In this document: one piece after another, positions 1 to 64,000 of the stretch
Layout: every line of letters begins with the position of its first letter
How positions within the stretch are numbered: position 1 is the first letter of the stretch
Assembly (NCBI GenBank): GCA_027532775.1
Contig: JAPZTO010000001.1
Coordinates: 186,001-250,000, forward strand
Length of the DNA: 64,000 nucleotides
Reading direction: 5' to 3'
DNA from: Beijerinckiaceae bacterium
GTDB taxonomy: Bacteria > Pseudomonadota > Alphaproteobacteria > Rhizobiales > Beijerinckiaceae
Notes under the pieces: generated by a model
The model's database searches: none
Told to the model about the DNA's origin: nothing
Seen by the model: the letters and a program-made list of their open reading frames with translations, nothing else
Program-made: the position numbers and the translations under genes

Positions 1-185
1 ACCGTGTCGAGAACGACCTTGATGCCCGGATTGCCGGCCTCGAACCGGTTCAGGAGGTCACGCATCACCTCCCCTTCATTGCCATCGGAATACCAGGTCA
101 TGCGCAGGGTCGTCTGCGCCGCAACAGGGCTCGATACCAGCGCGGCCGCAACCAGCGCACCCGCGAGCCAATGCCTGCGATTCAT
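1..185 (-). CDS. Sugar ABC transporter substrate-binding protein, N-terminal fragment
   Basis: Only the first 61 codons lie in the window; the gene runs off the left edge. The reverse strand starts with ATG at 185 behind a clear GGAGGAAA ribosome site. The first ~23 residues (MNRRHWLAGALVAAALVSSP, then VAAQ) form a signal peptide with an Ala-x-Ala type cleavage site. The mature start reads TLRMTWYSDGNEGE and then LLNRFEAGNPGIKV, which is the usual opening of family 1 periplasmic sugar-binding proteins, where the first strand is followed by a helix ending in 'NPGIKV'. It is divergent from a LacI-family regulator with a palindromic operator between them, which fits a sugar uptake operon under local repression. 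The substrate cannot be judged from the fragment. Confidence 0.8.
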   Translation of the reverse strand, partial: MNRRHWLAGALVAAALVSSPVAAQTTLRMTWYSDGNEGEVMRDLLNRFEAGNPGIKVVLDT

Positions 186-285
186 GTCGTTTCCTCCAGG
201 AAGGGCAGCCGGTTCGTCCAGCGCCATGCTCTCGTTTGCCGGCAGCCAGACGCAAGGCCCTCGCGCTGTTCACCGGGAATTCAAG

Positions 286-305
286 CTTGGCAAACGTTTG
301 CCAAG
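286..305. promoter_or_regulatory. Perfect 20-bp palindrome, probable LacI-family operator
   Basis: CTTGGCAAACGTTTGCCAAG reads identically on both strands and has the central CG typical of LacI/GalR operators. It lies between the divergent start codons of the sugar-binding protein (185) and the LacI-type regulator (367), so one bound dimer could control both. A partial half-site (CTTGCCAAG) follows at about 313-321. There is no T-run, so a terminator is unlikely. The identity of the bound protein is inferred from position. Confidence 0.65.
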
Positions 306-366
306 ACGTCAATCTTGCCAAGCGGGATTTTTTGGTGATCGTTCTTCGAAAAATGCAGGTCAGACG

Positions 367-1374
367 ATGCCGGGTATGAGAAGACCGGGAGCCCCTCCCT
401 CGCTGAGCGATGTTGCCCGCACGGCCGGCGTTTCGGCTTCGACGGTCTCGCGCATCGTCAACGGCGATTTCGGCCGGGCCTCGAGCGTGACGATCCGCAA
501 GGTGCAGGACGCGATTGCCGGGCTCGGCTACCGGCCGAACCATGCCGGACGGAGCCTGCGCCGCCGCGAGAGCCAGATCGTGGCGATGCTCTCGCCCAAT
601 CTCGACAACCCGGCCATGGCTGCGATCGCCGCCTCGACCGAACAGGCCCTGCGCGATGCCGGTCATGTCATGGTCCTGTGCGACACGCATGACCGGCCGG
701 AATTGCAGGACGAGTATCTCGAAGCCATGCGCGCGCAGCTGGCACGCGGCTATATCCTCGTCTCTGCCGTGCCGAGCCCGGGCCTGCGCGCCGCCATGGC
801 GCGGGGCGAGGCGATTGTCTGCGTCAACCGGCGCAACCCGCTCGGCCCCTCCCCCTTTGTCGGCATCGATAACCGGAAGGCCGGGGCGGACGTGGCAGAC
901 CGGTTCCATGAACTCGGCATCACCGGGCTCGCCGCGATCCGGCCGGAAATCATGTCGTCCTCCATCGCGGAGCGGATCGAGGGTTTCCTCGACCGCTGCG
1001 GCCAGCATGGCCTGCCGCGCAATGCGATTCCCGTCGCAGCGGGTGCAGGGCCGGACCACCTGGCCATGGGCTATGCGGCGATCCAGGCGCTGGTGGCGCA
1101 GCATGGCTGGCCGGCCGGGCTGCTCTGCCCCAGCGACCTGATGGCCTATGCCGCCTTCCGCCATGCCAGCGAGACCGGGCGCGCGGTGCCGGACGAAACG
1201 CGGATCATCGGCATCGACAACAATGCCTTCAACCAGTGGATCGCGCCATGGCTGAGCTCGATCGAGATTCCCTACCGGGATTTCGGGCCCGTCGTGGTGG
1301 AGCAACTCCGGGCCTGCTGGGAGGGCGCGGCGGTCGCGGACCGGATCCTGCCGCACCGGCTCATCCGACGATAG
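367..1374 (+). CDS. LacI-family transcriptional regulator
   Basis: A 335-residue protein of the usual LacI/GalR length. The N-terminal helix-turn-helix is textbook (SLSDVARTAGVSASTVSRIV, residues ~12-31), followed by the hinge-helix stretch GYRPNHAGRSLRRR. The rest is a periplasmic-binding-protein-like effector domain with a conserved late segment around DLMAYAAFRHASETGRAVPD and IIGIDN. The reading frame stays open far upstream, but ATG 367 puts the HTH at the expected position; ATG 376 is an alternative. It faces away from the sugar-binding protein gene and has a perfect palindrome in its own upstream region, so it probably represses that transporter operon and itself. A hairpin with T-run lies just after the stop. 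The ligand is unknown. Confidence 0.88.
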   Translation: MPGMRRPGAPPSLSDVARTAGVSASTVSRIVNGDFGRASSVTIRKVQDAIAGLGYRPNHAGRSLRRRESQIVAMLSPNLDNPAMAAIAASTEQALRDAGHVMVLCDTHDRPELQDEYLEAMRAQLARGYILVSAVPSPGLRAAMARGEAIVCVNRRNPLGPSPFVGIDNRKAGADVADRFHELGITGLAAIRPEIMSSSIAERIEGFLDRCGQHGLPRNAIPVAAGAGPDHLAMGYAAIQALVAQHGWPAGLLCPSDLMAYAAFRHASETGRAVPDETRIIGIDNNAFNQWIAPWLSSIEIPYRDFGPVVVEQLRACWEGAAVADRILPHRLIRR

Positions 1375-1386
1375 GTTGCCGGCACA

Positions 1387-1420
1387 CGGGAACCCTGCCC
1401 TGCGGCAGGATTCCCGTTTT
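1387..1420 (+). terminator. Rho-independent terminator after the LacI regulator
   Basis: Two 13-nt arms (CGGGAACCCTGCC and GGCAGGATTCCCG, one C/T mismatch) enclose a 4-nt loop and are followed by TTTT. The T-run is on the plus-strand side only, so it terminates the LacI gene. It sits in the 49-nt gap before the convergent tctA stop. Confidence 0.75.
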
Positions 1421-1423
1421 CGG

Positions 1424-2932
1424 TCAGGCCGGTTGGCCCGCAGCGGCTCGGGCTGCCTGCCGTCGCCTGAGCCAGATCGGCACGAGGACAATGGCGATGG
1501 CCATGATCCAGAGGATGATCGAGAGCGTGCTCGAGAAGAAGATCCCGAATTCCCCGCCCGAAAGCGCGAGGGCGTTGCGGAAATTCACTTCCATGACCTT
1601 GCCGAGCACGAAGCCGAGCACGATCGGCGCCATGTCGAAGCCGAGCTTGCGCAGCAGATAGCCGATGATGCCGATGCCGAACATGATCAGCACGCTCATC
1701 ACGCTCGCATAGGCCGTGTAGACGCCGAGGATCGACAGGGCCGTGATGCCGGGGATCAGGATCCAGTTCGGCATGAGCAGCATCCGGGCGAAGACCTGGA
1801 CCATCGGCAGGTTCATGATCAGCAGCAGGATATTGCCGATATACATCGAGGCGATGAGGCCGCCGACCAGCTTGGGCTGCTCGACGAAAAGCTGCGGCCC
1901 CGGCTGGATATTGTAGAGCATCAGCGCCCCGAGCATCACCGCCGTGGTGCCCGAACCCGGCACGCCGAGGGTGAGCATCGGCACGAAGGCGCCCGTAGCC
2001 GCCGCGTTGTTGGCGGCTTCCGGGGCAGCAAGGCCACGGATATCACCCTTGCCGAAGGTGCCGTCCTTGTCGCTCAGGCGCTTCTCGGTGGTGTAGGAGA
2101 CAGCGCTCGCCACCGAGGCGCCGGTGCCCGGCAGGACGCCGATGATGAAGCCGATCACCGTGGCGCGGACCGAGGGCCACCAGATGTAGCGGATCTCGGC
2201 CCAGCTCGGATAGCTGCCGGTGACAGCCAGCGGCTTGAGCGTGCCCTTGACCTGGCTTTCGAGCATCAGCAGCACTTCGGAAATCGAGAACAGGCCAATG
2301 ACGAGGATGATGAACTCGATCCCGTCATGCAGTTCCGGCTGGTCGAAGGTGAAGCGATAGGCGCCCGATGTCGCATCGAGGCCGATCGTGGTGAGCATCA
2401 GCCCGAGCACGCAGCCGAGCAGGGTCTTCACCGGCTCGTGGCCGACCATCGAGCCGAGGGTGGCGAAGGCGAAGACCATCAGCACGAAATATTCGGCGGG
2501 GCCGAATTTGATCGCCAGCCACGAAAGCGGCACGGCGAGGAAGGTCATGGCGATGACGGCGATCATGCCGCCATAGAAGGAGGAGATGCCGGAAATGGCG
2601 AGCGCCTTCGCCGCCTCGCCGCGCCGGGCCATGGGGTAGCCGTCCACCGCCGTCATGACCGCGCCGGCATCGCCGGGCACGTTGAGCAGGATGGAAGAAA
2701 TGCGCCCGCCATATTCGGCGCCATAATAGACGGCGGCGAGCAGGATCAGCGCGGATTCCGCCGGCAGGCCGGACGTGTAGGCGATGGGCAGCAGCAGGGC
2801 GATGCCGTTGATCGGGCCGATGGCCGGCAGGCAGCCGATGATCGTGCCGAGGAAGCAGCCGACAAGGCCGATGAGCAGGTTCTGCGGCATCAGGGCCACG
2901 CCCATGCCCTGCCAGAGGAAATCGAATGACAT
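1424..2932 (-). CDS. tctA: Tripartite tricarboxylate transporter, large permease TctA
   Basis: A 502-residue multi-spanning inner-membrane protein with the length and sequence of TctA. The family-defining N-terminal motif GTIIGCLPAIGPINGIALLL is followed by the conserved YYGAEYGGRISSILLNVPGD and, later, GVPGSGTTAVMLGAL (a second glycine-rich loop related to the first, as in all TctA proteins). It is the large permease of a secondary, ion-coupled, binding-protein-dependent importer of carboxylates. It is the third gene of a minus-strand tctC-tctB-tctA operon with TctB 35 bp upstream; ATG follows a GGAG ribosome site. Substrate (citrate, tricarballylate or another carboxylate) is not decidable from sequence. 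Confidence 0.95.
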   Translation of the reverse strand: MSFDFLWQGMGVALMPQNLLIGLVGCFLGTIIGCLPAIGPINGIALLLPIAYTSGLPAESALILLAAVYYGAEYGGRISSILLNVPGDAGAVMTAVDGYPMARRGEAAKALAISGISSFYGGMIAVIAMTFLAVPLSWLAIKFGPAEYFVLMVFAFATLGSMVGHEPVKTLLGCVLGLMLTTIGLDATSGAYRFTFDQPELHDGIEFIILVIGLFSISEVLLMLESQVKGTLKPLAVTGSYPSWAEIRYIWWPSVRATVIGFIIGVLPGTGASVASAVSYTTEKRLSDKDGTFGKGDIRGLAAPEAANNAAATGAFVPMLTLGVPGSGTTAVMLGALMLYNIQPGPQLFVEQPKLVGGLIASMYIGNILLLIMNLPMVQVFARMLLMPNWILIPGITALSILGVYTAYASVMSVLIMFGIGIIGYLLRKLGFDMAPIVLGFVLGKVMEVNFRNALALSGGEFGIFFSSTLSIILWIMAIAIVLVPIWLRRRQAARAAAGQPA

Positions 2933-2967
2933 GGAATGTCTCCGGAAAAAAGGGGGCGGTTATGGCC

Positions 2968-3426
2968 TCAGAAGCCGAGCGGGCCTTTCGGCAGCGTGCC
3001 GCCGAGCAGCGGGCCGAACAAAAGCCACCAGAGCAGGGCCTGCCCGGCGCCATTGACGAGCGCCAGTGTCCAGTTGGCCCCGAAAAGACGGGCAATCGCG
3101 GTCATCAGCACGAGCATGGCCGGGACGAACCCGATCCAGTCCATCGCCAGCACGCAGGCGGCGCTGACGACGAGGAAGGTAAGCGCCGCGATCCGGCCTT
3201 CCTGACCTGGCCATTCCTCGGTCGAGCCCGGCACCAGCCAGTACCAGGCACCGAGCGCGAACAGGGCGACGGCGAGGCCGGCGGGAAAGCCGCGTGGGCC
3301 GATCGGATCGGACGAGAAGGAATACTCGATCATCAGGCCGAAGACGCCGTAGAACACGGCGAAAGCCATCAGCACGCCGGCCGCGATGCGGCCGATCCGG
3401 CGTTGGCGTTGGGCGAGATCGGACAT
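2968..3426 (-). CDS. tctB: Tripartite tricarboxylate transporter, small permease TctB
   Basis: A 152-residue protein with about four hydrophobic segments (residues ~12-32, 45-63, 79-97 and 102-145), which is the normal size and topology of TctB. The segment DPIGPRGFPAGLAVAL is the recognisable family signature just before the second membrane helix. It is thought to pair with TctA in the inner membrane. It lies between tctC (102 bp upstream) and tctA (35 bp downstream) on the same strand. TctB proteins are poorly conserved, so the call rests on size, this motif and operon position. Confidence 0.9.
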   Translation of the reverse strand: MSDLAQRQRRIGRIAAGVLMAFAVFYGVFGLMIEYSFSSDPIGPRGFPAGLAVALFALGAWYWLVPGSTEEWPGQEGRIAALTFLVVSAACVLAMDWIGFVPAMLVLMTAIARLFGANWTLALVNGAGQALLWWLLFGPLLGGTLPKGPLGF

Positions 3427-3528
3427 GGTGGCCCCCCGGGGGCATCCCCCCTCGTTGCGGACAGGCCATGGCGGAGAAATGCCGCGGCCTGTCCCGGTCT
3501 GTGTCAGGTCAATGCGGAACGCGGAGGC

Positions 3529-4491
3529 TCAGAGCCCGGCTTCCTTGGCAAGCGCGCGGAACTTCGCGGTATCCGCCTTCACGCGCTTGTCGAAATCGGC
3601 GCCGAGCGAATCGAAGGCGAACAGGCCGCGCGCCTCGCGTTCCTTCACGAACTCATCCGTCTTGGTGAGCTTGGTCAGCGTGTCGACCCACCACTTGTAG
3701 TCCGCATCGCTGACTTTCGGGCCGACATAGAGGCCGCGCCAGATCGGCCAGTCGATCAGGTAGCCCTGCTCGTAGGTGGTCGGGATGTCCTTGAAGGCGC
3801 CCGGCAGGCGGCGATCCGACATGACCGCGAGGATACGGAGCTTGCCCTGCTGATGCAGGTTGATCATCTCCGAGGCGTCGCCCGAGGCGATCTTGATATG
3901 CCCGCCCTGAAGCGCGGTGGTGACGGCGCCGCCACCTTCCAGCGCGGCATAGCGCATCTTTTTCGGATCGACTTTCGCCTCCTTGGCGATCATCGCCATT
4001 TTCATCCAGTCCTGACTGCCGACGGCACCGCCGCCACCGACCGGGAAGGCGCCGGGATCCTTGCCGAAGGCGGCAATCAGTTCCTTGAGCGACTTGATCG
4101 GGCTGTCGGCGGAAACCGCGACGATGCCGAAATCGGTGCCGAGTGCGCCGACCCAGCGGACGGCATTCTCGTCATGCTTGCCGAACTTGCCCTGGGCGAT
4201 CAGCAAGGCCGAGCCCGAGGAGGCCGCGATAACGAGGCCGCCATCGCCCGGGCGGGTGCCGATCACGTGGTTATAGGCCACGGCACCGACGCCGCCTTCC
4301 ATGTAGCTCACCGCCATCGGGTCCTTGATCAGCTTGGCGGCATGCAGCGCATTGCCGGCGAGGCGGCAGGTCAGGTCGAAGCCACCACCGGGCTTGGCGC
4401 CGGCAAGGCATTCGGTCTTGGCGGGCTGGGCCAGCGCCGGGCCGGCAAGGCCGGCCAGGGCGAGCGTGGCGAACAGGAGCGTCTTGCGCAT
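3529..4491 (-). CDS. tctC: Tripartite tricarboxylate transporter substrate-binding protein TctC
   Basis: A 320-residue periplasmic protein starting with a clear signal peptide (MRKTLLFATLALAGLAGPAL, then A-QPAKTEC). The segments CLAGAKPGGGFDLTCRLA, GGVGAVAYNHVIG and GGGGAVGSQDWMKMAMIAK match the Bug/TctC fold and its ligand-binding loops. The length is normal for the family. It is first in the tctCBA operon and would capture the carboxylate for TctAB. It is divergent from the TctD/TctE-like system across 183 bp, the usual arrangement in which the regulator controls the transporter. Confidence 0.93.
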   Translation of the reverse strand: MRKTLLFATLALAGLAGPALAQPAKTECLAGAKPGGGFDLTCRLAGNALHAAKLIKDPMAVSYMEGGVGAVAYNHVIGTRPGDGGLVIAASSGSALLIAQGKFGKHDENAVRWVGALGTDFGIVAVSADSPIKSLKELIAAFGKDPGAFPVGGGGAVGSQDWMKMAMIAKEAKVDPKKMRYAALEGGGAVTTALQGGHIKIASGDASEMINLHQQGKLRILAVMSDRRLPGAFKDIPTTYEQGYLIDWPIWRGLYVGPKVSDADYKWWVDTLTKLTKTDEFVKEREARGLFAFDSLGADFDKRVKADTAKFRALAKEAGL

Positions 4492-4674
4492 GGTGTTTCC
4501 TCACATCATTGGCGAGCGAGGGACACGATGGCGGGCTGCGGCCCTGCCGCTTCCGTTTCCTCCCCCGTTCGTTGTTTGGCTCACCCACTTGGCGGGGCGA
4601 TGGTTGCTGGATACCCTTCCGACCTGTCGCGAACCTGACGCGCCAAAAAGGAAGAATCAGGGGGAACGGGCGGA

Positions 4675-5340
4675 ATGAGGATCCTGGTGGTGGAGGATGT
4701 GGCCGATGTCGGCGAGGCGATCGTCGCCTCGCTGGAGCGGATCGGCCATACCGTGGACTGGGAACGGAACGGCGGCGAGGCCGATGCCCTGCTCCGCGCC
4801 CAGGTCTATGACCTCGTCGTGCTCGATGTCATGCTGCCGGAAATGGATGGATTCGCCATCCTCAAGGCCCTCCGCCAGCGGCGGAAGGCGACACCGGTGC
4901 TGGTCCTGACGGCAAGAAGCCAGGTGGAGGACCGGGTCTCGGCGCTTGATCTCGGCGCGGATGATTATCTCGTCAAGCCGTTCGATTTCCGCGAACTGGA
5001 GGCCCGCGTCCGCGCATTGCTGCGCCGCAAGACCGGTTCGGCCACCAATATGATCGAAATCGGCGGCATCACGCTTGACCAGGCCGGTCGCGCTGCGACC
5101 CTCCATGGCAAGCCGCTCGACCTGACCCGGCGCGAACTGACATTGCTGGAAATCCTCGCCGCGCGGCCGGGCCGGGTCTTCGGCAAGGACGAGTTGATGG
5201 ACCAGCTTTTCGGCTTCGAGGACGAGCCGAGCGAGAATGCCGTCGAGCAGTATATTGCCCGGCTCCGCCGCAAGATTGCCGGCGCCTCGGCGGAAATCCG
5301 CACCCTGCGCGGCCTCGGCTACCAGATGGTGGCGCTGTGA
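4675..5340 (+). CDS. tctD: OmpR/PhoB-family response regulator, TctD-like
   Basis: A 221-residue two-domain regulator. The receiver domain (residues ~1-115) has the acidic pair in VVEDVADV, the phospho-acceptor Asp51 in VVLDVMLPEMDG, the switch Thr in LVLTARS and the Lys in DDYLVKPFDFREL. The C-terminal winged helix (residues ~125-220) shows LDLTRRELTLLEILAARPGR and ENAVEQYIARLRRKI. It starts at ATG after a G-rich ribosome site and overlaps the kinase gene by GTGA, so the pair is translationally coupled. Divergence from tctCBA is the basis for the TctD name; control of tctCBA is inferred. Confidence 0.9.
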   Translation: MRILVVEDVADVGEAIVASLERIGHTVDWERNGGEADALLRAQVYDLVVLDVMLPEMDGFAILKALRQRRKATPVLVLTARSQVEDRVSALDLGADDYLVKPFDFRELEARVRALLRRKTGSATNMIEIGGITLDQAGRAATLHGKPLDLTRRELTLLEILAARPGRVFGKDELMDQLFGFEDEPSENAVEQYIARLRRKIAGASAEIRTLRGLGYQMVAL

Positions 5341-6752
5341 CGCCGCGCGGGCCTTCGCTCTACGGCCGGCTCGCCGGAGTGATCACGGTGGTGCTGGCCA
5401 TCGGGGCGCTGGTGCTGGGCTGGGCGGCGTGGCTCTATGCGCGCGTCGCGGCGGACGAAGCCTATGACCGGCTGCTCGTCGGCGCGGCCCTCCAGATTGC
5501 GGAAAGCGTGGCGACCGAACCGGGGCGCGTGACGGTGGACCCGCCGATCTCGGCTTTCGAGACGCTTGCCCTCGCCACGGATGATCGCATCTTCTACCGG
5601 GTGACCGACCCGACCGGCGAGAACCTGACCGGGCAGGACGACCTCGCCTCGGCGCGGAAGCAGGGCCGTCCGGGGCGCGAGCCCGTTCTGGCAGACGGAA
5701 CCTATCGCGGGTTTCCGGTCCGGATCGTCACGCTCGGCCGCTATGTGACCGGGCCGGGCGTCGATGGCTGGGTCGAGGTGACTTTGGCCCAGACCCGCCT
5801 TGCCCGGCTCGAACTGGCCCGCGACCTGACGTTGAAATCGCTGCTGCTGGTTCTCGGGATGAGCGTGCTGGCGCTGGTCGCGCTGCTGCTGGCGGTGCGG
5901 GTGGCGTTGCGCCCGCTTCAGGCCGTGCAGGCGGCGATCGCAGCGCGCGATCCGAAGGACCTGCAGCCGGTCGAGATCGAGGCGCCGCGCGAGGTGGCCA
6001 TGCTGGTGGATTCGATCAACCACTTCCTCGGCCGGCTGGCCGAGCGGGTTGGCGGGATGGAGCGCTTCATCGCCGATGCCGCCCACCAGATCCGGACGCC
6101 GCTGACCGCCCTTGCCGCGCAGGTCGACCTGCTCTCCACCGAGAGCCGGGCGGAACGGCGGCGCCAGCAGATGGCGCGCGTGCGCGAGCGGATCGAGCAG
6201 CTCGGCCGGCTGACCAGCCAGTTGCTCAGCCATGCCATGGTGATCCATCGCCGGGAAGTGGTGCAGCTCGGCCCGGTCGATCTCGTGCCGGTGGCGCAGG
6301 CCGCGCTCAAGGAGGCCGTGCCGCTCTCGCTCGACCGCGATATCCGGGTGGTGTTCGAGCCGGCCGAGCCCAGCCTCGTCATCCGGGGCGACCGGGTCTC
6401 GATCGGCGAGGTGATTGCCAATGCCGTCCATAATGCGATCCGGCATGGCGCGCCCGGCCTTCTGGCGTTGCGGCTCTCGCGGGATGGCGAGGAGGCGCTT
6501 GTGGAGATTGTCGATGACGGACCGGGCATCCCGGCGGCGCATTGGGGCGAGGTGGTGAAGCCCTTTGTCCGGGGCGACAGCGAAGCTGCGGGCTCGGGCC
6601 TCGGCCTGACCATCGTGGCCGATGTCGTGCTGGCCCATGGCGGCCGGCTGATGTTCCGGCAGGACCCGTCCGGGCATTTCGTGGTCTCGCTGCGATTTCC
6701 CCTCCTCGCCCAGGCGGAAGACGCCTCGCGCCTGACGGAGGATGCGGCATGA
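5337..6752 (+). CDS. tctE: Sensor histidine kinase, TctE-like
   Basis: A 471-residue membrane kinase. Two transmembrane segments (~residues 12-35 and 162-186) bracket a periplasmic domain of ~125 residues of the TctE type, then a HAMP-like linker. The HisKA motif FIADAAHQIRTPLTAL gives the phosphorylated His250; the ATPase domain shows the N box (VIANAVHNAIRHG), G1 (DDGPGIPA) and G2 (GSGLGLTIV). Translation starts at GTG within the TGA of the response regulator. Its own stop overlaps the start of a periplasmic binding protein (ATGA), so kinase and binding protein are made together, which suggests a binding-protein-assisted sensor. Confidence 0.92.
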   Translation: MTPRGPSLYGRLAGVITVVLAIGALVLGWAAWLYARVAADEAYDRLLVGAALQIAESVATEPGRVTVDPPISAFETLALATDDRIFYRVTDPTGENLTGQDDLASARKQGRPGREPVLADGTYRGFPVRIVTLGRYVTGPGVDGWVEVTLAQTRLARLELARDLTLKSLLLVLGMSVLALVALLLAVRVALRPLQAVQAAIAARDPKDLQPVEIEAPREVAMLVDSINHFLGRLAERVGGMERFIADAAHQIRTPLTALAAQVDLLSTESRAERRRQQMARVRERIEQLGRLTSQLLSHAMVIHRREVVQLGPVDLVPVAQAALKEAVPLSLDRDIRVVFEPAEPSLVIRGDRVSIGEVIANAVHNAIRHGAPGLLALRLSRDGEEALVEIVDDGPGIPAAHWGEVVKPFVRGDSEAAGSGLGLTIVADVVLAHGGRLMFRQDPSGHFVVSLRFPLLAQAEDASRLTEDAA

Positions 6753-7831
6753 GGCGGGCGCTGATCCTGATCGCGGCCTGCCTGCTGGCTGCACCGATCC
6801 GGGCGCAGGACGCGCTGACGACGTTCCCGGCGCCGGGCACGGAGCGGCAGGTGCTGACGCTCGACACCGCGACCGACCTCGCGGCCTTCGAGCCGCTGAT
6901 CCGCGATTTCCAGCGGATCGCACCGGATGTCACGATCCGCTACCGCGAATTCGTGACCAATGCGCTGTTCGAACAGGCGCGGGGCGAATGCCTCGCCGAA
7001 CGCCCGGGCGCAGATCTCGTCATTACCTCTTCGGTGGATCATCTCGTCGTTTTGTCCAATGCGGGCTGCGCCCTCGCGCATCGCTCACCGGAAACGCTGG
7101 CCGCGCCGGGCTGGACGCGCTGGCGCGACGAGGTGTTCGGCTTCACCTTCGAGCCGGCGGTGATCGTCTATAACCGCGCCCTGCTGAAACCGGAGGAAGT
7201 GCCACGCACCCGGCTCGACCTGATCGAGCTGATGCGCGAACAGCCGGCGCGGTTTTCCGGCCGGATCGGCGGCTATGACATTGCCCGTTCGGGCATCGGC
7301 TATCTCTTCGCCGCCTTCGATGCCCGCAACGCGCTGATCTATGGAAGGCTGATCGAAGGGTTCGGGCGGATGCGGATCATCACGCGGTGCTGCTCGTCGG
7401 ATCTGATCGAGGAACTGGGCAAGGGCGAGCTCTTCATCGGCTACAACATCCTTGGTTCCTATGCCTATTCGGCGCAGAAGGCCGGTGCGCCGATCGGCAT
7501 CGTCATTCCGCATGATTACGTGCTGGCGCTGAGCCGGGGCGTGATGATCCCCGCCCGGACGCGGCAGCCGGACCTTGCGAAACGGTTCCTCGACTACCTG
7601 CTGAGCCAGCGCGGCCAGCGGGTGGTGCAGCAGGAGGCGTTCTTCTTCGGGCTGAACGGCTCCGTGCCGGATGGGGTCGAAGCGCCACCGGGCGGGCTCA
7701 CCTCCGGCATGCTCCGGCCGATCGTGATCGGACCGGGGCTGCTGCCGACGCAGGACCGGGCGAAACGCGAGCGCTTCCTGCGCGAATGGCAGAATGCGCT
7801 TCAGGGCGCCGAGCCGCGCAGGCTGCAATGA
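6749..7831 (+). CDS. Periplasmic substrate-binding protein coupled to the TctDE-like system
   Basis: A 360-residue exported protein with a signal peptide (MRRALILIAACLLAAPIRAQ) and an ABC-type binding-protein fold related to Fe(III)/polyamine binders: the first strand is followed by FEPLIRDFQRIAPDVTIRYR, and the late segment DLAKRFLDYLLSQRGQ is the typical 'kaFidflLS.egQ' helix of that family. The double Cys in ITRCCSSDLI is unusual. It overlaps the kinase stop by 4 nt and has no adjacent permease or ATPase, so a role as ligand receptor for the kinase is more likely than transport. That role is inferred. Confidence 0.82.
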   Translation: MRRALILIAACLLAAPIRAQDALTTFPAPGTERQVLTLDTATDLAAFEPLIRDFQRIAPDVTIRYREFVTNALFEQARGECLAERPGADLVITSSVDHLVVLSNAGCALAHRSPETLAAPGWTRWRDEVFGFTFEPAVIVYNRALLKPEEVPRTRLDLIELMREQPARFSGRIGGYDIARSGIGYLFAAFDARNALIYGRLIEGFGRMRIITRCCSSDLIEELGKGELFIGYNILGSYAYSAQKAGAPIGIVIPHDYVLALSRGVMIPARTRQPDLAKRFLDYLLSQRGQRVVQQEAFFFGLNGSVPDGVEAPPGGLTSGMLRPIVIGPGLLPTQDRAKRERFLREWQNALQGAEPRRLQ

Positions 7832-7835
7832 GCGT

Positions 7836-8753
7836 TCAGCCCGCTGCCGGCGTGACCGCCCCGCGCGCCTTGACGAAGAGGCTGTAGAGCGAGGTCTGCG
7901 CGCAAATATAGAGGCGGTTGAAGCGCGGACCGCCGAAACAGAGATTGGCGACGATCTCGCCGATCCGGATCTCGCCGATCATCGTCCCATCCGGGTGGTA
8001 ACACAGCACCGAGGTGCCCGCGGAGGTCCAGACATGGCCGGCGGCATCGCAGCGGAAACCATCAAACAACCCTCCCGGGCAGGTGGCGAAATGGCGCGGC
8101 GCGCCGAGTTGCCCCGGCGCAAGGACCGGATAGGCATGGATCGTGGCCGGCAGGCCGGGCTGGTGCGAAGCGCCGGTATCGGCGACGTAGAGGATCCGCT
8201 CGTCCGGCGAGAAGGCGAGGCCGTTCGGCTTGACGCGGTCCCGCACCATGGCCTCGACCCGGCCGGAAACGGGGTCGAGCCGGTAGACCTGCGAGGCACC
8301 GATCTCGCTCTCGGCGGCGATGCCCTCGTAATCGCTGTCGATGCCATAGGTGGGATCGCTGAACCAGATCGCACCGTCGGCGGCGACCACGACGTCGTTG
8401 GGCGAATTGAAGCGCTTGCCCTCGAAACGGTCCGCCAGCACGCGGACGGTGCCATCGAATTCCGTCCGCGTCACGCGGCGTGTCAGATGCTCGCAGGTGA
8501 CAAGCCGGCCCTGCCGGTCGGTGGTGTTGCCGTTGCTGTTCTGCGAAGGCTCCCGGAAAACGGAGACCGATCCATCCGTCTCGTCGAAACGCAACATGCG
8601 GTTGTTGGGAATGTCGGACCAGACGAGATAGCGGCCAGCCGGGAAATAGGCCGGGCCCTCCATCCAGCGCCCGCCGGTCCAGAGCCGTTCGAGCCGGGCA
8701 TGGCCGATGACCAGCGCGCGGAACCGTTCGTCGTGGATGATGACCTCGTTCAT
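7836..8753 (-). CDS. SMP-30/gluconolactonase-family hydrolase
   Basis: A 305-residue six-bladed beta-propeller of the SMP-30/gluconolactonase/LRE family. Recognisable motifs are the metal-ligand Glu in WMEGPAYFP, NGNTTDRQGRLVTCEH, FNSPNDVVVAADGAIWFSDP with the conserved Asn-Asp, and VKPNGLAFSPDERILYVADT. The family hydrolyses aldonolactones in sugar oxidation. It is the last gene of a minus-strand run that begins with a sugar ABC transporter, and a cytochrome b561-like protein precedes it. The lactone substrate is not known. There is no signal peptide, so it is probably cytoplasmic. It converges with the binding-protein gene with only 4 bp between the stops. Confidence 0.88.
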   Translation of the reverse strand: MNEVIIHDERFRALVIGHARLERLWTGGRWMEGPAYFPAGRYLVWSDIPNNRMLRFDETDGSVSVFREPSQNSNGNTTDRQGRLVTCEHLTRRVTRTEFDGTVRVLADRFEGKRFNSPNDVVVAADGAIWFSDPTYGIDSDYEGIAAESEIGASQVYRLDPVSGRVEAMVRDRVKPNGLAFSPDERILYVADTGASHQPGLPATIHAYPVLAPGQLGAPRHFATCPGGLFDGFRCDAAGHVWTSAGTSVLCYHPDGTMIGEIRIGEIVANLCFGGPRFNRLYICAQTSLYSLFVKARGAVTPAAG

Positions 8754-8782
8754 GGCGTGCCCCCTCTTTCCTCTCTCCTGCC

Positions 8783-9472
8783 TCAGCCCGGGCGGCGGAT
8801 GCCCCAGCCGATCGGCCTGCGCGCATTGCCGGGATGTTCCGGCGACGGGCCCCAGATGGCCTGGTAGGTATCGACCGCCCTTCCCTGACGCTGCATCCGG
8901 ATGAAGAGGACAAGCCAGAGCGCCCACCACAGGGAAAGCAAGGCCGGCATCCAGCGCGGGGCATTGGCCAGCCATAATCCGGTGAGAATGGCGAGGACAG
9001 CAAGGGCCAGCGCGAGATAGCCGAGTGACTTGTGCAGCCACTCGAACAGGATGCGCCGGCGCGTCATATCGTAATGGTCGCCGCGCAGGGTCGGCTCGCC
9101 CGGGCCGCCCCGCGAACCGCGCAGCCAGCCGCCAAGGAATTGTGCGCCACCGAAGGCCAGAACCAGCCAGCCGGCCAGGGCATGGAGATGGCCCGGGCCC
9201 TTCAGCCCGGGACCCGCCAGCAGCATAGCGAGCCCGCCCAGCATGGCGAGGCCGCCGGCATATTGGAGGGCGAGATGGCCGATCCACCAGAAGCGGTTGT
9301 CACATCGGGCAGGCCAGTCCTGCCGCGGCGTGATCTTGAAGAAGCGGGCGAGGATCACACCGAGCGGGAGCAGGATGGCCCAGGCCAGCACCATCAGCCG
9401 CGCATGCCAGGCGATGGCGGCATCCACAAGATGCGGCCGGGCCGGATCGAGCGGGACGAGCCAGAATTCCAT
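8783..9472 (-). CDS. Cytochrome b561-domain membrane protein
   Basis: A 229-residue protein with about five membrane helices. It begins with AIAWHARLMVLAWAILLPLG, the typical first b561 helix with a heme-ligand His, and further His residues stand in GHLALQYAGG, GHLHALAGW and EWLHKSLGY, the spacing expected of a eukaryotic-type b561 core. It is probably a heme b electron carrier in the inner membrane. It is embedded in a sugar uptake operon (3 bp from the upstream permease stop), with a lactonase after it, so it may take electrons from sugar oxidation; that link is inferred. The C-terminal tail after the last helix is hydrophilic. Confidence 0.8.
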   Translation of the reverse strand: MEFWLVPLDPARPHLVDAAIAWHARLMVLAWAILLPLGVILARFFKITPRQDWPARCDNRFWWIGHLALQYAGGLAMLGGLAMLLAGPGLKGPGHLHALAGWLVLAFGGAQFLGGWLRGSRGGPGEPTLRGDHYDMTRRRILFEWLHKSLGYLALALAVLAILTGLWLANAPRWMPALLSLWWALWLVLFIRMQRQGRAVDTYQAIWGPSPEHPGNARRPIGWGIRRPG

Positions 9473-9475
9473 CGC

Positions 9476-10312
9476 TTAGCCCTTCACCGCGCCGGCTGTC
9501 ATGCCGGTGATGATCTGGCGCGAGGCAAGGAAGGTGAAGACCAGAGGCGGAATGGCGATCAGGGTGCCGATCGCCATGATCTGCCCCCATTCGATATTGT
9601 GCTCGTTGATAAAGAGCGAGACCTTGACCGGCATGGTGCGGGTGAAGCGGTTGGTGAGCACCAGCGCGAGGATGAACTCGTTCCAGGCGATGCGGAAGGT
9701 GAAGATCGCCGCCGCCGCAAGGCCGGGCCTGATCATCGGCAGGACGACGAGGAAGAAGACCTGGAAATCGTTGGCGCCATCGATCCGGGCCGCTTCCTCG
9801 AGGGCCGGCGGCACCTGCGCGATGAAGCTCTGGAGGATCCAGATCACGAAGGGCAGGTTGATCGCGGTGTAGACAAGGATCACGCCCGAGAGCGAGTTGG
9901 AGAGGCCGAATTCATAGGTCCAGATCATGAAGACCGGCACGGTCAACACGGCGGGCGGCACCATCCGCATCAGCAGGGTGCCGCCGGAGACGACATCGCG
10001 CCCGAAAAAGCGGAACCGCACGATCGCATAGGCAGCCATGCAGCCGAAGACCAGCGTCAGGCCGGTCGAGATGGTGGCGACGATCAGCGAATTGGTGAGG
10101 TAGCGCGCATTCTGGCTGTCGCCGAGCACCGCCCGGTAATTCTCCAGCGTCGGCATGAAGATCAGGCTGAAGCTCCCCGAGAAGATATCCGGCTTGGTCT
10201 TCAGCGAGGTGGCGATCATGACGAGGATCGGCCCGAGCGAGAGCAGCGCGAGGGCAACGATCACCGCATAGGAGAACGGCGTGGCGCGGCGGGTGGTGGC
10301 GGTGCCGGACAT
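9476..10312 (-). CDS. Sugar ABC transporter permease, MalG type
   Basis: A 278-residue inner-membrane permease with six predicted helices. The EAA loop that contacts the ATPase reads LEEAARIDGANDFQVFFLVV and is followed by LPMIRPGL. The N-terminal SYAVIVALALLSLGPILVMI and ATSLKT are typical of the MalG/UgpE branch. It forms a heterodimer with the MalF-type permease encoded 5 bp upstream. I chose ATG 10312, which gives a normal length; the frame is open further upstream but within the preceding gene. Confidence 0.93.
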   Translation of the reverse strand: MSGTATTRRATPFSYAVIVALALLSLGPILVMIATSLKTKPDIFSGSFSLIFMPTLENYRAVLGDSQNARYLTNSLIVATISTGLTLVFGCMAAYAIVRFRFFGRDVVSGGTLLMRMVPPAVLTVPVFMIWTYEFGLSNSLSGVILVYTAINLPFVIWILQSFIAQVPPALEEAARIDGANDFQVFFLVVLPMIRPGLAAAAIFTFRIAWNEFILALVLTNRFTRTMPVKVSLFINEHNIEWGQIMAIGTLIAIPPLVFTFLASRQIITGMTAGAVKG

Positions 10313-10317
10313 GGCGG

Positions 10318-11214
10318 TCACTCCTTTCCGGCGCGGCTTTCGCGCAGGCTCCGGGCCAGCACGAGCAGCAGGGTCAGCACGAGGACGATCAGCAGCAGCA
10401 GGTTCGACAGGGCCGAGGCCCGGCCGAGCTGCTGGCTCACAAAGGCGGTCTTGTAGATGTGGAGGGAGAGGATCTCGGTGGAGAGGCCGGGGCCACCCTC
10501 GGTGAGGATGTAGATGACTTCCAGCACCTTGAAGGCATCGATCAGGCGCAACAGCGCCGCCACCGCAATCACGGGGGCGATGAGTGGGAGCTTGATGTAC
10601 CAGGTGGTCTGCCAGCGCGTGGCGCCATCGATCCGCGCCGCCTCGATGGCCGAGGCGGGCAGGCCCTGCAACGCCGCCAGCGCGAGGATGAAGATGAAGG
10701 GTGTCCATTGCCAGACATCGGCGATGATGACCGAGAGCAGCGCCATGTCGGGCGAGGAGAGCCACGGCACCCCGGGCAGGCCCAACGCCTTGAGGGCCTG
10801 GCTCAGCGGGCCGAACTGCTCATTGTAGAGGAAGCGCCAGATCAGGCCGACGACGATCGGCGCGATCATCATCGGCAGGATGAAGATCGTGCGGAAAAGG
10901 CTGGTGCCGCGCAGGTCACGGTCCAGGACAAGCGCCAGCGCGACGCCGAGCACCACTTCCAGCACCACCACCGCCAAGGCGAAGGCCAGGGTGACGCCGA
11001 CAGAGACCCAGAAGGCATCATCGGCGACCAGCCAGCGGTAATTCTCGAGCCCGACGAACCGGGCCGATTCCGGCGGGGTGCCGATCGACCATTCGTGGAA
11101 CGACAGCCAGACCGAGCGCAGCATCGGATAGACGAGCCCGACCAACGCCACGGCCGCAGCCGGAGCGAGGAAGAAATAGGGCGTGGCGCGGTTGAGGCCT
11201 TGACGGCTCGGCAT
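10318..11214 (-). CDS. Sugar ABC transporter permease, MalF type
   Basis: A 298-residue inner-membrane permease with six helices; the first is PYFFLAPAAAVALVGLVYPM followed by LRSVWLSF, the standard opening of the UgpA/MalF group. The EAA loop is IEAARIDGATRWQTTWYI with KLPLIAPV. I start it at ATG 11214 (MPSRQGLNRATP), although the frame continues to 11280; the longer version would add a non-typical hydrophilic leader. It is second to the binding protein in the operon, 114 bp downstream of it, and pairs with the MalG-type permease. Confidence 0.92.
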   Translation of the reverse strand: MPSRQGLNRATPYFFLAPAAAVALVGLVYPMLRSVWLSFHEWSIGTPPESARFVGLENYRWLVADDAFWVSVGVTLAFALAVVVLEVVLGVALALVLDRDLRGTSLFRTIFILPMMIAPIVVGLIWRFLYNEQFGPLSQALKALGLPGVPWLSSPDMALLSVIIADVWQWTPFIFILALAALQGLPASAIEAARIDGATRWQTTWYIKLPLIAPVIAVAALLRLIDAFKVLEVIYILTEGGPGLSTEILSLHIYKTAFVSQQLGRASALSNLLLLIVLVLTLLLVLARSLRESRAGKE

Positions 11215-11328
11215 GGTTCGATCCCGGAAAGAAACGAGGGAGGCCCGGCAGGGCCCGGTTTCAGCCGGCACAACCGGCACCTCCCTCAGGCAGGGGCGCG
11301 CGACGCGGGCGCCCCGGAGGAAGCCCGG

Positions 11329-12681
11329 CTATTTCGGCGCATTGGGGCCGTAATGGCCACCCTTTTCCATGATGGCGCGGACCTTGGGCACGATATCGTC
11401 CAGCGCCTGCTTCGGATCCTTCTTGCCGGTGACGATCTCGCCAAGCGCCACGCCGAAGACGGGGGCGTTGAGTTCGTTCCATTCGTTGATGATCGGCCGC
11501 CAGTCGGGATCGGCATATTTCAACGCGGTGGCGAAGGTCACGTAATGCTTGAACTTCTGCTGGAGGTCGAGATCGTTATAGGTCGAGAAACGCGAGGGCG
11601 AGCCGCCCGCCGCCGCGATCAGCCGGTCGGCCTTTTTCGAAGTCAGCCACTGCATCAGCATGAAGGCCGCCTCGCCATTGGCGGCATTCCTCGGAATGGC
11701 AATGCCGAAGCCGCCGGTCTGCGAACCACGCCGGATATCCTCCGGGTGATAGGCCCAGGCCACCTTGCCGGCGACTTTGGATTTCGCCGGATCGTTCATC
11801 TCCCCCGCCACGGCGATGGAATCGAGGAACATCGCGGCATTGCCCTGCATGAAGGCGTTTTTCATCTCGTCGAAACCGAAGGCGGCACCGCCGGCCGGGC
11901 CGGTCTCGATAATTTTCTTCAGCAGGCTTGCCGAGCGGATACCGGCGGCGTTGTTGAAGGTCGGCTGCCACTGGTCATCGAAGATGCGGCCACCCATCGG
12001 CGCCATATGCAACAGCCAGGCATGGACAACCTGATGCCCCGTCTGCCCGCGCGAGGCGAGCGCGCCCATGCCCTTCATCGCTTCGGGAATGCGCGTCAGC
12101 AGGGGTTCGAGCTGGGCATAGGTATCCGGCACCTTCCAGCCGTTCTGGACGAAGAGATCGGCCCGGTAGGCCAAAGCCGAGGTTTCCGCGCCGAACGGCA
12201 CGCCGATCAGCTTCGCCGAGGGGCCGGCGAGATAGCCCTTCCGGCCGCCGACAAGGCCGATATTCTCGACATAGCCGGGGATGAGGTCATTGAAATCGTA
12301 GTCCGGCACGGCGAGCGCGGCGTCCTTGAACATCGGCCCGACTTCGCGGATCAGGCCCTTGTTGGCATATTCGGACTTCCAGAAGACGACATAGGCCAGG
12401 AGGTCGTAGTCGCCCTTGCCGGGTTTCGACATTTCGAGCAGCTGCTTGTCGCGCATGCGCAGATATTGCAGCGTATCCACCTCGACCTTGATGCCGGTTT
12501 CGGCGGTGAATTGCGGCAGGATCTTCGTGACCGCGTCGAAATGCGGATGCGCCGGGAAGTTCACCACGAGGCTGGTGCCCTTGAACCGCGCATAGGGATC
12601 TGCGCTGCCGGCGGAGGGCCAGAGTGCCGTGGTGAAGGCGGCCGCAGCGCCGGTCTTCAGAAGTCCGCGTCTAGTCTGCAT
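11329..12681 (-). CDS. Sugar ABC transporter substrate-binding protein, Tat-exported
   Basis: A 450-residue family 1 extracellular binding protein. The N-terminus carries a twin-arginine signal (MQTRRGLLKTGAAAAFTTAL ... SAGSA), so it is probably exported folded. Later segments fit the family: IKVEVDTLQYLRMRDK in lobe 1, GVPFGAETSALAYRADLF, and GSQTGGFGIAIPRNAAN with the invariant-type GG near the hinge. The size is normal. It lies between the ATPase (51 bp upstream) and the permeases. The ligand is probably a sugar or polyol. Confidence 0.92.
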   Translation of the reverse strand: MQTRRGLLKTGAAAAFTTALWPSAGSADPYARFKGTSLVVNFPAHPHFDAVTKILPQFTAETGIKVEVDTLQYLRMRDKQLLEMSKPGKGDYDLLAYVVFWKSEYANKGLIREVGPMFKDAALAVPDYDFNDLIPGYVENIGLVGGRKGYLAGPSAKLIGVPFGAETSALAYRADLFVQNGWKVPDTYAQLEPLLTRIPEAMKGMGALASRGQTGHQVVHAWLLHMAPMGGRIFDDQWQPTFNNAAGIRSASLLKKIIETGPAGGAAFGFDEMKNAFMQGNAAMFLDSIAVAGEMNDPAKSKVAGKVAWAYHPEDIRRGSQTGGFGIAIPRNAANGEAAFMLMQWLTSKKADRLIAAAGGSPSRFSTYNDLDLQQKFKHYVTFATALKYADPDWRPIINEWNELNAPVFGVALGEIVTGKKDPKQALDDIVPKVRAIMEKGGHYGPNAPK

Positions 12682-12732
12682 GGGGTTTCCTTCCTTGGAT
12701 TGTCCGGTGCCCTCTTGCCGGGGCCCGTGAGG

Positions 12733-13824
12733 TTACCGGATGGCCGCTTCCGTCTCCGGATCGAACAGGTGAAGGCTGTCAGGGTCGAACCAGAAGGGCT
12801 GTTCGCCCTCGCCGGCAAGACGTTGCTCGGAATTGACCTCGACAATGACACGTTCGCCGCCGCATCGCGTCACCAGCACGGACTGTGCCCCGACATATTC
12901 CGCCAGTTCGATATGGAGGGTCAGGGCAGGCGCGCCTTCCGGGCCCCGGCCCTGCCGCAAGGCGGAGGGGCGGATGCCGGCGATGATGTCGCGCCTGGCA
13001 TAGGGAGCCAGCGCGGCCATGCGGGCCGGGGGAACCGGCAGGGTGTAATCCCGGCCGAGAAGGACCGGGCGGCCATCACGCGAATCAAGGCGGACCGGCA
13101 GGAAATTCATCGGCGGCGCGCCGATGAAACCGGCAACGAAGAGATTGGCCGGAGCGCGGTAGAGATCCTCCGGCCGGCCCTGCTGCTGCACCTTGCCGGC
13201 ATGCATGACGACGATCCGGTCCGCCAGCGTCATCGCCTCGATCTGGTCATGCGTCACATAGATCATGTTCTTCTCGACGCGCTTGCGCATCAGCGCCAGT
13301 TCGGCCCGCATCTGGTTGCGCAGCTTGGCATCGAGGTTGGAGAGCGGCTCGTCGAACAGGAAGACGCCGGCATCACGCACGAGCGCGCGGCCCATCGCCA
13401 CGCGCTGGCGCTGGCCGCCGGAAAGCGCGGCGGGTTTCCGGTCGAGCAGATGGCCGATCGAGAGCATGTCCGCGACGCGCCGGATGCGCGCATCGATCTC
13501 GGCCTTCGGGTAGCGCGCCAGCCGGAGCGCGAAGGACATGTTCCGCGCCACATCCATATGCGGGTAGAGCGCATAATCCTGGAACACCATGGCGATGTCG
13601 CGGTCCTTCGGCTCCAGCCGGCTGACCTCGCGCTCGCCGATCCAGATCTCGCCGCGGCTGGCCTCCTCGAGGCCCGCGATCATCCGCAAGGTGGTCGATT
13701 TGCCGCAACCGGAGGGGCCGACAAGGACCGTGAATTCCTTGTCCGCGAGGTCGAGGTCGAGCCCGGCAATCACCGCGACATCGCCGAAATGCTTTTGCAG
13801 ATCCCGGATGCGGATATGCGGCAT
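12733..13824 (-). CDS. Sugar ABC transporter ATP-binding protein, UgpC/MalK type
   Basis: A 363-residue ATPase. Walker A is GPSGCGKST, the Q-loop lies in AMVFQDYALYPHMDV, the signature is LSGGQRQRVAMGRALVR, and Walker B with D-loop is VFLFDEPLSNLDAKLR, followed by the H-loop THDQIEAM. The C-terminal third (~residues 235-363) is the regulatory TOBE region of MalK/UgpC proteins. Translation starts at ATG 13824 behind GAGAGGAA; the frame upstream of that is not expected to be coding. It is the first gene of the sugar operon and is preceded by a perfect palindrome. Confidence 0.95.
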   Translation of the reverse strand: MPHIRIRDLQKHFGDVAVIAGLDLDLADKEFTVLVGPSGCGKSTTLRMIAGLEEASRGEIWIGEREVSRLEPKDRDIAMVFQDYALYPHMDVARNMSFALRLARYPKAEIDARIRRVADMLSIGHLLDRKPAALSGGQRQRVAMGRALVRDAGVFLFDEPLSNLDAKLRNQMRAELALMRKRVEKNMIYVTHDQIEAMTLADRIVVMHAGKVQQQGRPEDLYRAPANLFVAGFIGAPPMNFLPVRLDSRDGRPVLLGRDYTLPVPPARMAALAPYARRDIIAGIRPSALRQGRGPEGAPALTLHIELAEYVGAQSVLVTRCGGERVIVEVNSEQRLAGEGEQPFWFDPDSLHLFDPETEAAIR

Positions 13825-13931
13825 CGGTTCCTCTCCCCGGCGGGCCTTCACCCGTCCTGATTGCGGGCCTCGCGCCCGTCTCTCGCCGCCCGGATCGGCC
13901 CTGCATCGCTGCAGGCCCGGTCTGATTGCGT

Positions 13932-13947
13932 ATGTTATCGATAACAT
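13932..13947. promoter_or_regulatory. Perfect 16-bp palindrome, probable LacI-family operator
   Basis: ATGTTATCGATAACAT is a perfect inverted repeat centred on CG, matching the GntR/LacI operator style (TGTTA-TCG-ATAACA). It lies between the divergent ABC ATPase (13824) and LacI regulator (14015) genes, so the regulator probably controls both. A TTGACA hexamer lies in the sequence that follows (about 13969-13974), suggesting promoter overlap on the regulator side. Confidence 0.75.
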
Positions 13948-14014
13948 CGTAGGCTGAATTCCCGCTTCTTGACAAGCCCTCTGCTTTGGCCACCCATCGG
14001 ATCAAGTTCGGAGC

Positions 14015-15031
14015 ATGACAATGCGGATGCAGGACATTGCGCGGCGGCTGGGCATTTCGGCCATGACTGTCTCCCGCGCGCTGAAATCCGATGCGTCGGT
14101 CGCCCCGGCAACGCGGGCTGCGGTGCTCAAGGCGATCGAGGAGCTGGGCTATGTGCCCAACCAGATTGCCGGCTCGCTTTCGTCGAGCCGGTCGGGCTTC
14201 GCCGCCATCCTTGTGCCCTCGCTCAACAATCCGCATTTCAGCGAGACGGTGCTGGCGCTCGGCAATGCGCTCGATGACCGGAACATGCAGTTGCTGATCG
14301 GCAATACGGAGTATGATCGCCGCAAGGAGGCCGAGCTGGTCCGCGCTTTCCTTGCGCGCAAGCCCGAGGCGATCATCCTGACCAGTGACGGCCATGATCC
14401 CCGCATCCTGCCGATGCTGGCCAAGGCGAAGATCCCGGTCATCGAGATCTGGGACCTGCCCACGCGGCCCATCCAGCATGTGGTCGGCTTCTCCAACGAG
14501 CTGGCGATGCGCGGGCTGATTGGGGCGCTGATCGGCGAGGGGTATTCGCGGATCACCTATCTCGGCGAGGCGGATGACGCGGATACGCGCGGCGCTTCCC
14601 GCCGGCTGGGCTATTGCGAGGCGATGGCGGCAGCCGGCCTCGCGCCGCGCCTGTGCTCCATCGGGCGCCCGCCGGCGACGATGTCCGACGGCGAGCGCGG
14701 CCTCGAGACCGTGCTTGCCGCTTATCCCGACACCGAGCTGGTGGCCTGCGTGTCGGATCCGCTCGCCTTCGGCGTGATTGCCGCCTGCCAGCGACGCGGC
14801 TGGGCCGTGCCGGGCCGGATGGCCGTGTCGGGCTTCGGTGATTTCGAGATCGCCCGGATCGCGGTGCCGGCGATCACGACGGTCCAGATCGATGCGGCCG
14901 GGATCGGCCGCGAAGCCGGAGCGATCATCGGCGAGGCCTTCAAGGCCCGGCGGGATGCGCCACCGGCAGCGATCATCCGGCCGGTTCCCGCCCTGCCCTG
15001 CCTCCGCGCGAGTACGGCAAGGGTAAGGTGA
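14015..15031 (+). CDS. LacI-family transcriptional regulator, GntR-like
   Basis: A 338-residue LacI/GalR regulator. The HTH is MQDIARRLGISAMTVSRALK, followed by the hinge GYVPNQIAGSLSSSRSG. The effector domain (residues ~60-335) contains AAILVPSLNNPHFSET and AVSGFGDFEIARIAVPAITT, close in style to gluconate repressors. ATG 14015 and ATG 14021 (MRMQDI) are both possible. It is divergent from the sugar ABC operon with a perfect palindrome between; control of that operon is inferred. It converges on rfbA, with 34 bp between the stops. Confidence 0.92.
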   Translation: MTMRMQDIARRLGISAMTVSRALKSDASVAPATRAAVLKAIEELGYVPNQIAGSLSSSRSGFAAILVPSLNNPHFSETVLALGNALDDRNMQLLIGNTEYDRRKEAELVRAFLARKPEAIILTSDGHDPRILPMLAKAKIPVIEIWDLPTRPIQHVVGFSNELAMRGLIGALIGEGYSRITYLGEADDADTRGASRRLGYCEAMAAAGLAPRLCSIGRPPATMSDGERGLETVLAAYPDTELVACVSDPLAFGVIAACQRRGWAVPGRMAVSGFGDFEIARIAVPAITTVQIDAAGIGREAGAIIGEAFKARRDAPPAAIIRPVPALPCLRASTARVR

Positions 15032-15065
15032 GGCAGGCGGAGCGTATACCCGCCGGCCCGACCGT

Positions 15066-15962
15066 TCAGCGCCTGCCCTCGCCCTGTTTCGCAATGCCCC
15101 GGAGATAGGCGCCATAGCTGCTTCCGCCCAGCGCCTCGGCAAGCACGCGCAGCATCTCCGCCGTGATGAACCCCATCTCGAAGGCGATCTCCTCCGGGCA
15201 GCAGATCCGGTAATTCTGCCGCGTTTCAAGCGCGCGGACGAAATTCGAGGCATCCGCCATGGATTCGGGCGTGCCGGTATCGAGCCAGGCAAATCCGCGC
15301 CCCATGCGTTCGACATTCAGCAGCCCCTGCCGGAGATAGGCATTGTTCACATCGGTGATTTCCAGCTCGCCCCGCGCCGAGGGCCGGACCGAAGCGGCGA
15401 TGTCGATGACATCCTCGTCGTAGAAATAGAGACCGGTCACAGCCCAGTTCGACCGCGGCTCCCTCGGCTTTTCCTCGATCGAGATCGCACGGCCTTCCGC
15501 ATCGAACTCGACGACGCCGTAGCGCTCGGGATCGGCGACATGATAGCCGAAGATTGTCGCGCCCTTCTCCCGCGCGCCGGCTTTGCGCAGCAGGGACGAA
15601 AGGCCCTGCCCGTAGAAGATGTTGTCTCCCAGCACCAAAGCGGAACGGTGTCCGCGTACGAAATCGGCGCCAATGACATAGGCCTGCGCCAGGCCATCGG
15701 GGCTCGGCTGTTCGGCATAGCTGAACCGGACACCCCATTTCTCGCCCGTGCCGAGCAGGCGCTCGAATTGCGGCAAGTCATGCGGGGTGGAGATGATCAG
15801 GATATCGCGGATCCCCGCCAGCATCAGGGCCGAGAGCGGATAATAGATCATCGGCTTGTCGTAGATGGGGATCAGCTGCTTCGAGAGCGCCAATGTCATC
15901 GGATGGAGGCGCGTTCCGCTGCCCCCGGCCAGGATGATGCCCTTCAACGGTCGCGTGCTCAT
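15066..15962 (-). CDS. rfbA: Glucose-1-phosphate thymidylyltransferase
   Basis: A 298-residue nucleotidyltransferase making dTDP-glucose, the first step to dTDP-L-rhamnose. The signature [20 protein letters not shown] and [18 protein letters not shown] is diagnostic, and [13 protein letters not shown] carries the metal-binding Asp. The length is typical. Translation starts at ATG 15962, overlapping the stop of rfbD (ATGA). It is the last gene of a string running tolC-ABC-hlyD-rfbC-rfbB-rfbD-rfbA, so rhamnose supply is tied to the type I exporter. Confidence 0.97.
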
Positions 15963-16873
15963 GGAATATCCGAATGTCCTGTCGCCGATCCGGCCTGATC
16001 CAGCCGCGCAAGGCAGCGGGAGAGGCCCTCCTCCCAATCCGGCAGGCGGATACCATAGATCCGGTTGAGCTTGCTGCAATCAAGCCGTGAATTTGCAGGC
16101 CGGCGCGCGGGCGTCGGATACTCCGCCGACGGAATCGCCACAACGGGCGGCGGCGGCACGCCTTTCGCCGCCTCGTGGGCGAGAATCGCGCGGGCGAAGC
16201 CGGCCCAGCTGGTCTCGCCGGAGCCGGCCGCATGGAAGATGCCGAAAACGTCGCTTCCCGCAGGGCTTTCCGGCAATCGGCCCGCCATGGCCAGGATGAC
16301 GCGGGCGAGATCCGTGGCATAGGTCGGGCAGCCCAGCTGGTCGCCAACAACCCGCAATTCGGGCCGCTCCCGGGCGAGGCGCCGCATGGTCAGGACGAAA
16401 TTCGCGCCCTCACGGGCATAGACCCATGCCGTCCGCAGGATCACATGGCGCGGATTGGCCGCCGCCACAGCAACCTCCCCGGCCAGTTTCGACCGGCCAT
16501 AGGCGCCAAGCGGGCCTGTCGAATCGGTTTCGAGATAGGGCGCGGCCTTGGTTCCGTCGAACACGTAATCGGTCGAGAGATGGATGAGGGGCAGGTCGAG
16601 CCGCGCGGCGGCAGCCGCCAGCAGACCGGCTGCGGTTCCGTTGATCGCCATGGCGAGGTCAGGTTCGCTCTCGGCCCGGTCAACGGCGGTATAGGCCGCG
16701 GCATGGACGATGACATCCGGGCGCGAGGCGGCCAGCAGGATGTCGAGGTTGGCCGGGGCGGCGAGATCGAGATCGGGCCGGCCGAGCCGCACGATCTCGT
16801 GGCCCGAAGCCGCGCCTTCCTCCGCCAGCGCGCACGCAACCTGCCCGCGAATCCCTGTGACGAGAATGCGCAT
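15959..16873 (-). CDS. rfbD: dTDP-4-dehydrorhamnose reductase
   Basis: A 304-residue short-chain dehydrogenase/reductase family enzyme for the last step to dTDP-L-rhamnose. The nucleotide-binding turn is [12 protein letters not shown], followed by [26 protein letters not shown] and the catalytic YGRSKLAGE (Tyr-x-x-x-Lys). The segment [11 protein letters not shown] and [10 protein letters not shown] are typical of RfbD. It lies 6 bp after rfbB and overlaps rfbA by 4 nt. Confidence 0.97.
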
Positions 16874-16879
16874 GGTGCC

Positions 16880-17935
16880 CTAGTCCTGCCCGGCCAGGCC
16901 GAGCCGCTCGCCGGCATAGACCTTCTCGCGCAACGGGCGCCACCACCATTCGTTTTCGAGATACCAGCGGATCGTCTTCTCGATCCCGGTGTCGAAATTC
17001 TCTTCGGCGCGCCATCCCAGTTCGGTCTCGAGCTTGGTCGCGTCGATCGCATAGCGCTGGTCATGGCCAGGACGGTCGGCGACATGGGTGATCAGCGAGC
17101 GATACGGCGCGGCCTTCGGCACGAGCCTGTCGAGCATGGCGCAGATCTGGCAGACGACATCGATGTTCCGGCGCTCGTTCCGGCCACCGACATTGTATCG
17201 CTCGCCGATCCGGCCGCGCGTCACCAGAAGGCGCAAGGCCTTCGCATGGTCATCCACATAGAGCCAGTCCCGGATCTGCGTGCCCTCGCCATAGACCGGC
17301 AGCGGCTTGCCGTGCAGCGCGTTGAGAATGACCAGCGGGATCAGCTTTTCCGGAAACTGGAACGGCCCGTAATTGTTCGAGCACCCGGAGAGGATGACCG
17401 GGAGGCCATAGGTCCGGGCCCATGCACTGGCGAGATGATCCGCAGCAGCCTTTGTTGCCGAATAGGGTGAGGACGGATCATACGGCGTCGTCTCCCGGAA
17501 GGCGCCGGTCTCTCCGAGCGAGCCATAGACCTCGTCGGTCGAGACCTGCAGGAATCGAAACGCATCCCGGCTTTCCGGCTGCAGGCCCTGCCAGTAATCC
17601 CGGGCGGCCTCGAGCATCGAGAATGTCCCCATGACGTTCGTCTCGACAAAGGCCCGCGCCCCGGTAATCGAGCGGTCGACATGGCTTTCGGCTGCGAGAT
17701 GCATCACGGCATCCGGCCGGAACTCGGCCAGAAGGGCCTTCATCCGCTCCGTATCACCAATATCCGCCTGCTCGAACGCATAGGCCGGCGCATTGGCGAT
17801 CGTGGTCAGCGAAGCGAGGTTGCCAGCATAGGTCAGCTTGTCGACATTGAGGACCGTGTCGCCACATCCGGAGACGAGGTATCGACACAGCGCCGAACCG
17901 ATGAACCCCGCGCCGCCGGTGACCAGAACCCGCAT
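16880..17935 (-). CDS. rfbB: dTDP-glucose 4,6-dehydratase
   Basis: A 351-residue extended SDR enzyme of the usual length. The Rossmann turn is [25 protein letters not shown] follows; the catalytic region contains [12 protein letters not shown] and [40 protein letters not shown] and YVDDHAKAL are family hallmarks. It makes dTDP-4-keto-6-deoxyglucose, the substrate of RfbC. It sits 21 bp downstream of rfbC in the same string. Confidence 0.98.
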
Positions 17936-17956
17936 GCTCCTGCCCCCCGCTGCCGA

Positions 17957-18511
17957 TTACACGAAAACCGGGCCAAGATCCCGGAAGGAAGGCGCAGCAG
18001 CATCCTTCGCCGAGAGCCGCGCCGAAGCTTCATCGACCGGCCATGAAATACCGAGATCCGGGTCGTTCCACCGCACCGCACCGTCATGCGGCGCGCTGTA
18101 GAAGGCGGTGACCTTGTAGAGCAGATCGACATTGTCCGTCAGGGTGCAGAACCCATGCAGGAACCCTTCCGGCACCCAGAGCACATGGCCATTCTCCTCG
18201 CTCAGCTCGATGGCGAGATGCCGGCCATAGGTCGGCGATGAGGCCCGCGCATCCACGATGACATCCAGAACGGCCCCGCGCGAGACGCGGACAAGCTTGC
18301 CCTGCGCCATGGGCGGGCGCTGGAAATGCAGGCCGCGAACCGTTCCCTTCGCGCGTGAAACGGAGTGATTGTCCTGCACGAAACGGCGCACCCCGACCTC
18401 GCGCTCGAACACATCCTGCCGGAAAACCTCGGCGAAATGGCCGCGATCATCGCCCCAGCGTTGCGGCGTGAAGAGAACAGGCCCGTCGAGATCGAGGCGC
18501 TCAACGCGCAT
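17957..18511 (-). CDS. rfbC: dTDP-4-dehydrorhamnose 3,5-epimerase
   Basis: A 184-residue cupin epimerase. Motifs include HFAEVFRQDVF, FVQDNHSVSRAKGTVRGLHF with the active-site His, GKLVRVSRGAVLDVIVDAR, and VPEGFLHGFCTLTD. The length is normal. Order in the operon is hlyD then, after 20 bp, rfbC, rfbB, rfbD, rfbA, so all four enzymes for dTDP-L-rhamnose are present and intact. Confidence 0.97.
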   Translation of the reverse strand: MRVERLDLDGPVLFTPQRWGDDRGHFAEVFRQDVFEREVGVRRFVQDNHSVSRAKGTVRGLHFQRPPMAQGKLVRVSRGAVLDVIVDARASSPTYGRHLAIELSEENGHVLWVPEGFLHGFCTLTDNVDLLYKVTAFYSAPHDGAVRWNDPDLGISWPVDEASARLSAKDAAAPSFRDLGPVFV

Positions 18512-18531
18512 GGGCGGGCCTCCGCCGGGAG

Positions 18532-19854
18532 CTAGCGTTCCTTGAGCGCTTCATCTCTCAGCATCCTCGCGGGTTTGAGGATATAGCTCAGGACGCTCTT
18601 GCGGCCGGTGAGAATCTCGACCTGGGCCACCATGCCGGGAATGATCGGCAGTGAGGCCCCGGCCCGGTCAAGATTGTTGCGCTCTGTCCGGACGATCACC
18701 CGGTAGAACGGGTCGCCGCGCGGGTCCGTCGTCGTGTCGGCGCTGATCCGCTCGACCTTGCCGCTCAAGGTTCCGAAAATTGCGCTGTCATAAGCGGTGA
18801 TCTTGACGATGGCATTCTGCTCCGGACGGATGAAGCCGATATCCTGCGGCCGGACCTGCGCCTCGACGAGCAACGTATCATCCAGCGGCACGATGTCGAT
18901 CAGCGGCGCGGCAGACTGGACCACCGCCCCGACGGTCGTGACATGGATGCGGTTGATGATGCCCCGGACGGGCGCCCGCAATTCGGTTCGCCGCACGCGG
19001 TCCTCGGCGGCCCTGAGCCCTTCGTCGAGCACGGCAAGATCGGCCCGCGTCTTCGTCAGTTCCTCCTCGGCTCCAGTCCGGAAGGCCACAAGCGCGCCCT
19101 CCCGCTTCAACTGGGCCTCGCGGACACCGCCTTCCGCCCGGGTGAGATTGACGCGGTTGACCTCGAGCTGGCCGTTCAGTTCCGCCAGCTGGCGTTCAAG
19201 CCGGAGCATCTCGATTTCCGGAACGAAGCGATCGGAGAAGAGCTTCCGGGTGATGGCCAGCTCGCGTTCAAGGAGCGGCTTGCTCGCCAGCATCCGCTTC
19301 CGCTGGGCATCCAGCTCTTCCTGTTCGCGCGTCTTCTGCGCCACCTGCTGCTCGAGGACTTCCTGTTCCTGCGCGAGCTTGCGGACCCGCGCTTCGTGCA
19401 GGGCCCGCTCGGCAGCGACCGCCGCCGGGAACCGTTCCTCGAGGCCATCTGGAAATGACAGGGCGGCAGCCTCGGAAAACCGGGCTTCGCGTTCGAGCCG
19501 GGCGAAGCGGGCCTGCAACGCGGCACGCCGCTCCCGGGCCTCGCCGAATTGCGAGCCGAGGACCGTATCATCGATCCGCACCAGCACCTCGCCCTGCCGG
19601 ACAAGTTGCCCTTCCGCGACAAGGATTTCCTGAATGAGCCCGCCTTCAAGCGACTGGACAACCTGCATCTGGCGGGAAGGAATCACCTTGGCCTGCCCCC
19701 GCGTAACCTCGTCGAGGATGGCGAAGGCGGCCCAGATCGAGCCGAGCACGAGCATGGCGAGGCAGATGAGCGAGAAATACCGCAGGGTCCGCGGCATCTC
19801 GAGCCGTTCCGCCGCGCCGAGATCATTGGCGAAGGCAAAATCATCGGCCTTCAT
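18532..19854 (-). CDS. Type I secretion membrane-fusion protein, HlyD family
   Basis: A 440-residue periplasmic adaptor. One N-terminal transmembrane helix (LRYFSLICLAMLVLGSIWAA, residues ~24-43) is followed by the lipoyl half-motif VVQSLEGGLIQEILVAEGQL, a long coiled-coil hairpin (~residues 115-275, rich in Glu, Arg and Leu heptads), the second lipoyl half (LRAPVRGIINRIHVTTVGAV) and a beta-barrel end. It links the inner-membrane ABC protein to TolC. Start overlaps the ABC stop (ATGA). The likely cargo is the 1448-residue RTX-like protein encoded upstream. Confidence 0.95.
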   Translation of the reverse strand: MKADDFAFANDLGAAERLEMPRTLRYFSLICLAMLVLGSIWAAFAILDEVTRGQAKVIPSRQMQVVQSLEGGLIQEILVAEGQLVRQGEVLVRIDDTVLGSQFGEARERRAALQARFARLEREARFSEAAALSFPDGLEERFPAAVAAERALHEARVRKLAQEQEVLEQQVAQKTREQEELDAQRKRMLASKPLLERELAITRKLFSDRFVPEIEMLRLERQLAELNGQLEVNRVNLTRAEGGVREAQLKREGALVAFRTGAEEELTKTRADLAVLDEGLRAAEDRVRRTELRAPVRGIINRIHVTTVGAVVQSAAPLIDIVPLDDTLLVEAQVRPQDIGFIRPEQNAIVKITAYDSAIFGTLSGKVERISADTTTDPRGDPFYRVIVRTERNNLDRAGASLPIIPGMVAQVEILTGRKSVLSYILKPARMLRDEALKER

Positions 19855-22016
19855 AGCGCCGCTCCCGAGGGTCCGGACGTGACTTTCTGGGGCTTGCCGG
19901 CCAAAGCGGCGAGAACAGGCTCACGCGGGCCGTCGGCCACGACGCGGCCCCGCTCGAACACGATCAGGCGATCCACCATCTGGAGCAGCGAGACCCGATG
20001 CGTCGAGACGATCAGGGTCGCGGTCCGGTCCAGCCGGGCAAGCCTCTGCGTGAACTCCGCCTCGGTTCGGAGATCGAGCGCGCTGGTCGGCTCGTCGAGG
20101 AAGAGGATCTTCGGCCGGCGGATCAGGGCCCGGGCAAGGGAAATCGCCTGACGTTGCCCGCCCGAAAGGCTCCGCCCACCTTCGGAGACCGGCAGGTCAT
20201 AGCCGAGGGGCGAGAGCGCGACGAATTCCTCGACACCGGCGACGCGGCAGGCCTCGATCACCTCCGCATCGGTGGCGGTCGTGCGTCCGAGGCAGACATT
20301 CTCGCGCACCGTACCCTGGAACAGGATGCAATCCTGACCCACGAAACCGAAGCCCTGGCGAAGATCGGTCGGGTCGAACTGGCGGATATCGATGCCATCG
20401 ACCATGATGCGGCCAGCCTGCGGGGCATAGAGCCCGGCAGCGAGACGGCCGACCGTCGTCTTGCCCGAGCCGATCCGCCCGACAATGCCGACGCGCTCGC
20501 CCCCCTTGATGGTGAAGCTGACATCGGTCAGGGCGTCCTGGTCGGCACCCGGATAGCGGAAGGAAACGCCATCGAAGCGAAGGCTGCCCTCCTCGACCCG
20601 GCGAGCCACGAAGATCCGGCCCGGCGGCCGCTCGACCGGCAGGTCCATCAGGGCATTGATGGCCTTGAGCGCGTGCAGGGTGCGGGCGCCGCGCATCATC
20701 AGCGAGGCGATATTGGTCACGGGCGCGAGAATACGGCCGGAGAGCATGGTCGCCGCGATCAGTGCACCCATGGTGATCTTCGCGTCCAGCACAAGGAAGA
20801 CGCCCCAGATCACGATCAGCAGCGAGGCGAGGTTCTGAGCGGCGGCGGACAGGGTCAGGCCGACGGAGGCCCAGCGATGGACCGATTCGCCGGCCCGGGT
20901 GGAGGCGGCAACCGAGCGCTCCCATTGCCGCTGGACCCGGCTTTCCGCACCGAGCACGCGGATCGTTTCCAGCGCGCCGATGCTCTCGACCAGAATGCCA
21001 TGTCGCGCGGCGGATTCCGCCTGCACGGATTTCACGGCCTCGTCGAGGGGCCGCTGGATCAGCAGGCCGATCCCGATCGTGACCGGCAGGAGAATCAGCG
21101 GGATGACGGCCAGCCAACCGGCGATCCCGGCCATGAAGCCGAGGAAAATGAAGGCGAAAAGCAGGTCCGTCGCGGCAATCACCGTGCCGGAGGTGAAGAA
21201 TTCGCGGACATTCTCGAAATCCCGGATCTGGTTGGCGAGCACCCCGGCCGAGCCGGGATGGCGCTCCATCCGCAAGCCGAGGACATGCGAGAAGACCCGC
21301 GCGGCAAGGATGACGTCGATCTGCTTGCCGGTAATGTCGATCATGCGCGAGCGGACCAGCCGGAGCGCAACATCGAAGGCAAAGGCGAGCAGGACCCCGA
21401 TCGACAGCGCGATCAGCGATGCGACCGCGCCATTCGGCAGGATCCGGTCATAGACATTCATCGTGAAGAGCGGGAAGGCCAGGGCCAGCACGTTGATCAG
21501 GAAGGCCGCCAGCGCGATGTTCAGGTAATTGGCCCGGAACAGGCGCAACGTCATCCAGAACCAATGCGAGGACGGGGTGCCGGCCTGCTCCGTACGGGCT
21601 CCGAGCCCAGAGGACGGTTTCAGGAAGAAGGCGTAACCGGAATAGAGCGCCTCGAGTTCCGCGCGCGGCAAACGCCGCTGTTCCGGCCCGGCGGCCGCGG
21701 GATCATAGACAGTGACCTCGCCCGAGGCGGCGTCATTGCCCAGCAGGACGAGGACGCTCCGGTCCCGCAGCAGGAGAACAACCGGCAGGACCAGTTCGGG
21801 GATGTCCTGCAGGCTGCGCTGGACCGGTTCGGCCACCAGATCGGCACGGGCTGCCGCCCGGATGAAAAGACCCGGGGGCAATTGTCCGTCCGTCGCCGGA
21901 AGCCCGGCCATGATGGCCGCCTCGCTGACGGGGCGACCATGGAACCGGGCAATAAACATCAGGGCAGCCAGCAACGGGCTGGCCTGAGCCGGATTCGACA
22001 CGGCTTTGTCTGTCAC
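19851..22016 (-). CDS. Type I secretion ABC permease/ATPase with N-terminal peptidase-like domain (LapB type)
   Basis: A 721-residue ABC exporter. Residues ~1-135 resemble the C39-like domain of LapB/HlyB exporters but lack a catalytic Cys at the expected start, so it should bind rather than cut the substrate. The membrane domain spans ~165-450. The nucleotide-binding domain has Walker A GRIGSGKTT, signature LSGGQRQAISLARALI and Walker B ILFLDEPTSALD. Translation begins at GTG overlapping the tolC stop (GTGA), and its own stop overlaps hlyD, so the exporter is tightly coupled. Confidence 0.95.
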   Translation of the reverse strand: MTDKAVSNPAQASPLLAALMFIARFHGRPVSEAAIMAGLPATDGQLPPGLFIRAAARADLVAEPVQRSLQDIPELVLPVVLLLRDRSVLVLLGNDAASGEVTVYDPAAAGPEQRRLPRAELEALYSGYAFFLKPSSGLGARTEQAGTPSSHWFWMTLRLFRANYLNIALAAFLINVLALAFPLFTMNVYDRILPNGAVASLIALSIGVLLAFAFDVALRLVRSRMIDITGKQIDVILAARVFSHVLGLRMERHPGSAGVLANQIRDFENVREFFTSGTVIAATDLLFAFIFLGFMAGIAGWLAVIPLILLPVTIGIGLLIQRPLDEAVKSVQAESAARHGILVESIGALETIRVLGAESRVQRQWERSVAASTRAGESVHRWASVGLTLSAAAQNLASLLIVIWGVFLVLDAKITMGALIAATMLSGRILAPVTNIASLMMRGARTLHALKAINALMDLPVERPPGRIFVARRVEEGSLRFDGVSFRYPGADQDALTDVSFTIKGGERVGIVGRIGSGKTTVGRLAAGLYAPQAGRIMVDGIDIRQFDPTDLRQGFGFVGQDCILFQGTVRENVCLGRTTATDAEVIEACRVAGVEEFVALSPLGYDLPVSEGGRSLSGGQRQAISLARALIRRPKILFLDEPTSALDLRTEAEFTQRLARLDRTATLIVSTHRVSLLQMVDRLIVFERGRVVADGPREPVLAALAGKPQKVTSGPSGAAL

Positions 22017-23437
22017 GGCACCTTGGGCGCCTGGGGCACCAGATCAATCGGCGGGAACAGCGCGCCGCTTTCCTTCAGACCGCGCATCTTGTTGGCGGCC
22101 TCGCCCGGCAGCGGAATGTTCAGCGCCGAGAGCAGCGTACCGGAAGCGGCGAGCAGCTGGTAATCGGCGAAGAGCGCCAGTCCGCGCGCATTGATCAGCC
22201 CGACGGCCGCGTTGTACCGGCTCTGCTCGGCATTGAGGAGATCCAGCAAGGTCCGGTTGCCGAGTTCAAACTCGTTCCGGTAGGAGCTGACAACCTGCTC
22301 GGCGGCCCGGATCTGCCCGGTCAGCGCGCGGATACGATCTCCCAGAGCCTGCCGGGTGGTCCAGGCCTTGTCGATTGATTCGATCGCCTGCCGCTGAAGC
22401 ACCGAAAGCCGCATCCGCTGCTCGCCGACGCGCTCGGTCAGCTCGTTCTGGCGGGCCGTGTCGGTCCCGCCGGAATAGATCAGCCAGGACGCAGACAGCT
22501 TGGCGCTGTATTCATCATACCGGCCGGTAATGTTCTGGGTATTCTTGCCGTAGCCGGCACGCCCTTCGAGCGCCACCGTCGGCAGGTTGGTGCCCCGCGC
22601 CGCATCCCGCTGCGCCTGCACGGCGTTCACGTCGGAGCCAGCGGCCTGAAGCGTGGCATTGTTGCCAATCGCGAGATTGAGGGCTGCCTGGCGAGAGGCC
22701 GGCAAGCCCTTGGGGCGGGCAGGCCAGGCCAGCTTGCTGGGTTCGCGGTCGATCGCGCGGCGGAACAGGGCCACCGCCTCACCGAGCCGGACCTGCAATT
22801 CGGCGCGCGCCGCCTCGGCGGCATAGACGCGTTCCTGCACCTGATCGAGGTCACCCCGGCCCGAACGACCGCCGGAGACCCGCGCGCTGACGCTCGACAG
22901 CAATTCGCGGTGAACCGCGATGTTGCGGTTGGCCTGCGCGATCATGTCCTGGAGACGCAGGATATCGGTGTAGGCCTGGATGGCGTCGAGCGCGATGAGT
23001 TCGGTACGCTCCTTCACCCGCCACGACGCGGCATCGACCCGGTAGGCCTGACGCCAGGTTTCGTTGATTGTCGCGAAACCGTCGAAAATGAGCTGGCGGA
23101 CGGTCACATTGGCCTGGCGCCCCGCCACAAAATCACCGCTGCGCTGCGAGGCAACGAGGCTGTCATACTGGCGGCGGCTCTCCGGGCCGATATCCGCCTG
23201 GAGCCGCACCTGCGGCAGCAGGCCACCCTGGACCTGCCGCATCTCGAATTCAGTCGCACGGCGATTGGCCGCCGCTTCGCCGACCGCCGGATTGGTGGTC
23301 ACCGCACGCCGTACGGCCGCATCCAGCGAAAAGGTCTGCGCGGAGGCAGGAGCCGCGAAGGCCAGCGCGGCAAGAACAAGCCCAATTCGGATTGGCACAG
23401 GGAGCCACCTTACATTCTGACAGTTAGGCCGCAACAT
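22013..23437 (-). CDS. TolC-family type I secretion outer-membrane channel
   Basis: A 474-residue outer-membrane factor with a signal peptide (PIRIGLVLAALAFAAPASAQ). Two related halves are visible: TFSLDAAVRRAVTTNPAV opens the first and ALNLAIGNNATLQAAGSDVN the second, as expected for a TolC duplication. Other typical parts are NVTVRQLIFDGFATINETWR and the C-terminal DLLNAEQSRYNAAVGLINA. I prefer ATG 23437 to the longer frame start at 23461. It is the first gene of the exporter-rhamnose string, 213 bp beyond the stop of the giant RTX-like gene. Confidence 0.95.
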   Translation of the reverse strand: MLRPNCQNVRWLPVPIRIGLVLAALAFAAPASAQTFSLDAAVRRAVTTNPAVGEAAANRRATEFEMRQVQGGLLPQVRLQADIGPESRRQYDSLVASQRSGDFVAGRQANVTVRQLIFDGFATINETWRQAYRVDAASWRVKERTELIALDAIQAYTDILRLQDMIAQANRNIAVHRELLSSVSARVSGGRSGRGDLDQVQERVYAAEAARAELQVRLGEAVALFRRAIDREPSKLAWPARPKGLPASRQAALNLAIGNNATLQAAGSDVNAVQAQRDAARGTNLPTVALEGRAGYGKNTQNITGRYDEYSAKLSASWLIYSGGTDTARQNELTERVGEQRMRLSVLQRQAIESIDKAWTTRQALGDRIRALTGQIRAAEQVVSSYRNEFELGNRTLLDLLNAEQSRYNAAVGLINARGLALFADYQLLAASGTLLSALNIPLPGEAANKMRGLKESGALFPPIDLVPQAPKVP

Positions 23438-23599
23438 TGTCCAAGGCTCCCAAACAATCAACCCGTCAGACCTGAGTCTCGTACCGATGCCTATTCAGAA
23501 AGTCCGGAGATGTTGCAGAAGTGACGCTGCACTCGAAGGTTGACCCCTCGCATTCTTCTGGGTTTACCCCTCCGGTGCGCCCGGAACGGGAGAATTCAG

Positions 23600-23640
23600 C
23601 ATTCGACACATTAATGATCACTCATAAATAGCGTCGAATG
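23600..23640. other. Inverted repeat in the gap between the RTX-like gene and tolC
   Basis: CATTCGAC and GTCGAATG form an 8-bp perfect inverted repeat separated by 25 nt of AT-rich sequence, just after the stop of the giant RTX-like gene in its reading direction. There is no T-run, so it is not a standard terminator. It could be a weak terminator stem, a processing site or part of the tolC promoter region. Nothing else was recognised in 23438-23650. Confidence 0.3.
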
Positions 23641-23650
23641 TTCGCCGTCT

Positions 23651-26600
23651 TCATACAATCTTGATGTCGCTCGCGGTGACGGTTCCGGCTTCCAGGGTCG
23701 CCAGGGCAATCATCGACGAGCCACCGCCGGAACCATCCGCATCAAAATAGAGCGTCTGATCACCGGTATTGAAGAGAAAGCGCTGGTCGCTGTTGGTATA
23801 GTTCGCGCCGGAGAAGAAACGCGAAGCATCCAGCGTCCCGGTATCCGCTCCACCGAAGGCAAGTCCCGCACCGATATCAGACGCGAGGAACTGGAACGCA
23901 TCCATCCCGGTCATGAAATCGCGCAGGGTGTCGCCCCCTTCGCTGGTCACCTTCCGATACGCCACGATATCAGCGCCGAGGCCGGTCGTGATGTCGTCGT
24001 CACCGACCCCGCCGAAGATCACGTCATTGCCGATCCCCGCGAGGATGGCGTCATCGCCACCGCCACCATCGATCGTGGCATTGCCCGCGCCGGTCACCGT
24101 GATCTGGTCGCTGCCATTGCCGGCATTGACCGTATCGTTCGTCCCGGACAGCGTGATCGTGTCGTCGCCGGAGCCGGAGGTGATCTGGTTGACGCCACCG
24201 CCTGCGCTGATGTCGTTGCCGCCATTCCCCGCAACGATCGTATCATCGCCGCTGCCGGCCACGATGACATTGCTGCCATTGCCGAGCGTGATCACATTGT
24301 CGCCGTCGCCGGCACCGACCGAATTGTCGCCATTCCCGGCCGTGATCGTATCCGCACCTGTGCCGGCGGTGATCGCATTCGCGCCGCCGCCAAGGGTGAT
24401 CACATTGTCCCCGCCGCCGGCATCGACGGCGTTGTCGCCACCCCCGGCCGCGATCACATCCGCCCCGCTGCCCGAATTGATCGTATTGTCGCCGCTGCCG
24501 GCCGTGATCGCATTGCCGCCATTGCCGGCGAGGACAATGTTGTTGCCGTCGCCGGCATTGATCGTGTTCGAACCATTGCCAACCGTGATCCGGTCAAGGC
24601 CCGAGCCCGCCGTGACGGCATTGTCGCCATCGCCCAGCAAAAGGGTGTTATCGCCCTCGCCGGCGGCAACCGTGTTGCTCCCGTCGCCGAGCGTGATCTG
24701 ATCGTCGCCCGAGCCGGAATCCACGCCATTATCGCCGTCGCCGGCAACGATCGTATCCGCGCCCGTGCCTGCCGTTATGGAGTTTGCACCTGCACCAAGC
24801 GTGATCACGTTGTTGCCGTTGCCAGCATCAACCGAATTGTCCCCATCCCCGGCATTGATCGTATCCGCCCCGGTGCCGGCGGTGATCGCATTCGCGCCGC
24901 CGCCAAGGGTGATCACATTATCGCCGTTGCCGGCATCGACCGAATTGTCACCGCCCCCGGCCACAATCGTATCCGCGCCGGAACCGGAGGTGATCGAGTT
25001 GTCGCCGCCGCCGGCCGTGATCGCATTGCCGCCATTGCCGGCGAGGACGATGTTGTTCCCGCCGCCGGCATTGATCGTGTTTGCACCGTTGCCAACCGTG
25101 ATCCGGTCAAGGCCCGAGCCCGCCGTGACGGCATTGTCGCCGTCTCCGAGAAGCAGGGTGTTGTCGCCCTCGCCGGCGGCAACCGTGTTGCTGCCATCGC
25201 CGAGCGTGATCTGATCATTGCCAGCGCCGGAATCGACGCCATTATCGCCGTCGCCGGCCACGATGATATCCGCGCCCGTGCCCGTGGTGATCGTGTTGGC
25301 GCCACCGCCGAGATCGACGATGTTGTCGCCATCGCCGCCATCGATGGAATTGTCGCCGTTGCCCGCAACCAGGATATCGGCGCCGGCACCCGCCGCGATG
25401 GCATTGTTGCCATTGCCCAATGTGACGGAATTGTCGCCCTCGCCGGCATCAACCGAATTGTCGCCATCTCCGGCCGTGATCGTATCCGCCCCCGAACCGG
25501 AGGTGATCGAGTTGGCGCCGCTGCCGGCCGTGATCCGGTTGCCGCCATTGCCGGCAAGAATGACGTTGTCGCCTTCGCCGGCATCGATCGTGTTCGCGCC
25601 GTCGCCGACATCGATCTGGTCAAGGCCCGAGCCGGCCGTGATGTCGTTGTCGCCGTCACCGAGCAGCAATGTGTTGTCGCCCTCTCCGGCGGCAACGGTG
25701 TTGTTGCCGTCCCCCAGGCCAACGAAATCATCGCCTTCACCGGAATTGACGTCATTGTCGCCACCCCCGGCAAGGATGGTATCGTTGCCGTCGCCGCCGA
25801 TGATCACGTTGTTGCCGTTGCCCGCCGCGATCTGGTCAGAGCCCAGACCGCCATCGATCGAATTGTCACCGTTGCCAACAAGGATGATATCGGCACCGGC
25901 GCCGCCATTGACCGAATTGTCGCCTGTTCCCAATGCGATAAAGTCGATGCCGTCGCCACCATCTACTGAATTGCTGCCGTCGCCGGCGGCAATGATGTCA
26001 CTGCCGGCACCGCCATTGATGACATTGTCGCCATCGCCGAGTGTGATGAGATCATCGCCATCGCCGCCATCGACGATGTTGTTGCCGTCACCAGCGCTCA
26101 GGATATCGTCGCCGCCACGGCCGGAAATCGTGTTGTTCCCGCCGCGGCCATTGATCAGGTTGGTCCCGTTATCGCCCAGAAGGGTATCGTCCCCCGAGCC
26201 GCCGCCGAGATTCTCGATGCTCGAAATGCTGGTGAAACCGGAGGCCGTGCCCGCGAGCAGATCGGCCGAGACGGACACAGTGGCCGCATTGTAATCCAGC
26301 GTATCGCGACCGCCGCCGCCCGCGAGTGTGACGATCTCGAGATTTGCGAGATTCGGGGCGACCGGCAAGCTGTTGAAGCCGCTCGTCAGGCGCGTCAGGG
26401 CGCTGCCGTCGAAATCGACGAGGAACCGGTTGATCCCGTTATCCCCGAGGATGGAGAGCGTGTCCGTTCCGTTCCCGCCATCGAGCAGGATGTCGGTGCC
26501 ATCGCCAGCACGGTAGATCAGGGTATCGTTGCCATCGCCGGTGCGGATGGTATCGGCGCCGCCCATCCCCTCGATACGGTCATCGAAACGCGTGCCGGTG

Positions 26601-27997
26601 AAATTGTTGAGGCCCGTTGTATCGCGGACATCGGCAATGACGGGGACCGAGGCCAGAACGGTCGCGGTGGCCCCGAACGCGTCGGTCACCGTCACGGAGA
26701 TGACGCGATCCGCGATATCCATCGCGAAAGTGCGCTCGGTATTGACGTAGCGGATCTCGCTGACGAGCGCCTGGACCTCGGCGGGCGTGTAGCCTCCCGG
26801 CCCGGCAACGAAGGAAAGGCTCGTGCCGGTCGTCGCGCCACGCACCAGCACGCCGGACGCGCCGGTGGCTGTGGCGGAGAGCGTCACATCGACGCGGCTG
26901 AACGTGTCACCATCCGGATCGGCAACCGAAACCTGGCCCTGCCGGACAATGGTAACGCCCGATTCGGCGCTGATGGTGCCGGTCGAGCGGGCCGCTTCCT
27001 CGGCGGTAAAGCCCCGGTAGCCCGTCCCCTCGGCGCCGGTGTCGATATCGATGACCGGCCGGTCATTGGTCCCGGTGATTGTCACCGTCACCGTCGCCGT
27101 GCTCGACAGGCCCGAGGAATCCGTCACGCGGTAGGTGAAGATATCCGTCACCTGGAGGCCCTGGCTCAACGCCTGGACCTGGGGCGAACCATTGTCGAGC
27201 ACATAGGTGTAGGTGCCATCGGCGCCGATGACGATCTGGCCGTAGGTGCCGGCCAACGTAACGCCGACATTGCCGGCCGATTCGCTGGCACCGACGCCGA
27301 CGCCGGTCACGGCGGCCGCACCGCTGGTCGTATCGTTCAGAAGAACATTGCCCGAGGCATTCGGCTGGCCGGGGAATTCCGCATTCCCTTCCCCGCCGAC
27401 GCCTGCCTCGGAGACGGCGGCCTCGTTGGCCACCGCAACCGGCGCTTGCAGGACAGGGCCGCTTGGGCCGCCCGGGCCGCCATTCTGCTGCGCGACGAAG
27501 GGCGTTAGTTGCGGCGGCTCTTCAAAGCTTGCGCGGCGGAACTCTTCCTGCGGGTTGAGATCATTCAGAGCCTGCCCGGGAAGGCCTTCGAAGCCCGAGC
27601 CATTACCAAACGGCCCCCCGCCGCCGAGCGGGCCGCGCGGCGGCAGCGATACGCCGGCCGCCGTGAGAATCTGCAAGTCTGTGGTGATCGGCGCCTGCGC
27701 GACGAATTCGCCGGCCATCACCGTCGAATTGCCGTCGAGATTGACGGCGATGTCCCGGGCCGGCTGCCCATCCGGCAGGAAGAGCCCCTCGACGACAATG
27801 TGAGCCTTGTCCTGGAACAGGATAACCAGCCGGCCGTCGATCTTCAGCAGGGTGATCGGATCATTCACGATTGCCGAGAGATTGAGCGCATCGCCGGGCG
27901 CCAGCCGGATGACCTCCGCCGTCCCCGCCGTTGGCTGACGGAGCCCGAAGACGCGCCCGGCCACTCCTGCCTGCGTAGAGACTGTCGTTCCGGCCAT
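23651..27997 (-). CDS. Giant secreted RTX-like surface protein with VCBS domains and Asn-rich nonapeptide repeats
   Basis: A 1448-residue protein, the probable cargo of the adjacent type I exporter. The ~115-residue N-terminal globular domain ends at ILTAAG (residues 111-115 include TAAG). A Gly/Pro linker follows (116-185), then a VCBS-like domain (~195-315; NVLLNDTT, GTYTYVLDNG, FTYRVTDSSG, TVTVTITGTND) and a second Ig-like domain (~318-458). From ~465 the chain is RTX-like; residues 654-1283 hold 70 contiguous nine-residue units of pattern GxGx(N/D)x(I/V)xx. By my count 49 of 70 carry Asn and 21 Asp where RTX proteins bind calcium through Asp. The last ~100 residues (ADIVAYRKVTSEGGDTLRDF ... 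ASDIKIV) look like a C-terminal type I secretion signal. ATG 27997 follows AAGAGGG. It may be an adhesin or coat protein; the exact role is unknown. Confidence 0.88.
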   Translation of the reverse strand: MAGTTVSTQAGVAGRVFGLRQPTAGTAEVIRLAPGDALNLSAIVNDPITLLKIDGRLVILFQDKAHIVVEGLFLPDGQPARDIAVNLDGNSTVMAGEFVAQAPITTDLQILTAAGVSLPPRGPLGGGGPFGNGSGFEGLPGQALNDLNPQEEFRRASFEEPPQLTPFVAQQNGGPGGPSGPVLQAPVAVANEAAVSEAGVGGEGNAEFPGQPNASGNVLLNDTTSGAAAVTGVGVGASESAGNVGVTLAGTYGQIVIGADGTYTYVLDNGSPQVQALSQGLQVTDIFTYRVTDSSGLSSTATVTVTITGTNDRPVIDIDTGAEGTGYRGFTAEEAARSTGTISAESGVTIVRQGQVSVADPDGDTFSRVDVTLSATATGASGVLVRGATTGTSLSFVAGPGGYTPAEVQALVSEIRYVNTERTFAMDIADRVISVTVTDAFGATATVLASVPVIADVRDTTGLNNFTGTRFDDRIEGMGGADTIRTGDGNDTLIYRAGDGTDILLDGGNGTDTLSILGDNGINRFLVDFDGSALTRLTSGFNSLPVAPNLANLEIVTLAGGGGRDTLDYNAATVSVSADLLAGTASGFTSISSIENLGGGSGDDTLLGDNGTNLINGRGGNNTISGRGGDDILSAGDGNNIVDGGDGDDLITLGDGDNVINGGAGSDIIAAGDGSNSVDGGDGIDFIALGTGDNSVNGGAGADIILVGNGDNSIDGGLGSDQIAAGNGNNVIIGGDGNDTILAGGGDNDVNSGEGDDFVGLGDGNNTVAAGEGDNTLLLGDGDNDITAGSGLDQIDVGDGANTIDAGEGDNVILAGNGGNRITAGSGANSITSGSGADTITAGDGDNSVDAGEGDNSVTLGNGNNAIAAGAGADILVAGNGDNSIDGGDGDNIVDLGGGANTITTGTGADIIVAGDGDNGVDSGAGNDQITLGDGSNTVAAGEGDNTLLLGDGDNAVTAGSGLDRITVGNGANTINAGGGNNIVLAGNGGNAITAGGGDNSITSGSGADTIVAGGGDNSVDAGNGDNVITLGGGANAITAGTGADTINAGDGDNSVDAGNGNNVITLGAGANSITAGTGADTIVAGDGDNGVDSGSGDDQITLGDGSNTVAAGEGDNTLLLGDGDNAVTAGSGLDRITVGNGSNTINAGDGNNIVLAGNGGNAITAGSGDNTINSGSGADVIAAGGGDNAVDAGGGDNVITLGGGANAITAGTGADTITAGNGDNSVGAGDGDNVITLGNGSNVIVAGSGDDTIVAGNGGNDISAGGGVNQITSGSGDDTITLSGTNDTVNAGNGSDQITVTGAGNATIDGGGGDDAILAGIGNDVIFGGVGDDDITTGLGADIVAYRKVTSEGGDTLRDFMTGMDAFQFLASDIGAGLAFGGADTGTLDASRFFSGANYTNSDQRFLFNTGDQTLYFDADGSGGGSSMIALATLEAGTVTASDIKIV
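24149..25687 (-). repeat. Three tandem 513-bp higher-order repeats inside the RTX-like gene
   Basis: The unit beginning GEGDNTLLLGDGD recurs at exactly 513-bp spacing (starts at 25687, 25174 and 24661 on the minus strand), i.e. 171 residues or 19 nonapeptides. Units 2 and 3 are nearly identical over their first 12 nonapeptides (about 98 of 108 residues by eye), whereas units 1 and 2 agree best in their last three. A 108-bp (four-nonapeptide) sub-period is also visible within unit 2. This nested 27/108/513-bp structure points to successive duplications. Confidence 0.9.
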
Positions 27998-28042
27998 CAC
28001 GCCCTCTTACAATGCTTAATTCTGCGTTATCACTTTATTAAT

Positions 28043-28069
28043 AGTATAAATTTGCTGCGCTGCGGTCAA
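28043..28069 (-). promoter_or_regulatory. Candidate promoter of the giant RTX-like gene
   Basis: On the minus strand TTGACC is followed after 15 nt by TATACT, ending about 45 bp before the ATG. The -10 matches 5 of 6 consensus positions but the spacer is short; TACTAT with a 17-nt spacer is an alternative reading. The surrounding sequence is AT-rich. Confidence 0.4.
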
Positions 28070-28881
28070 ACGGAAACAGCGCCGGCGGCAATTTCGCTAA
28101 TTTTTGGTTAATCGCTTCAGGCTGATGAATTTGTCGGCAGGCAATGCCCATTCCCGATGCACCGAAGCCCGGCGCAGCCGATGCCACTGAAATCCATTGG
28201 TCTGGATCCGATCGTTTCTCTGCCGGAAATCCGAACCACCCTCCTCCATAACCGTGCATTGGCCTGACCGATGGGGGCAATCCGGGATCGAGAGCCCGCC
28301 CGCCGATCATGCCGCGCCATTCGCCTCCAGGCCGAATCGGCTATCCAACCCATGCTTTGATATTACTTATACATATGAATAATCGTATCTATTGCGCGCC
28401 AGCTGCCGCCGCATCGCCCCGATGACCCCGATCACGCACCACCTGTCAGCATCCAGGCCGGCTCTCGCGTTTCCCATTCAAAACAGGGGTGCACGCAAGG
28501 CAAAGATACCAGTCGGCCGAGGGCACGCTCCAGCACCGATGGATCCGGGTCTGCCGGGCCGCAGAACCCCGAAATCCGTATCGATTGCCCCTCAATTGGC
28601 CTCAGGACACCCACTTACAGACTTCGCTTGCCCGACAGGTTTTACATTCCCGCGATCGTTTGGGCGCCATCCGAACTTCAGAGCGCATTTTCGGATACGT
28701 ATATTGCTGCGATGCAGCACAAAACTGACTTCACAATGCTTTCAGATATGAACTTTTGCCCCGCGCAACTGGTCGATCAGCATTTTTGGACCGACTCAGA
28801 AGTTTATTCTGCACGTTAACCGAGCTTATTCTGACTAATTTTTTGTTTCACGACATCCAGCTTGAGAACAAATACACAAAA

Positions 28882-28897
28882 TGTGAAAATTATCACA
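28882..28897. promoter_or_regulatory. CRP/FNR-superfamily binding site
   Basis: TGTGA, six bases, TCACA: an exact match to the CRP consensus core, extended by A and T to an 18-bp symmetrical frame (ATGTGA ... TCACAT). It lies about 200 bp upstream of the Hint-RTX start codon and 0.9 kb from the giant gene. A TTGACA hexamer follows at 28928-28933, though its -10 is weak. Which CRP/FNR-type protein binds is unknown. Confidence 0.6.
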
Positions 28898-29099
28898 TAG
28901 AACTTCTGCGTATTATCACTGCTGATTTTGACAAAAATTGATAGTTATGCTTCGCAGCAAAACGGTCATATTCTAGGCACCGCGCCTGCCATGGGTGCAT
29001 TCATGCCTGGATTTTTCAAAAAACGTGAATCTACGGTGTTTTTGCAATTGCCAATTCTTGCGTATCGAATTAATGCGTCATCAACCGCAGGAGGTGGAT

Positions 29100-30152
29100 A
29101 TGTCAGGACCGACGAACGGAAACGATTTTCTTACGGGTGGGGGTATTGTCGACGGCCAGGCCGGCGATGACATCATCATTGGTGGCGCCGGAGCCGACAT
29201 CCTGTCGGGCGGCCTTGGCAACGATATCCTTTCGGGTGGCGGCGGTGCCGACCTCCTCAATGGTGGCCAGGGCGCTGACGTCCTGCTGGGTGGCGGCGGT
29301 GCCGACGTCCTCAATGGCGGGGCTGGCAGCGATGTCCTGACGGGCGGCGCCGGTGGCGACGTTTTCCGGTTCCTCAATGCCGGCAACGACATTGTTACCG
29401 ATTTCAAAGCTGCCCAGGGTGATCTCCTGCAGATCGACAACATTGCCGGCGTGTTCACCGCCGCCGATCTGACGATCACGCAGGTGGGCAGCGCGGTGGT
29501 CATCACGGCCCCGTCCAACCCGGCCTTCTCGATCACGCTCCAGAACACCAACGTCGCGGATGTCACGGGCAGCCTGCTGGTTGCCTGCCTGCTGCGCGGC
29601 ACGATGGTTGCCACGCCGGATGGCGAAGTTGCCGTCGAAGCGCTCGCGATCGGCGATCTCGTCTCGACGGTCGATGGCGTCGCCAAGCCGGTCAAGTGGG
29701 TCGGCAAGCGCGCCTATGCCGGTCCGTTCGCCCGGGGCAATGCCCGCGTGACGCCGGTCAAGATCTCCGCCGGTGCGCTCGGCGACAACATTCCTTCGCG
29801 TGATCTGTTCGTCTCGCCGGAACATGCCGTCCTCGTCGATGGCGCTCTCGTTCCGGCTCAGCATCTCGTGAACGGCTCGACCATCGTGCCGGCGACCGGC
29901 ATCGATGTGATCGAGTATTTCCATGTCGAGTTCGACACGCCGCAGGTCCTGCTGACGAATGGCGCTCCGACCGAGAGCTATGTCGACGAAGGTTCGCGGC
30001 AGATGTTTGCCAACTACGCGGAATATGTCGAGCTGTACGGCGAGACCGCCGGCAACGCCGTGGCCTCGCGTCGTTTCCCGCTGGTCGAGGGCGGTGCCGA
30101 ACTGGAGGCCATCCAGTCCCGGCTCGCCACGCGCATGGCCGTCGCGGCCTGA
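29100..30152 (+). CDS. RTX repeat plus Hint-domain protein
   Basis: A 350-residue protein. Residues ~18-90 are canonical calcium-binding RTX nonapeptides (GGAGADILSGGLGNDILSGG) followed by FRFLNAGNDIVTDFK, typical of type I secreted proteins. A Hint_2 (hedgehog/intein-type) domain starts at Cys163 in ACLLRGTMVATPDGEVAVEA, with the block SPEHAVLVDG (~239-248) and the end block VLLTNGAPTESY (~283-294). No signal peptide is present, as expected for type I cargo. ATG 29100 follows a perfect AGGAGGT. First gene of a three-gene operon. Hint domains can autoprocess; whether this one does is not known. Confidence 0.88.
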   Translation: MSGPTNGNDFLTGGGIVDGQAGDDIIIGGAGADILSGGLGNDILSGGGGADLLNGGQGADVLLGGGGADVLNGGAGSDVLTGGAGGDVFRFLNAGNDIVTDFKAAQGDLLQIDNIAGVFTAADLTITQVGSAVVITAPSNPAFSITLQNTNVADVTGSLLVACLLRGTMVATPDGEVAVEALAIGDLVSTVDGVAKPVKWVGKRAYAGPFARGNARVTPVKISAGALGDNIPSRDLFVSPEHAVLVDGALVPAQHLVNGSTIVPATGIDVIEYFHVEFDTPQVLLTNGAPTESYVDEGSRQMFANYAEYVELYGETAGNAVASRRFPLVEGGAELEAIQSRLATRMAVAA

Positions 30153-30181
30153 TCGCCAGACGTTCCTGAGGAGATCCTTCC

Positions 30182-31153
30182 GTGAGTGGCACCGTCGCAA
30201 AAGCAGGAGTGAAGGGGGTGATGCGCAAGCAGCGCGTCACACCCGGCCTGTTTGTGCTGCGCTACTCGACCGCCAATACGCGCGGCGTCGTCCCCTCGGT
30301 CCTCGTCGAGGTCGAGGATGCGGCGGCCGCCCGGTTGATGCACGATTCCGACGCAACGAGGCCGGTCCTGTCCGGTCCCGGAAGCGGCCTTGTCGTGGTT
30401 GTGGAGAAGGAAACCGAACTCCGCCTCACGGTTGTTGCCGGCACTCCCGGCGGCAGCCTGGACGCGCAGCTCGCCCTCGAGCGGATCGTCACGACAGCTG
30501 AAGCGACGCAACCCGGCGCGACGCCTGAACCCGTTGTTTCCGAACGTGGGCCTGCCCTTATCGGGCACGTGGCGCGGCGCGGCGACATCAAGGTTGGCAA
30601 TGGCGGCTGGATCTGTGGACCGGAAGCGCCGATGGCGATCGAAGGCCTGCAGATTCTCTGGCCTGAAGCGCCCGAAGGCGTCGACATCCTCTTGTCGGCT
30701 GTTATCGGAACCACGACACGGCGTCCGCAGCCTCCTGTCCGGATCGGGCATTTTGCGGGGACCCGGCAAAAGGCGTCGCCTCTTGTCGGCCTCACGCTGA
30801 ACCTGACCGGTGCTGCCACGCACCTTTACTCGCTGACCGTGGAAGCGCTCTTCCTCGGTTCGCCGATCGTCACAAAAACCGGTCCCTACATCGAACTGTC
30901 GGGACCAACCGGGATGGAACCCCTCGTTGGCCTTCGCCTGAAGGTCTCGGGGCCGGACCTCGATGAGTCCGTCCCTGCCAGCATACCCGTCAAGATCGAG
31001 GCGGCCTTGCCCAGCCCGGCCCAATGGACCGGTGAAAGCCAGCCCTTCGCCCGCGATCCGGCGCCTGCTGCCCCCCCTTCTTCGGGGAACCATCGCGTCC
31101 GAGTTTTCCGCGCTCCGCGGGCCACTCAATCTTCGCCCCTTTCTGTCGATTAA
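30182..31153 (+). CDS. Protein of unknown function with three internal repeats, between two RTX genes
   Basis: A 323-residue protein that I do not recognise. No signal peptide or membrane helix is seen. Three related segments recur: GPEAPMAIEGLQILW (146-160), GTRQKASPLVGLTLNLTG (193-210) and GPTGMEPLVGLRLKVSG (241-257), each preceded by a beta-rich stretch, so the C-terminal half looks like repeated beta modules; this loosely recalls ChW-type repeats, but that is not a family call. The last ~45 residues are Pro/Ser/Arg-rich and probably disordered. Translation starts at GTG behind GAGGAGA, 29 bp after the Hint-RTX gene and 20 bp before the next RTX gene, so it is co-expressed with two secreted proteins. 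A surface or chaperone role is guesswork. Confidence 0.8.
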   Translation: MSGTVAKAGVKGVMRKQRVTPGLFVLRYSTANTRGVVPSVLVEVEDAAAARLMHDSDATRPVLSGPGSGLVVVVEKETELRLTVVAGTPGGSLDAQLALERIVTTAEATQPGATPEPVVSERGPALIGHVARRGDIKVGNGGWICGPEAPMAIEGLQILWPEAPEGVDILLSAVIGTTTRRPQPPVRIGHFAGTRQKASPLVGLTLNLTGAATHLYSLTVEALFLGSPIVTKTGPYIELSGPTGMEPLVGLRLKVSGPDLDESVPASIPVKIEAALPSPAQWTGESQPFARDPAPAAPPSSGNHRVRVFRAPRATQSSPLSVD

Positions 31154-31173
31154 GCCACGCTTAGGAGTTTCCC

Positions 31174-32130
31174 ATGGCGACTTACGCATACACCCAATCC
31201 GGCCTCGCTACCGATCTGAATACGGGCGCCGTGAACGGAGCCGGCACGTTCAGCCCGGCGGATGCCCAGAAGATCGCAGACTTCCTTGCGTCGAAGGGCG
31301 TTTTCTCCGACACATTCGGCTATGCCGATCTCGTGGTGCCCGGCGACCCGGATGCCGTGAACCCGGGTGAGGAATTCACCATCTATACCGATGCTCCCGA
31401 TGCCGGCTTCAATGTTCCCGGCGCCAACGGCATCGCGATCTTCGACACCGATGGCGACGTGGACGCAACGTTCAACGGCGGCGGCAACAAAGTGGTCTTC
31501 ACCAATGTCGGCGATGACACGCTGACGGCGATGACGGGCAGCAACTACATCGATACCGGCGCTGGCGACGATTACATCACCACCGGCGCAGGCAACGACA
31601 CGCTTCTCGGCGGCGCGGGCAATGACACCCTTCTCGGCGGCGCGGGCAATGACAGCCTGGTCGGCGGCGGCGGCGAAGACAGCATTGTCGGCGGTACGGG
31701 CAATGACACGGTCATTGCCGGCGGCGGGGATGATTATGTCGATGCCGGCAGCGGCGACGATTTCGTGAATGCTGGTAATGGCAACGACTACGTCATCGGC
31801 GGCGCGGGCAACGACACGATCATCGGCGGTGCTGGCAATGATACGATCCTCGGCGGGTCGGGCGATGACCGGATCACCGATACGATGGGTGTCGGCGGCA
31901 ATGCCTCGCTTACCGGCGGTTCTGGCGACGATACCTTCTTCCTCACCATGGCGGGTGGCGGCTCGGCAACGGTCAGCGGCGGTTCGGGCAACGACGACGT
32001 GCTCAACATCTACACCACGGCCAACATCACTGGCGAGACCGGCAAGCCCGGCGGCATCACGCTCATCACCTTCGACGATGGCAGCCAGATCGAAGTCAGC
32101 GGCATCGAAGAGATCAAGATCAACCCGTAA
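31174..32130 (+). CDS. Calcium-binding RTX repeat protein
   Basis: A 318-residue protein. Residues 1-110 are a non-repeat N-terminal domain (DAQKIADFLASKGVFSDTFG, then a beta-rich part); residues ~128-275 contain canonical RTX nonapeptides such as GAGNDTLLGGAGNDTLLGG, with Asp in nearly every calcium position, in contrast to the Asn-rich giant protein. The C-terminal ~40 residues (GITLITFDDGSQIEVSGIEE) form a short beta end that could serve as the secretion signal. ATG follows TAGGAG. It is the last gene of the Hint-RTX operon and is closed by a strong terminator. Small acidic RTX proteins of this kind can be matrix or surface-layer subunits; that role is inferred. Confidence 0.88.
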   Translation: MATYAYTQSGLATDLNTGAVNGAGTFSPADAQKIADFLASKGVFSDTFGYADLVVPGDPDAVNPGEEFTIYTDAPDAGFNVPGANGIAIFDTDGDVDATFNGGGNKVVFTNVGDDTLTAMTGSNYIDTGAGDDYITTGAGNDTLLGGAGNDTLLGGAGNDSLVGGGGEDSIVGGTGNDTVIAGGGDDYVDAGSGDDFVNAGNGNDYVIGGAGNDTIIGGAGNDTILGGSGDDRITDTMGVGGNASLTGGSGDDTFFLTMAGGGSATVSGGSGNDDVLNIYTTANITGETGKPGGITLITFDDGSQIEVSGIEEIKINP

Positions 32131-32157
32131 GGGCTGGTTTGAGCTTCAACGCAGAAG

Positions 32158-32186
32158 AAAAGGGGCCTCTGGCCCCTTTTTTATTT
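32158..32186 (+). terminator. Strong Rho-independent terminator of the Hint-RTX operon
   Basis: A perfect 10-bp stem (AAAAGGGGCC / GGCCCCTTTT) with a TCT loop continues into TTATTT, 27 bp after the RTX stop codon. It is the best intrinsic terminator in the window and separates the secreted-protein operon from the SapC-like genes. Confidence 0.93.
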
Positions 32187-32249
32187 GGATGAAGATGGAA
32201 ATTCGGGCGGGGTGCCCGGGCCTGTGTTGCTTGCCGCCCCCGATGATGC

Positions 32250-32999
32250 ATGCCAAAAGAACACATGTCGCCGTGGTCCGTCCTGTATGAAGCGCCCCGA
32301 CTGCTGACATCCGAGTGGGGGCATCACCGGATCTTTGCCCCGGAGGCCTATCCCGCCATCCGGGCGCTACGCGAAGTCGCGATCCTGGCCCGTGAAGCCC
32401 CGGTGATTGCCCGCACCGTGCCGATCTGCTGGCGGCGTGACCAGGGGCGCTACCGCCTCGTCGCGCTGATGGCGCTGCGCGAACAGGCGACAGTGCTGCC
32501 CCCCTATGGCGACCTTCCGATGGCGGTGCAGGCCTATCCCTTCGTTGTCCCGGACGAGGAAACGCTCGGCCAGCGACAGATCTGGGTCGATTCCGCCATC
32601 GCGGACCGGCCAACGGATGTGGGGGCGCCGCTTGTCATGGCAGACGGGCGCCTGTCCAATGCGGCCCGCATGCGCGGGGAAATGGCCATCCAGCTGGCGA
32701 AAGGCCAGAATGATACCGACGATCTCTGTGACGACCTCGCCGAGGAAGGCCTGCTCGAGCCGTGGCCGCTGAAATTCGATCTCGGATTCGGTGAGGCGGT
32801 CGATATTGACGGTCTGTTCGTGCTCAAGGCATCGCGGCTGCAGGACCCGGTCTGGTTCACCCTCGTCGAACGCCATGGCATCGGCGCCGGGATGCTGGTG
32901 GCCAACCATCGGCTGTCGCTTTTCCGGATCAACTGGCTGCTGGCCAATGCGCGGAATTCTGTCCGGGCCAAGGCCCGTGGCGCCGAGGCCGCGCCATGA
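32250..32999 (+). CDS. SapC-like protein 1
   Basis: A 249-residue protein resembling the SapC family: an opening HHRIFAPEAYPAIRALREVA, then APVIARTVPICWRR, a central block MAVQAYPFVVPDEE, LGQRQIWVDS, LFVLKASRLQDPVW and the closing HRLSLFRINWLLANA. SapC proteins were named from Campylobacter fetus S-layer genes; their biochemical role is unclear. There is no signal peptide. The start is ATG 32250 or 32265; neither has a strong ribosome site. Its stop overlaps the next SapC-like gene (ATGA), and it follows the terminator of an RTX operon. Family call is by recognition of motifs, not by search. Confidence 0.72.
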   Translation: MPKEHMSPWSVLYEAPRLLTSEWGHHRIFAPEAYPAIRALREVAILAREAPVIARTVPICWRRDQGRYRLVALMALREQATVLPPYGDLPMAVQAYPFVVPDEETLGQRQIWVDSAIADRPTDVGAPLVMADGRLSNAARMRGEMAIQLAKGQNDTDDLCDDLAEEGLLEPWPLKFDLGFGEAVDIDGLFVLKASRLQDPVWFTLVERHGIGAGMLVANHRLSLFRINWLLANARNSVRAKARGAEAAP

Positions 33000-33838
33000 C
33001 GGATGTGCTGTTTCCAAAAGGGCGCTTCGTTCCGGTCGACTCGCTGGAGGCCCCGGCCTGGACCCCGCTGACGGATTATTCCGGGCTCCAGCCGCTTGAC
33101 CTGGTGCCCCTCGCGGATACCGAATTGCTCAATGCTGCCCATTATGCCCTGCTGGGTGTGCATGTTTCCCGCACCTACCCCGCCGAGCCGATCGTGGCGC
33201 TTCTGCTCCATCCGGATCTTGCACGGGCCGCGCCCCTCGATGCCGCGGGACGGTGGGTGGCACCCTACACGCCGCTCGCCCTGCGGTTGCTGCCGTTCAG
33301 CCCGGCGCGGAATGGCACCATGCTGTTCTGCGAGGCCTTTGCAGGCCCGCCGGGGACATCGACCCAACGGGTCAAGGATCCGGGCGGGGCTCATACGCCG
33401 GAATTCCGCAATGTCGTGGAGCTTGGCCGCCTGCTCGCACAAGGTGCGCGCCGGCTGTCCGATGCCGCGCGGGTGCTGCTGGCAGCAGATCTCCTCCTGC
33501 CGCTCGAGCCGCTTGAAAGCCATCCGGGCGAGCGGTTTCTCGTGATCAACGCCAATGCCCTGGGGGCCTTGCATCCATCCCGCGCCGCCGGGCTGACAAC
33601 GATGGGCATGCTGCCGCTGGAGCTTGCGGCCGCGAGCCTGTTCTCGCTCCGGTATCGCAAGCGCCGGATCGTGCAGGAGCCGGCTGCTGCACAGGCGCCG
33701 CTTGATATCCTCGCGCGGAACCCGCAAGACCGGTTGGGTTCGCCGCTCCCCGACAACCTCACTCAGATTTACGAGCTGGATTCGAGCATGCTGTTTTCGC
33801 TCGATACCTTTGCCAGCACGAAGGACCGTGCCGAATGA
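32996..33838 (+). CDS. SapC-like protein 2 (divergent)
   Basis: A 280-residue protein that looks like a distant relative of the SapC family: AAHYALLGVHVSRTYPAEPI, VALLLHPDLARAAPLDAAGR, WVAPYTPLALRLLPFSPARN and LFCEAFAG align in order with the core of SapC (residue exposure, variable loop, 'YPF'-type strand). The C-terminal third diverges and ends in an acidic tail. No membrane segment or signal peptide is visible. It overlaps both neighbours by 4 nt (SapC-like 1 upstream, a glycosyltransferase downstream), so all three are translationally coupled and probably act together. Confidence 0.55.
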   Translation: MTDVLFPKGRFVPVDSLEAPAWTPLTDYSGLQPLDLVPLADTELLNAAHYALLGVHVSRTYPAEPIVALLLHPDLARAAPLDAAGRWVAPYTPLALRLLPFSPARNGTMLFCEAFAGPPGTSTQRVKDPGGAHTPEFRNVVELGRLLAQGARRLSDAARVLLAADLLLPLEPLESHPGERFLVINANALGALHPSRAAGLTTMGMLPLELAAASLFSLRYRKRRIVQEPAAAQAPLDILARNPQDRLGSPLPDNLTQIYELDSSMLFSLDTFASTKDRAE

Positions 33839-35130
33839 GTTCGCTGGATATCCTGTTCGTCCATAACAATTTTCCGGCACAGTTCCGCAATCTGGCCGAG
33901 CAGTTCGCGTCGTTTCCCGGCATCCGCGTACGGGCGATCGGCGCCATGGGCGCCCCTTCCCTGCCCGGCATCGAGACGGTCCGCTACGGCATGCGCCCTG
34001 TGCCGCGCGCACGCTGCCACCCGTTCGCCCAGCGTTTCGACCTTGAATGCCGCCGGGCCGAAATGGTGCTCTACGAGGCCATCCAGCTCCGGCAGGAGGG
34101 ATTTTCGCCACGGGTGATCTATGTCCATCCGGGCTGGGGCGAGGCGCTGCCGCTCCGCTCTGTCTTTCCGCACGCGACCATCTGCTCCTATGCCGAGTTC
34201 TACTACGCCGCGCGCGGGCGCGATGTCGGTTTCGACACCGAATTCGACACGTTCGGCGTCGATGGCGATGTCCGCATCACCTTGCGCAATGCCGGCACGC
34301 TGCTTTCGCTCGCCGAGGCGGATTACGCGATCTCGCCCATGCGCTGGCAGAAATCGGTCTTTCCGCCGGAATTCCATCCGAAGATCCATGTGGTGCATGA
34401 CGGCATGGATTTCGGGACGCTGACGCCGGACCATTCCAACCGCGGCCTCTCGATCCAGGGCCTTCACCTGACGGCGGAGGACGAGGTGATCACCTTCGTC
34501 TCGCGCAATCTCGAGCCCTATCGCGGGTTCCACATCTTCATGCGGGCCTTGCCGGAAATCCTGAAGGCCCGGCCGAGAGCGCATGTCCTGATCCTCGGGG
34601 ATGACGGGGTGTCCTACGGGGCTCCTCCGCGAGAGCATGGCAGCTGGCGCATGGCGATGCTCGCGGAGATTGCGGGCCAGATCGATTTCCAGCGGGTGCA
34701 TTTTCTCGGCTGGACCCATTACGACGATTATCTGGCCGTACTGAGACGGTCAGACGCCCATATCTACCTCACCTACCCGTTTGTACTCTCCTGGTCGATG
34801 CTCGAAGCCATGGCCATGGAATGCCTGATCATCGGATCGGATACCGCGCCGGTGAGCGAGGTCGTGACGGCAGGCTATAATGGGTTGCTTGTGCCGTTCT
34901 TTTCACCCAAGGCCCTGAGCGACCTGGTGACCGAGGCCCTGGCCAACCCGAAAAAGCATGCCCGGTTGCGCAAGGCCGCGCGAACCAGCGTTGTCACACG
35001 GTATGATTTCAAGCGAAACATCTGGCCCAAGCATGTCGATCTCCTTCGGCGCTATTGCCGCGACGAGGCCCTGATCGAACGGGTACAGGGCGAGGCGATC
35101 GCTCAGCCGGTGCGCGAGGACAGCCTGTAG
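33835..35130 (+). CDS. GT4-family glycosyltransferase
   Basis: A 431-residue group 1 glycosyltransferase with a GT-B fold. The N-terminal domain begins LDILFVHNNFPAQFRNLAEQ; the C-terminal domain contains VITFVSRNLEPYRGFHIFMR, VLILGDDGVSYG, VHFLGWTHYDDYLAVLRRSD and the nucleotide-sugar binding segment SWSMLEAMAMECLIIGSDTA followed by PVSEVV. It is cytoplasmic and probably adds a sugar to a surface glycan or to a protein. It is the third gene of the SapC-like operon (ATGA overlap). It ends 28 bp inside the convergent GT2 gene. Confidence 0.92.
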   Translation: MSSLDILFVHNNFPAQFRNLAEQFASFPGIRVRAIGAMGAPSLPGIETVRYGMRPVPRARCHPFAQRFDLECRRAEMVLYEAIQLRQEGFSPRVIYVHPGWGEALPLRSVFPHATICSYAEFYYAARGRDVGFDTEFDTFGVDGDVRITLRNAGTLLSLAEADYAISPMRWQKSVFPPEFHPKIHVVHDGMDFGTLTPDHSNRGLSIQGLHLTAEDEVITFVSRNLEPYRGFHIFMRALPEILKARPRAHVLILGDDGVSYGAPPREHGSWRMAMLAEIAGQIDFQRVHFLGWTHYDDYLAVLRRSDAHIYLTYPFVLSWSMLEAMAMECLIIGSDTAPVSEVVTAGYNGLLVPFFSPKALSDLVTEALANPKKHARLRKAARTSVVTRYDFKRNIWPKHVDLLRRYCRDEALIERVQGEAIAQPVREDSL

Positions 35131-37226
35131 GTCCGGAGGCCTCGCTCTCGCGCGGGGCCGATGCGGGGATCGAACCGGCCGTAGATCCGGTCAGGCGCCA
35201 GCAGGGCCCTGATCCCCGCATTTTCAAGCCATTGCTCGAGTCCATCACGCTCGATCGGTCCGCAGCCGAGAATCCCGCATTCGAGAAGAAGCGGCACTTC
35301 GCGCGCAAGGGATACCGGGTCCAGCAGAACGAGGCGCAAGCCGGAGCGCCGGGCCGCCAAGGCGCGGAGATCACGCTCGGATCGCTTCGTCAGGGTCGGA
35401 GCGAGAATGCCGACCGCACCGGCAAGCCCTTCGGGAAGGGCTTCCAGAGATGGCGCCTCGGGGGACACAACCGGCCAATGCGCGAAAGCGGGGTGCCGGT
35501 CCAAAGTCGTTCCGTCAAAGGCGAGGCGCCAGCCCTGCCCTTTCGCCAGATGCGCGAGCAGGACGGCCCGGTCGGTGCCGGGCTCGACCAGCACGTTGAA
35601 TGGGTAGGCCGGATCAAGCGACACGAAGCGCATCGACGCGCCATGAACCTCCACCTGCAGGGCAGCTCTTGCCGGCGCGATGCAGGCCTGCGCCACGATG
35701 GCCGGGCAGCCTCTCGGCGTGACAATCACCCCGGCCGGCGGCCCGCCGAGCAGGTAGGCCCGTGCCATGGCCGCGTTGAGTCCTGCATAGGGATGGCTCT
35801 CGACGAACCGCTTGCTGCGCAGGAGGTAATCGGGGTGGCGCTCCACCACGCGCGGCAGATTGCGCCGGATCAGGGCCTGCCGATCGGATCCGAAGGAGCG
35901 CGAGCCGGCATGGGCAACATAGACCCCCGGTGCACAGGCATTCTGGAACCCTGCCGAGGCCGCGCGCAGGCAGAAATCGACATCCTCGAAATAACCGCGC
36001 TCGAAGGCTCCGGAAAAGCCGCCGATCGCATCAAAGACCGGCCCGCGGACGTAGAGGCAGAACCCCACCCCGTTGACCAGCGGGATCAGCCTGTCGCCCG
36101 ATGCCGCGGCGGCCGCGGCATCGAGGCGGGCGAGGAGCGCGTCGTCCGGTTCCGGATTGACCCGGAAATGCTCGGGAACCGAACAATCCTCGCCGTTATT
36201 CGACAGGGGGGTCAGCGTTCCGAGCGCGGCCCGGCTCCGCGCCAGTCGTTCAAGGCGGGCAAGGGCGCCCGGAGGCAGCGTCGCATCCGAATTCAGGATG
36301 AGGACATCCTCATCGCGCAGGCGCAGATGCAGGCCCCGGTTCACGGATCCGGAAAAGCCGAGATTGAACTGGTTGCGCAGGAGGGTCAGCCGCCCCCCTG
36401 TGGCCCGCTCGCGCAGCTTCTCAGACAGGGTCGCATCGGGGCTGGCATCATCCACGACAACAAGACGCATGCCCGGTTCGAGAGCGGCCTCGACGCTGTC
36501 AAGGCAGCGTTCAAGCGAAGGCCAGTCCCGGTAGGCGGGGACAAGCACCATCAGCCGGCCGGGATTGCCCGACAACGGCGAAAGACGCGGCGCCCGGTCC
36601 GGCAACAGCGCCTGCGGCACGGCGAGGGCTCGATGCGAAAGGCTTTCAAGCCGGACGAGGTCGGCCTCGAAGGGCACCGGAAGCGTGAAGCTGGCATGAT
36701 GGTCGAAAGGCAGGCCTGCCCTCGGCCCGGCGGACATCACATCCAGCACCCTGTCGCCGATGCCCTCGATCATCGCCTTGAGCCGCAAGGAGGGGCTGCC
36801 CCTCCACCAGGCGCGCCCCTCGATCGTGCCGACTTTCCGGCCAGCCACGACCAATGCATCGAACCCTTCGGTCAGCAGCATGGAGAACATGACGGAATCG
36901 GGCTCGGAACCGGCGGCAAGGCGAAGGACGATCGCCTCGCGCCGTTCGGCTGGCTGCAGGAAGGCCATGACGCCCCGCGCGAGGGATTCGATTTCCGGGG
37001 CCACGCGGAACCCTGCCAGGAGATCCCGGCGGGCGCCGGCGGCATCTCCCAGCCCTTCGAGCGCCGCGGCGCGGAAGAGATAGGCAATCCCGGCGCCGCC
37101 ATCATCCAGCGCCAGAAGTCGATCCGCCAACCGGAACAAGGCGGCGTGCTCGCCCGACGCCTGCGCCTGCTCGATCTCGGCTTTCAGCTTCTCCGCAAAG
37201 GCTTGGAACTGCGCCGGCCCGATCAT
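35103..37226 (-). CDS. GT2-family glycosyltransferase with N-terminal helical domain
   Basis: A 707-residue protein. Residues ~1-115 are helical and TPR-like (AALFRLADRLLALDDGGAGI, YLFRAAALEGLGDAAGARRD). A GT-A domain (~225-470) has VLVPAYRDWPSLERCLDSVE, LVVVDDASPD, the metal-binding LNSDATLPPGAL and GYFEDVDFCLRAASAGF. The last ~200 residues are unassigned. All GT2 key residues are intact. Start ATG overlaps the stop of the methyltransferase gene (ATGA). The 3' end overlaps the convergent GT4 gene by 28 bp. The acceptor is unknown; rhamnosyl transfer is possible since rhamnose synthesis is in the same locus. Confidence 0.9.
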   Translation of the reverse strand: MIGPAQFQAFAEKLKAEIEQAQASGEHAALFRLADRLLALDDGGAGIAYLFRAAALEGLGDAAGARRDLLAGFRVAPEIESLARGVMAFLQPAERREAIVLRLAAGSEPDSVMFSMLLTEGFDALVVAGRKVGTIEGRAWWRGSPSLRLKAMIEGIGDRVLDVMSAGPRAGLPFDHHASFTLPVPFEADLVRLESLSHRALAVPQALLPDRAPRLSPLSGNPGRLMVLVPAYRDWPSLERCLDSVEAALEPGMRLVVVDDASPDATLSEKLRERATGGRLTLLRNQFNLGFSGSVNRGLHLRLRDEDVLILNSDATLPPGALARLERLARSRAALGTLTPLSNNGEDCSVPEHFRVNPEPDDALLARLDAAAAAASGDRLIPLVNGVGFCLYVRGPVFDAIGGFSGAFERGYFEDVDFCLRAASAGFQNACAPGVYVAHAGSRSFGSDRQALIRRNLPRVVERHPDYLLRSKRFVESHPYAGLNAAMARAYLLGGPPAGVIVTPRGCPAIVAQACIAPARAALQVEVHGASMRFVSLDPAYPFNVLVEPGTDRAVLLAHLAKGQGWRLAFDGTTLDRHPAFAHWPVVSPEAPSLEALPEGLAGAVGILAPTLTKRSERDLRALAARRSGLRLVLLDPVSLAREVPLLLECGILGCGPIERDGLEQWLENAGIRALLAPDRIYGRFDPRIGPARERGLRTYRLSSRTG

Positions 37227-37954
37227 CCGATGAAATTCAATCCGCTCTCGGCCAGGTCGAAGAGGCGATGCTTCACATCGGCCCCGGGCCCCATCGCGAC
37301 CGCCCACAGATCGAAGCCGGCCTCGCGGCGCGTGCGCACTTCGGTAAAGCCGGCCGCCATCAGGAGTTGCGCAAGGCGCGTATCCGTGAACGCGGTGTGG
37401 TGAGCCATGAACCGGTTGCCGCGCTCGATTGACGCGCGATGCCCGAAGATCATGTCGAGCGGGGTGATCGGGCCGGCCGGCGAACGATAGGCTTCCTGCT
37501 CGAGGCCGATCGCCAAGGCAGCCTCAAGCACAGCCGCGAAATCGGGACAGCGGATCAGCACGAAGCCATCCGGCTTCAGGACGCGGCGAAACTCGGCAAA
37601 TGCCTTCGGCACCTCGTGGTCGAAAAGATGCTCGACGTTATGCGAGGACCAGATTGCCGACACGCTCGCATCGGCGACATGCCCCGCCATATCGGTGATC
37701 GAGCAGAGGATATCCGGATCGACGGCCGGGTCGAGATCAAGCCTTATCTCCCGCCAGCGGGCGGGATGGCGGAAAGCCGGGTGGAGGTGGCGCAGACCCC
37801 GCGGGCCACAGCCGACATGAAGGACGGAAGCCGGCCCCGGCGAAGCATCGGCCGTGGCCTTGGGTGTAGAGCCGCCCATCGCGTTCACTGCATTCTCCCA
37901 TGTGGAGCGAAGCATTCCTGCCTGTCTATTGGCGACATCGTTCGGTGTTGGCAA
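37223..37954 (-). CDS. Class I SAM-dependent methyltransferase
   Basis: A 243-residue methyltransferase. The SAM-binding motif is VLHVGCGPRGLRHLH, the acidic residue after strand 2 lies in IRLDLDPAVDPDI, and SAIWSSHNVEHLFDHEVPKA followed by FRRVLKPDGFVLIRCPD is typical of family 11 methyltransferases in polysaccharide clusters. ATG 37954 is used; an internal Met at residue 14 is an alternative. It is the first gene of a pair with the GT2 enzyme and divergent from the second type I exporter. It may methylate a sugar to modify or cap the glycan. Confidence 0.88.
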   Translation of the reverse strand: MPTPNDVANRQAGMLRSTWENAVNAMGGSTPKATADASPGPASVLHVGCGPRGLRHLHPAFRHPARWREIRLDLDPAVDPDILCSITDMAGHVADASVSAIWSSHNVEHLFDHEVPKAFAEFRRVLKPDGFVLIRCPDFAAVLEAALAIGLEQEAYRSPAGPITPLDMIFGHRASIERGNRFMAHHTAFTDTRLAQLLMAAGFTEVRTRREAGFDLWAVAMGPGADVKHRLFDLAESGLNFIG

Positions 37955-38196
37955 GGCCTCAGCCGGGTTTGGTTCTCACGCTATGGAACATATCTTGCTG
38001 CATTGCAGAAAACACTTTGGAATGTCGTTTGCACCGCCTATACACACAGGACGTTGTCCATGGTCATGCTCGCACGGGCGATGCGCAATCGATGGCAAGG
38101 TGTCGTTCGGCCGCAGCCAACGTCCAACACGGGTATAGACCGGTCCAGCGCCGGTTTTCGTGAGCAACAGGGGCTGCTTCGGGCGCCGGGTGATTC

Positions 38197-39948
38197 ATGA
38201 GTTTTTTCCAGGGCCGCAACACGAAGGTGCTTCTCGACGAGTGCCGGGAATTCATCCCCGGACTCAGATCCCTGTTCCTGTTCTCGCTCCTGATCACGTT
38301 CCTCTCGCTCACCCCGGCCCTGCTGACGCTCCAGTTCTACGATCGCGTCATGACAAGCCGGAACACGACCACGCTGTTCGTGCTGTGCATGATCGGGGTG
38401 TTCCTGCTGGTGATCTGGACTGTGCTCGAGGAAGTCAGGATGACGGTTTTGCGCCGCATGGCGTTCCGTCTTGACGAGAAGATCAGTTCGCGGGTCTTCG
38501 ATACGCTGAACCGGTTTCCGGAACTCGTGCCGGCGCAGCAATCCAACCTGCTGATCCAGGATCTCGGCAATCTCCGCGAATTCATCGGCGGGATGATGCT
38601 GATCCATGTCCTCGACACGTTGTGCGTTCCGATCCTGATTGTCGCTGCAGCACTCCTCCATCCGCTGCTGGGGCTGCTTGCGGTCGTGCTGACGGTTGTT
38701 TCCGTCGCGTTGAGCCTGCTGGCCCAGCGCGCTGCACGCGAGGATGCGATCCAGCAGGCTGCCGCCAACAACAATGCGGCCGAATTCGGCCGCACCGTCC
38801 TGAGCAACGGCGAAGCGCTGCGCGTCATGGGCATGCTGCCGCGGCTGGTTTCGCGGTGGCGCAACCATCAGGTGGATGCCATCGGATGGAACCAGCTGGC
38901 CGCCGACCGCGCCCGGACCTTCACCTTCCCCCTCCGGCTTCTCCGCCACTCGACACTGGTGATCATCAAGGTCGTGGCTGTGGTCCTCTTCCTGTACGAC
39001 CAGATCGGTGTCGGGGCGGTCTTCGCCTCGGTCCTGATCATCATCCGCGTGATCGGGCCGGTCGATTCGCTGGCCAATGGCTGGCGCAGCATGTGGAGCG
39101 CCAGCCTTTCGATCGAGCGGATCGGGATCGTCCTGACAAAGGCGATGCAACAGCCGACGCCGATCCCCCTGCAGCGTCCCGATGGCGCATTGGTTGTTTC
39201 CCGGATCGCCGTCGCCCCGCGGGGGCAGGATGCCGTCACGGTGCAGGACGTTTCGTTCACGGCCCTGCCGGGCACCGTCATCGGCGTGGTCGGTCCGTCC
39301 GGGGCCGGCAAGTCGACTCTGGCGCGGGCGCTTGTCGGGGCGTGGCCTCTCGTTCGCGGATCGATCCAGATCGACGGCAACGAACTCTCGCACTGGAATC
39401 AGGACGAACTCGGCCGCCATATCGGATACGTGCCGCAGGAAATCGACATGCTTCCGGGCACCCTCGCGGAGAATATCGCGCGGTTCGAGCCGCTGGATCA
39501 CGACAACAGCCTGCGCCTCATCGAAGCCGTGAAGCTGGCGGGTATCCAGGACATCGTGAGCAAGCTGCCGGACGGCCTCTCCACCGTGATGGGTCCGGAA
39601 GGGCGTGTACTTTCGAGCGGCCAGCGCCAGCGCGTTGCCCTCGCCCGGGCGGCTTACGGCGATCCGCGCCTTGTCGTGCTCGACGAGCCGAATTCCAATA
39701 TCGACTCGACGGGCGAGCAATGCCTCGCCGCGGCAATCTCGCGGCTGCGCGAAGCAGGCGCCATCGTCGTCCTCGTGACCCATCGCATGAACATGCTGAC
39801 CTATTGCGATCAGGTCCTGGTGATGAATGCCGGCACCGTCCATACTTACGGGCCGCGCGAGCAGATTCTGGACCGGATCACCACATACCGGCCACAACAA
39901 CAGATTACGGACAATCGTCCGCCGGGTGACGCCCGGAACCGTGCCTGA
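38197..39948 (+). CDS. Type I secretion ABC permease/ATPase, PrtD type
   Basis: A 583-residue exporter without a peptidase-like N-terminal domain, as in PrtD/AprD/RsaD systems that export RTX proteins. The membrane domain begins FIPGLRSLFLFSLLITFLSL and contains LTLQFYDRVMTSRNTTTLFV, diagnostic for this branch. The ATPase has Walker A GPSGAGKST, Q-loop IGYVPQEIDMLPGT, signature LSSGQRQRVALARAAYG (Ser for Gly, common in PrtD) and Walker B VVLDEPNSNID. It is followed 11 bp later by its HlyD partner. No outer-membrane factor is adjacent, so it may use the TolC encoded 15 kb away. Confidence 0.95.
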   Translation: MSFFQGRNTKVLLDECREFIPGLRSLFLFSLLITFLSLTPALLTLQFYDRVMTSRNTTTLFVLCMIGVFLLVIWTVLEEVRMTVLRRMAFRLDEKISSRVFDTLNRFPELVPAQQSNLLIQDLGNLREFIGGMMLIHVLDTLCVPILIVAAALLHPLLGLLAVVLTVVSVALSLLAQRAAREDAIQQAAANNNAAEFGRTVLSNGEALRVMGMLPRLVSRWRNHQVDAIGWNQLAADRARTFTFPLRLLRHSTLVIIKVVAVVLFLYDQIGVGAVFASVLIIIRVIGPVDSLANGWRSMWSASLSIERIGIVLTKAMQQPTPIPLQRPDGALVVSRIAVAPRGQDAVTVQDVSFTALPGTVIGVVGPSGAGKSTLARALVGAWPLVRGSIQIDGNELSHWNQDELGRHIGYVPQEIDMLPGTLAENIARFEPLDHDNSLRLIEAVKLAGIQDIVSKLPDGLSTVMGPEGRVLSSGQRQRVALARAAYGDPRLVVLDEPNSNIDSTGEQCLAAAISRLREAGAIVVLVTHRMNMLTYCDQVLVMNAGTVHTYGPREQILDRITTYRPQQQITDNRPPGDARNRA

Positions 39949-39959
39949 GGGAAATCGCC

Positions 39960-41285
39960 ATGGCCAGCCCCCCTGTTTCGCTGCCCAGCCCGCCCCGCCC
40001 TTCCGACAATTGGGGCGCGGCCACCCGCATCGGCTATCTTGTCTCGTTCGGCCTTTTTGGCGGTTTTGTGCTCTGGACAATCCTTGCCAGCGTGGACGGG
40101 GCGGCCGTGGCCCATGGCGTCGTCTCCGCCGAGGGAAACCGGAAGACCGTCCAGCATCTCGAAGGCGGGATCGTCCAGGAGATCCTGGTGCGGGACGGGC
40201 AATCGGTGAAGGAGAACGAACTCCTGCTGCGGATCGACCCGACGCGCTTTGATTCGCAGAACGAGATTTTCCGCAACCAGCTGGCGATCAGCCTGGCACA
40301 GGAAGCGCGGCTGCTCGCCGAGTTCAGCCATGCGGAGGAAATCCGCTGGCCGCAGGAAGTCCTGGCGCGCGCGAACGACCCTGCCGTGGCCCCGGTCATC
40401 GCGGACCAGAAGCGGCTGTTCGAGAGCCGGCGCAACGCGGTCGTCCGCAATGTCGGGATCGGTGACGCGCAAATCGAGCAGACCCGCAAGGAGATCGAGC
40501 AGGCGCGCAACGACATGAATACGGCGCGGGCAACGCTCGAGCAGGTCAACTCGGAATACGAAGGTCTTGTTCCGCTGTTCCGCCAGAAGCTTGTGCCGGT
40601 CACGCGGATGGCACCGCTGGAGCGCGAGCGCCTGCGCCTGCAGGGCATCGTTTCCGGCGGCGAGATCAACATCACCAAGCTGCAGGACCGGATCGGCGAG
40701 CTTGAATTGCGGCGGCAGCAGATCCTGCAGGATTACAAGCAGGAGGCTTCGACCCTGCTCGTCGAGGTCCGGAAGCAGATCACCGACCAGCGGCAGCAGA
40801 TGGTCGTGACCTCGGACCAGCAGAAGCGCGCCGAGATCCGCGCCCCGATCAGCGGAACCGTCCAGCAATTGCGGATCTTCACCGTCGGCGGCGTCATCCG
40901 GCCGGGCGACCCGATTCTCGATATCGCCCCGGAAAACGATGATCTCGTTATCCGCGCCAAGGTGTCGCCCAACGATATCGACCGAGTTGCGCAGGGGGCG
41001 CGGGCGGAGATCAAATTCTCCAGCCTGCGCTATTTTGGCCGGTCAACGATCTACGCCAAGGTGCGGTCGCTCTCGCGGGATCGCCAGATCGACGAGATCA
41101 GCAAGGAACCGTATTTCGCGGCCGAACTCATTGTCGACAACGCGACGTTGCCTGACGAGGTCCGGTCCAGGCTCGTCGCGGGGATCAACGCCGAGGTCTT
41201 CATCATTACAGGCGAGCGCAGCGTGGCCAGCTACCTGCTGCAGCCGATCACGGACCGCTACGACCGCTCTCTGCGCGAACGTTGA
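39960..41285 (+). CDS. Type I secretion membrane-fusion protein, HlyD/PrtE family
   Basis: A 441-residue adaptor. The N-terminal membrane helix is GYLVSFGLFGGFVLWTILAS; the lipoyl half VQHLEGGIVQEILVRDGQSV and its partner IRAPISGTVQQLRIFTVGGV flank a long coiled coil (~residues 115-290). The C-terminal end SVASYLLQPITDRYDRSLRE is typical of PrtE-type proteins. It is the second gene of the exporter pair. It differs clearly in sequence from the other HlyD protein in the window, so the two exporters are not recent duplicates. Confidence 0.95.
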   Translation: MASPPVSLPSPPRPSDNWGAATRIGYLVSFGLFGGFVLWTILASVDGAAVAHGVVSAEGNRKTVQHLEGGIVQEILVRDGQSVKENELLLRIDPTRFDSQNEIFRNQLAISLAQEARLLAEFSHAEEIRWPQEVLARANDPAVAPVIADQKRLFESRRNAVVRNVGIGDAQIEQTRKEIEQARNDMNTARATLEQVNSEYEGLVPLFRQKLVPVTRMAPLERERLRLQGIVSGGEINITKLQDRIGELELRRQQILQDYKQEASTLLVEVRKQITDQRQQMVVTSDQQKRAEIRAPISGTVQQLRIFTVGGVIRPGDPILDIAPENDDLVIRAKVSPNDIDRVAQGARAEIKFSSLRYFGRSTIYAKVRSLSRDRQIDEISKEPYFAAELIVDNATLPDEVRSRLVAGINAEVFIITGERSVASYLLQPITDRYDRSLRER

Positions 41286-41339
41286 TCCCGGCGCGAATGC
41301 TGATCCCGGCCTGGCAGCCGCGCTTCGCAAGGGCGCGGT

Positions 41340-43778
41340 TCAGGGCTGCGCTGCGGGCGCGAGGAGTGTGCCCAGCTGACGATCGATCGCGGCGCCAGAG
41401 AGGTGCTCCCGAGCGAAGGCCAGCCCCGCTTCGCTGGCTTCCGCCCAGGCGGTTTCATTGACATAGAGCCGGATCACCCGCTGCACGAAGCTGTCATCAT
41501 CGGCGGCAACCAGCAATTCCGCGAGGCGGGCGGGCAACCCGATCCCCTCGGCGCCGATCGGGGTGGTGATGCAGGGCAACCCCTGCGAGAGGGCGAGCAG
41601 GAACTTCCCCTTGACGCCGGCACCAAAACGCAAAGGCGCGACCATCAGCCGGCGCTGCGCGAGATAGGCCGGTGCATCGGCGACAAAGCCGCGCAAGGCA
41701 ACGCCCGCTCCGAGATTGCCGAAGCGGGCTGCCTCGATATGCGAGCCTGCGACATCGAAAACGGCGCCGTCGATCTTCTCCCGGATGCGCGGCCACAGGT
41801 CGCTGCAGAAGGCGGTGACGGCATCGACATTCGGGGCGTGGCGATAGGAGCCGATGAAGGCAATGCCGCTTCGCCCGCTGAACGGCGCGATCTCACGGGC
41901 CTGCGGGTGGTTCCAGAGCACCTGTCCGACGCGGGGCTTCGTGATCCTTCCCCGGATAAGGGTTTCCTCGTCGGCCGAATGCGTGATGACGATATCCGCC
42001 GCCTCCATCGTGGCGGTTTCCTGAGTTTCCAGCAGCTGGCTCTCCTGAAGGAGGCGCTCGTTCTGCTCGACCTCGGCCTGCCTGCGCAGGCGGAGATGAT
42101 GCAGATCGGCGACATTGTAGATCAGCCGGGCGCGGGGCTGGCTGCTGCGGCAGGCCCCGATATAGTCCCGCGCCGTGATGAACCGGTGCAGGTAGACCAC
42201 GTCGAACTGGTCTTCGCGCGACTTGAGGTATCCGGTCACGTTTTCCTGCCCGAGGACCGGGATGATCCCGCGCAGGGTAAGGCGTTCCGCATCCCGTGCA
42301 GTACCCCCGCCCGGCGATGTCGAGAGGAACTCGACGTCATATCCGAGGCGAACCAGGCTCTCTGCATGCGAGATGATCGCCACGGATGCGGCGTCGCGTT
42401 CCGGATCGGGCCAGAGCTCGTCGATCACCAGCGCCCGACGGGGCGGGGGGGCGGCCGGTATCGCCCCGGACTTCCCGGCGCGCGGCAGGCAATGCCCCCA
42501 GCGATAGATGAAATGCGCGCGCTCGATGCCCGGAACATTGGCCGGGCCAGCATCATCGACCACGATGGAGGCGCCCCCCTGAACAAGGATCTCCCTTCCC
42601 GCCTCCCGCAGGGCGAGGCAGAGATGCGTCATGCCCAACGATCCGAAGGCCTCCGCGCCCTCGAACCCGCCGACCGGATCCAGAAGCGCGCGCCGGAGTG
42701 CGAATCCGTGCACCGACACGTCATCCGAGGCGCGCAGGATGCGGAAACGCATCGCCTCCGCACTGTCATACCGGCCGATCGAAACCCGGTTCCCGAACGC
42801 CTCCAGCCGCGATCCGGCCTCGATGACGCGACCCTCGCGCGAGAGCAGACGGGCGCCGACGATGGCGTTGTCCCCGCGCTGCCGGAGCGTCTCGCGCAGG
42901 ACGGCAATCGCGGTCGGGGAAACCGCGGCGGCACCGGAGAGGCACACGATGTCCTCGCCCCTCGCCTGTGCCAGCCCGAGCGCGAAGCCCCGGAAAACGC
43001 TGATCCGGCCCGGTGTCTTGACGAAGCGGATTCCCCCGCCCTGGACGAGGAAGGGCAGGACGACAAGATCACTGCCGCCATTGCCATCAACCACGATGAT
43101 CTCGTAATCGCGCATCCGCTCGCCCTCGACGAGCGAGCGCAGCAGGGCATGCGTTTCCGCCAGCCCCGGACCGGCGACGACAAGGATCGAGAGGGACGGC
43201 CGCGCGAAGCCGGGCACATGAAAGGGCTTGAGAAGGTCCTGCGCCCGTTCGAGGACATATTTCAGGCGCGCCGGCAGGTTGGCATCGCTGACCATGCCCG
43301 CGGGCGTAATGCTGTTCTCCTCCAGCAGGCGGTTCTCCGCCTCGAGGATCCGCGACAGCGCATTCACGGCCATCGCATAGAGCGGCGCCAGCTGGCCCGG
43401 CTCGACCGCCGCCCGCGACAAAGCCTCGACCCGGCTCTCGAACCATTGCGCGACGCTGGCCAACGATCCGCCATGCGGGGGATGGACGGTCTGCGGCGAG
43501 TTCTTCAGATTCTGACCCGTGCCGGCCACGCGGACCGAGAGTCGATGCACCGCCAGCGGAAAGAGATCCGGCGGAAACGGCACGGAGAAGCCATAATGCC
43601 CGTCGCCGACGGCCGCCTTCACAAGATCGGGCCGGAGATTGGCCGCCCGCGTGCGCGCGATACAATTCTCGCCGTCATAGATCTCGAGCTCGACCCGCTC
43701 CTCCGGCGCCTTGGGGTTCCAGGCCCAGCCCTCGACCCTGGTGTGATCCAGCTTGTCAACGTGTCCGGAGATCATCAT
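41340..43778 (-). CDS. Two-domain glycosyltransferase (GT2-like plus GT4) with N-terminal Gly-Trp domain
   Basis: An 812-residue protein. Residues ~1-70 are a small beta domain shared with three other proteins here (GHVDKLDHTRVEGWAW ... RPDLVKAAVGDGHYGF). Residues ~155-420 resemble a GT2 domain (LSILVVAGPGLAETHALLRS, YEIIVVDGNGG) but where the metal-binding Asp pair is expected it has CLSGAAAVSP, so this domain may be inactive. Residues ~435-810 are a GT4-like domain with IAFIGSYRHAPNVDAV, APLRFGAGVKGKFLLALSQG and PCITTPIGAEGIG, apparently intact. I start at ATG 43778, just before the shared domain; a GTG at 43817 would add 13 residues. It is convergent with the exporter pair. Confidence 0.87.
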   Translation of the reverse strand: MMISGHVDKLDHTRVEGWAWNPKAPEERVELEIYDGENCIARTRAANLRPDLVKAAVGDGHYGFSVPFPPDLFPLAVHRLSVRVAGTGQNLKNSPQTVHPPHGGSLASVAQWFESRVEALSRAAVEPGQLAPLYAMAVNALSRILEAENRLLEENSITPAGMVSDANLPARLKYVLERAQDLLKPFHVPGFARPSLSILVVAGPGLAETHALLRSLVEGERMRDYEIIVVDGNGGSDLVVLPFLVQGGGIRFVKTPGRISVFRGFALGLAQARGEDIVCLSGAAAVSPTAIAVLRETLRQRGDNAIVGARLLSREGRVIEAGSRLEAFGNRVSIGRYDSAEAMRFRILRASDDVSVHGFALRRALLDPVGGFEGAEAFGSLGMTHLCLALREAGREILVQGGASIVVDDAGPANVPGIERAHFIYRWGHCLPRAGKSGAIPAAPPPRRALVIDELWPDPERDAASVAIISHAESLVRLGYDVEFLSTSPGGGTARDAERLTLRGIIPVLGQENVTGYLKSREDQFDVVYLHRFITARDYIGACRSSQPRARLIYNVADLHHLRLRRQAEVEQNERLLQESQLLETQETATMEAADIVITHSADEETLIRGRITKPRVGQVLWNHPQAREIAPFSGRSGIAFIGSYRHAPNVDAVTAFCSDLWPRIREKIDGAVFDVAGSHIEAARFGNLGAGVALRGFVADAPAYLAQRRLMVAPLRFGAGVKGKFLLALSQGLPCITTPIGAEGIGLPARLAELLVAADDDSFVQRVIRLYVNETAWAEASEAGLAFAREHLSGAAIDRQLGTLLAPAAQP

Positions 43779-44193
43779 CGAATCCTGCGGGCTGACGAAG
43801 AGCCAAGGTCTTGCCACTTCTGGTTTCAGTCAATTGTGGGTAGCGTCGATCATCGCCGTATTCAAGGCGAAGTCGCCTGCTGCACAGCGCAACGGCCTGT
43901 GTTGACACCGCGATTGCCCGATTGTGTGGCTGTCCATCACAGGCGCTCGGATCCACGCCCGATTGACTTCCGGCGGCATGCCGATCGATCCGGCAAAGCC
44001 TCGCTTCTTGTATCGGACGACACGGATCCGAAGCCGGCTCATGACGCTTCGCAATCGAACCCTTCGGGCCGGGCCGTGAGCAGGAGCCCGATAGCCATCA
44101 AACGGTTGCAGCGGTTTGATACCGTTGGGTGCTTGCGGCCAATGCTGCAATGCACTACGATTTTTCAACGTTCGTAAAATCAGGAAATACTGA
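43779..44193. other. 415-bp divergent intergenic region
   Basis: It lies between the 812-residue glycosyltransferase (minus) and a pyruvyltransferase-family gene (plus) and must hold promoters for both. I see no clear operator, RNA gene or coding sequence. An AGGA ribosome site stands before the plus-strand ATG. Confidence 0.5.
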
Positions 44194-45345
44194 ATGAAAA
44201 TCGCGCTCCTGTGGCAAACTCGAGATTTCGGCCTGTACTCGAATTCCGATTTCGATGCGCTTTACAAAGGTGTTGGACATAACAACGGCAATCTTGCCTT
44301 TGTTCATGCCATTGCAAACCAGCTCGACGGCGAAATCACGTATTTTCCGTGGCATGCGCGGCCGGAAATCATCGCGACGAATGCCGATATCGTCGTCATT
44401 CCCTGCGCCAATCAGATCGGGGGCCATACCGATCTCGGATCCGCTGCGGAGCGGCTGACGAAGGTCGGCAAACCGATCGTGGCCATCGGTCTCGGCGTCC
44501 AGAACGAAGACCAGAAGTCCGATGTCGTGGTCAAGGAGGGAACGCTGAGCTGGGCCAAGACCCTCGCTGCCCACGCCGCAGGATCGGCGCCCAATATCGC
44601 CACGCGCGGCCAGTATTCGACGGACCAGCTGACCCGTCTCGGCGTCGAGAATACCTTGCCCTTCGGCTGCCCCTCCTTCCTGACGAACCAGCGCCCTGGC
44701 CTTGGGGAGCGGATCCACAAGAACTGGACAAGCAAGCCGTTGCCGCGATCGATTTCCGTGGCTGGCGGGCATCAGGCCTGGGGCTATACCCGCCATATCG
44801 AGCACGCATTGATCGGCCTGATGATGGATCCCGCCGCGCCCGGCCAGTATGTCGTCCAGTCGATGTCCGACATGGTCAAGATCTCGCGCTGCGAGTTCGA
44901 TACGATCGAGCCCGATGCCCTCAAGAAGATCCATGACCATACCGTTCCGCATTACACGCGGGACGAATTCTTCGCCTGGTGCCGGAACTATGCCCGGTCT
45001 TTCTACGATGTGCCGGCCTGGATGGATACGTTGCGGAATCATGACCTGTCGGTCGGATGCCGGTATCACGGTGTGGCCCTTGCCCTGCAGGCGGAGCGCA
45101 TGGGCCTGACGATCACGATCGATTCGCGCACGGAAGAATTGTGCGAGAATACGGCCGTTCCGTTCCTGCGGGCGCGGGAACTGACCTCGACCATCACGCG
45201 GAAGTCGCTGAAGGATGCAATCCGATTTGATCCGGTGGCCTATGACAAGAAGCGAGCAGAATCCGCGAAGCGCTATGCGGCCTTCCTGGAAGGCAACGGC
45301 CTGCGGCCCAAGCGGTTCATCTACGAGATTGCCGAATCCCATTGA
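44194..45345 (+). CDS. Polysaccharide pyruvyltransferase-family protein 1
   Basis: A 383-residue protein of the polysaccharide pyruvyltransferase family. Typical elements are the N-terminal GHNNGNLAFVHAIANQL, DIVVIPCANQIGG, PIVAIGLGVQNEDQKSD, IATRGQYSTDQLTRLGVENT with FGCPSFL, and the late DLSVGCRYHGVALALQAERM (the usual '...R.HG...A...G' motif). Family members add ketal pyruvate to glycans or act as related transferases. ATG follows AGGAAATACTGA. An exported protein gene follows almost immediately, and a second family member faces it from the other strand. Substrate unknown. Confidence 0.88.
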   Translation: MKIALLWQTRDFGLYSNSDFDALYKGVGHNNGNLAFVHAIANQLDGEITYFPWHARPEIIATNADIVVIPCANQIGGHTDLGSAAERLTKVGKPIVAIGLGVQNEDQKSDVVVKEGTLSWAKTLAAHAAGSAPNIATRGQYSTDQLTRLGVENTLPFGCPSFLTNQRPGLGERIHKNWTSKPLPRSISVAGGHQAWGYTRHIEHALIGLMMDPAAPGQYVVQSMSDMVKISRCEFDTIEPDALKKIHDHTVPHYTRDEFFAWCRNYARSFYDVPAWMDTLRNHDLSVGCRYHGVALALQAERMGLTITIDSRTEELCENTAVPFLRARELTSTITRKSLKDAIRFDPVAYDKKRAESAKRYAAFLEGNGLRPKRFIYEIAESH

Positions 45346-45346
45346 T

Positions 45347-46513
45347 GTGACCGGCAATCCCGGGGTGCAATGGACGAGGGCCGCAGGGCTCGTCCTCGGA
45401 TTGCTGGGCCTGCTCCTGCAGGCATCGCCGGTCATCGGGCAGGCGGATCTGCCTGTCCGGCCGGTGCAATCAGGCCCCCCCTTCTTGGTCATGGACCAGG
45501 CGCGGGACCAATGCGACAGACGCGATGGCCCGGATACACCGGCCGTCGCTTTCCGCAATGCCAAGGGCGACATCGTCCTGTTCGCCTCGTCATACCGGAA
45601 CGTACCGCTGGCCGGCCCGTCCCTCTCGCGGATGCGAAAGGTCTGCGGCGCCGGCTTTGCCGCTGCGGGCAATCCCGAACCCGACTTGCTGGATGATCGC
45701 ACCTGGATCGACGGCGTCTATACGGAGGACGGCGTCAACATCACGGCGCTGGGCAGCGCGAGCTACATCCCCCATCGCCATGGGCGGACCTGTTCCGCTG
45801 GCCCCGCGAGAACGGATTGCTGGCTCAATGGCATCGTTGGTCTGAAATCCACCGATGGCGGTATGAGCTTCAGCTATCTTTCGCCGCCGCCGAACCATCT
45901 GGTCCTGCCCCCCGATGACCGGTTTTCCGATCAGGTCCGGGTACCGCGCGGCTATGTCTGGACAACCAATCTTGTCCTCAGGGATGGCTGGCTGAACACG
46001 CTTGTCCGCGTGAGAACGCATAACGGTGTCAGCAAGACCTGCCTCATGCGGGTCTCGCCGAAATCGGCCTATTCCTGGGAGTACTGGAACGGGCGCGCGT
46101 TTGCGGATATCCGCGATGGCGGCAAGAACCGATGCGCGCCGATCGGCGGACGCGGCAATTTCCCGGCAAGGGGGCTGAGTTTCCTGCCGGAACAGAAACT
46201 CTGGCTGGCCGTCTATGACAGCCGGACCCCGAAAGACCCGCCCGGCCGTGGGGTCTTCTACCGGGTGTCCCGCGACCTGGTGGAATGGTCGGAGCCATCC
46301 ATGATGCTCTGGGTTCCGCTGGCCAAGTCCAGGACGACAAAGGGCCAGTCTTTCCTGATGGGCTATCCGTCGATCATCGACGAAACCTCAAGCGACAGGA
46401 ATTTCGGGCAGATCGGAAAGAGTTTCCACGTCCTCCACATGGAGGCCTATACGGACGAGACCGGAGCCACCTTCAGGAAGTTGATGGCAACACCGTTCAG
46501 ATTGGCGCCCTGA
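45347..46513 (+). CDS. Exported protein of unknown function, possibly a beta-propeller
   Basis: A protein of about 388 residues that I do not recognise. A good signal peptide begins at WTRAAGLVLGLLGLLLQASP and ends near VIGQA. The start is either GTG 45347 or GTG 45365; the second gives a more usual signal peptide, and neither has a strong ribosome site. The mature part is Trp/Tyr/Asp-rich with repeated beta motifs such as TPAVAFRNAKGDIVLFASSY, GIVGLKSTDGGMSFSY, LSFLPEQKLWLAVYDS and GVFYRVSRDLVEWSEP, which recall sialidase-like or glycosidase-like propellers, and it has several Cys. It follows the pyruvyltransferase gene by 1 bp. A periplasmic glycan-binding or -trimming role is only a guess. 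Confidence 0.7.
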   Translation: MTGNPGVQWTRAAGLVLGLLGLLLQASPVIGQADLPVRPVQSGPPFLVMDQARDQCDRRDGPDTPAVAFRNAKGDIVLFASSYRNVPLAGPSLSRMRKVCGAGFAAAGNPEPDLLDDRTWIDGVYTEDGVNITALGSASYIPHRHGRTCSAGPARTDCWLNGIVGLKSTDGGMSFSYLSPPPNHLVLPPDDRFSDQVRVPRGYVWTTNLVLRDGWLNTLVRVRTHNGVSKTCLMRVSPKSAYSWEYWNGRAFADIRDGGKNRCAPIGGRGNFPARGLSFLPEQKLWLAVYDSRTPKDPPGRGVFYRVSRDLVEWSEPSMMLWVPLAKSRTTKGQSFLMGYPSIIDETSSDRNFGQIGKSFHVLHMEAYTDETGATFRKLMATPFRLAP

Positions 46514-46529
46514 TACGGAGCGAGGCCGG

Positions 46530-47672
46530 CTACATCCGGTTGGCAAAGCCGTTCGAATCGAGGAAGTCCTTCATCCGCTGGTAATTGGCGGGGTAGGCTG
46601 CCTCGAACGCAGCAAAACGGTCCGGCGAGAAGATCTCCGGAAGGGGCATCTTCAGAGCCTGCTCGACCGGCAGGCAGGGGACGCCGAGCGACTCCGCCAG
46701 TTCCTTCGAGCGGGTATCGTATTCGAGAAGCACGCCGGGAATCCCCTGTGCCATCGACGGCAGGATCCCGTGCACGCGGTAGCCGATCGTCGCGCACATC
46801 TCCGTCATGAACGCATCGAGATGCTCGACGACATCCGAGAAGAACAGGCGCGTCTGGTAGAGATGCTCCATCAACCCGCCATCCGGTGCAAACCATTGCT
46901 CGGCGATCAACCGGGCCCGGACCTCGGCGAGGCGCTTGGGATCCCGATAGTAATAGACCTTTTCCTCGGTCTCGCCATGCGCAGTCAGGAAAAGATCGAC
47001 CTCCCGCGACAGGCGCTCGATCATCTCGCGCTGCTGCCGCAGGAACAGCTGGGGATCATTGGTATAGCCGGCGCCGGTCTCGCGCCGGATGCTGAAGGAT
47101 ACCTTGGCCTCCCGGCTGAGCTGCACCGGCTTCAGCTTCAGTTCGGGCTTGCGGTGCCGGAAAAGCGTGGGGCAGCCGACAACCTCGGCATTCTTGATGC
47201 CGTTATCGTTGAGAACTTCTGCCGTGAAGGCACCCCGCACACCGATCGACTTGGTTCTCTCGGAAATGATCTTCCAGATCCGCTTGCCTTCAGGCGGCAA
47301 TTCCATCCGCATCCGGGTGGCGGCCTGAGCCCCGACGCCAAGGCACATGACCGGCAATTCGATTGCCTCGAGCCAGGGCAGGAAGCATTCCCAATCCATA
47401 TGAGGATGGATGTAGTTCGAACCGCGCAGGACAATGAAGTCATGCTGGCCTCTGACCTTCTCGATATCGGCAGCCGAAAACTTCTGGATATTCAGATCAT
47501 AATTCTGATTGCTGTTGAAAGCCAGGAGCTTCAGCGTGCTGTCCCAGACAGCACAATCACCGGTATTGAAATACGAATCGATCAACTGGCGGAACGACCA
47601 GTCATACCAACTCACTTCATCGTAACGGACGCGACGACCAGCATTTTTGACAAAGATTGGTCTCGTTTTCAT
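46530..47672 (-). CDS. Polysaccharide pyruvyltransferase-family protein 2
   Basis: A 380-residue member of the same broad family as the 44-kb gene but only distantly similar. Features are FNTGDCAVWDSTLKLLAF, FIVLRGSNYIHPHMDWECFL, LPVMCLGVGAQA, SIGVRGAFTAEVLNDNGIKN with VVGCPTLF, and ATIGYRVHGILPSMAQGIPG, the family's 'R.HG' motif. The length is normal. It is convergent with the exported-protein gene (16 bp between stops). The final sugar and acceptor are unknown; a role in capping the same surface glycan is inferred from location. Confidence 0.85.
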   Translation of the reverse strand: MKTRPIFVKNAGRRVRYDEVSWYDWSFRQLIDSYFNTGDCAVWDSTLKLLAFNSNQNYDLNIQKFSAADIEKVRGQHDFIVLRGSNYIHPHMDWECFLPWLEAIELPVMCLGVGAQAATRMRMELPPEGKRIWKIISERTKSIGVRGAFTAEVLNDNGIKNAEVVGCPTLFRHRKPELKLKPVQLSREAKVSFSIRRETGAGYTNDPQLFLRQQREMIERLSREVDLFLTAHGETEEKVYYYRDPKRLAEVRARLIAEQWFAPDGGLMEHLYQTRLFFSDVVEHLDAFMTEMCATIGYRVHGILPSMAQGIPGVLLEYDTRSKELAESLGVPCLPVEQALKMPLPEIFSPDRFAAFEAAYPANYQRMKDFLDSNGFANRM

Positions 47673-47952
47673 TCTCAGCCAGTCCTGTGTCAGCAGCTGT
47701 TATACACAAACGGGGTCGGCAAGTTCGATTCGAGCCGCGAACCTGACCCTGATATATCGCTTTTTCGGGCGGTCTCAATGGCTGGTTGCCCCTGCCCCGG
47801 ATATCAGCAACGCTGAATTGAACGTCCGCGCGGAACACGCCAAGGCAGCAAGGCCGCCGCATTCGCTGCGATCGATGCCGGCGGGGTGAAGCGAAACCGC
47901 TCGGGCTGCGCCGTGCCGGATGACCGAAGCGTATTCGCTGCCAGCCCTCCCC

Positions 47953-48813
47953 CTACCCCCACACAATCGCGCCTCCCGGCGGCTCGGCATCGGCGGAAGC
48001 GGCATGCCAGAGCAGGATCAGCTGATCACCCTGCGCGAGGCGCGGCAGGCGCAGGGCGCATTCCGCATTGAGGAAGAGCATGGTGGCCCCGCCGAAGCTG
48101 TATTCCACCGCCCCCTCGGCCGCCTGTTCCTTCTGGGCCGGATCAGCCAGACGATGCGACCATTCGGCCACGTTGAGCCGATAAGTCGAGGCGCTCCAGA
48201 GCGCGACCAGTGGCGGGCGCACCCCGTCCAGCCGTGGAACATTCCGGACCTTTTCCTGCAAGATGTCGAGCGAGTCGATCTCCTGCCGGAGGATCGGGGC
48301 ATTGCGTAAGGCATTCAGGCCGAGGATCGCGGCTGCGGCAGCGTGGGCAGCCTCCTCAGGCGCGTTTCCGCTTTCCGGAACCAGCATTTCGCGGCACCCG
48401 AACCGGGCGAGGTCTGAAAGCAGCCGATAGGCGCTTTCCTCCAGCCAGCCCCGGCCGAACATGAAACGCCATTGGACGCGCTCCGCTTCATAATCGATGA
48501 CGGCGCCGGTCTCGTCGCGGCCACGCATCTCCGCGCCGGTCTGGGGGAGGATGAAATCACAGGCCTCGAAAGTCACGACGAGGCGGGAGAGGGGCAAAGG
48601 CTGTTCGAGATAGATGTCGAAACCAAAACCGAGAATGCCATCGCCGAGGCCGGCCTCGGCGAGGTCACGCCGGAACACGTCGACGAGACCACCGCCGACG
48701 CAGATCTTGCCGATAAAGGCGAAGACGCGGCGCCCCTTGACCGGGAAATCGGGCGAATGGACCCATCCCTCGACGCGCGATGCACTCACATGGTCGATAT
48801 GCCCCCGCAGCAT
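47953..48813 (-). CDS. Gly-Trp domain protein 1 of unknown function
   Basis: A 286-residue protein with no signal peptide or membrane segment. Residues ~1-70 form the shared small beta domain (GHIDHVSASRVEGWVH, then FRRDLAEAGLGDGILGFGFD). The remainder, partly helical (EEAAHAAAAAILGLNALRNA), ends in a beta-rich tail and has no similarity I recognise. It resembles the 283-residue protein at 52.5 kb in length and in the N-terminal domain, so the two are probably paralogues. It is the last gene of a minus-strand run with a GT4 enzyme 41 bp upstream. A role in glycan assembly is inferred from context only. Confidence 0.8.
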   Translation of the reverse strand: MLRGHIDHVSASRVEGWVHSPDFPVKGRRVFAFIGKICVGGGLVDVFRRDLAEAGLGDGILGFGFDIYLEQPLPLSRLVVTFEACDFILPQTGAEMRGRDETGAVIDYEAERVQWRFMFGRGWLEESAYRLLSDLARFGCREMLVPESGNAPEEAAHAAAAAILGLNALRNAPILRQEIDSLDILQEKVRNVPRLDGVRPPLVALWSASTYRLNVAEWSHRLADPAQKEQAAEGAVEYSFGGATMLFLNAECALRLPRLAQGDQLILLWHAASADAEPPGGAIVWG

Positions 48814-48854
48814 ACAGACCTACCCTGCCCGTGCGGTGCGGCGGTTGCCAACCA

Positions 48855-50153
48855 TCACGCGCCGACCTCTTCGGCAGGGGAAGCCGCCGCGGTCTCGGGG
48901 TTGAGCCGCTGCTCGAAGAAATCGATGTAGCGCAGGGCCATGTCCCGTGCGGTCAGCACCTTGGGCATCCGGCTGCGCAGCCCGTCCCAGCGCTTCTGGT
49001 CGCAGGCCATATCGATGATGCGGACCAGGTCGGCCGCATCGCCCAGCGCGAAATTCAGGCCGGAGACGCCATGCGGCACCTTTTCCGCCATGCCGCCGAC
49101 ATCCGAGCAGATCACGGGGCTGCCGGCCGCATAGGCTTCCTGGATGACGACCGGGGAATTTTCCCACCACCGGCTCGGCACCATCACATAATCGCATTGC
49201 TCCATCAGCCGATGCACGGAGGCATTGTTGTAGGGGCCGGAATAGGTGAGGAAAGCGTGCCGGGCGACCGCCTTCTCGAACCGCGCGACGAATTCGGGCG
49301 ACTGGCCGATAATGTTGCCATGGATCTTGAAGCGCACGCGGCGCGCCAGTTGCGGGATGGCGGCGATCCGCTCCACCGCATCGAGGAGCACATCCACGCC
49401 CTTGAACGGGTTGATCTGGCCGAAGAACCCGAAGGTCCAGCTGTCACCGCTCCGGATCGGTCGGGTGCTGCCATGCAGGTTGACGAGGCCGTTCTCGATC
49501 ACGCTCATCCGCTCGGCGCGAAGCCCCCACTCAACGAACCGGCGCGCCAGGAAGTGGCTCGGCGAGATGAAGCCATCGAAATCGCCGAGGCTGGCGAGAA
49601 TGGTTTCCTTGCGGAGCTGGAACTGGGTGTACAGCTTTTCCGGGTAGCAGGCGAGGCAGCTGTTATGCGTGGCCTTCTCGCACAGGATCTGCGCCGGCCG
49701 GGTCACCATCTGCCCATGGTGCTGGCACATGGCGAGGAACTCATGCAGCGTGAAGAAGCAGTTCCACTGGGCCCGCTGCCTGACCGCGCGCAGGGCATTC
49801 AGGCCGAAATGGATGAAGTGGTGGAAATTCACCACCGTCACGGCCTCGTCATCGAGGATCTTCAGCAATTGCCGCGAGGCATCCGCCGGCGCGAGGTGGT
49901 AGAAATGGTCGTAATCCTCGCCCCGATAGAAAACCGCGTGCTCGCGGGCTGAATCGAGGACCAGCTTGCCGCGATTGGCGTGGTCGCAGGCAGCAATGAA
50001 GATCGCGTCGACCCCGAGGCTGCGCAGGCCGCGATAGAGCGTGTAGGCGGCGATCTCCGCCCCACCCTTCGAGATCGAGGGATGGCTGTGCGAAACGATC
50101 GCGATCTTCTCGCCGGGGACGAGATTCTCGATGACATCCGTCTCTTCACTCAT
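48855..50153 (-). CDS. GT4-family glycosyltransferase
   Basis: A 432-residue GT-B enzyme. The N-terminal domain reads IAIVSHSHPSISKGGAEIAA; the C-terminal domain has WTFGFFGQINPFKGVDVLLD, FLTYSGPYNNASVHRLMEQC and DYVMVPSRWWENSPVVIQEA with YAAGSPVICSDVGG, the donor-binding Glu-x7-Glu type motif. A Cys cluster (ILCEKATHNSCLACYPEKLY) in the middle is a known oddity of a subgroup in which it may bind metal. ATG 50153 lies 4 bp after the stop of the 703-residue protein. It probably builds the surface glycan. Confidence 0.92.
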   Translation of the reverse strand: MSEETDVIENLVPGEKIAIVSHSHPSISKGGAEIAAYTLYRGLRSLGVDAIFIAACDHANRGKLVLDSAREHAVFYRGEDYDHFYHLAPADASRQLLKILDDEAVTVVNFHHFIHFGLNALRAVRQRAQWNCFFTLHEFLAMCQHHGQMVTRPAQILCEKATHNSCLACYPEKLYTQFQLRKETILASLGDFDGFISPSHFLARRFVEWGLRAERMSVIENGLVNLHGSTRPIRSGDSWTFGFFGQINPFKGVDVLLDAVERIAAIPQLARRVRFKIHGNIIGQSPEFVARFEKAVARHAFLTYSGPYNNASVHRLMEQCDYVMVPSRWWENSPVVIQEAYAAGSPVICSDVGGMAEKVPHGVSGLNFALGDAADLVRIIDMACDQKRWDGLRSRMPKVLTARDMALRYIDFFEQRLNPETAAASPAEEVGA

Positions 50154-50157
50154 CGGA

Positions 50158-52269
50158 TCACTCCCCGCCCTGCCGGTGCAATGCGGCATCCACCAGTTCG
50201 ATCAGCCGCGGCGAGCGGCGGATCTCGATCCGGCGGGCTGCATTCTCGACCACCGAAATTCCCGGTACCGCCCGGCAGAAGCGGGCATCCAGGGTCGCTC
50301 CGGGCACATAGGCCTCGGCGGTCTGGAGCCACCGCGAGAAATTGGACAGATCCCATGCAAAGCACGAGGCCCCGCGGGCACCGGTCACGCGATCGGGCTC
50401 GCCATGCTGGTCGACAATTTCCAGCAGAAGCGGCGCGCGGACTTCCAGCTTGAGATAGGCCAGAGCCGCGACCCAGCCGCGGCTGGTCAGCAGGAGCCCC
50501 TGATCGACATAGACGAAGGTTTCGACGCCGATCTGGCCGAGGATGGCGGGCAGCAGCGTCAGGGCCGCACGCTCGTCATCCATCAGATAGAGCGAGGCCT
50601 TGACCCCGCGCTCGCGCGCCAGTTCGTTGACGAGGCGCAGGCTTTCCGAGCGGGTCTCGCGCCGGGCGGCGATGAAAACAATCGATTCGGGCGCCTCGGT
50701 CTCGAACAGGTGGCGCGACAGGGTCTCGAACAGGGCGCGCATGTTCGAAGCACTCTGGGGAAGCACAATGACCAAAGCGGCCCGGGCCGGCTGCATGACC
50801 ACCGGCGAAGGCGGCTGCAATTCTCCCAGCCAGTCCCGATGGACGGCCCGCGCAAAGGCGGGAAAGAACCCTTCATGCTCGAGCGCCGGCCATTGGTGCA
50901 GCAGGGGCGCGGAATCCTCGTCCGCGTTGAAGCGGCGCATGACCCGCCCGTCCACCGGATGCACGGAACTGGTCCCTTCCGTGTAGATGACCTTCAGCAG
51001 CGCCGTCCCGATATCGGCGGTGGTCAGGGGGCCGTGCAGCACAGCGCCGAAGCCGGCGCGCGCGACATACAGGCCGCCATCCGGGAACACGGAGGCGAGG
51101 TCCGGGCGCTCGCGGAAATAGGTTGTCTGGGCTTCGGAGCGGAGGATGCAATCACCGATCTTCAGCGCGAAGCCGCGGGGCCGCCGTGTCGGGCAGATGG
51201 CCCATCCCTCCACGAAGGCACCGAAACCCGGCAGAAGGACGACCTTGTCGAGGGCCGCCTCGGCGGCAATCCCGACAGCGCGGGCATTGTTCGGCAGCCA
51301 GTTTCCATCCGAAGCGAGCAGGCCCCGCAGGGCGCCCATCGCGCCGCCGGAGACGACATTGCGGACCGATTCAAGCTGGCCGAGAAGCTCTTCCGCCGAC
51401 AGCGCGCGCAGCCCCGGCGCGGCGCTCAGATGAAGATTGGTGCGCTCGTCAACATAGAGATGGAAGTCACCGGAGCCAGCGACAGGCTTCCAATGGGTGA
51501 GGACGAACCCGATGACGCCGACATGGTCGGATGGCAGATCGGCGCGCTCGTAATGCAACATGGCCGTGGCGCCGGGGAAACGCCGCTTGTCGACAACCAC
51601 GAGCGGGAATTCCGCGCCGAGATCGCGCCGCATCCAGCCCACAACCCAAAGCGCGCCGGCCCCCGAAGAATGGAACGCCTCGATCCGGCCGACCTTGAGG
51701 TCTGCCAGCGGAAAGAGCGGCCGCTCCGCCATGGCGCCCGCCCGCTCGGACAGGGCTTCGAGCCGGTCCAGAAGGCCCGCCGCCTCCGCACTTGCGACAT
51801 CCTCGCGGCTCAGCCGCGCCAGGCGCTGGTCAACCCAGAGGCGCTTGCAGGCACCCACAGTGGAGAACAGCCCGGAAAGATCGAAAACCGCCGGCCGGCC
51901 AGCGATTCGCAGCACCATCGGTGCGAAATTGTCCTCGAGCGTGCGGACCATGTCGAAGGCTTCCGGGCCGATGAGAAAGCCCGGCGAGCAGGGCGCCTTC
52001 AGAATGTCGGCAATGTCCTCGCGCCGCCGCTCGACCGGAACCCGGGCGATCAGGCGATCCCCCGCGAGGAGTTCAACCTCCAGCGCCGTATCCGGTGCCG
52101 CGCAATCGAGCACCCAGCCTTCGATGCCGGCCTGCGGCGTGACCGAGTCAATATGTCCGAAGAGGCCCGTCGACGGCCGATCAAAGATATCGCCTGTCAG
52201 TACAGTCCCGATATCCGACGCGAAGGAAGAAGACGGCAGGTCCGCAGTCTTGCGCATCGCCTTTTTCAT
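50158..52269 (-). CDS. Large protein with three Gly-Trp domains and a degenerate glycosyltransferase-like end
   Basis: A 703-residue cytoplasmic-looking protein. The Gly-Trp beta domain occurs near residues ~36-100 (GHIDSVTPQAGIEGWVLD), ~190-255 (GRIEAFHSSG ... VVGWMRRD ... YERADLPSD) and ~345-420 (LLPGFGAFVEGWAICPTRRP ... RERPDLASVFPDGG). The last ~200 residues resemble a GT-A fold (ALVIVLPQSASNMRALFETL, VFIAARRETRSESLRLVNEL, VETFVYVDQGLLLTSRGW), but the acidic motif is atypical, so activity is doubtful. ATG 52269 is chosen; GTG 52275 is possible. It lies 4 bp before the GT4 gene and is probably co-translated with it. The function is unknown. Confidence 0.8.
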   Translation of the reverse strand: MKKAMRKTADLPSSSFASDIGTVLTGDIFDRPSTGLFGHIDSVTPQAGIEGWVLDCAAPDTALEVELLAGDRLIARVPVERRREDIADILKAPCSPGFLIGPEAFDMVRTLEDNFAPMVLRIAGRPAVFDLSGLFSTVGACKRLWVDQRLARLSREDVASAEAAGLLDRLEALSERAGAMAERPLFPLADLKVGRIEAFHSSGAGALWVVGWMRRDLGAEFPLVVVDKRRFPGATAMLHYERADLPSDHVGVIGFVLTHWKPVAGSGDFHLYVDERTNLHLSAAPGLRALSAEELLGQLESVRNVVSGGAMGALRGLLASDGNWLPNNARAVGIAAEAALDKVVLLPGFGAFVEGWAICPTRRPRGFALKIGDCILRSEAQTTYFRERPDLASVFPDGGLYVARAGFGAVLHGPLTTADIGTALLKVIYTEGTSSVHPVDGRVMRRFNADEDSAPLLHQWPALEHEGFFPAFARAVHRDWLGELQPPSPVVMQPARAALVIVLPQSASNMRALFETLSRHLFETEAPESIVFIAARRETRSESLRLVNELARERGVKASLYLMDDERAALTLLPAILGQIGVETFVYVDQGLLLTSRGWVAALAYLKLEVRAPLLLEIVDQHGEPDRVTGARGASCFAWDLSNFSRWLQTAEAYVPGATLDARFCRAVPGISVVENAARRIEIRRSPRLIELVDAALHRQGGE

Positions 52270-52475
52270 GGCCACTCAGTCCTTGCCGGATCACGCTCTG
52301 GTGCTGCCTGCCTTCGGAAGGCAAGTTCCTGACGCGATGTCGCATATCGCCCGGCGCTATACAATTGCCCCGCGCGGAAAGATTTGCTCCCGGGCGCTGC
52401 CGGGAGGCAGATCGGCGTGCTCACGGCATGTTTCCGGCCAGGGTAACGCCCGGGCGCCATCGCGATGGCTCCGGC

Positions 52476-53327
52476 TTACGATTTCCGATCCGGGACCGGC
52501 ATATAGGCCACGACGCCGAGCGAGGCGAAATCAGCCTGCGCGGCATCGGCTTCGGCTCGCATGTCAGCGGCGATGTCGACCCGGGCATCGAGGATGACCA
52601 TGGTCTGCTGCTGCAGCGTGTAGCGGTCATCCGCTGTCGATGCGGGGCCCGTCGAGACATGCGAGGTCTCGCGGATCCGGAGCGGACAGGGCTGGCGGGC
52701 CTGAAGCGCGAGAACCGGCCATGGCGAGTTCAGGGCCGTGTTCATGAGTTCGGCCAGCATCCCCGGCCGTTCGACGGGGCGCGACCCGACCTTCACGTCA
52801 CGGCGGGCATAGAGCGAGAACAGCCCTTCCAAGTCGCTCACCGGATCTGCAAGCTGCGCCTTGCCGTTGCCCTTGCGAACATGCAGCGTCCGCTCGAACA
52901 CGCCCTGCTGGGTCAGCGTGCGGAGGAAATCATATTCGGGCTGGAGCAGGTTCCCGTGGGCCAATTCCCATTTCAACGAGGCCAGTCGCTCGGCGATCTC
53001 CTCGGGGGTCACCTTCCGCCGCGGTCCCACAGGCCCGGGAGACCGGAACAGCACCGGCTGGGCCAGGACGAGATCGCCCTCTTCCAGCTTCACGATGATC
53101 GCTTCCTGCCCGCCCTTGACCCGCGTGATCGGGAATTCGAACCCGTAATGCCCGTCTCCCAGACCGGCGTTCATCAGGTCTTTGCGGAAGGTCGAGACCT
53201 TGCCGGCGCCGATACATTGCGAGCCCTGAAAGGCAAGCACGACACGGCCCTTCAGCTCGATTTCGGACGAATAGAGCCAGCCAGCCACGCCTTCCTCGGC
53301 AACGACTTCCAATGCACCCTTGATCAT
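52476..53327 (-). CDS. Gly-Trp domain protein 2 of unknown function
   Basis: A 283-residue protein without signal peptide. Residues ~1-68 are the shared beta domain (GALEVVAEEGVAGWLYSSEI, then TFRKDLMNAGLGDGHYGFEF). The rest contains a helical part (VTPEEIAERLASLKWELAHG) and a C-terminal Ala/Asp-rich part that I do not recognise. It appears paralogous to the 286-residue protein at 48 kb. ATG is preceded by GGAGAAG at somewhat long spacing. It is the first gene of the run toward 47.9 kb and is separated from the next gene by about 200 bp. Confidence 0.8.
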   Translation of the reverse strand: MIKGALEVVAEEGVAGWLYSSEIELKGRVVLAFQGSQCIGAGKVSTFRKDLMNAGLGDGHYGFEFPITRVKGGQEAIIVKLEEGDLVLAQPVLFRSPGPVGPRRKVTPEEIAERLASLKWELAHGNLLQPEYDFLRTLTQQGVFERTLHVRKGNGKAQLADPVSDLEGLFSLYARRDVKVGSRPVERPGMLAELMNTALNSPWPVLALQARQPCPLRIRETSHVSTGPASTADDRYTLQQQTMVILDARVDIAADMRAEADAAQADFASLGVVAYMPVPDRKS

Positions 53328-53699
53328 CGTCTATACTTCTCCGCTGTGTTCGGCGCTGCCGGTCGGCCGAAAACATTCCTGACTGCTAAACAAATAATCC
53401 GTAAGCTTCATTTTGTGCGATGCACCATCTTTCGTCTAGCCTCACTTTGCGACTTTTGCATCACAAGTGCTGCCAATCGAAAGCAACATTCCACGCCAAG
53501 CAATCATGATGCCAGACGGAAGAGCGACGGGAATCCGGGCTGCACATATCGGCTCGCACCGCAAAGACAAGTTCGCCACCAGATGCTTAGCCCCGAAGGT
53601 TATCGCCTATACCGGCTTGCGGGGAGGGCCGGCGGGTTTCCCGCGCCGTTCATTCCGGCACAGTCGGCCTCACCCTTGGCGATGCGGAGGAAATCTGGC
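53328..53699. other. 372-bp intergenic region before tRNA-Gln
   Basis: It separates the surface-polysaccharide cluster from the core-genome region. The first ~150 bp are relatively AT-rich and probably hold the promoter of the minus-strand Gly-Trp protein 2. I see no RNA gene, repeat or integrase remnant here. Confidence 0.5.
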
Positions 53700-53770
53700 T
53701 GGGGCGCCAGGATTCGAACCTGGGCATGGCGGAATCAAAATCCACTGCCTTACCGCTTGGCTACGCCCCA
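53700..53770 (-). tRNA. tRNA-Gln (anticodon TTG)
   Basis: The minus strand folds into a full cloverleaf: acceptor TGGGGCG / CGCCCCA, D arm GCC-GGC, anticodon stem GTGGA / TCCGC with loop TTTTGAT (anticodon TTG) and T arm CCAGG-TTCGAAT-CCTGG. No CCA end is encoded. The U1-A72 end is characteristic of tRNA-Gln. Confidence 0.95.
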
Positions 53771-53974
53771 AAACCTGAGGGGATCCGTTTAACCGCTTCG
53801 TTCCCTGTCAGCAACAGCGGATTTGCCGGGCCGGGGCGCCTTTCTTGCCGCATGGGCCACGGGCGAAGGGAAAAATACGGCCCGCCAAAAATTCCTGCCC
53901 TGCCGTCCTTTTTCCCGCCAAGCACCCTTGCCCTGCCGGCGAGAGAGTTCTATACGGGCGCCTCCGCTGGTCTT

Positions 53975-54051
53975 CGGAGTGTAGCGCAGCCTGGTAGCGC
54001 ACCTCGTTCGGGACGAGGGGGTCGCAGGTTCGAATCCTGCCACTCCGACCA
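53975..54051 (+). tRNA. tRNA-Pro (anticodon CGG)
   Basis: The cloverleaf has acceptor CGGAGTG / CACTCCG, discriminator A and an encoded CCA. The anticodon stem CCTCG / CGAGG carries loop TTCGGGA, giving anticodon CGG. The T arm is GCAGG-TTCGAAT-CCTGC. It lies about 200 bp from and on the opposite strand to tRNA-Gln. Confidence 0.96.
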
Positions 54052-54126
54052 GCCGGTTTCCCGTTTCCCGCATGACACGTCAGGGTCCGGCCGCGAAAGC
54101 GGCCCACCGGAGGCCGTTGCCCGCGC

Positions 54127-55308
54127 TCACGCCCCGTAATTGCGCCGGGCCTCCTGCGCCACGAGAAAGACCTGGAAGAGCCCGCTGGCGGGCACGGTGT
54201 CGATCGACACGTCACCCGAGGCGTTGAACTTCTCGTACCAGCCGCCCCGGAACGGGCCGGACAGATAAGTCGAGATGAGGGCCTCGATCATCGGATCGGC
54301 GGCTTCGTCGGCCCGGTCGATCCCGGCTTCCGCCTGCGCCAGCCATGCCCGGATCAACGCCGATTGCGAAGCCAGGCTGCGGGTGCCGGACACGACTTCC
54401 TGATTGGTATTGATCGCATCGATGAGGAAGCCATGTCGTGCTTCGGCCGCGCGGAGCGCCGCACCAAGGAAATGCGTGGCCAGCGGCGAGGCAGGCTGGC
54501 CGTAAAGGCGCTCGTAGCGCCGGATGATCGCGGTCCATTCCGCCATCTGCGCCGGAACGACGACCGAGGCATCCTTCTCGTCGCGGATCGGCCGCCAGGC
54601 ATGGTCATAGGCTTCGGGCAGCAGGCCGGTTGTCTTGTCGAGCAGGGACCGTTCCAGCAGGCGGCGATGGCGGGTAGCCCGCAAGGCTGCCTCGGGATGG
54701 CTGAGATGCTCCACGGCGCCCAGAAGCGCGGTCAGCATGGCGATGGTGGTGGCCTGCTGGCGGCCATCCCCATCCGGCAGGCCATCCCGCAGGTCTCCGG
54801 CAGCATCGGTCAAAGCCGATTCGACATAGCCCATCACCATATCGAGCAAGGCGCGGATCTTCGTATCGCCAGTTGCGCGCGCGAGGGCCGTGAGCGCCAT
54901 GATCGCATAGGCGTGGTCGATCGTGTCGCGCTGCGGATCCGCAACGGACCCATCCGGGGCCAGCATGTGAACGAAGCCGGGCTGGCCGTCCGGCGCCCAG
55001 GCCTTCTCGATCATGCGTTCGAGGCCGCGGCAGGCGAGCCGGATGCCATCGCCCCAGCCGAGTTGCCAGGCCTGGGTGCAGACATAGATCTGCTGCCATT
55101 GCACGGCCGTGCTGCGCAGGACCAGCGTGTCCGGCGTGCCGTCGAAGAAGAAGGTCTCGTGAAAGCCGCCACGCTTCGCATCCCAGCCCTTCTCGAACCA
55201 GAAGGGCAGCGCATCGCGCTTCAGCCAGGTCACCAGTTGCTCGCTCGCGGTCGATGGCAGGCGTCCCGGCGCTGCCTTGCGTTGAGCCATGCCCGTCGCT
55301 GCGGTCAT
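54127..55308 (-). CDS. AGE-family epimerase/isomerase
   Basis: A 393-residue (alpha/alpha)6-barrel enzyme of the N-acylglucosamine 2-epimerase / mannose isomerase family. Motifs include FWFEKGWDAKRGGFHETFFF, RSTAVQWQQIYVCTQAWQLG, DTIDHAYAIMALTALARATG and GLLPEAYDHAWRP, with GGWYEKFNASGDV near the C-terminus. The length is normal. It could interconvert mannose and fructose (free or phosphorylated) or an amino sugar; sequence does not decide. ATG 55308 is used; Met7 is an alternative. It is divergent from folP. Confidence 0.88.
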   Translation of the reverse strand: MTAATGMAQRKAAPGRLPSTASEQLVTWLKRDALPFWFEKGWDAKRGGFHETFFFDGTPDTLVLRSTAVQWQQIYVCTQAWQLGWGDGIRLACRGLERMIEKAWAPDGQPGFVHMLAPDGSVADPQRDTIDHAYAIMALTALARATGDTKIRALLDMVMGYVESALTDAAGDLRDGLPDGDGRQQATTIAMLTALLGAVEHLSHPEAALRATRHRRLLERSLLDKTTGLLPEAYDHAWRPIRDEKDASVVVPAQMAEWTAIIRRYERLYGQPASPLATHFLGAALRAAEARHGFLIDAINTNQEVVSGTRSLASQSALIRAWLAQAEAGIDRADEAADPMIEALISTYLSGPFRGGWYEKFNASGDVSIDTVPASGLFQVFLVAQEARRNYGA

Positions 55309-55481
55309 GGAGCACCCCTTGTTTCATCCAGAGGCGACTCATTTACCATGCCGTTCGTCCATTTTTGGTTACGATCCATCCGTTTTCGGCAGGAGAGAAG
55401 CCGGGTCCGTTGTCACGATTCCAGCGAAGCGCTAAGAGCCTCCGCATCCTGATCCGCCAGACAAGGGCCCCAGCCAGCGCC

Positions 55482-56414
55482 ATGATCGATCCGCCCCTGC
55501 CCAACGCCGCTCCGGTCCGGCTCGCGGCGCCCTGGCCGGCTTTCCCGGAAACGGGCCCGCTGATCATGGGCATCGTCAATGTGACGCCGGATTCCTTCTC
55601 GGATGGCGGGCAGTTCGGCACGCATGCCGAGGCGATTGCGCAGGCATGCCGGCTGGCGGCCGAAGGCGCCGACATTCTCGATATCGGTGGCGAATCAACC
55701 CGCCCGGGCGCGGCAGCCGTCGGACTCGAGGAAGAGGTCGCCCGGGTCGTGCCGGTCATCCGCGCGCTGGCGGCGGATGCGAGCCTGCCGGTGATTTCCA
55801 TTGACAGCTACAAGGCCGGGACAACCCGCGAGGCATTGGCCGCCGGCGCGCGCATCGCCAACGATGTCTGGGGCCTGCAACGCGAGCCGGCCTTGGCGGA
55901 TGTCGCGCAGGCAGCGGGCGCCGGGCTCTGCCTGATGCATAACCGCGACATGAAGGACCCGGCCATCGACATTGTCGAGGACATGAAGAGCTTCTTCGCG
56001 CGGTCGCTGGCCATCGCCTCCCGCGCGGGCATTCCGGAAGACCGGATCGTGCTCGATCCCGGCATCGGCTTTGGCAAGACGCTGGAGCAGAACCTCGCGG
56101 CGATCCGGGGCATTCCCGCGATCAAGGCCGAATTTGGCCATGCCGTGCTGCTCGGCGTCTCGCGGAAATCCTTCCTCGGCTTGCTGACCGACCGCCCGGT
56201 GACGGAACGTTTGCCGGGCACGCTGGCGGCGGGCTTCTACGGCCTGCTGGCCGGCGCCGACATCCTCCGTGTCCATGACGTGGCGCCCCACCGGGACGCC
56301 TTGCGCGTGCTGGCGGCCCTTGCGCATGGGCATGCACTACCCCTTCCCTCTTCCGCCACGCCCAATCCCTCTCACGCCAAGCCCAATCCCTCTCACGCGA
56401 AGCCAAGGAGCTGA
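55482..56414 (+). CDS. folP: Dihydropteroate synthase
   Basis: A 310-residue TIM-barrel enzyme joining p-aminobenzoate to the pterin in folate synthesis. Key motifs are MGIVNVTPDSFSDGGQF, DILDIGGESTRPGA, ISIDSYKAGTTREAL, LMHNRDM and DPGIGFGKTLEQN. I chose ATG 55482 because the recognisable domain begins soon after; the frame is open upstream. The C-terminal tail is odd: PNPSHAK occurs twice in tandem before the stop, coded by a 21-bp direct repeat. It lies 2 bp before folB. Confidence 0.96.
   Translation: MIDPPLPNAAPVRLAAPWPAFPETGPLIMGIVNVTPDSFSDGGQFGTHAEAIAQACRLAAEGADILDIGGESTRPGAAAVGLEEEVARVVPVIRALAADASLPVISIDSYKAGTTREALAAGARIANDVWGLQREPALADVAQAAGAGLCLMHNRDMKDPAIDIVEDMKSFFARSLAIASRAGIPEDRIVLDPGIGFGKTLEQNLAAIRGIPAIKAEFGHAVLLGVSRKSFLGLLTDRPVTERLPGTLAAGFYGLLAGADILRVHDVAPHRDALRVLAALAHGHALPLPSSATPNPSHAKPNPSHAKPRS
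56361..56402 (+). repeat. 21-bp tandem repeat at the 3' end of folP
   Basis: Two copies of a 21-nt unit (starting CCCAATCCCTCTCACGC) differ at one base and encode PNPSHAK twice. A partial third match precedes them. The repeat is in frame and lies outside the conserved enzyme domain, so copy number could vary without frameshift. Confidence 0.85.
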
Positions 56415-56416
56415 GC

Positions 56417-56803
56417 ATGACCACCGGTCTCATCACGGGCGATGTCATCCGCCTCAGCCGCATCGGCATTTTCGCCTATCACGGCGTGTACGAGGAAGAA
56501 GGGCGGCTCGGACAGCGCTTCTACCTCACGCTTGAACTCGGGCTTGATCTCGGCCCGGCCGGGCGCAGCGACGACCTCAACCAGACCGTCTCCTATGCCG
56601 ATATCGCGACGCGTGTTCAGGAGATCGCGGTCAGCCAGCGTTTCCAGATCATCGAAGCCCTGGCCGAGGCGATTGCCGGTGACCTGCTGGCCAATTTCCC
56701 GCGGCTGCGGGAAGTGGCGGTGACGGTCGAGAAGCCGCATGCGGCGGTGATGGCGATCCTCGAGACGTTGTCGGTCACGATCCACCGCGTCCGGAGCGCC
56801 TGA
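56417..56803 (+). CDS. folB: Dihydroneopterin aldolase
   Basis: A 128-residue FolB-type enzyme. Motifs include RIGIFAYHGVYEEEGRLGQR with the catalytic Tyr-His and Glu, SYADIATRVQEIA, FQIIEALAEAIAGDLL and VTVEKPHAAV. It makes 6-hydroxymethyl-dihydropterin. It stands between folP and folK, 2 bp and 1 bp from its neighbours, so the three are one operon. Confidence 0.95.
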   Translation: MTTGLITGDVIRLSRIGIFAYHGVYEEEGRLGQRFYLTLELGLDLGPAGRSDDLNQTVSYADIATRVQEIAVSQRFQIIEALAEAIAGDLLANFPRLREVAVTVEKPHAAVMAILETLSVTIHRVRSA

Positions 56804-56804
56804 C

Positions 56805-57326
56805 ATGGTGGTGCCTGAATTGGCGGAGAGCGCCCCCCGCGTGATCGGCTACCTCGCCCTCGGCAGCAATCTGGGCGACAAGGTCGGGCATCTGCGCCGG
56901 GCTGCAGAGGCGATCGCGCAGCTTCCGGAGACGCGGATCCTCGCCCGGTCCTCGATCTACCGCACACCGCCCTGGGGCAAGACCGATCAGGACTGGTTCG
57001 CCAATGCGGCTTTGGCGGTGGAAACGGCCTTGTCGCCACCCGCCCTGCTCGCGGCGGTGCTGGAGATCGAGCGCCGGCTCGGCCGCGTCCGACGCGAGCG
57101 CTGGGGCCCGCGCATCATCGATATCGATGTGCTGGCGCATGGCGATGCCGTGCTGGCCACCGACACGCTGACCTTGCCCCACCCGGCCATGACCGAGCGG
57201 GCCTTCGTGCTGGTGCCGCTGAACGAAATCGCCCCGGATCTGGTGATCCGGGGCAAGACTGTGAAACAATGGCTTGCGGGGCTGGATGCCACCGGCATCA
57301 CGCCGATGGTCCCGCTGGCGGCCTGA
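56805..57326 (+). CDS. folK: 2-amino-4-hydroxy-6-hydroxymethyldihydropteridine pyrophosphokinase
   Basis: A 173-residue HPPK. Motifs are YLALGSNLGDKVGHLRRA, SSIYRTPPWG, DWFANAALAVET, the Arg-rich RVRRERWGPRIIDIDVLAHG with the metal-binding Asp pair, and LPHPAMTERAFVLVPLNEIA. It supplies the substrate of FolP. It is third in the folate operon and converges with bioY with 7 bp between the stops. Confidence 0.97.
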   Translation: MVVPELAESAPRVIGYLALGSNLGDKVGHLRRAAEAIAQLPETRILARSSIYRTPPWGKTDQDWFANAALAVETALSPPALLAAVLEIERRLGRVRRERWGPRIIDIDVLAHGDAVLATDTLTLPHPAMTERAFVLVPLNEIAPDLVIRGKTVKQWLAGLDATGITPMVPLAA

Positions 57327-57333
57327 GAGGGAC

Positions 57334-57912
57334 TCAGCCCTTGCGCCAGCTGCGGACGGCCCACCAGCTCGCCGGGAGCAGGGCAGCCCCGAGGCCGACC
57401 TTCAGCAGCGTGGCATAGCCGAAGGGCGCGACGCCTTTGACGAAGGCGAGTTCCGGGCCGATCAGCGTGGCGAGCCAGGCATAGCCCGGCAGAAAGTTGA
57501 TCACATGGCCCAGCGAGAGCACGGCCAGAGCGCCAACCACCGAATGCGTGTAGCCGCGCTCGGCAAGATAGCCGGTGGCCATGGCGGCGAGCAGGAAGCC
57601 GACGAGATAGCCGCCGGTCGGGCCCATCATGTAGGCGAGGCCAGCGCCTGAAGCGAAGACCGGCAGGCCGAGCGCGCCTTCCGCCAGATAGGCGAGGATC
57701 GTGAGGCCGCCCAGCTTCCAGCCATAGGCTGCGCCGATCATCATCACGACCAGCGACTGCATGGTCATCGGAACCGGATGGAACGGGATCTGGATTTTCG
57801 CCGAAAGGGCGAGCAGCATCGTGCCGACCAGCACGAGCATGCCGTCGCGCAGAATATTGCGCTCGCGGGAACCGAGGGCCTGCTGGATCAGGGTTGCGGT
57901 GGCAACACGCAT
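57334..57912 (-). CDS. bioY: Biotin transporter substrate-binding subunit BioY
   Basis: A 192-residue membrane protein with six hydrophobic segments. BioY hallmarks include IQIPFHPVPMTMQSLVVMMI, LAYLAEGALGLPVFASGAGL, MMGPTGGYLVGFLLAA and LGHVINFLPGYAWL. It is the S-component that binds biotin and works with an ECF transporter or alone. The ATG is preceded by AAGGAGAT. I looked for a BioR operator upstream and did not find a good one. Confidence 0.93.
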   Translation of the reverse strand: MRVATATLIQQALGSRERNILRDGMLVLVGTMLLALSAKIQIPFHPVPMTMQSLVVMMIGAAYGWKLGGLTILAYLAEGALGLPVFASGAGLAYMMGPTGGYLVGFLLAAMATGYLAERGYTHSVVGALAVLSLGHVINFLPGYAWLATLIGPELAFVKGVAPFGYATLLKVGLGAALLPASWWAVRSWRKG

Positions 57913-58076
57913 AAAGCATCTCCTTATCAACCTGAATGACGCCGCCGCTCCGGGCCTGCGAAGCTGGCGGCCCTTTGCTCCGGCGGAAACAGGCTTCCGG
58001 CCGGAACAGGCTGCCGTCGGCTTCACGATTCCCAACGCGGCTTCCCTCGTATAAGCAACTCCGGGCCAAAGGTAAA

Positions 58077-59027
58077 ATGCACCGTGGCGCATGTTTTTCT
58101 GCCCCAGGAGGTCTCGGCTTGGATCCAGCTTTCGATCGATCCCCCCCTGCCCGCCCGGGCATCCTGCTGCCCGTTGCCGAGGGAATCCGCCGGATCATCG
58201 CCAATAATCCCGGACCTTTCACCTTCACAGGCACCTGCACCTATGTGGTCGGGACCGGCGAGGTCAGCGTGATCGATCCCGGCCCGGAGGATGCCGCCCA
58301 TATCGAGGCGCTGCTGCTCGCGCTCCGCAACGAACGCATTGCCCGCATTCTCGTAACGCATACCCATCGCGACCATTCCCCTGGCGCGCGGCTGCTGGCG
58401 GAGCGGACGGGTGCTGCCATCCTCGGCTGCGCGCCGCACCGCGCCTCCCGCGAGGCCCTCGACAGCGAGGCGCCGCGGCTCGATGCCAGCGCCGATCTCG
58501 ACCATGCACCCGACCGGGTGCTGGCCGAGGGCGAGCGGATCGAGGGCGATGGCCATGCCTTCTCCGTCATCGAGACGCCGGGGCACACCGCCAACCATCT
58601 CGCCTTCGCGCTCGAGGGCACCGGCATGATGTTTTCCGGCGACCATGTGATGGGGTGGTCGACCTCGATCGTCGCCCCGCCGGACGGGGCCATGTCGGCC
58701 TATCTCGCCAGCCTGGACAAGCTTGTCGCCCGCGAGGATGACCGCGCCTACTGGCCCGGCCATGGGGGCCCGGTGGCGGATCCGCGGCGGTTCACGCGGG
58801 CGCTGCTCGGCCATCGGCGACAGCGGGAAATGCAGATCCTCGATGTGCTGGGGCGTGGTCCGGCGCGGATTCCGCAGCTTGTCGCTGCGAACTACCAGGG
58901 CCTCGATCCGCGCCTTGTCGGGGCGGCCGGGCTTTCCACCTTCGCGCATCTCGAGGATCTGGTGGCCCGCGGGCTGGTGATGGCGGATGGCCCGGTGACG
59001 CTGGAAGCGCTCTACAGCCGCGCCTAG
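58077..59027 (+). CDS. Metallo-beta-lactamase-fold hydrolase, LACTB2-like
   Basis: A 316-residue enzyme. Metal-binding motifs are THTHRDHSPGARLL, ETPGHTANHLAFAL, FSGDHVMGWSTSIVAPPDGA and YWPGHGGPV. The C-terminal ~75 residues (REMQILDVLGRGPARIPQLV ... HLEDLVARGLV) form the winged-helix part typical of LACTB2-like proteins. Family members are nucleases or thioester hydrolases; the substrate here is unknown. ATG 58077 follows AAAGG; the first ~35 residues are poorly conserved, so a later start is possible. Confidence 0.9.
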   Translation: MHRGACFSAPGGLGLDPAFDRSPPARPGILLPVAEGIRRIIANNPGPFTFTGTCTYVVGTGEVSVIDPGPEDAAHIEALLLALRNERIARILVTHTHRDHSPGARLLAERTGAAILGCAPHRASREALDSEAPRLDASADLDHAPDRVLAEGERIEGDGHAFSVIETPGHTANHLAFALEGTGMMFSGDHVMGWSTSIVAPPDGAMSAYLASLDKLVAREDDRAYWPGHGGPVADPRRFTRALLGHRRQREMQILDVLGRGPARIPQLVAANYQGLDPRLVGAAGLSTFAHLEDLVARGLVMADGPVTLEALYSRA

Positions 59028-59048
59028 GGCGGAAAGCACCGGGCGTTC

Positions 59049-59819
59049 TCATCCCTCGGGATTGTTGATCTCCTCGACGAGGCGGAGGATGCGCTTCGCA
59101 TTGGCGCCGAAATCATGCCGGCCGACGCGCGAGGCCGAACGGATGTCGATGCGGGTCTGGCTGCCGGTCCAGCGCAGGCGGATGGTGACGTCATCCCGGA
59201 AGCGCATCAGGAAGGTTTCGGCCACGGCATCGATCCGGCCGATGCCCCGGCGCTCATCCGGCGGCGTTTCCTCGATGACGCGCCATTTCAGCGTCTTCAC
59301 CGCCCGCTGGACAAGCTGGAAGGCCTCGGCGGGCTCGTTGTCCAGCACCAGCGTGCGGACCTGCGGATAGGCCGTGCGCTGGCGTTCGCGCAAGGCACGG
59401 TCAACCGCCGGCGGGATATGGCCCTCGCGGGCAGTAAAGGCCGCCTGCGAGCGCGAGAACAGCGGCGGATCCTCGATATTCGTGCTGATATCGTTCAGTA
59501 CGGGCAGGCGCACCGCCTGAAGGGCGAGAAAGCCCGGCCAGGCGAGAACCAGCATGGCCACCAGCAGGGCGCGGGCCAGCGGCGCAAGCCCACGCCGCCC
59601 CTTCTGCCAGATCTCCAGCGCCGCGACCATGGCGACAGCCAGCGCCGCCGCAGCGAGGATCGCCGAGGCGAGGAAAACCAGCATGCCGATCTCGACCGTC
59701 AGGGTCCGGGCGCGGAGGATCAGGATCGCCGCAAGGATCACCGGCACCGAGAGCCAAGCCAGGCGCTCGGCCCAGCGGGCAAGGCGTGATTCGGGCCGGG
59801 GCGGGAGCGCGAAGAGCAT
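59049..59819 (-). CDS. DUF1499 family membrane protein
   Basis: A 256-residue protein with three N-terminal hydrophobic segments (residues ~22-40, 44-68 and 80-105) followed by a soluble domain of the DUF1499 type: NDISTNIEDPPLFSR, YPQVRTLVLDNEPAEAFQLV, WRVIEETPPDERRGIGRIDA and FRDDVTIRL. The function of DUF1499 is unknown. It lies 9 bp downstream of an M48 protease and is probably co-transcribed with it. Confidence 0.9.
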   Translation of the reverse strand: MLFALPPRPESRLARWAERLAWLSVPVILAAILILRARTLTVEIGMLVFLASAILAAAALAVAMVAALEIWQKGRRGLAPLARALLVAMLVLAWPGFLALQAVRLPVLNDISTNIEDPPLFSRSQAAFTAREGHIPPAVDRALRERQRTAYPQVRTLVLDNEPAEAFQLVQRAVKTLKWRVIEETPPDERRGIGRIDAVAETFLMRFRDDVTIRLRWTGSQTRIDIRSASRVGRHDFGANAKRILRLVEEINNPEG

Positions 59820-59828
59820 CGCCTGTCC

Positions 59829-60953
59829 TTACGGTTTGCGGGCGGGGCCGCAGATCGACTTCAGGGCCTGCCATTCGCCCGTGTCGAGAATGGGGCGGCG
59901 TGGCTGGCCCGCGCTGCCGGCGGCAAGCCGCTCCACCTCGGCGATCCGGTCCTCGGTGACCGGGTGGGCCGCCAGCAGGTCGGTAATCGAGCGGTTGGCC
60001 TGGCCGAAGGGGCTGATCCGGCGGAAGAAGAGGTTGATCGCGCGGGGATCCGCACCGGCCTTCTGCATCAGCTCGACGCTGACCCGGTCAGCCTCGGATT
60101 CATTCTCGCGGGAATAGGCCTGCCCGGCCAGCACCTTGCCCATGATGGCAAGCGTCGAGCCGCCGGTGACATCGCCGATGACGAGGCCGATCACAACCGA
60201 GAGCGCGCCGCCATGGATGATCGCGCGGAGGGAATCACGGTTGAGGACATGGCCGATCTCGTGGGCCAGCACGCCGGCCACCTCATCCGGACCTTGGGCC
60301 ATGTCCAGGATCGGCCGGAAAAGGTAGATCCGCCCGCCGGGCATGGCGAAGGCATTGACGAGCGGGATGTCGACGACATCCACGACCAGCGGCCCGCGCA
60401 GGGCGGTACCGGCGGTCAGGCGCGAGACCATGGCATCCAGAGCCGCGCGGCCGGCCGGGTTGTCGCGGCCGCAGAAGCGGATGCTCCGCCCCGAGCGTTC
60501 AGCGAGGAACTCGACCACCTGTGGCTCGACGCTGCGGCCGATGGCCTCCTCCCAGCGCCAGGGCACCAGCGGCACGGCCAGCCGTGCGAAGAGCGGCAGG
60601 CCGACCAGCAGGAGGAAGATCACAGAGGCGATGGCGGCTGCGCTCCAGACGAGGATGCGGCGGTTGCTGGCCTCCCCGGCCCGGCCGCTGGGCAGGGCAG
60701 CGAGGGCGGAACCCATCATGAGTTCGAAAGCCGCCAGCGGCAGGGTGAGCCGCTCGCCCGTATCGCGATCGGCCGTGACGCGGTGGAGATGCGTCTCCGC
60801 GCCGTGACGCTCGAGGCGGATCTCCCCGAGCGGCCAGATGATGGCCGGGCCGTCTTCCTCGGGCCGGAGTTCGAGGCCGGCAGCCAGCCGCCGGACGGTG
60901 ACCGATCGGGGAACCGGGCGCTGGCCGTCGAAATAGCGACCCGGGCTGTCCAT
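59829..60953 (-). CDS. M48-family membrane zinc metalloprotease
   Basis: A 374-residue protein. A hydrophobic segment at ~104-126 anchors it; the protease domain contains the zinc motif HEIGHVLNRDS and the third ligand in ENESEADRVSVELMQKAGAD, as in BepA/HtpX-type peptidases, with FAMPGGRIYLFRPILDMA just before. The N-terminal ~100 residues are an unassigned beta-rich domain. Such proteases act in envelope quality control. It is 3 bp downstream of a YjgN-like gene. Confidence 0.92.
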   Translation of the reverse strand: MDSPGRYFDGQRPVPRSVTVRRLAAGLELRPEEDGPAIIWPLGEIRLERHGAETHLHRVTADRDTGERLTLPLAAFELMMGSALAALPSGRAGEASNRRILVWSAAAIASVIFLLLVGLPLFARLAVPLVPWRWEEAIGRSVEPQVVEFLAERSGRSIRFCGRDNPAGRAALDAMVSRLTAGTALRGPLVVDVVDIPLVNAFAMPGGRIYLFRPILDMAQGPDEVAGVLAHEIGHVLNRDSLRAIIHGGALSVVIGLVIGDVTGGSTLAIMGKVLAGQAYSRENESEADRVSVELMQKAGADPRAINLFFRRISPFGQANRSITDLLAAHPVTEDRIAEVERLAAGSAGQPRRPILDTGEWQALKSICGPARKP

Positions 60954-60956
60954 GGC

Positions 60957-62180
60957 TCAGCCCGCCACGTCGAAGCCGGTATCGAAAGCCTCGCCGATGC
61001 CGGTGGCGTTGAGGCCGGCCCGCTGCACAACCGCGTCGAGCGCATCGAGGCGATTGACGGTGACCGAGCGGACGCGCAGGGCCCAGAGCGGCCGGCGGAA
61101 GACGAGTTCCGTAACAAGGGCGAGTGCGACGAGGAACCCGGCGGCGGCGATCAGCAGGACGGGCGCGAGCCCCAGCAGCACCAGCGGGTTGGCCCCGGCG
61201 GCGAGGATCGGCAGACCGCCGGTGACAGCCATGAGCCCGCCGAAGGCCAGCAGCAGGCCAAACAAGGCGAGGTAGTAGCGGATCCAGATCCAGGCGACAG
61301 CGCCGGTCGTGAGGGTCGAGGCGAAGGTGATCACGCCGAAGCATGTACCGGCGGTGAAGATGCGGAATTCCTGCACGCGATAGCGGAGCCAGAGGACGGG
61401 CAGCACGGCGAAGGCGAGGAACAGGGCGAGCAGCAGGAAGAACAGGCCGCCCATGACATCGCCGGTCTCGATCCTCGCCGTCTGGCTCAGGATCACGACG
61501 ACGACGAGCCCCACGACCCAGAACGCCATCCAGGCGCCGAGCAAGGGCCTCGCTTCCGATTCGAAGCTGCCCTGCGCCGAGCCGAACCAGGTATTCTCGA
61601 TCTTGTAGCGCTCCAGCGCCCGGCGGAAGAACGGGAAGGCGATGCCGAGCGTGACCATGGTCAGCACCAGCCACCAGAGCGTGCGGAGAAGATAGGCCGT
61701 GCCGCTGCCCGATTGGTGGAACTGGACGCCGCGATAGCGCGTGCGCGTGAGCCGGTATCGGCGGGCGCGATAGCTGAGGATCTGGACGACAGCCGGCATG
61801 ATCAGCACACCGAGGATGCCGGCGAGCGTCGGCCCGAGCACCTGCCCGCCGAACAGGCTGACCAGCGTACCGGCAAGATAGATCGGGACGACGATGGCCA
61901 GCGCGATCAGGAAGCCGACGAACAACTCGCGCCCGGTGCCGGTATATTCGAAACCGTCACCGGCCAGCCGCGTATTGCGCCAGTAATAGCGGCGAAGGGC
62001 CGTCTTGTACCAGAAGCGATAGATGCCGAGCGTGATGACGGTCAGCAATGTGCCGGCGATCACCTGCCCGGCGAGCGGGGCCGTGACGGCATCGAGCGAA
62101 TCCGACCGTTCCTGCGAAGCAGACGCCCCCTGACCCCAAGGAGACGGATCGGCGGCCCGCTGGATCGTGGGAACATGCAT
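60957..62180 (-). CDS. YjgN/DUF898 family membrane protein
   Basis: A 407-residue multi-spanning protein (about eight helices). DUF898 features are VITLGIYRFWYKTALRRYYW with FEYTGTGRELFVGF, and the second copy TLWWLVLTMVTLGIAFPFFR with ERYKIENTWFGSAQGSFE, showing the family's internal duplication. The function is unknown; genes of this type are often next to M48 proteases, as here. It is first in the three-gene string with the protease and DUF1499 protein. Confidence 0.9.
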   Translation of the reverse strand: MHVPTIQRAADPSPWGQGASASQERSDSLDAVTAPLAGQVIAGTLLTVITLGIYRFWYKTALRRYYWRNTRLAGDGFEYTGTGRELFVGFLIALAIVVPIYLAGTLVSLFGGQVLGPTLAGILGVLIMPAVVQILSYRARRYRLTRTRYRGVQFHQSGSGTAYLLRTLWWLVLTMVTLGIAFPFFRRALERYKIENTWFGSAQGSFESEARPLLGAWMAFWVVGLVVVVILSQTARIETGDVMGGLFFLLLALFLAFAVLPVLWLRYRVQEFRIFTAGTCFGVITFASTLTTGAVAWIWIRYYLALFGLLLAFGGLMAVTGGLPILAAGANPLVLLGLAPVLLIAAAGFLVALALVTELVFRRPLWALRVRSVTVNRLDALDAVVQRAGLNATGIGEAFDTGFDVAG

Positions 62181-62348
62181 GGGAAGATTCCGTCATTCGC
62201 CGGCCAACCGGAGGCTATCGCGCCGAAACCGGCGAGGTAACCGATTTGCAACAAGCGGCGTGTTTATGGCATGGGGCACAGGGAATGAAAAGATCCCGGC
62301 GGTTTGCGCCCCCTGTACCGGGGCGGGCACCGCACCATGGAATGAACG

Positions 62349-62828
62349 ATGACCGATCGCCAGCCTGTCACACCCGCCCGTATCTGGTTCCGGTTTCTCC
62401 GCCTGCACCAGCGCGGCCATGGCGCCATTGCCCAGCGCCTGCGCCAGCTGGGTCTCTCGGTCGCCCAGTTCGACCTTCTCTCTACGCTGACGGAAGCCGA
62501 GGGCATCACCCAGCGTGATCTCGCCGAGCGCCTCTACGTCACCAAGGGCAATGTGTCGGGCCTGGTCGACCGGCTGGTCGAGGCGGGCATGGTCGATCGC
62601 CGGGCCATCCCGGGCGACCGCCGTTCGTACGCGCTGCACCTGACCGAAGCCGGCCGCAAGGCCGCACAGGCCGGGATGGAGACGCAGCAGCTCTTCGTCA
62701 ACGAGACGGTGGGGAAACTGTCGCCGCGCGATCTCGAAATGCTCGACCAGGTGATCACCCGGTGGCGCGACACATTCCGGGCGCTCGAGCAATCCGGGCC
62801 CGATGGCCAGGGCAACGCGCAGGGCTGA
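62349..62828 (+). CDS. MarR-family transcriptional regulator
   Basis: A 159-residue winged-helix regulator. The recognition region is GITQRDLAERLYVTKGNVSG followed by LVDRLVEAGMVDRRAIPGDR and RSYALHLTEAGRK, the standard MarR wing. The size is normal. It is divergent from the YjgN-like operon across 168 bp and may regulate it, but no operator was identified by eye. The ligand is unknown. Confidence 0.92.
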   Translation: MTDRQPVTPARIWFRFLRLHQRGHGAIAQRLRQLGLSVAQFDLLSTLTEAEGITQRDLAERLYVTKGNVSGLVDRLVEAGMVDRRAIPGDRRSYALHLTEAGRKAAQAGMETQQLFVNETVGKLSPRDLEMLDQVITRWRDTFRALEQSGPDGQGNAQG

Positions 62829-62952
62829 GCGTCTCCGGAAAACGGTTTGCCGCGATTTCTCCGCTTTTTGGTCAAACGGCACCCAGAATGGGTCGCCATA
62901 TCCGTTGGCAGAGCAGCCAATCAAGGCTGACGATGCAATCAAGGGGATGATA

Positions 62953-63183
62953 ATGACTCCGGCCTCGATCGATCGAGCCTCCATTCTTGCCGAAGCCGTC
63001 CGGAATGCGGAAGAAATCCATGTGACGCGCGAACGCCTTGCCTCGCGCGACCATGTCTCCCGGAACTACCGGGCCATCGCATTGCCGGCTCTGGCTGCGG
63101 CAACCCGCCGGATCGCCGAACAGCGCCAGCGCCTCGCCACCCTGCGGCAGGCGGAGATGCTGCCGGATCACACGGCGCCGTAA
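62953..63183 (+). CDS. Small protein of unknown function
   Basis: A 76-residue, mostly helical, Ala/Arg-rich protein (ASILAEAVRNAEEIHVTRER, then ALAAATRRIAEQRQRLATLR). ATG 62953 is preceded by AAGGGG at good spacing; ATG 62947 is an alternative. It follows the MarR gene by 124 bp and ends before a bidirectional terminator, which supports a real transcript. I do not recognise a family; a coiled coil is likely. Confidence 0.6.
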   Translation: MTPASIDRASILAEAVRNAEEIHVTRERLASRDHVSRNYRAIALPALAAATRRIAEQRQRLATLRQAEMLPDHTAP

Positions 63184-63256
63184 GGCACCGCCCTCCCCGA
63201 CCTCCAGAGGCCTTCCCGGACCCCTCAGCGAAGCGCTTTCCCCGACCCGAAACGAA

Positions 63257-63281
63257 AAAGGCGGCCCGCAAGGCCGCCTTT
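63257..63281. terminator. Bidirectional terminator
   Basis: AAAGGCGGCC and GGCCGCCTTT form a perfect 10-bp stem around a CGCAA loop, with T-rich sequence after it on the plus strand and an A-run before it (T-run on the minus strand). It lies between two convergent genes and can serve both. Confidence 0.9.
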
Positions 63282-63306
63282 GTTCTGTCTGAAAGGGTGC
63301 CTCGCC

Positions 63307-63930
63307 TCAGCGGACGACGACCTTCGCCCCGACCTTGATGCGGTTGTAGAGGTCGATCGCATCGATGTTGTGCATCCGGATGCAGCCCAGCGAGACCGGC
63401 ATGCCGATCATTTCCGGCTCGTTCGTGCCATGGATACGGTATTCCGTGTCGCGGCCGCGCTCGTCATGCAGGTAGATGCCGCGGGCGCCAAGCGGATTGT
63501 TCGGGCCACCGGGCACCGTGGCCGGCAGCGAGGGCACCATCTGGCGCGCCGTGTTGCCCGGCGTCCAGGACGGCCATTCGACCTTGCGGCCGACAAAGGC
63601 CACGCCCGACCATTGATGGGCTTCCATCCCCGGCGAGATCTCGTAGCGGAGCGCCGTGCCGCCCTCCTCGATGTAATAGAGGAAGCGCGCATCCGAATCG
63701 ACAACGACCGTGCCGGGAACTTTCTCGTTCGTCGGGTTCGGCATCCGGAAGCGGGCCCGAGCGGGATCGAGATCCCGATTGAGCGATTGCGGCGCCAGCG
63801 CAAGCAACTGCACGTCCCGAGCCGACAGGGTCGGGTCCGGGAAGGCCGAATATTGCGTGCAGGCCGCGGCCATCAGGCAAAGGCCGAGAGCGACGATCGG
63901 GCGGAGGAAACGATAAAAATCCGTGTGCAT
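63307..63930 (-). CDS. L,D-transpeptidase (YkuD) lipoprotein
   Basis: A 207-residue protein. The signal peptide ends in a lipobox (GLCLMAAAC), so it is probably an envelope lipoprotein with Cys at residue ~24. The YkuD domain contains EYRIHGTNEPEMIG and the catalytic MPVSLGCIRMHNIDAIDLYN with the active-site Cys; GARGIYLHDERG is also typical. Such enzymes make 3-3 peptidoglycan cross-links or attach proteins to the wall. I chose ATG 63930 over the longer frame to 63999 because it gives a proper signal peptide. Confidence 0.93.
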   Translation of the reverse strand: MHTDFYRFLRPIVALGLCLMAAACTQYSAFPDPTLSARDVQLLALAPQSLNRDLDPARARFRMPNPTNEKVPGTVVVDSDARFLYYIEEGGTALRYEISPGMEAHQWSGVAFVGRKVEWPSWTPGNTARQMVPSLPATVPGGPNNPLGARGIYLHDERGRDTEYRIHGTNEPEMIGMPVSLGCIRMHNIDAIDLYNRIKVGAKVVVR

Positions 63931-64000
63931 GGCCGAACTAAAGCAAGGGAAGGTTGCGGTTTGCTTAATCGCATGTGAATCAGCGGCATAGTGCTGCAAA

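Follow-up and report, generated by a model that had tools for sequence, protein, structure and literature searches.

We found that, in a 1449-residue RTX protein encoded in the window (the whole stretch of DNA analysed, 64,000 nucleotides), the calcium position of a long nonapeptide array is occupied by Asn or Asp in a pattern that is real and conserved, within a known fold. The array is a new variant of RTX arrays, each single feature of which has a precedent. Our preferred reading, which we put at about 0.6, is that the protein reaches the cell surface by type I secretion and is probably an adhesin retained at the outer membrane, that each repeat of its central beta-roll rod carries Asp or Asn, that this residue would set the strong calcium sites, and that the choice is kept by selection. 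Calcium occupancy, the order of folding and the role as an adhesin are the parts of this reading that we infer.

The Asn/Asp pattern of the array and its relatives

The coordinates of the gene, of its array and of the adjoining secretion genes are collected in Table 1. The protein contains tandem glycine-rich nonapeptides of the RTX (HemolysinCabind) kind, with a Pfam match to PF00353 of 267.3 bits in 13 stretches, and a Big_9 match at residues 209-307. At E<=0.001 these were the only Pfam matches, and no other toxin domain was detected. The repeat motif is G-x-G-x-[N/D]-x-[ILV]-x-x, with G1 and G3 invariant in the 70 repeats of residues 655-1284 (window 24149-26038). For these 70 contiguous repeats, the initial annotation had counted 49 Asn and 21 Asp, which is exact. 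It had also described a strict Asn/Asp alternation over the first 12 repeats; the alternation is real but was given too short, since it starts four repeats ahead of the first repeat counted and thus extends over 17. Among shuffles of the 74 letters from residue 619, an alternating run of this length was reached in 14 of 100,000, and only 1 of 100,000 was, like these 74 repeats, free of adjacent Asp-Asp pairs. Most of the array lies outside the strict alternation. Past residue 763, Asp residues most often stand four repeats (two turns) apart, and Asp recurs at the same places in successive 19-repeat units, both as proposed from the first inspection. In the C-terminal Asp-type block, one repeat between the others has Ala and the register is shifted by one residue. 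The tail after the last repeat is 101 residues long in six of eight genus members, and 77 and 111 in the other two, with sequences that are alike. At least the last three motifs carry Asp in 12 of 13 stop-terminated Asn-array proteins, eight of these 12 being from one genus; the exception, L081, ends in an Asn motif.

Table 1. Position of the RTX gene, its internal features and the adjoining secretion genes in the window
Feature	Position	Strand	Basis or remark
HlyD-type periplasmic adaptor	18532..19854	-	TIGR01843
T1SS ABC transporter, LssB type, C39-like domain	19851..22016	-	TIGR03375, 862.6 bits; Peptidase_C39 match
TolC-type outer-membrane channel of type I secretion system	22013..23461	-	TIGR01844
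RTX protein gene, 1449 aa	23651..28000	-	ORF; GTG start at 28000, codon 2 is ATG
C-terminal 101 aa beyond final repeat	23654..23956	-	Presumed C-cap and putative type I secretion signal
C-terminal Asp-type repeats, residues 1294-1348	23957..24121	-	Asp in every matched motif
Nonapeptide array, 76 repeats in a single register, residues 601-1284	24149..26200	-	52 Asn and 24 Asp at calcium position
19-repeat unit 3, residues 1096-1266	24203..24715	-	Unit alignment
19-repeat unit 2, residues 925-1095	24716..25228	-	Unit alignment
19-repeat unit 1, residues 754-924	25229..25741	-	Unit alignment
Strict Asn/Asp alternation, 17 repeats, residues 619-771	25688..26146	-	Letter count
Conserved N-terminal domain, residues 1-116	27653..28000	-	Ends in T-A-A-G, 27653-27664

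To look for relatives in the genus, we searched 17 genomes (its own included) with the N-terminal third of the protein, and 10 matched. Asn-containing arrays, for which a search had been proposed, were found in 7 of the 16 congeners (orthologs L034 to L040, with 49, 36, 45, 22, 9, 7 and 9 Asn, respectively, by the strict motif) and in some unrelated alphaproteobacterial arrays described below. L039 and L040, with few Asn, have no clear pattern, and 0 to 2 Asn were counted in L041, in both L042 proteins and in the second-locus paralogs L043, L045 and L046. The 76-letter pattern of L034 is that of the window with one difference, the alternating block being identical in letters; the pattern is therefore not an assembly artefact of one genome. 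The ortholog in L035 (genome G015) is about 200 residues shorter: the alternating block and a portion of 19-repeat unit 1 are missing. This indicates that the block is dispensable, and gained or lost as one piece. About 50 kb from the gene, L043 (G000:C15:157000-161700) encodes a 1256-residue paralog whose N- and C-terminal domains are related to those of the 1449-residue protein, but whose repeats are of the Asp type and which has TQAG where the TAAG motif would stand.

Whole-genome searches with the window repeats covered 297 genomes of the order and 385 of the class. Survey loci were taken among the matches listed to the window queries, so the sample leans towards arrays like that of the window. 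Of the 40 regions of set S1, 36 were picked by open-frame length, and L128, L146, L147 and L148 were added because a shorter locus there showed Asn. Runs of fewer than six repeats and duplicate or contained runs were dropped, and L079, which is the window itself, was left out; arrays with <4 N or <4 D, or <14 repeats, did not enter the lag tests. One ORF can give several runs, and L057 and L065 are near-identical. Among the matches listed, Asn at the calcium position was rare: the regions chosen solely for the length of their open frame had it in 29 of 2076 repeats (34 of the 36 gave a run), which became 183 of 2452 once the four added regions were included, and the best-match loci had it in 66 of 1213 repeats (46 of 58 gave a run). 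Seven of the 232 survey runs among these matches had at least 30% Asn, and none of the 178 listed runs of at least eight repeats from outside the genus exceeded 60%, against 52/76 in the window.

Where Asn is common at this position in the survey loci, it is patterned. The 3635-residue ORF of L146 (G686:C1:4312000-4325500) contains 224 unbroken nonapeptides, the first 211 in perfect DDNN order; a Thr/Ser/Gly/Asp-rich tandem repeat precedes this array. DDNN stretches were also found in L128, L148, L066 and L081, and L147 alternates N and D, with other letters interspersed. Like the window array, L146 has patterned Asn/Asp at the same position and an Asp-type C-terminal end; it differs in length and in its DDNN order, as a result of which 214 of its 222 stacked pairs are Asp/Asn. 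The initial annotation had taken the pattern to be specific to this protein. This is correct with respect to paralogs of the same genome, and the neighbouring RTX proteins (28995-30152 and 31174-32130) have normal Asp, with no Asn at the calcium position of their motifs. It does not hold beyond the genome, since the orthologs share the pattern, unrelated arrays show ND or DDNN, and the MARTX C-terminal consensus, in the accessible part of its description, alternates N and D.

Constancy of the letter at the calcium position

The three 19-repeat units are 68-84% identical pairwise, yet their calcium-position letters agree 19/19 in each pair. Because Asn and Asp codons are one transition apart, the number of N/D swaps is a direct test of constancy. 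Within the window units, swaps were 0/57 at the calcium position versus 14/47 at positions 2 and 4 (Fisher p = 4e-6, with unit pairs that are not independent), while the third codon base at the calcium position had changed in 14 of the 57 codons compared. Between the window and L034 we counted 1/76 swaps at the calcium position and 13/74 at positions 2 and 4, and between the window and L035, 1/54 and 9/48, the three unit pairs and two close congeners being non-independent comparisons. Constancy inside the units may partly be a sign of unit age. The near-absence of exchange indicates that Asn and Asp are not equivalent there, and these sequence comparisons argue that the letter at the calcium position is kept by selection and that the choice is not free drift.

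The two residues also tend to sit in different turns. In the window, D, E, N or Q (a class picked after inspection of the window) occupies position 2 in 29 of 43 distinct Asn repeats versus 4 of 23 distinct Asp repeats. The bias had the same direction in 8/8 loci compared, with p<0.01 in six of them (L147, 0.078; L101, 0.41). In the window, L036, L037, L128 and L148, five of the nine loci, the association peaked within one and the same repeat; this same-repeat maximum was absent in the other four (L038, L146, L147 and L101). Asn turns thus tend to G[D/N/E]GxN and Asp turns to G[S/A/T]GxD; in all-Asp arrays several residues share position 2 (A 28%, D 22%, S 11%).

Could the pattern be a mere by-product of repeat expansion, with copied units of 4 and 19 repeats carrying their letters along? 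There are indeed 108-base and 19-repeat periods, and all-Asp arrays among the survey loci have a four-repeat period (36 residues, two turns) at the variable positions 2, 4, 6 and 8, where similarity at lag 2 did not exceed chance, so that part of the pattern is duplication history. As a full explanation we consider it improbable: in sequences that have diverged to the same extent, positions 2 and 4 often exchange N and D and the calcium position does so once or not at all, and the independent array L146 keeps its DDNN order with 2/220 lag-4 mismatches there, as against N/D mismatches of 26/42 at position 2 and 9/91 at position 4.

Predicted beta-roll, proposed calcium sites and precedents

Structure prediction, proposed as a check in the initial annotation, gave a confident solenoid. 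For residues 595-970, AlphaFold returned a model with pLDDT 96 and pTM 0.88, with a strand about every nine residues and the parallel beta-roll fold of RTX proteins; the predicted solenoid strongly matches the Marinomonas antifreeze roll (PDB 3p4g). The program takes no account of calcium, and an all-Asp array would probably come out folded as well. In RTX rolls, according to the accessible text of PMC6891781, two nonapeptides make a turn, an ion lies between repeats i and i+2, each Asp bridges two ions 4.8 A apart, and the Asp carboxylates repel each other without calcium. With this published geometry, the stacked pairs (i, i+2) of the whole window array are 9 Asp/Asp, 28 Asp/Asn and 37 Asn/Asn. 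The alternating block places seven Asp-Asp pairs on one edge and eight Asn-Asn pairs on the opposite edge; beyond it, one edge carries nothing but Asn over 11 or 12 turns before the two edges exchange roles. Hence the two-edge reading of the initial annotation is supported as regards a solenoid with about one strand per nonapeptide and Asp and Asn on opposite edges of the block, and the edge strings bear out the swap of the Asp-bearing edge that it had expected along the array. Its view of Asn as a residue that excludes calcium is not supported.

The evidence on this last point comes from known rolls, as far as the accessible parts of their descriptions go. In CyaA, D918 and a residue 18 positions further on, N936, together hold a calcium ion (PMC13224072). 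This site 2 of the acylated segment resembles the window array in that a stacked Asp/Asn pair binds calcium, and differs in being a single site in a toxin cap, where the window has a long array. In the second RTX beta-roll of Serratia marcescens LipA (PDB 2QUA), Asp is lost in every other repeat, as in our alternating block, and calcium is found on one edge and water on the other; this is a short lipase block with one-residue insertions, unlike the 76-repeat rod with its kept higher-order pattern. The MIS38 lipase, close to LipA, has two ions also on the side that is bare in LipA. From the CyaA site and the MIS38 ions it follows that the 28 mixed pairs may bind calcium, and that Asn does not simply mean no calcium. 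By analogy, mixed pairs probably do bind it, which would leave the 37 Asn/Asn pairs as the only good candidates for empty sites. MpIBP region IV (3p4g), which belongs to an RTX adhesin, is likewise a long uninterrupted roll whose calcium lies on a single edge, but its turns have 19 residues (XGTGND-XUXU-GGXUXG-XUX) and its bare edge has another loop sequence instead of Asn for Asp. A turn of this kind with a GTGND ice face was not found in the window array, which has a register of nine residues and Thr at position 2 in only 5/70 repeats. The MARTX C-terminal 18-residue consensus, X(V/I)XXGXXNX(V/I)XXGDGXDX, shares the alternation of Asn and Asp; it has a looser first loop, and we set it beside the window array by its published consensus alone. 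In the accessible portion of the literature on RTX rolls, we found no account of kept Asn/Asp patterns over long rods.

A different view of the Asn turns is that they still bind calcium in near-normal sites, made of the Asn side-chain oxygen, main-chain carbonyls and the frequent acid at position 2, so that the pattern would only tune affinity or charge. The CyaA and MIS38 sites are in favour of it, as is the enrichment of D, E, N and Q at position 2 of Asn turns. We nevertheless find it rather unlikely, because in the accessible descriptions the substituted edge of LipA roll 2 has no calcium and the X side chains of RTX rolls point outward in the strand, with main-chain carbonyls and Asp as the loop ligands (PMC6891781), and because N/D exchange is nearly absent at the calcium position. 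A further view is that the Asn ladder, or the loop residues facing outward, would serve as a surface that binds ice or a polysaccharide, as in the Marinomonas antifreeze roll. This seems very improbable, given the scarcity of Thr at position 2 relative to the GTGND ice repeat and the burial of the bridging residue in the loop of published rolls, in the accessible part of their accounts.

We therefore return to the preferred reading of a rod whose strong calcium sites are set by Asp or Asn. The central part of the protein would be one beta-roll rod of about 38 turns, or about 18 nm at 4.8 A per turn, in which the bridging residue would be set repeat by repeat. The 9 Asp/Asp pairs would be normal calcium sites, the 28 mixed pairs could bind calcium, likely more weakly, and the 37 Asn/Asn pairs would probably form an Asn ladder with little or no calcium. 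Type I substrates exit the cell C-terminus first. The Asp-type C-terminal repeats would for this reason leave first and start calcium-driven folding before the Asn-rich rod emerges, and the rod would close up afterwards, taking fewer calcium ions and facing less repulsion between carboxylates. A fixed, inherited pattern of this kind suggests that the strong calcium sites along the rod are chosen by evolution.

RTX repeats are generally regarded as calcium binders that can stand in for one another, and protein designers employ them as calcium switches. In these natural arrays, Asn and Asp at the bridging position are separated almost as strictly as the glycines are kept, and in regular patterns. 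More tentatively, RTX rods might carry a heritable calcium barcode, made of the two turn types with periods of two or four repeats, by which a lineage would specify full, mixed and empty sites on each edge; we see this as possible and would not call it probable. If so, the mixed DDNN design of L146 would give one carboxylate at nearly every site, in the window array one edge would stay bare over 11 or 12 turns before the edge swap, and calcium demand and stiffness of very long rolls would be tuned. How many carboxylates per turn are needed for a beta-roll to fold, and whether calcium can be placed at will along one edge, become testable questions, for which linker-free natural rolls of great length (76 and 224 repeats) are on hand.

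Secretion genes and LapA-like features

The gene neighbourhood, with a TolC-type channel, an LssB-type ABC transporter and an HlyD-type adaptor next along, suggests type I secretion of the 1449-residue protein. No Cys was seen by eye in the first 140 residues of the ABC transporter. A TolC match adjoins the ortholog in L036 to L040 and in L030 and L031, which represent the same genomes as L034 and L035 (Beijerinckiaceae MAGs); in L030 and L031 the ABC gene adjoins it as well, as in the window.

The N-terminal domain gave no clear fold match. Among 13 aligned proteins, TAAG (residues 113-116) was found in eight, which are all eight Asn-array proteins, that of the window among them; four of the remainder have TQAG and one has PASG. 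We take TAAG near residue 110, behind an N-terminal module, to be a candidate LapG-like cleavage motif. The genome encodes a LapG-type protease (PF06035, 219.5 bits, with a second match of 65.3 bits), for which a control matched in 1/14. No PF16448 match for LapD was detected in the genome, by a profile search in which no control matched either. TAAG in all eight Asn-array proteins together with the LapG-type protease makes a LapA-like, releasable surface protein likely.

Beside the gene, a short RTX protein with a Hint domain (PF13403) is encoded at 28995-30152 (+), and has a counterpart next to the ortholog in both L030 and L031. Between the two neighbouring RTX genes lies a gene for a 323-residue protein (30182-31153, +) without Pfam or NCBIfam match, which is conserved in L030 and L031. 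Finally, downstream of the secretion genes (15959-18511, -), Pfam matches identified dTDP-sugar genes (RmlD-like, GDP-Man_Dehyd/RmlB-like and dTDP_sugar_isom), as in a surface polysaccharide locus.
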